IMG/VR virus record: IMGVR_UViG_3300027791_002180
Span: 1 to 24,588 of that record
Direction: 5' to 3' (one strand)
Source of the DNA: a virus
Length of the DNA stretch: 24,588 bases
Shown: piece after piece, positions 1 through 24,588 of the stretch
How positions within the stretch are numbered: the stretch's first letter is position 1
Layout of the letters: each line of letters opens with the position of its first letter
Notes under the pieces: model-generated
What the model saw: the letters and a program-made list of their open reading frames with translations, nothing else
Told to the model about the DNA's origin: nothing
Database searches by the model: none
Program-made: the position numbers and the translations under genes

Positions 1-574
1 AGTCGCCATCTTGTGTTATTGATAGTATATTATTATCACCAGTAATCGGTGCACCGGTAATCCCTCCAACAGCATTGTTGTCTCCGTCTTGATCTACAAC
101 AAAAGTATTGTCATCACCATTTGCTTCTATACCAGCCGCATTGTAGTTGCCGTCTTGTGTAATTGTACCAGTTTGGTCGCTATCGCCGCCGTTACCAAAC
201 TCTAAATTTGCTAAGTTGTTGTTACCATTTTGCGTAATGGTTGTTGAACAGTTGTTGCCGTGACAGTCTGACGTAGCATAGTTAGTATTACCTGTTTGTG
301 TAATTGTCTGCTGTCCATTGCCAGCACTCATATACACTCCTATATCATTGTTGTCGCCTGTTTGTGTAAATGTTGTGCTTGTGTTATTACCGCTAATAGG
401 GGCTTTCCTAGTGTTACCAGCAACCGAACTGATAACATTATTTTCACCGTCTTGAACTATAGTCAAGTCAATGTTATCACCAGCCTGGTAGATGTAAATA
501 TCATTAGCCCAACTAGTTGTTGGTTTGAATAATAGTAATACTATTAGTGCCTTCGCTACCCAATCTATAGTCAT
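1..574 (-). CDS. Curlin-like secreted repeat protein B (partial, runs off left edge)
   Basis: This reading frame is open from an ATG at 574 to the window edge, so the C-terminus is missing. It starts with a signal peptide ending in TSWA, followed by NDIYIYQAGD. The mature part is a run of Asn/Gly/Gln-rich units of the type ITQxGxxN and GDNN, typical of curlin (CsgA/CsgB) amyloid repeats. The N-terminus closely matches the curlin-like gene at 1672-2409 (shared WANDIYI-Q-GD and QDG--NVI), so the two are paralogues. A strong Shine-Dalgarno (AAGGGGAG, 10 nt upstream) decides the start, although it lies inside the end of the FecR gene (62-nt overlap). Inferred role: a second fibre subunit exported through the CsgG pore encoded upstream. 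Major versus minor (nucleator) subunit cannot be decided. Confidence 0.82.
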   Translation of the reverse strand, partial: MTIDWVAKALIVLLLFKPTTSWANDIYIYQAGDNIDLTIVQDGENNVISSVAGNTRKAPISGNNTSTTFTQTGDNNDIGVYMSAGNGQQTITQTGNTNYATSDCHGNNCSTTITQNGNNNLANLEFGNGGDSDQTGTITQDGNYNAAGIEANGDDNTFVVDQDGDNNAVGGITGAPITGDNNILSITQDGD

Positions 575-1670
575 ATAGAAAGAACTCCCCTTGTTGTACG
601 TCTAGTGTATAATCGTGCATGTTATTTAATCTTAACCTAATAAATCCGCCTTGGCCAAAGTCTTCACGTTGCCAAACATAAAACGGCTCTTCAATATCTA
701 ATCTAATTTGTGTTTTAGGATCAAATCCTACTGTTGGTACGTTTGTTAATAGTCTAGCATTTTGTCTTGCTAGTTCATCTCTAAATAATGCCGCCAGTGC
801 TTCGTTAAGTTTGTCTAACATATCATGTAGCATATCTGCTAACATAAAGTCTGTTTCGTCTAGTGCTGTTGCCCAAATGCCTTCAATACTGTCTTTGAGA
901 GCGTCTCCGTCTAGCCCATCAAACTCTAAAAAGTCAACTCCTAAAAAGTCTGCTAGTTTTCTACGTCTTTGCATTTCTTCTTCTGCGTATTCATCAATTG
1001 GACTTCGTTTACGCAATAGTAATAAGTTGTTAATTTGATCTTCGTTTAGATCTAGTATTACTGGAGGAGTTGGTTTACGCATACCATGTGTTGTTGCTGT
1101 TGCTTGAAATGCTTTATTCATAATAACAAATCCAGCATCAGTTTCTACTTTTATTTCACCCACATAACACATACCTGCTGTATCACAACTTGGAAGTAGT
1201 GTAATCATACTTCCTCCAACTTCATCAACAACCATTATGAAATCTGTACCACGTACACCAATAGTAGCACTCGGAGTGCTTATCTTTACATTTTGTTTAT
1301 ATTTTTTAGCAATTTGTCCGCTTGCGTACCTTACTGTTCCTAATGACGCTTTCATTGACAACGATCCTATATCGTTAGCAGGATCGTATACAAATTCGTC
1401 AATAACTAATCTTGATTGTTCAGTAAGCTCAACTCGAGTTTCGTCTATAAAGTCAATACGCATGGTACCGTTTGCTGTTACGGCTGTGTCCATACTTTGA
1501 ACGCCGGCACCTACTTTGCCGTCTATAACGACATCGGCGCCACGCTCTAACACACCACTTCCTTTTACTTGACTAATTGATCCCGCATTTTTACCATAGG
1601 CTGGTTCTATCAGCGTAGCGAGTAAAAATAACATTGCTAACAATATAAATGTTAGCCTGTTTGGAGCCAT
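513..1670 (-). CDS. Secreted FecR-domain protein in the curli-like operon
   Basis: A 385-residue protein with an N-terminal signal peptide (about 1-27, ending near EPAYG) and a FecR-type domain at about residues 30-155. It shows the family's periodic pattern: a G-V-L start, a D-x-x-x-T-x-x-G-x-x-x-I-x-F-x-D-x-T stretch, and the closing TPSATIGVRGTDF. The C-terminal half has charged, probably helical stretches and no second membrane span, so this is a periplasmic or secreted FecR-fold protein rather than a classical membrane anti-sigma regulator. I chose the ATG at 1670 because AAAGGGA sits 5 nt upstream and the previous stop ends 1 nt before it; an upstream TTG at 1694 lacks a ribosome site. 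Lying between two curlin paralogues, it probably helps curli assembly or surface anchoring (inference). Confidence 0.8.
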   Translation of the reverse strand: MAPNRLTFILLAMLFLLATLIEPAYGKNAGSISQVKGSGVLERGADVVIDGKVGAGVQSMDTAVTANGTMRIDFIDETRVELTEQSRLVIDEFVYDPANDIGSLSMKASLGTVRYASGQIAKKYKQNVKISTPSATIGVRGTDFIMVVDEVGGSMITLLPSCDTAGMCYVGEIKVETDAGFVIMNKAFQATATTHGMRKPTPPVILDLNEDQINNLLLLRKRSPIDEYAEEEMQRRRKLADFLGVDFLEFDGLDGDALKDSIEGIWATALDETDFMLADMLHDMLDKLNEALAALFRDELARQNARLLTNVPTVGFDPKTQIRLDIEEPFYVWQREDFGQGGFIRLRLNNMHDYTLDVQQGEFFLYDYRLGSEGTNSITIIQTNN

Positions 1671-1671
1671 G

Positions 1672-2409
1672 TTAGTCCCTTTGTATAATGTCAACGTCTT
1701 GACCGTCCCCAGAGAAGTCAGCGTCTATCGTATTATCATATATTCCACTTTGTGTAACATCGTAACTACTTCCGCCACCTGTAACATTTAGTGTTACTGA
1801 GTGTCCTGAACTATCGCCGTCTCCGTCAATGTCAAAGTCAATTACGTTACCTGATCCAGTTGATGAAAGTGTGCTTGCTGTATTAGATGCACCTCCACTT
1901 GCTAAACTTGAACTGTTGTTAACTGTAACTGCTATTACAGCACTCTTGCCGTCAACGTTTGAATTAATTACGTTGTTTGATCCCGTAACTGTAAATCCAA
2001 TGGTTGATCCATCAGCATCTGCTGTATCACCTATATCAAATGTAAATGCATTTGAGCTACCTGATGCGGTTATGTTCATGGTAATGTTTTCACAATTAGT
2101 TCCTGATGTGCTATCACAACTTAGATCCACTGTGTTACTATCGCCTGTAAATGTCCAAGCGCCTGTATAACTGGCACCTCTTATGTTTGCGATAATTTGG
2201 TTAAAACTACCTGTTTGTGTTATTGCAAAAGTCATATTCGCTCCTGCTAAATTAACGTCGGTACTGCTAGTACCAATTACGTTGTCTTGGCCGTCTTGTG
2301 TTATATCTAAATCTAAAGTGTCTCCTACTTGCTCAATGTAGATATCATTTGCCCAAGTTGGTGACGCTAATAAAATTAAAAATAAAAGCCCTCTTATTAT
2401 TGTTTTCAT
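1672..2409 (-). CDS. Curlin-like secreted repeat protein A
   Basis: A 245-residue protein with a clear signal peptide (cleavage after SPTWA, residue 20). The mature chain is rich in Asn, Ser, Thr, Asp and Gly, poor in Lys/Arg, and begins ITQDGQDNVIG and ITQTGSFNQI, the Q-x-G-x-x-N spacing of curlin repeats. Later units diverge to GSGNVIDFDIDGDGD-like blocks. The length exceeds E. coli CsgA (about 150). One Cys pair (DSTSGTNCEN region) is unusual for curlins and may form a disulfide. The start is an ATG with AAGGAG 4 nt upstream; csgG ends 8 nt before it and the FecR start follows its stop after 1 nt. Likely a fibre subunit exported through CsgG. Assembly into amyloid is inferred from repeat pattern and context. 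Confidence 0.82.
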   Translation of the reverse strand: MKTIIRGLLFLILLASPTWANDIYIEQVGDTLDLDITQDGQDNVIGTSSTDVNLAGANMTFAITQTGSFNQIIANIRGASYTGAWTFTGDSNTVDLSCDSTSGTNCENITMNITASGSSNAFTFDIGDTADADGSTIGFTVTGSNNVINSNVDGKSAVIAVTVNNSSSLASGGASNTASTLSSTGSGNVIDFDIDGDGDSSGHSVTLNVTGGGSSYDVTQSGIYDNTIDADFSGDGQDVDIIQRD

Positions 2410-2417
2410 TGCTCTCC

Positions 2418-3353
2418 TTATTCTTTGGTGTCATTTATAGGCCAACATAAGTCTTGATTGTTGCAGTATAGTCTACTTTCCGGCCATTTCTCTAAAGCAT
2501 CGTTAAATGGTAGAGGTCTTGGCCTTGGTGTCTTGCCCTTATATGTTGTATCTTTAAACTTCCAAAGTCCTTTCTTTTCACCTTCGTATACCAGTTGAAC
2601 TACACCTGCTTCAATAGCCGCCCTTACAGCATAATTTACTGGCTCGTTAACAGAGTAACCTGTTTCCGATTCTATTAATTTAGTTCCTAAGTCTAAAAAC
2701 TTAAAAACGTCCGCTCCGGACCTTGAACTTGCAATAGTCTTTTCTGTTGCAATACTTAACAACACTTTACCAGTGCTGACTGACACCACTCTCATCACTA
2801 TTGTGACTGTATCAACCCTGTACTCTGTTTGAGCACCCACGCCTAAATATCTGCCTCCTACTCCACCAACAGCAACGTTGCTATCGTAACCAATTATGCC
2901 GCCTTCTAGTATTAATCCTGCGAACACCATTGGTTTCAATGCTCTTGGACCGTTCGGTAAGTTTTTCTCGTATACTTCTCTAGTGTTACGGATCAACTGT
3001 CTTTCTTTAATCAAGTTATCCATCCCTATACGTTCTACAACTTCGAACCATGTTTCGTTGCCTACTTCAGCTAGTGCTTTTATAACCCACACTTCTGATC
3101 CTTGTGTTACTGCACTCGATAGATTAGCAATACTATCTGCTGGTTTACGTTGCCCTGTTTTGTCTAAAAAACTGTAAACTGCTATAGTTATTCTCTTGCC
3201 ATCTAGCTCAGGTACTGAAACCATTCTGTCAGCTAACGGAGCCGGCTGTACACGTGGTGGTCCAGCATTTTCCTTTATAGTCAGCGACTGTTGCATGGTA
3301 TTACTGCACCCAGTAAGTAACAATATGCCTATCAAAAATATTATGCGATTCAA
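2418..3353 (-). CDS. csgG: CsgG-family curli secretion pore lipoprotein
   Basis: A 311-residue lipoprotein with signal peptide and lipobox LLTGC (Cys16). The body matches CsgG: a conserved RITIAVYSFLDKTGQ strand, then the segment with WFEVVERIGMDNLIKERQLIR, then GLILEGGIIGYDSNVAVGGVGGRYLGVG and YRVDTVTIVMRVVSVSTGKVL, which in E. coli build the periplasmic cup and transmembrane hairpins of the nonameric outer-membrane pore. CsgG exports unfolded curlins. The start is a TTG whose last bases overlap the csgF stop (TTGA), with AGGGA 10 nt upstream and no ATG before the lipobox, so translation is probably coupled to csgF. It is about 30 residues longer than E. coli CsgG. Family confidence is high. 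Confidence 0.93.
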   Translation of the reverse strand: MNRIIFLIGILLLTGCSNTMQQSLTIKENAGPPRVQPAPLADRMVSVPELDGKRITIAVYSFLDKTGQRKPADSIANLSSAVTQGSEVWVIKALAEVGNETWFEVVERIGMDNLIKERQLIRNTREVYEKNLPNGPRALKPMVFAGLILEGGIIGYDSNVAVGGVGGRYLGVGAQTEYRVDTVTIVMRVVSVSTGKVLLSIATEKTIASSRSGADVFKFLDLGTKLIESETGYSVNEPVNYAVRAAIEAGVVQLVYEGEKKGLWKFKDTTYKGKTPRPRPLPFNDALEKWPESRLYCNNQDLCWPINDTKE

Positions 3354-3820
3354 AAGTTAAAATTCCCTGTTCCTGGTATTTCAATAGTAGTTGTGCTTCC
3401 ATCGGCTTCAATAACAGTTAGCGTAATCGCTCCTGTTGTTGTGTCTTTAACCCAGCTAATGCTTGAGCCTTCGATTTCTGCTGTTCCACTGGTAGCACAA
3501 CTTGCGCCACAATCAGCAAACATACTATCTACCATCTGTTTACTTAACGTTGCGTATATTCTCGACTCAACGTTCTTAACAAATTTGTTTAGGGTAGTAT
3601 TTTCTAATTCTCTTTCTAGTCGCTTTGCCTCTGCTTCTGCCTTGTCTTTAAGATCTTGCTTTCTATTATGTTGTAGCTGTTCAACACTTAAAACGTGTGA
3701 AGAATAACCATTTCCATAATGGAAGGCTGGAGATTTAAAACTCCATATCATTTCGGCGGACGCCGCGTTACTAAAAACTACTAATACTACACTGGTTATA
3801 TATAAAAACTTTTTGTACAT
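3350..3820 (-). CDS. csgF: CsgF-like curli assembly factor
   Basis: A 156-residue secreted protein with signal peptide ending SNAASA (residue 22). The mature N-terminus WSFKSPAFHYGNGYSSHVLS corresponds to the conserved CsgF N-terminal region that inserts into the CsgG pore (family pattern F-x-x-P-x-F-G-N). A charged helix (about 50-80) and a C-terminal beta region (ISWVKDTTTGAITLTVIEADG) also match the family layout. Known role: CsgF caps the CsgG channel at the cell surface and couples secretion to nucleation. It is the first gene of the locus, with AGGAG 8 nt before its ATG and two late-type promoter boxes upstream. Two Cys (CGASC) near residue 105 are unusual and could form a disulfide. 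Confidence 0.85.
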   Translation of the reverse strand: MYKKFLYITSVVLVVFSNAASAEMIWSFKSPAFHYGNGYSSHVLSVEQLQHNRKQDLKDKAEAEAKRLERELENTTLNKFVKNVESRIYATLSKQMVDSMFADCGASCATSGTAEIEGSSISWVKDTTTGAITLTVIEADGSTTTIEIPGTGNFNF

Positions 3821-3840
3821 TTGTCAGACTCCTACATCAA

Positions 3841-3848
3841 TATTTATC
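3841..3848 (-). promoter_or_regulatory. Late promoter box GATAAATA, proximal to csgF
   Basis: Minus-strand GATAAATA fits the NATAAATA pattern seen at many gene starts in this window. It lies about 21 nt before the csgF ATG, leaving a very short leader that still contains the AGGAG. Confidence 0.5.
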
Positions 3849-3886
3849 TTGTTTTTAGAAACTGCCCCCCTCGAACTTAGTACTAC

Positions 3887-3894
3887 TATTTATA
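3887..3894 (-). promoter_or_regulatory. Consensus T4-type late promoter TATAAATA for the curli locus
   Basis: An exact minus-strand TATAAATA lies 67 nt upstream of the csgF start. It is 2 bp from the 24-bp palindrome, so a protein bound there would interfere with or activate this promoter. Confidence 0.65.
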
Positions 3895-3896
3895 GT

Positions 3897-3920
3897 TTGG
3901 TGTAAAATATTTTACACCAA
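3897..3920. promoter_or_regulatory. Perfect 24-bp palindrome, candidate operator
   Basis: The half-site TTGGTGTAAAAT is followed directly by its exact reverse complement ATTTTACACCAA. The element lies between the divergent csgF and Fis-type HTH genes, next to the csgF late box. There is no loop and no T-run, so a DNA operator for a dimer is more likely than a terminator. The inner TGTAAA-N4-TTTACA resembles sites of proteins with Fis/NtrC/TyrR-type C-terminal HTH domains (TyrR boxes have N6), and such a domain is encoded 49 bp away. Confidence 0.7.
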
Positions 3921-3968
3921 CTTAATAATAGGTTTATAACACAAAAGTATAGGAGTATAAATATATGT

Positions 3969-4196
3969 ATGACAACATATAAAAATGAACAAGATGGACT
4001 ATGGGAAGCACTAGGTGAAGCGTTTCCTGAGACTAATTTACAAACAAATCTAAATAATGAAGTTGCTCAACTAGAGATTGAACGTATAAGTGAAGCTCTA
4101 AGAGAACACGATGGAAACCAAACTAAAGCCGCTAAAGCATTAGACTTAGGTAGAGTTACATTTATTGCTAAAGCAAAAAAATACGAACTAGTTTAA
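3969..4196 (+). CDS. Small Fis/NtrC-type HTH DNA-binding protein
   Basis: The only convincing plus-strand gene. It encodes 75 residues with an acidic N-terminal half and a C-terminal HTH_8 (Fis-type) domain at about 36-75: LEIERISEALREHDGNQTKAAKALDLGRVTFIAKAKKYEL. This matches the family pattern I-x-x-x-L-x-x-x-x-GN-x-x-x-AA-x-x-L-G-x-x-R-x-T-x-x-x-K. Such domains dimerise and bind palindromes. There is no AAA+ module, so it acts alone like Fis. AGGAG lies 13 nt before this ATG; an out-of-frame ATG at 3965 is better spaced but encodes only five codons. Its stop overlaps the stop of the convergent gene at 4193. Likely target: the adjacent palindrome, controlling itself and the curli locus (inference). 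Confidence 0.85.
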   Translation: MTTYKNEQDGLWEALGEAFPETNLQTNLNNEVAQLEIERISEALREHDGNQTKAAKALDLGRVTFIAKAKKYELV

Positions 4197-4411
4197 TGAT
4201 CATATATATTTGGTCCGTCTTGTACTTTTACAGGCTTACAATACGCTGTAAGTCTATGTTCTTTAGGTACTAGATAACTGTGGTCATAGTTGCCGTATTG
4301 TCTAACTACACGTACAGCATAGTATTGACAAACATCAATGCTTCTAAAGTACATAGGATTAGGTTGTTGCTTGTCTGCTATAAGCACCATCAACATAAAT
4401 GCATGTATCAT
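4193..4411 (-). CDS. Small conserved phage protein of unknown function
   Basis: A 72-residue protein with a hydrophobic start (HAFMLMVLIAD) followed by NPMYFRSIDVCQYYAVRVVRQYGN and a C-terminal YCKPVKV. I do not recognise a named family, though the MYFR--x-C-x-YA pattern feels like small proteins seen in T4-like marine phages. The two Cys may pair. The ATG overlaps the upstream stop (ATGA), suggesting coupling with the gene before it. The end is convergent with the Fis-type gene and the two stop codons overlap. Confidence 0.6.
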   Translation of the reverse strand: MIHAFMLMVLIADKQQPNPMYFRSIDVCQYYAVRVVRQYGNYDHSYLVPKEHRLTAYCKPVKVQDGPNIYDH

Positions 4412-4626
4412 TTTTCGTTCTCTAAATTTGACTGGAACTTAGGCTTTTCTCTTTGTTCTAACTGTGATTTAAACATTTCTCTTACCTCAGGTGCGTTTCC
4501 GCTTAATGCTAAAAATTGTAGTATACCACTCCAGCTGTTGCCTATAAACAGTATACGTTCATCTTTGTAAAGTATGCCTTTGTTGTCTTGATTTACATAC
4601 TTAAAGTTTTCATATACATAAACCAA
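4408..4626 (-). CDS. Small protein of unknown function, TTG start
   Basis: A 72-residue protein with a Tyr-rich N-terminus (VYVYENFKYVNQDNKG) and a charged Gln/Glu/Lys C-terminus. No family is recognised. The first possible codon is a TTG directly after the upstream TAG stop, with AAGGA 9 nt before it, and no ATG occurs early in the frame. The TTG call therefore rests on ribosome-site spacing and tight packing between neighbours, ending in an ATGA overlap with the next gene. Confidence 0.55.
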   Translation of the reverse strand: MVYVYENFKYVNQDNKGILYKDERILFIGNSWSGILQFLALSGNAPEVREMFKSQLEQREKPKFQSNLENEK

Positions 4627-5109
4627 CTAGATCATTCCTTTTGCCTTTGCTATAAAATACACAATACCAAACAGCATTGCACAACCTGCAAACAATAGTG
4701 CAATAATTGCTACTCCGTTAATTACTGCTTGTTGGGCCTCAGCGGCCGCATATACTTGTTTCTGTCGGTCAGCACGTATCTTACGTTGCATTTCTTTTAG
4801 TTCGTCCCAGGTGCCAAAGCCAAAACGCATGTTCAACATTTGTTGAAGTTCTAACTCCATCTCCATGATCTTCTTTTCATGTATTAATAGATTAAGAGCT
4901 TCTTCTTCAATAGAGCCTGCGGCTAATAGTTTTTTAAATATTGGGGGATTCTTCTGCATCGCTTGGCCTTTACGGAAGTCAGATACACTAGTGTACCACT
5001 TTCCCATTTGGCCCATACAGTTTTCGAATTCTTGTCCTGCGTGTACAAATTTTTTAACTGTATTGAATGCTGTAGTAGCCGCCGCGATCGCGGTGAACGG
5101 ATCGATCAT
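4627..5109 (-). CDS. Coiled-coil protein with C-terminal membrane anchor
   Basis: A 160-residue protein. The N-terminal 20 residues (DPFTAIAAATTAFNTVKKF) form an amphipathic helix. Residues about 65-125 are charged helical coil (EKKIMEMELELQQM, ELKEMQRKIRADRQKQ). Residues about 128-153 are one transmembrane helix (AVINGVAIIALLFAGCAMLFGIVYFIA). It may be a membrane-associated phage protein; its function is unknown. It follows the bilin reductase gene with an 87-nt gap and precedes two small coupled genes. AAGGAG lies 11 nt upstream of the ATG inside a possible hairpin. Confidence 0.7.
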   Translation of the reverse strand: MIDPFTAIAAATTAFNTVKKFVHAGQEFENCMGQMGKWYTSVSDFRKGQAMQKNPPIFKKLLAAGSIEEEALNLLIHEKKIMEMELELQQMLNMRFGFGTWDELKEMQRKIRADRQKQVYAAAEAQQAVINGVAIIALLFAGCAMLFGIVYFIAKAKGMI

Positions 5110-5119
5110 TATACATAAA

Positions 5120-5138
5120 ACTCCTTATACTTTGGAGT
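5120..5138 (-). promoter_or_regulatory. Possible hairpin covering the ribosome site of the 5109 gene
   Basis: On the minus strand ACTCC, a 9-nt loop and GGAGT form a 5-bp hairpin that includes most of the AAGGAG of the downstream gene. Such masking could make translation conditional. The stem is short, so chance is possible. Confidence 0.3.
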
Positions 5139-5196
5139 AAGGCGCCCTCACGCTCTACTACAAGTATTTACAATTTTATGGTGTGATATAAACCGA

Positions 5197-5883
5197 CTAG
5201 TTAATTTTTGGAAAGAGCATATCTGTACAGAACTTATCAACGTCATCTTCGTTAAGTCCTAGACTTTTCATTACTCTTGGAGTGTGTGGATTTTGTTGTT
5301 GGTTATGGCAGTAATAGTTTTGGCTTGCAATAGTTAAATCTCTATCGCCTTCACCAGTGTACTGACCAACAGAATCAAAGTACGTTTCAAGGTTGTCTAA
5401 AGCCAGTTGAATAATAACACCTGCCTCTTCTTCTCTTACATTGCTTGCCGCAATCATACTCGGAGTAAAGATGTTTGTTGCCCACTCAGGTAACTCACGC
5501 TTCTTTTCTGGCACAAAGTCTTGTACTGCACTTTGATACCACTCAACCATAGGGTGATCTTCTCCGCCTGAACTAGCAGAAAAATCATGGAAAGCACCAG
5601 TCATCTTAGTCTTTCCTGCAATAACGTCAAATCCGTAAATTGGAGCGTTATTGTTAAGTTGTGGAAATACGCAAACATGCATCATCCACAAACCTTTAGT
5701 ATCTCTTGCGTCGACTACATCAATATGAGCTCTGCGAACATGTTCGTTTTCCCATACTCTGTTAATCCAACTTCCGTCGGACTGATTAAAATGTTCCATT
5801 CCTGGTTCATTTATTTCAGTGCCGCGGGCATTGAACATTTGAATGATATCTTCTTGACAGTCGACGAGTTGATCCCAGATCAC
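5197..5883 (-). CDS. Ferredoxin-dependent bilin reductase (PcyX/PebS-like)
   Basis: A 228-residue protein with the hallmark core of the FDBR family: INRVWENEHVRRAHIDVVDAR, KGLWMMHVCVFPQ, then APIYGFDVIAGKTKMTGAFHDFS. His69 and Asp86 are 17 residues apart, the same spacing as the catalytic His88 and Asp105 of PcyA, so both appear conserved. The C-terminal QNYYCHNQQQNPHTPRVMKSLG is also family-like. FDBRs reduce biliverdin with electrons from ferredoxin. Product (phycoerythrobilin, phycocyanobilin or other) cannot be told from sequence alone; the size fits the viral PebS/PcyX group. It starts with GTG behind GGGAG and follows heme oxygenase by 21 nt, so the pair forms a heme-to-bilin pathway. 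Confidence 0.9.
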   Translation of the reverse strand: MIWDQLVDCQEDIIQMFNARGTEINEPGMEHFNQSDGSWINRVWENEHVRRAHIDVVDARDTKGLWMMHVCVFPQLNNNAPIYGFDVIAGKTKMTGAFHDFSASSGGEDHPMVEWYQSAVQDFVPEKKRELPEWATNIFTPSMIAASNVREEEAGVIIQLALDNLETYFDSVGQYTGEGDRDLTIASQNYYCHNQQQNPHTPRVMKSLGLNEDDVDKFCTDMLFPKIN

Positions 5884-5904
5884 TTTACTCTCCCTTACTT
5901 TACT

Positions 5905-6492
5905 TTAGTAAGTTAAATTGTTTAGTTCTTCAAAAATCTTAGTTGAGAAATCAAAAGCAATGTTTGCTTCATCAGACATACTATCTTTAGTACGCTTGCG
6001 AATTAATGTTTTCATTTCATCTACAGAGTGTGTCATTGCTTCGAATGTATACATTTTTCCTGATCCTGGAACTTTGTTCTTAATCATTTGTCCGCCACTT
6101 AAATCGCCCATGTGCCTTACATAAACGTGTGCAAACAACTTGTCTTTATCATGTTGACAGTTTGTTACAATGTGACTTCTGTATGCTTCTGCTGAAGGTA
6201 CAACTTGTGGTGGATTTTCTTCTGTTCCACCTAATTCTGTATAGTCTGCCCAAATATCATCTGCTTGTGTTAACCCATCTAATGGTAGGTCGTCTTCTGG
6301 CATTGATAAGTCTTCTGGACCAAAACAACCCATGCTTAGTGCAACATCTTCTAAGAGGTCGTATACTAGCCACATGTTGTATAGGTACGTTTTATATTTT
6401 TCGTTGCTCATATTACCTGACATCATTTCTCTTGCGAATTCTTGACGTTCTGCGTTCTGATGAGCGACTTTTGTTAGTGATGCTAAACTCAT
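5905..6492 (-). CDS. ho1: Heme oxygenase (biliverdin-forming)
   Basis: A 195-residue HO-1-family protein. The proximal heme ligand is His11 in TKVAHQNAER. The distal helix carries HVYVRHMGDLSGGQMI (residues 122-137), with the flexible GG characteristic of the family. The enzyme opens heme to biliverdin, CO and Fe2+, using ferredoxin-type reductant in phage and cyanobacterial versions. It is slightly shorter than cyanobacterial Ho1 (about 240). AAGGAG lies 7 nt before the ATG, and an exact late box TATAAATA lies 44 nt upstream. The next gene is the bilin reductase, so biliverdin is probably the intended product rather than only iron release. Confidence 0.93.
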   Translation of the reverse strand: MSLASLTKVAHQNAERQEFAREMMSGNMSNEKYKTYLYNMWLVYDLLEDVALSMGCFGPEDLSMPEDDLPLDGLTQADDIWADYTELGGTEENPPQVVPSAEAYRSHIVTNCQHDKDKLFAHVYVRHMGDLSGGQMIKNKVPGSGKMYTFEAMTHSVDEMKTLIRKRTKDSMSDEANIAFDFSTKIFEELNNLTY

Positions 6493-6535
6493 TTAATTAC
6501 TCCTTGTGTAATAGTTATCATTCAATTTACTAGTG

Positions 6536-6543
6536 TATTTATA
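6536..6543 (-). promoter_or_regulatory. Consensus late promoter TATAAATA for ho1 and bilin reductase
   Basis: An exact minus-strand TATAAATA sits directly after the clpS stop and 44 nt before the heme oxygenase ATG. The bilin pair therefore appears to be expressed late. Confidence 0.65.
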
Positions 6544-6855
6544 CTATTCTTTTTCAATTGCTACCTGTAACGGATAGCCACGTTCCCTTGAAATCTTAGT
6601 ACATTCTACTGCTTTTTGCTCGGCAATTTCAAATGTGTACAGTCCAACAACTGCTGAGCCTTTATCATGTATTGCCATAGTTAGTTCTTGTGCAGTTTGT
6701 GCAGAATGTCTAAAGATATCTACTAGTAAACTTACAACAAAATCCATTGGAGTTTCGTTGTCATTGGCAAATATTACCTTATACTTGCCTGGATCTTGGA
6801 CCACTTCCTTGATCTTTTCTTTTACATTAATTTCTGTTTCTAGTTCTACGCTCAT
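6544..6855 (-). CDS. clpS: ClpS-family Clp protease adaptor
   Basis: A 103-residue protein with the ClpS core: PGKYKVIFANDNETPMDFVVSLLVDIF and AIHDKGSAVVGLYTFEIAEQKAVECTKISRERGYPLQVAIEKE. The N-degron pocket residues are present (Asn31, Asp32, Thr35, Met37, His63 in AIHDKG). ClpS binds the N-domain of ClpA, delivers N-end-rule substrates and in E. coli suppresses ClpAP degradation of ssrA-tagged proteins. The N-terminal arm (about 20 residues) needed for that modulation is present here. It follows hsp20 in a likely proteostasis pair. A phage tmRNA in the same window makes an ssrA-type tag, so the adaptor may steer host ClpAP (inference). Confidence 0.92.
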   Translation of the reverse strand: MSVELETEINVKEKIKEVVQDPGKYKVIFANDNETPMDFVVSLLVDIFRHSAQTAQELTMAIHDKGSAVVGLYTFEIAEQKAVECTKISRERGYPLQVAIEKE

Positions 6856-6873
6856 ATCATCTTTCCTTAATTC

Positions 6874-6895
6874 GGGGGAGGTATTTCACTCCCCC
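6874..6895 (-). terminator. GC-rich hairpin between hsp20 and clpS
   Basis: A perfect 7-bp inverted repeat (GGGGGAG / CTCCCCC) with an 8-nt loop lies 13 nt after the hsp20 stop. It lacks a T-run on the minus strand, so it could be a weak terminator, a processing or stability hairpin, rather than a classical rho-independent terminator. Confidence 0.5.
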
Positions 6896-6907
6896 TAGAC
6901 TGTTTAC

Positions 6908-7366
6908 TTACTTTTTTTTGCCGTCAATTGTAAGACCATCATTGATCTTAATTGTCTTAGGTTTTAATGCATCCGGTACTTCACGTACTAGATGAACATT
7001 TAGCATACCTAGTTCTAGTGTTGCGCCTGCAACATTAACATGGTCAGCAAGTGTAAACTCCCTGCGGAAGTTGCGTCCACCAATACCTTTGTGTAGGTAG
7101 TTGACATCTTCATCTCCTTTAGGGGCTGTCCCTACAATCTGTAATTGATCACCATCTTTGGTAACATCAAGATTGTGCATACTAAAGCCAGCCACTGCGA
7201 CTGAGATCATATACTCGTCTTCGTTGACTTGTGCGATATTGTATGGGGGATAACCATTTCCATTTGGGCTATTTGCAAATCCTCTTTCGAGTTCATTAAA
7301 TAGTCTATCAAAGCCAATAGTAGCTCTGTGGAAGTGTGGTAGGTCTAGAGTTGTTAGTCTTGTCAT
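6908..7366 (-). CDS. Hsp20 / small heat-shock protein
   Basis: A 152-residue protein with an alpha-crystallin domain at about 38-140. It has the usual start MTRLTTLDLPHFHRATIGFDRLFNEL seen in IbpA-like proteins, the strand ISVAVAGFSMHNLDVTKDGDQLQIVG, and GMLNVHLVREVPDALKPK, corresponding to the conserved G-x-L motif. It holds unfolded proteins. The frame is open upstream to 7453, but the ATG at 7366 has AAGGAG 6 nt before it and matches the family N-terminus, so the 29-residue extension is rejected. Hsp20 is a recurrent gene in T4-like marine phages. A GATAAATA box lies upstream at 7462-7455. Confidence 0.95.
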   Translation of the reverse strand: MTRLTTLDLPHFHRATIGFDRLFNELERGFANSPNGNGYPPYNIAQVNEDEYMISVAVAGFSMHNLDVTKDGDQLQIVGTAPKGDEDVNYLHKGIGGRNFRREFTLADHVNVAGATLELGMLNVHLVREVPDALKPKTIKINDGLTIDGKKK

Positions 7367-7454
7367 TGTTTTCTCCTTATGATAAGCAAGATTTATATAT
7401 TTTACAGTCCCTAATGGGCACTGCATGTACATTGAGCTCTTCTCTTTGTACACA

Positions 7455-7462
7455 TTTATTTA
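7455..7462 (-). promoter_or_regulatory. Late promoter box GATAAATA before hsp20
   Basis: Minus-strand GATAAATA overlaps the guaC stop codon and would give an hsp20 leader of about 80 nt. A second, poorer box (TATAAATC) lies at 7397-7390. Confidence 0.45.
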
Positions 7463-8604
7463 TCATTTGACGCATAAACACCGTTAAATTGCTGGCTACA
7501 GCGTACAAACGTTGTGCATCGCATAAGATGCTTTAATCTTAATGCGCCTGCATAAGTGCAAGTACTACGCAATCCGCCTAGTAAATCCTGCACTGTGGCC
7601 GCTACTTCTCCTCTGTAAGGAACAAGTACTTCACGACCTTCTGATGAACGATAGTCTTTAAGTCCACCAAAATGCTTTGTGTTAGCGGCATCACTACTCA
7701 TGCCGTAGAACTGTACAAACTGTTTTGTTTCAACTTTCTTTGTATGCTTATCTAAGTGATTACCTATTTCGTATACAAGTTCGGTTGTTTCGTAATACTT
7801 TGTAATAACATCACCACCGCCTTCATCGTGTCCTGCAAGCATACCTCCAAGCATTACAAAGTCGGCTCCACCAGCGAAAGCCTTAGCGACATCACCAGGA
7901 CAAGTACAGCCGCCATCAGCGATAATATGTCCACCAAGTCCATGTGCCGCATCCGCACACTCAATAACTGCACTAAGTTGAGGATAACCAACGCCAGTCT
8001 GTATACGAGTAGTACAAACACTACCTGGACCAATCCCAACTTTAACAATGTCTGCTCCTGCAAGTATTAATTCCTCTGTCATTTCACCAGTAACTACGTT
8101 ACCAGCAATGATTACAATATTTGGATAAAGTTTTCTAAACTCTGCCACTGTATCTCTAAAGCGACTACTGTAGCCGTTTGCTACATCAATACAAACGTAT
8201 TTTAATCGATCGTTAACTTGTTCATATACAATTCTGAATTTTTCATGATCGGCATCTGTAATACCAATGCTCATAGCAACATATTCTGTTCTTGCAGGAT
8301 CATGTGATCTGTCATCTTGGTCAAAGTAATCTACAAGTTCCTTAATACTATAAGTCTTAACCAAACAGGTAAAGATACCTCCTGTAGCAAGTGTATCTGC
8401 CATTTCAAATGTACCAACACCATCCATGTTACTTGCCATAATAGGCGTGCCACGATAGTGTCTATGCATTGGACGTGGTCCTTTGTAGTTACGGAAGGTA
8501 AATCCACGTTCTAGATCTACATCCTTACGTGAACCTAGCGTACTACGTTTAGGACGAATAAGAACATCTTTGTAATCTAATTTCATATCTTCTTCAATAC
8601 GCAT
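7456..8604 (-). CDS. guaC: GMP reductase (GuaC-type IMPDH/GMPR family)
   Basis: A 382-residue TIM-barrel enzyme. The catalytic loop [19 protein letters not shown] carries the thioimidate Cys197. The following [54 protein letters not shown] and [25 protein letters not shown] are GMP-reductase features. The CBS pair typical of IMP dehydrogenase is absent, and the length is close to E. coli GuaC (347) with a small extension. It converts GMP plus NADPH to IMP and ammonia, moving purines from G toward A. The ATG directly follows the 2OG-oxygenase stop (TAAATG) with GAGGT upstream. In an AT-rich virus with its own RNR this would support dATP supply (inference). Confidence 0.93.
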
Positions 8605-9192
8605 TTACTTTACCTCTTGTGTTTTAATACCATAATTAAACGAAATACTAATTCTATCTTCTTTAGTTAAATTAGGTTGTACACTATGTTTTAACCATCC
8701 TGGAAAAATATAAAGTGCATTTGTCATAGACTTGTACGTTGTTGCAGTACTTGTAAAATAGTTAGGCTTCTCCATAGGTGGAAGGAAGTACTCAGCATTG
8801 TCACCTCTTTCAAAAAAGATGTTGCCTTGTTCTGGAGTTGCCTTTACATAATATACTCCACTTAGTATACTACCTGCATGATTGTGTAAATGATTATATG
8901 ATCCTGGTACATTTACATTAAGCCAAATGTTTTGAATTTGGAGTTCAGGTATATCTGCTTGAGCCGCACAACCATTAACTTGTTCTGTAATTGTGCCAAC
9001 TAGCTTATCAAACTCTTCGTTATCACCTTGCCTAATAGGTCCACTTTGCCACCCAAGGTAGTTTGATACTTGTACACCTTCGTCTATTTGTTTACGGTCT
9101 TGTGCAAATGTTTCTATGGCGGCATTGTCTGCGCCGTCCATCATACCTGACCAAATAACCGAAGGGAACCATTGTTCAGCTGTAAGTGCCAT
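8605..9192 (-). CDS. Putative 2OG-Fe(II) oxygenase
   Basis: A 195-residue protein of the 2OG-FeII_Oxy_5 type. Metal-site region: NIWLNVNVPGSYNHLHNHAGSILSGVYYVK (His101, His103 and His105 available). Distal His169 lies in YIFPGWLKHSVQPN, and Arg180, for 2-oxoglutarate, in KEDRISISFNYG. The substrate is unknown; related phage enzymes are common in T4-like marine viruses. The ATG at 9192 starts right after the bS21 stop. An upstream TTG at 9240 would overlap bS21 by 46 nt without a ribosome site and is rejected. No strong Shine-Dalgarno is seen for 9192, so coupling with bS21 translation is likely. Confidence 0.88.
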   Translation of the reverse strand: MALTAEQWFPSVIWSGMMDGADNAAIETFAQDRKQIDEGVQVSNYLGWQSGPIRQGDNEEFDKLVGTITEQVNGCAAQADIPELQIQNIWLNVNVPGSYNHLHNHAGSILSGVYYVKATPEQGNIFFERGDNAEYFLPPMEKPNYFTSTATTYKSMTNALYIFPGWLKHSVQPNLTKEDRISISFNYGIKTQEVK

Positions 9193-9194
9193 TT

Positions 9195-9500
9195 TTAATA
9201 TAGTCGCTCTGTTATTAACTTTTCTTGAGTTTTTAACCAACGCTTACGTCCGGCCGCTTTTGCTTTTTTACGTTTAGCACTAGGCTTTTCGTAATGTTGT
9301 CTTTCTTTGTATTCTTGTAGAATACCTTCTTCTTGAACTTTTTTCTTAAAAATTCTAAGAGCTTTCATAACATCGCCCCCACGTACTTCTACATAAAGAC
9401 CCCTTTTAGCTGACATAGGCTCTTTGTTGTCAAAGTTACGTTTTGGTTTAAAGTTATTCGAACCTCTTTTATAATTGTTATTACTGTTGTTGTACGCCAA
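9195..9500 (-). CDS. rpsU: Ribosomal protein bS21
   Basis: A 101-residue protein. The core from about residue 34 (YVEVRGGDVMKALRIFKKKVQEEGILQEYKERQHYEKPSAKRKKAKAAGRKR) matches bS21, a small-subunit protein near the anti-Shine-Dalgarno end of 16S rRNA. It has an extra N-terminal region of about 30 residues rich in Asn, Lys and Arg. The start appears to be TTG at 9500, supported by AAGGAG 9 nt upstream and a 20-nt overlap with the previous gene; the first ATG (residue 29) has only weak support. Phage bS21 may replace the host copy and favour phage mRNAs (inference from family position on the ribosome). Confidence 0.92.
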   Translation of the reverse strand: MAYNNSNNNYKRGSNNFKPKRNFDNKEPMSAKRGLYVEVRGGDVMKALRIFKKKVQEEGILQEYKERQHYEKPSAKRKKAKAAGRKRWLKTQEKLITERLY

Positions 9501-9876
9501 AATAGTTTACTCCTTCCATAAATTGTTGTAGTTCATATATTCTATTATTGTTAATTACATTATACACTGTTTCGGGGGTGCTTGTCAAGTAAAAAGTTTT
9601 ACCAAAACCTAACAAATATCCAATAATCCAAGGTGTAACCTTAGTATTATCTATATCCAAAACAATATAGTCTACTGCTTGAGATACTTCTAATAACCAA
9701 CCTAGGTCATCTTCAGTATTTTCATGCAAGTATAAGTTTACATTATTCTCAAATCTCTGAGCAAAATGATTAAAATTTTCTTTAACTGAATCACTAGGGT
9801 TTACTAACAACAAGCTAGGATTGTCGTTGAATAGTTTATCAGGTGAAGTGATTAAATTTAATACAGGCTTAGACAT
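9481..9876 (-). CDS. Conserved hypothetical protein
   Basis: A 131-residue soluble protein with alternating strands and helices: PSLLLVNPSD, AVDYIVLDIDNTKVTPWIIGYLLGFGKTFYLTST. The D-Y-I-V-L-D-I strand and the following IGYLLGFGK suggest a small Rossmann-like or nucleotide 2-deoxyribosyltransferase-like alpha/beta fold. Catalytic residues are not identifiable, so no function is assigned. It starts with ATG 3 nt after the upstream stop with only weak ribosome-site evidence, and its end overlaps bS21. Confidence 0.65.
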   Translation of the reverse strand: MSKPVLNLITSPDKLFNDNPSLLLVNPSDSVKENFNHFAQRFENNVNLYLHENTEDDLGWLLEVSQAVDYIVLDIDNTKVTPWIIGYLLGFGKTFYLTSTPETVYNVINNNRIYELQQFMEGVNYFGVQQQ

Positions 9877-9881
9877 TAATA

Positions 9882-11828
9882 TTACTTATTGTCGGAGTCT
9901 TGTAATTTGTTCCAAACTGAACTTTCACTTTGTTCTGCATTTTGTACATAACCTTCTTGTTCATTATTAACTAGTGTTGCCCAGGGTAGTTCGTGTATAC
10001 GTCCTGAGATGTAAGCATGTTTCCAATCTTTAGCATTTTGGTTTGGATTTTCTTCTTTCCATTTACGCTTTGCATCGTTCCATACTTTATCGTTTTCTTG
10101 ACTTGCTACTTCTTGGACTCTTTTATCTATTGTTTCTTTTGTTACTTCTTCTTCAGCGGCCGCAACCCATTTATTCCAACTCTCTAGGTCTTTTGATTCT
10201 TCCGGTGATTCTGTATCTTTTTTTTTACCTGCGCCGGCAAACGTTCCTTTAACTGCACCAATACCTGTTATAGGTTGTCCAGTGTTATCATCTATACCAT
10301 CACCGTCTTTATCGACTTCCTTAGTAAGTTCTTCCATGTCGCCAAACTCGTCATTAAACTCTTGTTTAAGTTTGTCATCTTCTTTGTATAGCTCTTGCCA
10401 TTCTTTAGTTTGATCAACTTTATCTTTTGAACGATGCGGAGCCATTACTCGTTCATATCGTTCCTTGCGTTTTTCATATTCTTCATCTTTAGGCTCGTCA
10501 TCTTCTAGTCCAACAAACTCGTCATCAAACTCTTTGTCTAATGTTGCTTGATCAACGTCCTCATATTTAGGCTCCTCTTCAGGAGCATCAGACTTTTTTG
10601 GCTCTTCATTCCTCGCAATCATATTACCACGTGTATTTTCGTAGTCTTTCCATTCTTTATCTTTTTTATTCTTTCTTGCAAACTGAAATGTATATTGTGA
10701 TGCAATAAGAAGTAGTACTGCTAATGGATCAAACACAAATATAATAATTAGTATTACCCAACGTACTGCTTCTTCAAGCATTGTGTTGTCTGCTGTCTCG
10801 CCGTAAACAAATTCAGCAATATACTTGATAGGACCTACTTCGGCCTCAAGCATACGATACTGGCCTTCTAGTTTATACTTTTCTTCTACAAGTGTATCTA
10901 GTTCTGTTTCAGCAGTTTTAATCTTAGCAAGTTGTACGTCAACTGCCGCATCTATTTCATCTGCTTGATCAGTGTTGCCAAGTTGTAAACGTAATCTATC
11001 AATTAACTTATTAGACTCTGCAATTTGTTTGTCAGCATTGCTACGTAATCGTTGTATCTCTGTACGTGCGGCTTTTACTGTAGGCGAGTTAGCAGACTGT
11101 TGTATCTTGTTTAACCATTCGGCACGTTCTGCTTGCTTTGCACTTTTCCAATCACCAATCTTCTCAGCAGTTTTTTTACCAAACACGCCATCGGCACTTG
11201 CACCAATCATTTGTTGTGCTTTTTTAATTTCGTTGTTGTCTACATAGCCTTGCAGGATTTGTAATTCCTTGTCAATCTTGTCTAGCTCTGTTTGGAATAG
11301 TGATGTTACGTTAGCAATGATTGCATTCTGCTCATCAATAGCAGGTTGAATACGTGTGTATGCATCGTCAATACGAATTTGTTCTTTATCTATTTGTGAT
11401 TGTATATTAGCATCTGAGCCTGTGCCGCTAGTTTCTAATGCTTTTACTTTATCGTCAGCACGTTTTATAATAGCATTAAGTCTAGTAACTTCATTTTCAA
11501 TCTGTTGTACTTGTGCTACACTTTCTTCGCCTGCACTTGTTTGTTCGATGTGTGCTTTACTAAGGAAGCCAAAGATGCCCATGCTTGTAATAAACATAAG
11601 AACAACTACGGCTGTTGCTAGATAATACTTTAACCACCAAGTTGCTTGTTTCCAATATTTGTGAAGCCAAACTGCTGTAACTAATTTGCCTACTTCTAAG
11701 ACACCACCCATAATCATAATTGGTAATGCCGCGGCCGCAAAAATTGCGACTAAACCTGCGATACTATAATAGATCGCTACGGCCGAGATACTCAAAGCCG
11801 TAATTAAAACTAATATTCCTAATGCCAT
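9882..11828 (-). CDS. Large membrane protein with long coiled coil
   Basis: A 648-residue protein. Hydrophobic helices lie at about 4-50 and 68-90. A long coiled coil with alternating Glu/Lys/Gln covers about 95-335, and a further membrane segment about 355-388 (WVILIIIFVFDPLAVLLLIASQYTF). A highly acidic, probably disordered tail follows. Within the coil, residues 200-227 (KKAQQMIGASADGVFGKKTAEKIGDW) resemble half of a PG_binding_1 peptidoglycan-binding repeat (the DGxFGxKT signature). A D-K-D-G-D-G-I-D-D stretch in the tail looks calcium-binding. Topology suggests a loop in the periplasm spanning to the wall. A late box GATAAATA and AGGA precede the ATG. Function unknown; could be a late membrane/wall factor. 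Confidence 0.75.
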   Translation of the reverse strand: MALGILVLITALSISAVAIYYSIAGLVAIFAAAALPIMIMGGVLEVGKLVTAVWLHKYWKQATWWLKYYLATAVVVLMFITSMGIFGFLSKAHIEQTSAGEESVAQVQQIENEVTRLNAIIKRADDKVKALETSGTGSDANIQSQIDKEQIRIDDAYTRIQPAIDEQNAIIANVTSLFQTELDKIDKELQILQGYVDNNEIKKAQQMIGASADGVFGKKTAEKIGDWKSAKQAERAEWLNKIQQSANSPTVKAARTEIQRLRSNADKQIAESNKLIDRLRLQLGNTDQADEIDAAVDVQLAKIKTAETELDTLVEEKYKLEGQYRMLEAEVGPIKYIAEFVYGETADNTMLEEAVRWVILIIIFVFDPLAVLLLIASQYTFQFARKNKKDKEWKDYENTRGNMIARNEEPKKSDAPEEEPKYEDVDQATLDKEFDDEFVGLEDDEPKDEEYEKRKERYERVMAPHRSKDKVDQTKEWQELYKEDDKLKQEFNDEFGDMEELTKEVDKDGDGIDDNTGQPITGIGAVKGTFAGAGKKKDTESPEESKDLESWNKWVAAAEEEVTKETIDKRVQEVASQENDKVWNDAKRKWKEENPNQNAKDWKHAYISGRIHELPWATLVNNEQEGYVQNAEQSESSVWNKLQDSDNK

Positions 11829-11853
11829 ATACTATTCCTGTTGTTCAATATAA

Positions 11854-11861
11854 TATTTATC
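11854..11861 (-). promoter_or_regulatory. Late promoter box GATAAATA for the 11828 operon
   Basis: Minus-strand GATAAATA overlaps the stop region of the last lipoprotein gene and lies 26 nt before the ATG of the membrane/coiled-coil gene. It separates the early-promoter lipoprotein operon from a late operon. Confidence 0.55.
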
Positions 11862-12297
11862 GGATAAAACGCCAGGAATTATCTACTGCATTAATACAAG
11901 CGATTTCTTTAAAGTTTCTTTCTTTACTGTTATAAAAGATCTGGCTCATGATTACTCGACAGTATCCACTACCTTGTGGATAAGTCATAGACACTTTGAC
12001 AGCACCTTTGGCTCCTGTGTTACCGTTGTACCAACGAGTAACTTCTCCGTTTTGTAAGTTGTTTAATGCAAAGAACACCGCCTGTTCTTGCTGTTGTTGA
12101 TCGTATGTCTCCATTCGATTTATGTTCCAAGACATATAATTAATTAGAGCACCTACACTAGTATCTACTGGTCTGTAATTAGATTGAGTACTTGCATACG
12201 AGCTTTCACTCGTATGTGTTAATGTGTTTTGTGCTGAACAAGCCGATAACAATCCAATACTAGTTGTAAGGATGATTAACGATTTCCCATGCACCAT
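11857..12297 (-). CDS. Lipoprotein resembling the 17-kDa surface antigen C-terminal domain
   Basis: A 146-residue lipoprotein with lipobox GLLSAC (Cys20). The C-terminal part fits the pattern of rickettsial/alphaproteobacterial 17-kDa-type surface antigen domains: ALNNLQNGEVTRWYNGNTGAKGAVKV, then GYCRVIMSQI and EIACINAVDNSWRF (G-x-x-x-x-W-x-N-x-x-x-G-x-x-G, YCR, C-x-x-x-x-x-x-W). I chose the ATG at 12297 because it gives a classical signal peptide. An in-frame ATG at 12357 with GAGAG 4 nt upstream is an alternative that would lengthen the N-region by 20 residues. The gene overlaps the previous lipoprotein by 38 nt and is third in the operon. Confidence 0.75.
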   Translation of the reverse strand: MVHGKSLIILTTSIGLLSACSAQNTLTHTSESSYASTQSNYRPVDTSVGALINYMSWNINRMETYDQQQQEQAVFFALNNLQNGEVTRWYNGNTGAKGAVKVSMTYPQGSGYCRVIMSQIFYNSKERNFKEIACINAVDNSWRFIR

Positions 12298-12616
12298 TAA
12301 GTTTTTGACAAACGAAGCCACGTTGCCTAATACGTTTTCCATTAAGATTAATTTCATAATAATGCTCTCTACAATCTTTAGCCATACCACTGTATGCTAG
12401 AAAATGTTTATCTTTAGGATCATCTGTACAATTTACATCGACCCTGCTACTTGCTGTGTCACCATTTTGTAAAGTATGCTTACTTTTAGTATGGCAATAC
12501 TGTGGTTCAAACTGTGCCATAGTTGGCATAGGTTTAGTAGAGCAAGCCGACAACGCCAGCACTGCTCCAACCATCACAATAGATCTAATTGTTGTTTTGT
12601 GCGATAACTTTTGCAT
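12260..12616 (-). CDS. Small lipoprotein, unknown family
   Basis: A 118-residue lipoprotein with a clear signal peptide and lipobox LALSAC (Cys25). The mature part has four further Cys (YCHTK, NCTDD, DCREH, VCQKL) that could form two disulfides, and ends GAWEIVNHPYN. This Cys/Trp pattern is reminiscent of the 17-kDa antigen-like neighbour but too short to assign. GGAGG lies 7 nt before the ATG. It overlaps the upstream lipoprotein gene by 32 nt and the downstream one by 38 nt, so the three are co-translated from one mRNA. Confidence 0.78.
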   Translation of the reverse strand: MQKLSHKTTIRSIVMVGAVLALSACSTKPMPTMAQFEPQYCHTKSKHTLQNGDTASSRVDVNCTDDPKDKHFLAYSGMAKDCREHYYEINLNGKRIRQRGFVCQKLNGAWEIVNHPYN

Positions 12617-13103
12617 TTTTCGCCTCCGCTACAAGTGCATCAAAGATTTGCTTGTTCATTCTAAGTTTAACAAACGTAAATTGCTTGTTCTGATACTTAA
12701 ATGTTCCAGTTTCTTTTGCAATATGTTCGCGGATAGTTGTGTTCTTAACAACATAACTGATTACAGTTTTAGTCTTTCTAGACTCTGAACCATTGTTGTC
12801 ATTGAACTCTAACTTAGTTTCTGAATTCACTTCACTGTTAATACGTTTCGCAAAGTTATTCATTGCGATCGCATACATCTGCTCTTCAGCCGCTTGTTGG
12901 AAAATACTTTCGCCTGCTCCACATGCATATGCATATTCTTCTTTCCACCAAAACCAGCCTTCATAACCTGATTCGACACAGTTAGCATACCATTTAGGTT
13001 GTGCATATGTATCACGTTCTGCGATTTCTACATACCTACCGGAACATGCTCCAAGCATACCGATAAGTCCGAGTGTTACGCCTATTTTTAAAATGCCTTT
13101 CAT
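12585..13103 (-). CDS. LPP20-like lipoprotein
   Basis: A 172-residue lipoprotein with lipobox GMLGAC (Cys20). The segment PKWYANCVESGYEG, then ACGAGESIFQQAAEEQMYAIAMNNFAKRINSEVNSE fits the LPP20 pattern (P-x-W, C/Y-G-x-G, repeated Ala helix, IA-x-x-I). A beta-rich C-terminal half follows (TVISYVVKNTTIREHIAKETGTF). LPP20-type domains occur in outer-membrane lipoproteins of diverse function. The ATG at 13103 has AGAGG 5 nt upstream; the frame's upstream extension to 13169 enters the promoter and is rejected. First gene of the lipoprotein operon, directly behind a sigma70-like early promoter. Confidence 0.78.
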   Translation of the reverse strand: MKGILKIGVTLGLIGMLGACSGRYVEIAERDTYAQPKWYANCVESGYEGWFWWKEEYAYACGAGESIFQQAAEEQMYAIAMNNFAKRINSEVNSETKLEFNDNNGSESRKTKTVISYVVKNTTIREHIAKETGTFKYQNKQFTFVKLRMNKQIFDALVAEAKNAKVIAQNNN

Positions 13104-13148
13104 TTTCGCCTCTTTCTGTGCAGTTAGTTTATTTTGCATTGTCTTTAT

Positions 13149-13177
13149 ATAATAGCACCAATTAAACAAAAGGTCAA
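13149..13177 (-). promoter_or_regulatory. Early sigma70-like promoter for the lipoprotein operon
   Basis: On the minus strand TTGACC and TATTAT are separated by 17 bp, about 45 nt before the first lipoprotein ATG. The -35 is preceded by ACCAAAACAGG, which recurs at 15039 and 15429 in front of the same hexamer. Confidence 0.75.
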
Positions 13178-13187
13178 CCTGTTTTGG

Positions 13188-13889
13188 TTAACCAGTTTGT
13201 CCAAAATCGTAGACATCCAAATACCTATCAGGATGTTCATTAAAGTACTTGCCTTTTATTCGCATCTCCATACGGTGCTTGCTACGGAGTATGTATAATT
13301 TAGCTTGCTCAGGATCAACAATGTTGTTGATAAGCATTTGTGTTTTACTCTTATTAAATTCACAACCTTCTGCATTATACACAGGAAAGTTGTTCTTTTC
13401 AAGTCGAAACATTACTAGTCGAATAGACAGTGTTTCTTTGTTACGCCAAAAGATTGTTACAAAGTATTCGCCACCGTTATTAACTTTTTGCATCCAAGGA
13501 CTAACAACACCGTCCCATAACATACTACTATTTTCTTCTAAGAAGCTCTCGTCAATACGTGCTGAGGCACTTAGAGTTTGCTTTACACTAGCTTCTCCGC
13601 TAGTAGTAGTCCACTTGCCACCTAGTCCTTTTACATCGTACTTCTTGTCCCCAACTCTTACATCTTCAGGATTGTTTCCGTGTCCTACCCACTGGCCACC
13701 GTTCCATTCTGTAGCATCTGCTAATGCATACTCCCATGCTTCTTTTGCAATTTGGAAAGGTCTTCCTTTGTCTAAGTCTCGTTTGCAAGGATAGATTCTA
13801 CTATGTAGTTCTTGTTTTAAGTTAGTGATAGTTTGGGGAAGTAGATTTGAAATGATCTCTTCCCGAGTCATTGGAACCAATGCATACAT
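13188..13889 (-). CDS. Possible PD-(D/E)XK nuclease-like protein
   Basis: A 233-residue soluble protein, not confidently assigned to a family. Around residues 74-87 it reads PEDVRVGDKKYDVKGL: an acidic pair, a short beta-hairpin and Asp85-x-Lys87 on a strand, as in PD-(D/E)XK restriction-endonuclease-like cores. A following GEASVKQ and a C-terminal region with many Arg/Lys (KLYILRSKHRMEMRIKGKYF) would suit nucleic-acid contact. No partner methylase is nearby, and the gene sits between the SleB hydrolase and the early lipoprotein operon. AGGAG lies 8 nt before the ATG. The nuclease idea is an inference from one motif only. Confidence 0.6.
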   Translation of the reverse strand: MYALVPMTREEIISNLLPQTITNLKQELHSRIYPCKRDLDKGRPFQIAKEAWEYALADATEWNGGQWVGHGNNPEDVRVGDKKYDVKGLGGKWTTTSGEASVKQTLSASARIDESFLEENSSMLWDGVVSPWMQKVNNGGEYFVTIFWRNKETLSIRLVMFRLEKNNFPVYNAEGCEFNKSKTQMLINNIVDPEQAKLYILRSKHRMEMRIKGKYFNEHPDRYLDVYDFGQTG

Positions 13890-13903
13890 TGGGTGTACTC
13901 CTT

Positions 13904-14476
13904 TTATTGCCAGCGATAAAAAATGTGTGTTGATATGCTACCGACTAGTTGAATCTTACTTGCCCACTTAGGACTAACATAGTCTGCATGATAATGTGTG
14001 GCACCTTCAGTGATACCTCGCATACGGTTTTCTTCTACAATTCTAAATGCAACCTCTTGTGCAATTCTCCAAGCATCACTATCTCTAACGTTGTCAGCTT
14101 TTCCATCACAGTACCAGCTGAATTGACACCTATTCTTTCTTGGATAATAAATGCGTTCATCGTCAGATAGAGTAGTATCTTGTTTTGTTTTCCAACTTTC
14201 TTTAATTGGTCCTTCTTGAACAACTTCACATATTGTATTAGGATAACGAGTGTCATTTACTCTATTAAGAACTACATCAGCTACTGCATACTGCCCTGCT
14301 AGTGGTTCCGACTTAGCTTCAAAGTAAATGTTTTGTGCTAAACAGTATAATTCTGGTTGTCTTTCTTCTGTAAACAGTTCGCCTTGAACTGGCTTTATAA
14401 AAGTACTTGCTTGTGTTTGGGCGAAAGCGGTCGAAATGCTCATAACAGCTAATGTCCATATAATAGTTGATTTCAT
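13904..14476 (-). CDS. SleB-type cell-wall hydrolase with signal peptide
   Basis: A 190-residue protein. Signal peptide 1-19 (TLAVMSISTAFA). The catalytic domain matches Hydrolase_2/SleB: YCLAQNIYFEAKSEPLAGQYAVADVVLNRVNDTRYPNTICEVVQEG, with the catalytic Glu in IYFEAK, then CQFSWYCDGK and GATHYHADYVSPKWASK and a final HIFYRWQ. These enzymes cleave the glycan strand of peptidoglycan. The signal peptide sends it to the periplasm through the Sec route, so it could act as a holin-independent endolysin or remodel the wall. The ATG at 14476 has GAGG 10 nt upstream; an earlier in-frame ATG at 14491 lacks one. Confidence 0.93.
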   Translation of the reverse strand: MKSTIIWTLAVMSISTAFAQTQASTFIKPVQGELFTEERQPELYCLAQNIYFEAKSEPLAGQYAVADVVLNRVNDTRYPNTICEVVQEGPIKESWKTKQDTTLSDDERIYYPRKNRCQFSWYCDGKADNVRDSDAWRIAQEVAFRIVEENRMRGITEGATHYHADYVSPKWASKIQLVGSISTHIFYRWQ

Positions 14477-14532
14477 AATATTTTGCCTCATCTAATATTT
14501 AAAGTTAATTTGCATATACTTTAGTATGCACT

Positions 14533-14976
14533 TTAGTTCCGCCTCATTTGAGCAATCTCTGTTGCTTGTCTTGAACCGTCTTTATCGTCATCGTCAGCAA
14601 ACACAGGAACCATATTACTCTTGTGCATAGTTGCAATACCTACAAGCCTACGTTCTCCTGTATACCTCAGTGCTTCTTTTACTAAGCCAACACCAACTCC
14701 ATTACCTACACTAGGATACTCTTTTGTCTCACGTATAGGAAGTTCGTACTTCCATTCTTTAGCTTTAGTTGTTGTCTTAGGTTTGAAGTTGCCACTTACA
14801 TATTCTACGTACTCGTCAAACGTCATGACATTAGTGTGTGCATGAATACGTTTCATATGTTTGTTGTGTTCACGATGATCTTTTTGTAGTTTATCTAACC
14901 TACTGGCAGTCATCTTAGAAGTCTTGCGTTTTTTGGTATTGAGCGAAGTCATACCACGTACTAAACTCATTGTCAT
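14533..14976 (-). CDS. Conserved basic phage protein of unknown function
   Basis: A 147-residue protein. The N-terminal half is very basic (KKRKTSKMTASRLDKLQKDHREHNKHMKR), the middle has TFDEYVEYVSGNFKP, and the C-terminal part has YPSVGNGVGVGLVKEALRYTGERRLVGIATMHKSNMVPVF. No family is recognised. The basic N-terminus suggests nucleic-acid binding. It lies directly behind an early sigma70-like promoter (-10 at 15016), with AGGCG as a weak ribosome site. Confidence 0.7.
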   Translation of the reverse strand: MTMSLVRGMTSLNTKKRKTSKMTASRLDKLQKDHREHNKHMKRIHAHTNVMTFDEYVEYVSGNFKPKTTTKAKEWKYELPIRETKEYPSVGNGVGVGLVKEALRYTGERRLVGIATMHKSNMVPVFADDDDKDGSRQATEIAQMRRN

Positions 14977-15010
14977 ATTTTGCGCCTATTCGTTGCCTTA
15001 TTGTTTATAT

Positions 15011-15039
15011 ATAATAGCACGGCAAGGCGCAAAAGTCAA
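15011..15039 (-). promoter_or_regulatory. Early sigma70-like promoter before the 14976 gene
   Basis: Minus-strand TTGACT and TATTAT with a 17-bp spacer, preceded by TTACCAAAATAGG. It lies 35 nt before the ATG at 14976. Confidence 0.75.
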
Positions 15040-15057
15040 CCTATTTTGGTAACTTAA

Positions 15058-15318
15058 TTAGGCAGTTACTCTTCTTCTTGAGATTGTGTACTCAAGAGTT
15101 GGTCTACCTTGGTAACCAGTTTCTGCTGTTTTAGTTTTTACGTTAAAACCTGCATCTCTGATTTCAGAAATTCTAGCACCTGGACTAGCAATATCCATTT
15201 TTTCTTTCAAACCTTCTAATGTGAAAGTTTTACCAGTTCCCCAGTAGTTAGCTAGGATTTGTTGATTCTGTGATCCAGCTTTAAAGTATTTAGATCCAGT
15301 TGTATTTGATGTTACCAT
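15058..15318 (-). CDS. Winged-helix/HTH protein (HTH_39-like)
   Basis: An 86-residue protein. Residues 19-65 (NQQILANYWGTGKTFTLEGLKEKMDIASPGARISEIRDAGFNVKTKT) look like the HTH_39 type domain found in phage proteins: a helix, the T-L-x-x-L helix, the recognition helix with ARISEIRDAGF, and a basic wing (GRPTLEYTISRRR). It probably binds DNA. The ATG at 15318 has AAGGAG 7 nt upstream. The frame stays open to 15393 through a leader that encodes a terminator, and that extension has no ribosome site. As an early gene with its own promoter it is a candidate early regulator (inference). Confidence 0.78.
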   Translation of the reverse strand: MVTSNTTGSKYFKAGSQNQQILANYWGTGKTFTLEGLKEKMDIASPGARISEIRDAGFNVKTKTAETGYQGRPTLEYTISRRRVTA

Positions 15319-15336
15319 ATTGGTCTCCTTTGTTAA

Positions 15337-15366
15337 GAAAAAAGAGCTCGCAAGAGCCCTTTTTAT
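15337..15366 (-). terminator. Rho-independent terminator inside the leader of the HTH gene
   Basis: On the minus strand AAAAAGGGCTC, loop TTGC and GAGCTCTTTTTT form an 11-bp stem (one G-U) ending in a T-run. It lies between the promoter at 15429-15402 and the ATG at 15318. It would end the thermonuclease transcript, and it also lies in the path of the early promoter, so it may act as an attenuator. Confidence 0.8.
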
Positions 15367-15401
15367 TGTTTCTAGTTTATCTAATTTAAACATATAGCTA
15401 C

Positions 15402-15429
15402 ACTATACACTCTTAGAACTAAAAGTCAA
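15402..15429 (-). promoter_or_regulatory. Early sigma70-like promoter before the HTH gene
   Basis: Minus-strand TTGACT and TATAGT with a 16-bp spacer, preceded by the shared TTTACCAAAATAGG. It lies in the short gap after the thermonuclease stop. Confidence 0.7.
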
Positions 15430-15443
15430 CCTATTTTGGTAAA

Positions 15444-15911
15444 TTATTTCATTTTTTCAACTGCGGCGTCATAAACTGCTTGGGTCATAGTGCCATTTTC
15501 AAGCAATCTTGTTCTATTTGCCATATGTTGTGCATCAACATCGTCTTTTGAACCTCCAAAGTATGCTACAGCATGTCCCTCTTCAACAAGAATAGCAGTG
15601 CATCTTCTTTCGTCATCGGTAAGAAAGTCTCCGAGTACACGTCCGAATTTTCCTCTTGAATCTTCTCCGCTTCTGTCAATTTCCGTTTTAAGGACTTGGA
15701 TTGATCCAATTGGTAAGAGTTCTTTAAGTCTTTCTTTGCTTGCAAGTCCAAAGGCTTTCTCCACTTTATCGCGTGTTCTTGATTCTGGTGTATCTATACC
15801 CATCATGCGAACACGTTCTTTGTGCATCCACATTCCAAAGCCTAGATCAATATCTACATCAACGGTATCTCCGTCCACTACTCTTAAAATTTTACATTTA
15901 TACTCGTACAT
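15444..15911 (-). CDS. Thermonuclease-family (SNase) endonuclease
   Basis: A 155-residue staphylococcal-nuclease-fold protein. Motifs: RVVDGDTVDVDID (metal Asp), ERVRMMGIDTPE with Arg35, Asp40, Thr41 and Glu43 at the same numbers as in the staphylococcal enzyme, and EDSRGKFGRVLGDF with the second catalytic Arg. It hydrolyses DNA/RNA using calcium. No signal peptide, so it acts inside the cell, plausibly in host DNA degradation or nucleotide scavenging (inference). The ATG follows the previous stop directly (TAAATG), in an operon with two small membrane proteins. Confidence 0.94.
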   Translation of the reverse strand: MYEYKCKILRVVDGDTVDVDIDLGFGMWMHKERVRMMGIDTPESRTRDKVEKAFGLASKERLKELLPIGSIQVLKTEIDRSGEDSRGKFGRVLGDFLTDDERRCTAILVEEGHAVAYFGGSKDDVDAQHMANRTRLLENGTMTQAVYDAAVEKMK

Positions 15912-16232
15912 TTATTTCCCCCATGTTTCTGTTACGAATTCTCCGAATGCTTGTCCGAAGACCCACATCAATACAAGGATCATTCCAACCATACATACTG
16001 TAATGGTCCAAATCCAAATTTGCACTAACGGATGTTTACCCGTTGTCCAATGTATTAATCTTTTTATTTTGCCCTTTAATCCGTCTAACATAAACTTGCC
16101 TACAGTCCAACGTAATAATCTCATTACAATTAGTATAGGCGAAGATAGTACGTCAAACAGTATTAAGAACAGATCGACAGCTAGATCCACAATATGGTCT
16201 ATGTTTAACCATTTGCGAAATCGTTGCCACAT
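15912..16232 (-). CDS. Small two-span membrane protein
   Basis: A 106-residue protein with transmembrane helices at about 13-40 (IVDLAVDLFLILFDVLSSPILIVMRLL) and about 70-93 (VQIWIWTITVCMVGMILVLMWVFG), joined by a basic stretch (KGKIKRLIHWTTGKH). Not recognised. A pair of small membrane genes suggests a holin-type or membrane-remodelling role, but no specific evidence supports it. Its ATG overlaps the upstream TGA by one base. Confidence 0.65.
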   Translation of the reverse strand: MWQRFRKWLNIDHIVDLAVDLFLILFDVLSSPILIVMRLLRWTVGKFMLDGLKGKIKRLIHWTTGKHPLVQIWIWTITVCMVGMILVLMWVFGQAFGEFVTETWGK

Positions 16233-16429
16233 CAGTCACTCGATCCAACCATTTCAAACAATGAAGGGCCAAAACTACTTGCGGCCCAACCTAGTGCTAC
16301 TAAAGTGATTACTCCGTAAATTAACCATTTAATCTTAAAGTCATCTACAGTCATCTTTAGTCCTACCAGTTCATTGCCTAGTACACGTAATGATACTTCC
16401 ATCTTACCTGTGTTATCTTCTTTTGACAT
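16232..16429 (-). CDS. Small single-span membrane protein
   Basis: A 65-residue protein with a charged N-terminus (SKEDNTGKMEVSLRVLGNELVGLKMTVDDFKIK) and one transmembrane helix (WLIYGVITLVALGWAASSF). The N-terminal part resembles a short helical bundle like that of haemolysin-XhlA-type phage proteins, but too weakly to name. AAGGAG lies 8 nt before the ATG and a late-type box is upstream. First gene of the operon leading to the thermonuclease. Confidence 0.65.
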   Translation of the reverse strand: MSKEDNTGKMEVSLRVLGNELVGLKMTVDDFKIKWLIYGVITLVALGWAASSFGPSLFEMVGSSD

Positions 16430-16454
16430 TTACACATCTCCTTGGTTATACGAG

Positions 16455-16462
16455 TATTTATT
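16455..16462 (-). promoter_or_regulatory. Late promoter box AATAAATA before the 16429 operon
   Basis: Minus-strand AATAAATA lies 26 nt before the ATG at 16429, directly downstream of the beta-barrel gene's terminator. Confidence 0.5.
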
Positions 16463-16474
16463 TTAATTTAGTCA

Positions 16475-16503
16475 TAAAAAAAGGCCCCCTAAGGAGCCTT
16501 TTT
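16475..16503 (-). terminator. Rho-independent terminator after the beta-barrel gene
   Basis: On the minus strand AAGGCTCC, loop TTAG and GGGGCCTT make an 8-bp stem (one G-U pair), followed by seven Ts. It starts about 20 nt after the gene's stop. Confidence 0.88.
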
Positions 16504-16523
16504 AATTTAGTCCTAAGACTGCT

Positions 16524-17111
16524 TTAGAACTTAAACGTTAAACCTACTTCAGCGTTTCTATCGCCTGCATTCTTAAAATTGATGTCACGTGCTTCTGTAA
16601 CAGTTAATTTTGCACTAACTGCTTCTGATAAAGCATACGATGCGCCTACTTCAACATATGAAGAGTCGCGATCAAAGTCTACAATATCATTTTGAGTTGA
16701 CTGCCATGCATAACCTAGTTCTGCAAATGGTGTTAGTTTGCCCATGGTGTGCGTTACACCTACGTACGGTGAAAGATCCATTGTACGGGTGTCTGCTGTA
16801 AAGCTATCACCAAAGCTAAATTCTGCTGATGCACCTGCATATAACGGAGTTGCTGGAACATTCATTTCTTTGCCTAGTTTTAAAGCAAAGTCGTCTACAG
16901 CGCCGTTACGTTTCCATTTTACTGTAGCATCTAGTGATGACACTTCGCCAGCTACTGCAAACTCAGTTGCACCTGTTTTTGGTGACTTGATGCTAATTGA
17001 ATAGTCATCAGTAACTGCGGTCATCTTAATCGCAGTGTTGTCGAAATCTTCTGCAAAAGCAGTCGAACTCAACATAGTCGCAATAGCGACCATTAGTAAA
17101 GTTTTTTTCAT
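16524..17111 (-). CDS. Small outer-membrane beta-barrel protein
   Basis: A 195-residue protein with signal peptide MKKTLLMVAIATMLSSTAFA. The mature part alternates hydrophobic and polar residues in strands separated by turns (VKWKRNG, LYAGASAEFSFG, DLSPYVGVTHTMGKLTPFAELGYAWQS, SYVEVGASYALSEAVSAKLTVTEARD) and ends VGLTFKF with the terminal Phe used by the BAM machinery. Size suits an 8- to 10-stranded barrel. Known families cannot be assigned. It has its own terminator, and its leader (about 95 nt) carries a late box CATAAATA and a hairpin. A phage-made porin may alter the host surface or block further adsorption (inference). Confidence 0.82.
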   Translation of the reverse strand: MKKTLLMVAIATMLSSTAFAEDFDNTAIKMTAVTDDYSISIKSPKTGATEFAVAGEVSSLDATVKWKRNGAVDDFALKLGKEMNVPATPLYAGASAEFSFGDSFTADTRTMDLSPYVGVTHTMGKLTPFAELGYAWQSTQNDIVDFDRDSSYVEVGASYALSEAVSAKLTVTEARDINFKNAGDRNAEVGLTFKF

Positions 17112-17162
17112 TATTTTTCCTATTATATAAAAGTTTGCAAAACAAGTCCTTTGTCTTACAAC

Positions 17163-17183
17163 ATATAGTTATGTAAACTATAT
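17163..17183 (-). repeat. Inverted repeat in the beta-barrel leader
   Basis: ATATAGTT and AACTATAT flank a 5-nt loop, an 8-bp perfect AT-rich stem about 52 nt before the ATG at 17111. It could be an RNA hairpin or an operator; there is no T-run on the minus strand. Confidence 0.5.
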
Positions 17184-17210
17184 TAAGAGGGTGTGCTTTG
17201 TGGCACGATG

Positions 17211-17218
17211 TATTTATG
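17211..17218 (-). promoter_or_regulatory. Late promoter box CATAAATA for the beta-barrel gene
   Basis: Minus-strand CATAAATA lies just beyond the 3' part of the tmRNA coding piece and about 100 nt before the beta-barrel ATG. Confidence 0.5.
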
Positions 17219-17219
17219 T

Positions 17220-17556
17220 TTTGGGGGATAAGAGTGCGACTTTTCTGTTGCTAGGTAAGTCGCCAACCCCGAGCGATTATGCCGCTAGGGCAAAATCCTC
17301 AGTTGCGGCAAATTTGTTTAATGCACCGAAGTCCACAAAATTAAATTCGCCATTGTTTACAGTTGCTTTTGCAATTATAAAGTTCGTTCGCGTTAACCGA
17401 GCTTACATCCGGACAACTCCACATATTCTATTAACCGTCAGTCGATCCTATTTCAACCCCATCATAAGCACACTAATTGTGCAATGTGTTTATGGTGGAG
17501 TTGCCGGGTACCGCCCCCGGGTCCTGTCCAGTGTTTGAATTGCTTCAACATTGTAA
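17220..17556 (-). ncRNA. ssrA: Two-piece (circularly permuted) tmRNA
   Basis: Acceptor piece first: a T-arm (CCGGG, 7-nt loop GGCGGTA, CCCGG at 17521-17505), then CAACTCC and ACCA ending at 17494. A 33-nt intervening loop with a GCACA/TGTGC hairpin follows, then the coding piece starting GGGGTTG at 17460. CAACTCC and GGGGTTG pair over 7 bp with a G3-U70 wobble, the alanine identity element. AGGATCGAC matches the conserved 5' tmRNA motif. The resume frame starts at 17372 (GCA) after TATAATT and reads AKATVNNGEF to ATEDFALAA, stop at 17277, 32 residues and longer than usual. After the stop, GTTG/CAAC and GCGACTT/AAGTCGC form a pseudoknot. The T-loop departs from UUCRA. The piece ends are approximate. 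It rescues stalled ribosomes. Confidence 0.92.
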
Positions 17557-17560
17557 GTAT

Positions 17561-17591
17561 ATTTATACACTCTTATTGTGTGGATGTCAAG
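17561..17591 (-). promoter_or_regulatory. tmRNA promoter: sigma70 -35/-10 fused with a late box
   Basis: Minus-strand TTGACA (17591-17586), a 17-bp spacer and TATAAA (17568-17563). The -10 is extended to TATAAATA, the consensus late box (17568-17561). The same site could serve host sigma70 early and the phage late sigma factor later. The -35 lies inside the end of the DUF3307 gene. Confidence 0.78.
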
Positions 17592-17947
17592 AGAAGAATG
17601 TAAAAAAGATAACAAGTATAATGTAATATTTGATCGGTTGTCTGTGCTATCCAATATTTGTTATCAGTATTTGTCCATTTGTACTTTTGAATTAATTTTG
17701 TTTTAAAGTGATCAATAATAAAATGAAGTACATAATCTAACAATGCAATTACGATTGACATAACAACATGATTAGTTAAAAGAGCTATAACTATAAAAGT
17801 AAGTACTGCATGATCGCCCGCATGGATATAACCTTTAGGACTTCTAAGGTTAGCTTTATCTCCGGGAGTTTTTCTAAACGATTGCATTGCCAAATCGGCA
17901 ATAGCATGTTTTACAAACAGTCCATATAGTATTATTAAACTTTCCAT
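17573..17947 (-). CDS. DUF3307-family membrane protein
   Basis: A 124-residue integral membrane protein. It matches the DUF3307 layout: LIILYGLFVKHAIADLAMQSFRKTPGDKANL (His14, Asp18 and Gln22 in the H-x-x-x-D-x-x-x-Q motif, then K), GYIHAGDHAVLTFIVIALLT, and LLDYVLHFIIDHFKTKLIQKY with the second H-x-x-x-D-x-x-K motif, then WIAQTTDQILHYTCYLF. His/Asp pairs on membrane helices suggest a metal site; biochemical function is unknown. It follows the cold-shock gene by 15 nt; AAGGA is 12 nt from the ATG. The end carries the -35 of the tmRNA promoter. Confidence 0.8.
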   Translation of the reverse strand: MESLIILYGLFVKHAIADLAMQSFRKTPGDKANLRSPKGYIHAGDHAVLTFIVIALLTNHVVMSIVIALLDYVLHFIIDHFKTKLIQKYKWTNTDNKYWIAQTTDQILHYTCYLFYILLLTSTQ

Positions 17948-17962
17948 ACTATGGACTATCCT

Positions 17963-18181
17963 TTACTTCTCTGGTGTGTGAATGATTGCTATATCAATTG
18001 CAACAGGCTTTCCATTATGGTCGTCGAGTTCATAGTCAATGACCATACCTTCAACAACTTTCTTTACGCCTGCTTTACGGAACTCTGAAATGTGTACGAA
18101 TATATCTGATTGACCTTCTTCACGTGAAATAAATCCGTATCCTTTCACATGATTGTACCATTTTAATTTGCCCTGTTTCAT
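17963..18181 (-). CDS. Cold-shock-domain RNA-binding protein
   Basis: A 72-residue CspA-like protein: GKLKWYNHVKGYGFISREEGQSDIFVHISEF with RNP1 (KGYGFI, 13-18) and RNP2 (DIFVHI, 26-31), and a C-terminal VIDYELDDHNGKPVAIDI. It binds single-stranded RNA/DNA and can melt mRNA structures or prevent termination. AGGG lies about 7 nt before the ATG. Its leader contains a 10-bp hairpin (18201-18231) next to a late box, which could be an autoregulatory target (inference). Confidence 0.93.
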   Translation of the reverse strand: MKQGKLKWYNHVKGYGFISREEGQSDIFVHISEFRKAGVKKVVEGMVIDYELDDHNGKPVAIDIAIIHTPEK

Positions 18182-18200
18182 TTGTCGCCCTTCATTAAAT

Positions 18201-18231
18201 ACAGGGCGTAAAAATTACTTCTACGCCCTGT
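18201..18231 (-). promoter_or_regulatory. Strong leader hairpin before the cold-shock gene
   Basis: ACAGGGCGTA and TACGCCCTGT form a perfect 10-bp stem around an 11-nt loop. It lies after the small basic gene's stop and 20 nt before the cold-shock ATG. No T-run follows on the minus strand, so it may be a leader structure or weak terminator. Confidence 0.6.
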
Positions 18232-18233
18232 AA

Positions 18234-18241
18234 TATTTATT
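18234..18241 (-). promoter_or_regulatory. Late promoter box AATAAATA for the cold-shock gene
   Basis: Minus-strand AATAAATA overlaps the stop of the small basic gene and would place the transcript start at the foot of the 18201-18231 hairpin. Confidence 0.45.
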
Positions 18242-18413
18242 ACATATTGTTCTTTTTGTCTTGGATTTCAGCACGTTTTGCTTTAGTTAGCTTGCCTAGA
18301 TCGCCAAGTGCTTTACGAGCTCTTGCGGCCGCGGCCTTTGTACCGCCTTCAAATTTTTCATTCTCTGCTAGGTACGCTTCAAATTGTGCAACGATTTCTT
18401 CATGTATTGTCAT
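18240..18413 (-). CDS. Small Ala/Lys-rich basic protein
   Basis: A 57-residue protein. It opens MTIHEEIVAQFEAYLAENEKFEGG, followed by TKAAAARARKALGDLGKLTKAKRAEIQDKK. The Lys/Arg/Ala repeats (KAAAARARKAL, KLTKAKR) resemble histone-H1-like or nucleoid-associated proteins, and similar KF-x-x-x-KAA-x-RARKAL proteins are known to me from T4-like marine phages as unnamed conserved genes. It probably forms two helices and binds nucleic acid. AGGAG lies about 9 nt before the ATG; the length explains why it is easily missed. Confidence 0.8.
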   Translation of the reverse strand: MTIHEEIVAQFEAYLAENEKFEGGTKAAAARARKALGDLGKLTKAKRAEIQDKKNNM

Positions 18414-18427
18414 AGTTTGTTTCTCCT

Positions 18428-18718
18428 TTAAACTAGTTTGATTGATGTTGTTGATTCAATGTATTGGTCTGCCATTCCCTTTTCGGTCTTAGCAATAAAC
18501 ACAATAGTTGATAGATTAATTTCTAAATCACTATCGCGACCCACTGTAAAAGTAAATGGCACCATGCCAATACCGTCTTTAGTCATAGTAAGAGCCATAG
18601 GCTTCTTAACCTTCATTGAATCTGTTTCTTTTTTAACTAAGCGAGCAATCACTTCTTCTCCTGCTACAGTTTTAAAACTGATTGTGTCGCCATCTTTATA
18701 TGTAGTTTCTAATAACAT
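18428..18718 (-). CDS. Conserved hypothetical protein, beta-rich
   Basis: A 96-residue protein beginning LLETTYKDGDTISFKTVAGEEVIARLVKKETDSMKVKKPMALTMTKDG. The pattern of a strand with G-E-E-V-I-A-R-L followed by K-x-x-x-x-x-V-x-K-P suggests an Sm/Hfq-like small beta-barrel, but this is only a shape impression. AGGA lies 6 nt before the ATG. It sits between glutaredoxin and the small basic gene. Confidence 0.7.
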   Translation of the reverse strand: MLLETTYKDGDTISFKTVAGEEVIARLVKKETDSMKVKKPMALTMTKDGIGMVPFTFTVGRDSDLEINLSTIVFIAKTEKGMADQYIESTTSIKLV

Positions 18719-18721
18719 ATT

Positions 18722-19003
18722 TTATCCTAAGCTCGATCCTGTGCCGTTCCATCCCGTGTTATCAACATAACTGACTAATGCTTCATAGCCTCCAATAAGT
18801 TGATCCCCTATAAAGATTTGCGGAGCAGTTTTTGGTTGTGGTAATCCTTTTTGTGCAAAAGACTCTAGCATCTCGCTTGGTTGAATATCAGTTCCAAGTG
18901 TTAATGTCTTGTAAGTAATATGCATATTGTCGAGTAAGGCTTTTGCTTTTAAACATGAAGGACAGTTAGGTTTACTGTACACAAGTACTTCTTGTTGGTT
19001 CAT
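18722..19003 (-). CDS. grx: Glutaredoxin
   Basis: A 93-residue thioredoxin-fold protein with the redox motif CPSC (Cys14, Cys17), and TAPQIFIGDQLIGGYEAL with the cis-Pro and the glutathione-binding GGYEAL. It re-reduces the C-terminal cysteines of NrdA. The ATG overlaps the nrdB stop by 4 nt (ATGA), so it is translated together with nrdB. This gene order is usual for T4-like phages. Confidence 0.95.
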   Translation of the reverse strand: MNQQEVLVYSKPNCPSCLKAKALLDNMHITYKTLTLGTDIQPSEMLESFAQKGLPQPKTAPQIFIGDQLIGGYEALVSYVDNTGWNGTGSSLG

Positions 19004-20103
19004 AGACTGAATCCTTTCAGTGAATCCTTGTCTACGTCTTGTTTGATCCCGCCAATGATATATGACTCTACTTCAGTCTCTTGTGGAGCCACTTGTAATC
19101 CTGACGAACTCAACCAATGTTGTGTCCAAGGTAGTGGGTTAGTATTAAGCGGGCGATCATATATAGGTTTGTAACCAAGTGCTTTAAGTCTACGGTTAGC
19201 AATATATTCTACATAATGATATAACAACTCTTCGTTAAGTCCAATAATAGCACCGTCCTTAAACAAATAGTCTGCCCATGCTTTTTCTTCTTCAACACAT
19301 GTACGCCACATCTCTTCAATCTCTGCTTCGCACTCTTTAGCAACGCTTGCCATTTCTGGATCATCGTTACCTTTAAGCCAATGCTTGAGAATTTGTGTAG
19401 ATAGGTTTAAGTGTGTTGCTTCGTCTCTAGCAATAAGCGAAATAATCTTTGCAGACCCTTCCATTACTTTTGACTCAGCGAATGCAAACGTACATGCAAA
19501 GCTAACGTAAAAACGCAAGCCTTCCAAAATGTTTACATTCATCATTGCTAAGAACATTAACTTCTTAACATTTCGCAGAGTGCCTTCGCCTCGATGGAAC
19601 CAAGCATCTGCCGCTTCTGTAAATGCATCATAGTTTTTAGTAACTGCTGTTGCACGTTTTAGAATTTCTTTGTCATCTAAGATAGTGTCAAACACTTCAC
19701 TTGGATTAGAATACACGTTCTTCATAATATGTGTATAGCTACGTGAATGAATTGTTTCAAAGAAGTCCCAAGTAACAATACATCCTTCTAGTTCAGGAAG
19801 TGATACATAAGGTAAAAATGCTAGACTAGGTCCACGTCCTTGTACACTATCTAACAATGTTTGATACTTTAAGTTACTTGTAAAAATATGTTTTTGTTCT
19901 GGTCGAAAGTTTGCAAAGTCAGCTCGATCTTTCTGTAAACTTACTTCTTCTGCTCTCCAAAAGTACCCAAGCATAGTTTGATTAAGTTTATCAAACTCTG
20001 GAAATTTAAACACATCATATCTCTGTGTGTTTTGATCAGGTCCAAAGAACATTGTACTCTTTGTAAAGTCTACCTTCTCTTGATTAAAAACTGTTTTCGC
20101 CAT
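19000..20103 (-). CDS. nrdB: Ribonucleoside-diphosphate reductase beta subunit, class Ia
   Basis: A 367-residue ferritin-fold subunit holding the di-iron tyrosyl radical cofactor. Ligands and radical site align with E. coli NrdB shifted by one: Asp85, Glu116, His119 and the radical Tyr123 in FFETIHSRSYTHI, then the second Glu/His set in ARDEATH. The C-terminal SLKGFSL tail matches the peptide that docks on NrdA. All key residues are intact, so it should be active. It has its own consensus sigma70 promoter in the gap after nrdA. GGAAG lies upstream of the ATG. Confidence 0.97.
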   Translation of the reverse strand: MAKTVFNQEKVDFTKSTMFFGPDQNTQRYDVFKFPEFDKLNQTMLGYFWRAEEVSLQKDRADFANFRPEQKHIFTSNLKYQTLLDSVQGRGPSLAFLPYVSLPELEGCIVTWDFFETIHSRSYTHIMKNVYSNPSEVFDTILDDKEILKRATAVTKNYDAFTEAADAWFHRGEGTLRNVKKLMFLAMMNVNILEGLRFYVSFACTFAFAESKVMEGSAKIISLIARDEATHLNLSTQILKHWLKGNDDPEMASVAKECEAEIEEMWRTCVEEEKAWADYLFKDGAIIGLNEELLYHYVEYIANRRLKALGYKPIYDRPLNTNPLPWTQHWLSSSGLQVAPQETEVESYIIGGIKQDVDKDSLKGFSL

Positions 20104-20135
20104 TTCTCTTCCTTTATGTCTCGTAACGTCCTACT

Positions 20136-20164
20136 ATTATAACTTCATTATAACAGCATGTCAA
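20136..20164 (-). promoter_or_regulatory. Consensus sigma70-like promoter for nrdB
   Basis: Minus-strand TTGACA, 17-bp spacer and TATAAT, 33 nt before the nrdB ATG. It ends in AGGTTGACA like the other early promoters but lacks the ACCAAAA part. Confidence 0.82.
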
Positions 20165-20167
20165 CCT

Positions 20168-22480
20168 TTAAATTGCACATGCCTCACAATGCTCTTCATA
20201 TTCGTCATCTGATCCTGCAAACTCGTCTCTAGCTAGAGGTTGTTTTGCATCGTCAAATGCTATTTCGCCATCAGTCTTATAGTCATAAGTGTTCTGATAG
20301 TAACTAGTTTTCCATCCATACTTATATGTATTAAGCAAATCACCAATCATTACACTCATTGGAACTTCGTTGTTCTCAAAGTGTGTAGGATTGTAACTCC
20401 AGTTACCGCTAATCGCTTGATCAAAGAACTTTTGCATTACTGCTACGATATTAATATAACCTTCGTTGCTAGGCATATCCCATAGTAATGTATAGTGTTG
20501 CTTTAAGGTAGCATATTGCGGAACAACTTGCTTAAGAGGCCCTTTCTTTGACTTCTTAACGGACAAGTATCCCCTAGGTGGTTCGATTCCATTGGTAGCG
20601 TTCGACACAACGGAACTGCTCTCCGAAGGCATTTGTGCGGACAAAGTGCTGTGCCTGAGACCGTGTTCTCTAATGCTCTTACGTAGACTAACCCAATCAT
20701 ATTTTAATTTAAACTCCCCTAGCTCATCAACTTCTTTTTTGTAAGTATCAATTGGCATGATGCCATCACTGTATTTAGTACGGTGGAAGTATTCACATGC
20801 ACCACGCTCTTGTGCAAGTTTGTTACTTGCTTTAAGCAAATAGTATTGAAATGCTTCTGATAGGTCGTGTACTTTTTTCCAAGCTCTTTTATCACTATAT
20901 GCTAATTGATGCTTGGCAAGATAATGTGCAAGGCCAATGTATCCTATACCTAAACTACGTCTTGCTTTAGTTGACTTCTCTGCGGCTTTAATTGGATACT
21001 TTTGATAATCAATAATTTCTTCTAATGCTCTTACTGCTAGTTCACACAGTTCTTCTAAATCATCTAGGTCTTTGATTATACCTACGTTAATCGCACTAAG
21101 AATACATAATGCAATCTCGCCTTCTTCGTCATCAATATGATTAAGTGGCTTAGTTGGTAATGTAATCTCTTGACACAAGTTACTCATGTATACTTTGTCT
21201 TTGAATGAACTGTGTGTGTTACAGTGATCAACATTCATAATATAGATACGTCCTGTTTCAGCACGTTCTTTAATTAATGCACTAAACAAATCCATTGCAG
21301 AAATAGTTTTTTTCTTAATGCTTGTCTTACGCTCGTACATTTCATACATCTCTTGAAACACTAGTGGGTCACCAAAATATGCTTCGTATAGTCCTGGCAC
21401 GTCATGTGGCGAGAAAAGAGTAATGTTGCCACTGGTTAACAATCTTTCATACATAGTTTTATTAAGCTGAATAGAATAATCTAACTTACGTACACGATTG
21501 TCTTCGGTACCTTTGTTATTTTTAAGTACAAGGATGTCTTCAATCTCTTGATGCCAAAAAGGAAAATGCGTAGTAGCACTTCCGCCACGTACACCATTCT
21601 GTGTACAACATCTTACAGTTGCTTCGAACTTTTTTAGGAACGGAACTACACCTGTGTGTGCAACTTCTCCTCCTCGGATTTTGCTGTTGACTCCTCTGAT
21701 ACGTCCGGCATTGATTCCGATGCCTGCCCTTTGCGCCGTATAGCGTCCAATAGACATATCGCTGGCAAAGATGCTATCAAGAGTGTCGTCGCTGTCAACA
21801 AGAACACAACTTGCAAACTGCCTGACAGGGGTCCTGACGCCTGCCATAACGGGCGTTGGGATATTGATTTTAAATAGTGAGGTCGCATCATAATATCTCC
21901 TTACATAATACATTCTATCCTCTTTAGGATAGTTAGCAAATAGTGTTGCCGCAATCATCATATACATATGTTGCGGAGTTTCAAACAACTCTCCGTTACT
22001 TCTATCTTGAACAAGATACTTGTCAACTACTTGTCGCAAGCCTGCATAGGTAAAGTTCTCATCTCGCTTGTGTTTAATATAAGAATCTAATGAAGCAAAC
22101 TCATCGTCAGTATAAGATTCAAGTATGGCACTATCATATACACCACGTTCAATATTCTTATCAATCATGTTTCTAAGTGAAGCTTTTTCAAATTGACCGT
22201 AAACATCTTTATACACTCCGTATAACAACAAACGTGCCGCCGCATACTGATAGTTTGGATTTTCTAACGAGATTAGATCATTAGCTGATCTAACTAACAA
22301 GTCTTGAATATCAACAGTTGTCATGTTGTCAGCAAACTGAATACCTGCATTCATTTGGATTAAACTACTACTAACACCTGCTAGTCCTTCACATGCAAAA
22401 TTTACTACTTTATGGATTTTTTGGACATCCAACGGCATTGTTTCTCCGTTGCGTTTTAAAATATTTAGGTTTGCTTTCAT
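20168..22480 (-). CDS. nrdA: Ribonucleoside-diphosphate reductase alpha subunit, class Ia
   Basis: A 770-residue catalytic subunit. N-terminal ATP-cone (LNILKRNGETMPLDVQKIHKVV). Catalytic cysteines are Cys225 (FASCVLVD), Cys436 in SNLCQEITLPT with Glu438, and Cys459 (ALCILSAINVG). The radical-transfer Tyr pair is in SYYQNT, and the C-terminus EEHCEACAI supplies the shuttle Cys pair. It reduces NDPs to dNDPs. The intact ATP cone suggests normal dATP control, but whether key cone residues are all functional cannot be judged. GGAAG precedes the ATG. No intron or intein interrupts the gene. Confidence 0.97.
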   Translation of the reverse strand: MKANLNILKRNGETMPLDVQKIHKVVNFACEGLAGVSSSLIQMNAGIQFADNMTTVDIQDLLVRSANDLISLENPNYQYAAARLLLYGVYKDVYGQFEKASLRNMIDKNIERGVYDSAILESYTDDEFASLDSYIKHKRDENFTYAGLRQVVDKYLVQDRSNGELFETPQHMYMMIAATLFANYPKEDRMYYVRRYYDATSLFKINIPTPVMAGVRTPVRQFASCVLVDSDDTLDSIFASDMSIGRYTAQRAGIGINAGRIRGVNSKIRGGEVAHTGVVPFLKKFEATVRCCTQNGVRGGSATTHFPFWHQEIEDILVLKNNKGTEDNRVRKLDYSIQLNKTMYERLLTSGNITLFSPHDVPGLYEAYFGDPLVFQEMYEMYERKTSIKKKTISAMDLFSALIKERAETGRIYIMNVDHCNTHSSFKDKVYMSNLCQEITLPTKPLNHIDDEEGEIALCILSAINVGIIKDLDDLEELCELAVRALEEIIDYQKYPIKAAEKSTKARRSLGIGYIGLAHYLAKHQLAYSDKRAWKKVHDLSEAFQYYLLKASNKLAQERGACEYFHRTKYSDGIMPIDTYKKEVDELGEFKLKYDWVSLRKSIREHGLRHSTLSAQMPSESSSVVSNATNGIEPPRGYLSVKKSKKGPLKQVVPQYATLKQHYTLLWDMPSNEGYINIVAVMQKFFDQAISGNWSYNPTHFENNEVPMSVMIGDLLNTYKYGWKTSYYQNTYDYKTDGEIAFDDAKQPLARDEFAGSDDEYEEHCEACAI

Positions 22481-22509
22481 TTACTTCACTTCCTTTGATT
22501 TAAAAATAT

Positions 22510-22935
22510 TTAGTGTAACGGAGGCAGTTGGATCACCTTTTGTGATACAATGCTTTGCGGTATTGAGTTAATTGATGATACTTCTTCGTTATATCCTAAA
22601 ACAATACTTCCGTCCAAATACACTAGGTACATGTTTACTTCTTTGTCTATGTCCTTACTGATATGTATCTCTACTTTTGCGTCACTAAAACGATCTGTTA
22701 ACTGTAAAGTATAGGCAGATAATAGTGCAATTTCATACTCAGTAAAAGAGTTGTTTTCTATCAAGTGCCAAGGAAGTATTACACTCTCAGGATCCCATGG
22801 ATTCTGTTTGCGTGTACTTCTTGGAAGGTTCTTAATAAATTTGCTTAATAAGTAAAAAGGTTTGGACGAAGTTTCTAGGTCCTCTCTTAAGTCTTTCCAG
22901 ACTTTTACTTTGTCTTCAAATTTTAATTCATACAT
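22510..22935 (-). CDS. Hypothetical protein coupled to the tail-fibre gene
   Basis: A 141-residue soluble protein with no recognised family. It starts MYELKFEDKVKVWKDLREDLETSSKPFYLLSKFIK and contains NPWDPESVILPWHLIENNSFTEYEIALLSAYTLQL and a C-terminal YLVYLDGSIVLGYNEEV. The ATG overlaps the tail-fibre stop by one base (TAATG), so it is likely translated from the same mRNA. Position next to the fibre suggests a fibre assembly or neck/tail role, but this is only context. Confidence 0.65.
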   Translation of the reverse strand: MYELKFEDKVKVWKDLREDLETSSKPFYLLSKFIKNLPRSTRKQNPWDPESVILPWHLIENNSFTEYEIALLSAYTLQLTDRFSDAKVEIHISKDIDKEVNMYLVYLDGSIVLGYNEEVSSINSIPQSIVSQKVIQLPPLH

Positions 22936-24551
22936 TAACTTCGAACTTTAATTTTGTAGTTAAACTCACCTTGATCATTACTAATAGAGTTTAACATAGA
23001 AACTATGACTGTGTCAACCCCTAAATTGCCATCTGTGTTAACAGTTGCGGCAGTAAAGGTTAATGCATTTTCGTAGTTACTGTCACCCTGATAATCAAAT
23101 TCATCTTCAAATAATAACGAATTTGTACTAGTATCTAGCATGATTACCATTTTACCACTACGTTGTGCATTTGCAACAGCACTCGAATAATTGTATTCTA
23201 AAATATATGTTCGACTGTAGTCACCTGGTAATCTAAAGAAGTAAGTGGGCGAGGATGCCTCTTGTACTTCTAGACTATTAAGGCCGCCAAGTGTAGCATT
23301 TACTTTGCCTTTAATCTCTGATACATATTTGTATGTTGAGATATATGTTTGATTGTAACCAAGGTCGGCAGTTCTAGCAAAGTAATCTTCTACACTAGAG
23401 TTGCCTGCTTTGTTAAAATGTATAATACTATATTGTGCATTACCTTCATTGCCGCCAACGTTGCCTACACCTTCAAAAGTATTGTGTGAGCTTGTGTTGT
23501 TTACACCTTGTGTAATAACAATAGCTTCTTTATCAACGTTTTTAAAAGTACTATGGCTAAATGTATTCTTACAAGGTGCTGTTACTTGTCCTTGAGCACC
23601 TAATGCTGTGCCTTCTCCAAATAGTACACCATTACCTAAATTTTCAAAGTTACAACAATTAAAATGGTTATTGTAAATATCATCATCACTAGCAATAGCA
23701 ACACTCAATCCCATAACCATGATGTGATCAAACTTGTTGTCTTGTGTGCTTACTAACGTACTTAATGATTCTAATTCCATTCCTGCGTTTGCTGTAGTAA
23801 CGGCTGTTCCTGTAGTCCAAGGCCCTGTAATTTTGATTGATCTAAAGTTACTACTTTTACAACTTTGTAATCTAATTGCAGGATTTGTTGTTGATACTGT
23901 TTGTATAGTAATACCTTCAATAGCGATATTACTTGCTTGATTTAATGTTGTGCTTGTACTATCGTTTGCATAATTTCCTGGTGTACTTGTACTGTTTACA
24001 GTTTGGAACACTGGAGTATCGCCAGTCATATTAAATTTAGTTTTATCAACACCATCACCATGAATTGTACAGTAAGGTGGAATATAAATTGTAGCTGATA
24101 CTTTATAAAGTCCTGCTGGAAAGTGTAATTTTACACGACTCTGTTCAGTTCCTTTAGTTGAACTGTTAATATAAAGTTGATCAATTGCTCTTTGGATTGC
24201 TACTGTTTCGTCTGTTGCACCGTCACCTGTTGCACCAAAAGACTTAATGTTAACAATCTCATCTAGTCTAGATTGTAATGTTCTTGTGATAGGAGAAGTA
24301 GCATTTGCACCTGTTTGTACAGTTATGCCATTTAAGTATGTATACGTATTTGCTAGAGTAAATAGATCATCATGCTCTGTAATAATTTTTGTGTTACCTA
24401 CAGCTGGTGAACCTTCTGCTACACTACCGTTACCGATATGCAATGTACGATTGTCTACTGCCCAGCCAAATTCTCCTCCAGCTAACTGTGGAATACCGTT
24501 TGTGCCCTTACCACGTCTAACTTGGATTCTCGAAATTTGTACGACTGCCAT
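22935..24551 (-). CDS. Tail fibre / receptor-binding protein with beta-helix domain
   Basis: A 538-residue protein. Residues 1-60 (VVQISRIQVRRGKGTNGIPQLAGGEFGWAVDNRTLHIGNGS) resemble the virion-attachment N-terminus of phage fibres like Mtd-type proteins. Residues about 95-150 (NIKSFGATGDGATDETVAIQRAIDQL, LHFPAGLYKVSATIYIPPYCTIHGDG) are the start of a Pectate_lyase_3 right-handed beta-helix, which continues to about 400 (NSTSHNTFEGV-like rungs). A C-terminal beta domain follows. Such proteins bind or cut surface polysaccharide; catalytic residues cannot be assigned. AAGGAG lies 6 nt before the ATG, with a CATAAATA box upstream. Confidence 0.85.
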   Translation of the reverse strand: MAVVQISRIQVRRGKGTNGIPQLAGGEFGWAVDNRTLHIGNGSVAEGSPAVGNTKIITEHDDLFTLANTYTYLNGITVQTGANATSPITRTLQSRLDEIVNIKSFGATGDGATDETVAIQRAIDQLYINSSTKGTEQSRVKLHFPAGLYKVSATIYIPPYCTIHGDGVDKTKFNMTGDTPVFQTVNSTSTPGNYANDSTSTTLNQASNIAIEGITIQTVSTTNPAIRLQSCKSSNFRSIKITGPWTTGTAVTTANAGMELESLSTLVSTQDNKFDHIMVMGLSVAIASDDDIYNNHFNCCNFENLGNGVLFGEGTALGAQGQVTAPCKNTFSHSTFKNVDKEAIVITQGVNNTSSHNTFEGVGNVGGNEGNAQYSIIHFNKAGNSSVEDYFARTADLGYNQTYISTYKYVSEIKGKVNATLGGLNSLEVQEASSPTYFFRLPGDYSRTYILEYNYSSAVANAQRSGKMVIMLDTSTNSLLFEDEFDYQGDSNYENALTFTAATVNTDGNLGVDTVIVSMLNSISNDQGEFNYKIKVRS

Positions 24552-24572
24552 TAGTTGCTCCTTAATTTATTA

Positions 24573-24580
24573 TATTTATG
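24573..24580 (-). promoter_or_regulatory. Late promoter box CATAAATA for the tail-fibre gene
   Basis: Minus-strand CATAAATA lies 22 nt before the fibre ATG, as expected for a late structural gene. Confidence 0.55.
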
Positions 24581-24588
24581 CCTAAAGT

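Follow-up and report, generated by a model that had tools for sequence, protein, structure and literature searches.

We found that a 24,588-base viral DNA record in IMG/VR (the window, meaning the whole stretch analysed) carries a real and probably functional phage tmRNA, which is a member of a known RNA family and encodes a tag of a new kind. Infernal matched the alpha_tmRNA model RF01849 over model positions 1-355 at 17607-17233 on the minus strand (118.0 bits, cut-off 50, E 5.6e-32) and the tmRNA_permuted model RF04321 at 17555-17277, minus (92.1 bits, cut-off 47), and ARAGORN called a permuted tmRNA at 17587-17186, minus, with the tag AKATVNNGEFNFVDFGALNKFAATEDFALAA. The locus has the make-up of a permuted alphaproteobacterial-type tmRNA: both gathering scores are exceeded, the acceptor piece comes first, the acceptor stem has 7 bp with G3-U70, and an open tag frame with a hydrophobic end and a stop follows the resume codon (ARAGORN; RF01849 alignment). 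The features of the gene and of the neighbours discussed below are as follows.

17493..17555, minus: acceptor piece, 5' end uncertain, ending in the encoded CCA at 17495-17493 (RF01849 and RF04321 alignments, sequence)
Within 17493..17555, minus: T-arm CCGGG-GGCGGUA-CCCGG (sequence, covariance-model alignments)
17503-17497, minus: acceptor 3' strand CAACTCC, then A 17496 and CCA 17495-17493 (sequence)
17461..17492, minus: intervening segment, a near-perfect hairpin (sequence, fold, RF04321 layout)
17233..17460, minus: coding piece, with the 5' acceptor strand, the tag frame and the 3' domain (RF01849)
17460-17454, minus: acceptor 5' strand GGGGTTG, RNA GGGGUUG (sequence)
17280..17372, minus: tag frame AKATVNNGEFNFVDFGALNKFAATEDFALAA, 31 codons, with the resume codon GCA at 17372-17370 (ARAGORN)
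17328..17339, minus: inner motif FVDF, tag codons 12-15, conserved as FV[DN]F (codon-change pattern, 36 modules)
17280..17300, minus: C-terminal EDFALAA, a degron-like end (sequence; ends of relatives)
17279-17277, minus: tag stop TAA (sequence, ARAGORN)
17560..17590, minus: composite promoter, TTGACA 17590-17585, 17-nt spacer, TATAAA 17567-17562
17567-17560, minus: TATAAATA, containing TATAAA (sequence)
17573..17947, minus: upstream neighbour, gene of a DUF3307 membrane protein (PF11750, E 5.7e-8; phrog_2470)
6544..6855, minus: ClpS adaptor gene, a proposed functional partner (PF02617, E 1.3e-25)

The two acceptor strands, as read from the sequence, pair at 7/7 positions with G3-U70. The same full pairing with G3-U70 was found in 93 of 94 related phage modules, with covariation at pairs 4-6, and the lone exception, L248, is a row that was parsed wrongly. 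The fold of 17229-17565 gave a z of -4.09 against 100 shuffles, which together with the pairing and covariation indicates structure beyond chance. The resume context UUAUAAUUGCAAA agrees with the RF01849 consensus (Infernal alignment). The tmRNA occupies most of a 461-base gap between minus-strand open reading frames at 16524-17111 and 17573-17947, and the hairpin between its two pieces is expected to be removed by processing. These results bear out the original prediction of a complete permuted two-piece layout on the minus strand with a fully paired G3-U70 acceptor stem, and the covariance-model check that it proposed gave minus-strand matches to both models. Its 32-residue tag comes to 31 encoded codons, the count of 32 being right when the uncoded charged alanine is included. 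The T-loop GGCGGUA, which it had called odd, is the printed RF01849 consensus and is present in 51 of the 94 related phage modules; the idea of an unusual T-loop was therefore rejected, and the loop is an ordinary feature.

The window encodes a ribonucleotide reductase of phage type as well as tail and endolysin proteins. Its population is seen again in L122, a contig of 69 kb whose shared neighbouring genes are 99-100% identical and which also has genes for a ligase, a tail fibre and the baseplate wedge. The nearest relatives were HTVC008M and Melnitz by CsgG, and cyanophages and Mosig by NrdA. HTVC008M, Melnitz and Mosig are all listed as Kyanoviridae, and it is from related phages that we infer the terms T4-like and marine. 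Records with a relative of the DUF3307 gene carried a permuted tmRNA in 29 of 31 cases, 28 of them over the cut-off. Among the 134 bacterial loci compared, the one most like the window tmRNA reached 89.6% over 67 nt (L277) and the next 79.3% over 87 nt, and none was a near-identical ssrA, which answers the question of a host copy that had been raised with the prediction. PMC9004378 states that prophages can integrate at host ssrA and that pieces of ssrA turn up in them; the locus might accordingly come from the host, or be a non-functional piece of ssrA acquired by the phage. The viral record, the phage genes here and in the 69-kb contig, the conservation of the locus and the lack of a close bacterial copy among the 134 loci make such an origin extremely improbable; host contamination was rejected, and the gene is phage-encoded, as had been claimed.

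Three further observations concern the genome context. A curli-like cluster lies at 2-3820, with CsgG, CsgF and, by eye, a FecR-like protein and curlin-repeat proteins; the window CsgG has 47.5-51% identity to those of Melnitz and HTVC008M. At 5905-8604, genes for heme oxygenase, ClpS, an Hsp20-like protein (by eye) and an IMPDH/GMP reductase-like protein stand in a row, possibly a host-takeover cluster. The L277 contig has the tag ANDNSYAREDFALAA, and it is the 3' end of this locus, at the 89.6% given above, that is nearest to the window's among the compared bacterial loci; the genome that holds it, G033, a Rhodobacteraceae bin, has 8 permuted tmRNA matches, and this bin probably holds phage contigs, the L277 contig being one.

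We compared the tag with those of bacteria. A permuted tmRNA match was found in 359 of 385 alphaproteobacterial genomes, and the 108 tags that ARAGORN read from 112 bacterial loci, a sample of 104 distinct genes (4/108 rows repeat a gene) that leans to high-scoring matches, had 9-15 residues, save one 19-residue call without an AA end. At 31 codons, the window tag is 2-3 times as long as the tags of the bacteria examined, in agreement with its earlier description as unusually long. In the order of one small genome that was picked by its rhodopsin content, an order which we infer to be Pelagibacterales, 129 of 147 genomes had a tmRNA match, and 32/32 tags read had 9 residues (for example, ANNKLALAA and ANESYALAA). 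The viral contigs L029, L041, L083, L086 and L087 also carry ANESYALAA, the tag of L464 and L467 in two genomes of this order, which reflects either a host-phage tag match or host DNA in those contigs. The EDFALAA pattern, searched in one genome per species across 84,980 species, gave 22 stretches, and a tmRNA with a 9-15-residue tag could be read in 15 of them. A profile of the tag weakly matched 73 of the 385 alphaproteobacterial genomes (E up to 1, best 0.0078), and the sole match tied by eye to a tmRNA, in G419, lay over the tag's end. A tag 2-3 times the length seen in these bacteria, with a conserved inner stretch, hints at a use beyond marking for destruction, and long tags offer degrons unlike the 9-15-residue tags of the sampled bacteria.

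The window belongs to a long-tag family that we defined in this analysis by a 29-31-residue tag, FV[DN]F, an EDFALAA-like end and an NrdB-Grx-tmRNA-Snase neighbourhood. IMG/VR was searched with a pattern that required TGCAAA, FV[DN]F and, at the end, GC-GC-TAA, leaving both spacing and frame open. The pattern matched 89 stretches, 80 of which were examined, and an in-frame family tag was present in 77 of the 80, the exceptions being L330, L339 and L357. We collected 27 peptides from 107 viral loci, some sharing one contig, with lengths of 29 (48 loci), 30 (13) and 31 (46) residues; CCACCA stood upstream of the tag in 107/107, and all 107 had tags of 29, 30 or 31 codons, though the search pattern left the frame free. 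By motif-blind routes, the tags of at least 29 residues with an EDFALAA end among the matches listed all have FV[DN]F, and the sole other long call among them, L191, begins at a false upstream codon. Another 28 EDFALAA rows without a script-found start are ends of short ANDN/ANDD tags and have no FV[DN]F. A T-arm/acceptor pattern was found in at least 120 IMG/VR stretches; ARAGORN called a tmRNA in 67 of the 120 listed, and a script read a tag in 20 of the remaining 53, plus one doubtful. A different long tag, AKKSTTFASILPVKVERVSLVQEALAASA (29 residues), in L069 and L073, has no kinship with the FV[DN]F family.

All the members encountered came from a single group of T4-like phages. BLASTN with the tmRNA and tblastn with the tag gave no match in 50,697 phage records, indicating that no family member is present there at that sensitivity, and no account of long conserved tags in phages, or of tag modules being exchanged, turned up in the open-licence PMC literature. 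The long conserved tag of this phage tmRNA is new. A two-piece phage tmRNA is not new in itself, being common and already known, with 53 two-piece forms reported among 133 unique phage tmRNAs (PMC9004378). The earlier observation is confirmed, and its interpretation is supported in part; the conserved tag family with its inner FV[DN]F and the exchange of the tag/3' module, described below, were beyond its reach.

To follow selection on the tag, we counted codon changes. Type A modules are defined by FV[DN]F itself; the count used the 36 that came from searches not using the FV[DN]F pattern, on a tree built from sequence outside the tag, and left out 13 of the 49 type A modules, which are known from the motif pattern alone (L330-L366). 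This 36-module count is meaningful because the motif-blind routes gave no member without FV[DN]F among the matches listed. The results showed 0 changes at codon positions 1-2 of F12, V13 and F15 and 9, 8 and 3 changes, respectively, at position 3 (20 in total), where such step counts presuppose a tree that recombination can distort, inflating the counts, and the 5' part of L248 is mis-parsed. V13 is written with all four Val codons, F12 and F15 with both Phe codons, and codon 14 shows D/N swaps. This codon pattern indicates that FV[DN]F is held at the peptide level. The motif could instead be kept for RNA structure, given that tmRNA is highly structured and that a large part of the tag region is paired in the single-sequence fold, but the choice of codons at V13, F12 and F15, the D/N swaps and the tag lengths, which remain in frame, argue against this, and we consider it improbable. 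Pairwise pN/pS was 0.57 over the whole tag and 0.555 over codons 7-24, motif included. It reached 1.35 in the first six codons, indicating that the tag start is not conserved and that the constraint is local; the value of 0 over the last 7 codons stems in part from the search pattern itself and was not used as evidence.

Relatives found without the EDFALAA pattern end in EDFALAA, EDYALAA, EDFAIAA or EELALAA. The ANDN start, common in relatives, is absent from the window tag, which may mean a loss of SspB-mediated delivery. In many relatives both the ANDN start and the ALAA end are kept, with about 15-17 residues between them, and same-locus tags of related phages have 9-24 residues, as might be expected if this were an ordinary phage tmRNA that adds rescue capacity, its long tag being no more than a flexible linker that sets the adaptor contact apart from the protease contact. 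Under such a spacer role there would be no need for F12, V13 and F15 to stay fixed through 20 changes, all of them synonymous, when most of the other positions in the insert vary, and we regard this explanation as possible but rather unlikely.

The gene order of the group is kept as NrdA-NrdB-Grx-g18428-(CspA-DUF3307)-tmRNA-Snase among the rows listed. A tmRNA-blind census through the nuclease gene covered the best 80 loci among the matches listed, and the NrdB-g18428 neighbourhood was found in 38. Within these 38, still counting the best 80 among the matches listed, an FV[DN]F tag was present in 21, an ANDNYAPEMA[ML]AA tag in 7 and a ANANFKPEAFTS[IL]DMSMDSELLAA tag in 3; the other 7 had no tmRNA, and the Rfam search also found none there, indicating that the tmRNA is dispensable for some related phages. 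Nine-residue forms (ANANYSLAA/ANANIALAA) occur in a similar setting. Pairwise comparison of 70 modules gave 59 of 2,415 pairs that are 88% or more identical as far as the resume codon and 60% or less beyond it, and 5 pairs with the reverse pattern, a count that omits the mis-parsed L248 (59/2,485 and 8 reverse with it). Shuffled sequences beyond the resume codon had a mean identity of 55% and a maximum of 65%. L143-L145 are chimeras, with a tRNA-like half near the nine-residue type and a UUCAAUU T-loop joined to a 3' half with an FV[DN]F tag. Near-identical 5' halves joined to unrelated tag/3' domains, or no tmRNA at all, at the same spot indicate that the tag module has been exchanged, and the conserved block right before the resume codon may be a natural crossover site. 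We tentatively propose, with somewhat less than even confidence, that these phages hold exchangeable tag modules, in which the tRNA-like half stays while the tag and 3' domain change places at the resume codon, and in which FV[DN]F is a second signal steering rescued polypeptides to a particular partner. If so, the partner would be an adaptor or a protease, of host or phage origin, the phage would benefit, and a virus would be rewriting the tag code of its host.

The composite promoter-like site, of sigma70 and T4-late type, overlaps the end of the DUF3307 gene, and TATAAATA within it is the T4 late consensus. A sigma70-like pair, counted as TTGAC[AT]-16..18-TATA[AT], lay within 100 nt upstream of 79/94 related modules versus 67 of 7,941 control windows, and TATAAATA lay within the same distance of 78/94 modules versus 30/7,941 windows. 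A separate promoter scan is without this site because it demands T as the last base of the second hexamer.

We also looked for protein partners. No smpB match was found in 50 records, three complete isolate genomes included, while control genomes were positive in 10 of 14. The window ClpS aligned with the solved ClpS (PDB 1mbu, ClpS/yljA) over residues 11-102 (E 1.4e-19), including the ND..TPM stretch and the H. A ClpS match was present in 18 of 28 long-tag records, 5 of 19 other tmRNA-bearing viral records and 0/3 isolates, and in the 11 records with both genes placed it lay 9.9-13.6 kb downstream of the tmRNA. IMG/VR records are mostly fragments; in each of the 10 long-tag records that lack ClpS, the sequence stops no more than about 12 kb downstream of the tmRNA, and truncation may account for the missing gene. 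The long-tag phages found are one lineage; co-occurrence with ClpS is therefore not independent evidence, and ClpS as independent support is weakened by this shared ancestry. ClpS inhibits ClpAP degradation of SsrA-tagged proteins, as stated in PMC12493166, and a phage ClpS may for that reason bias tagged proteins from ClpAP to ClpXP. That the phage uses ClpS to steer tagged proteins is a guess.

Taken together, we consider it highly probable that the locus is a working phage tmRNA that has its own promoter, would depend on host processing, AlaRS and SmpB, and encodes a 31-codon tag with an ALAA degron and a selected FV[DN]F. In infection, it would be transcribed from this promoter by the host sigma70 polymerase, and probably again late. 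Host tRNA-processing enzymes would cut the precursor into the acceptor and coding pieces, host AlaRS would charge the tmRNA via G3-U70, and host SmpB, which we assume, would bring it to stalled ribosomes. Trans-translation would then append the 31-codon tag, whose ClpX-type ALAA degron would lead to degradation, and FV[DN]F could give an extra contact with a protease, an adaptor or another partner; the phage ClpS may shift tagged proteins from ClpAP to ClpXP. Its likely role is extra ribosome rescue via host SmpB with a phage-specific tag. A lengthened, peptide-conserved and module-exchanged tag is evolutionary evidence that the tag itself, beyond ribosome release, matters to the phage, and three residues in one peptide are a small, precise target for finding the host or phage factor that reads it.

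Among known systems, mycobacteriophage DS6A also carries a tmRNA-like RNA. PMC11915505 reports that this RNA has no tag frame and that it inhibits tmRNA, unlike the window tmRNA with its complete selected tag. DS6A provides a phage precedent (PMC11915505, PMC4131195) for a decoy, a tRNA-like RNA that inhibits host trans-translation, but the window RNA retains CCA, G3-U70, the resume codon, an open selected tag and a stop, and a decoy function is very unlikely. The Pelagibacter phages HTVC008M and Mosig, which have a SAR11 host, carry a permuted tmRNA as the window does; their ARAGORN tags, ANFNEYALAA and GEDNFALAA, are unlike the window tag, and neither record has a ClpS match. In Mosig (L288), ARAGORN starts the tag at GEDNFALAA, and an in-frame upstream GCA would give AFLNGEDNFALAA (by eye). 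Melnitz (MZ577097.1; PMC9004378), a marine Kyanoviridae myophage, shares with the window a permuted two-piece phage tmRNA and curli genes. Its ssrA also has TTGACA-N17-TATAAA upstream (read from the sequence), but its tag ANDNYVPVDYALAA has 14 residues versus 31 in the window, and its neighbours differ. PMC9004378 reports a glutamine riboswitch in Melnitz, whereas no glutamine (glnA-type) riboswitch was found in the window, where only the two tmRNA families reach the gathering score (Rfam), and Melnitz-like riboswitch control was rejected. With RF01849 and RF04321, finally, the window tmRNA shares the layout, the T-loop consensus, G3-U70, the resume context and a full-length model match; it differs in the tag, which has 9-15 residues in all but one of the 108 alphaproteobacterial tags read and 31 in the window.
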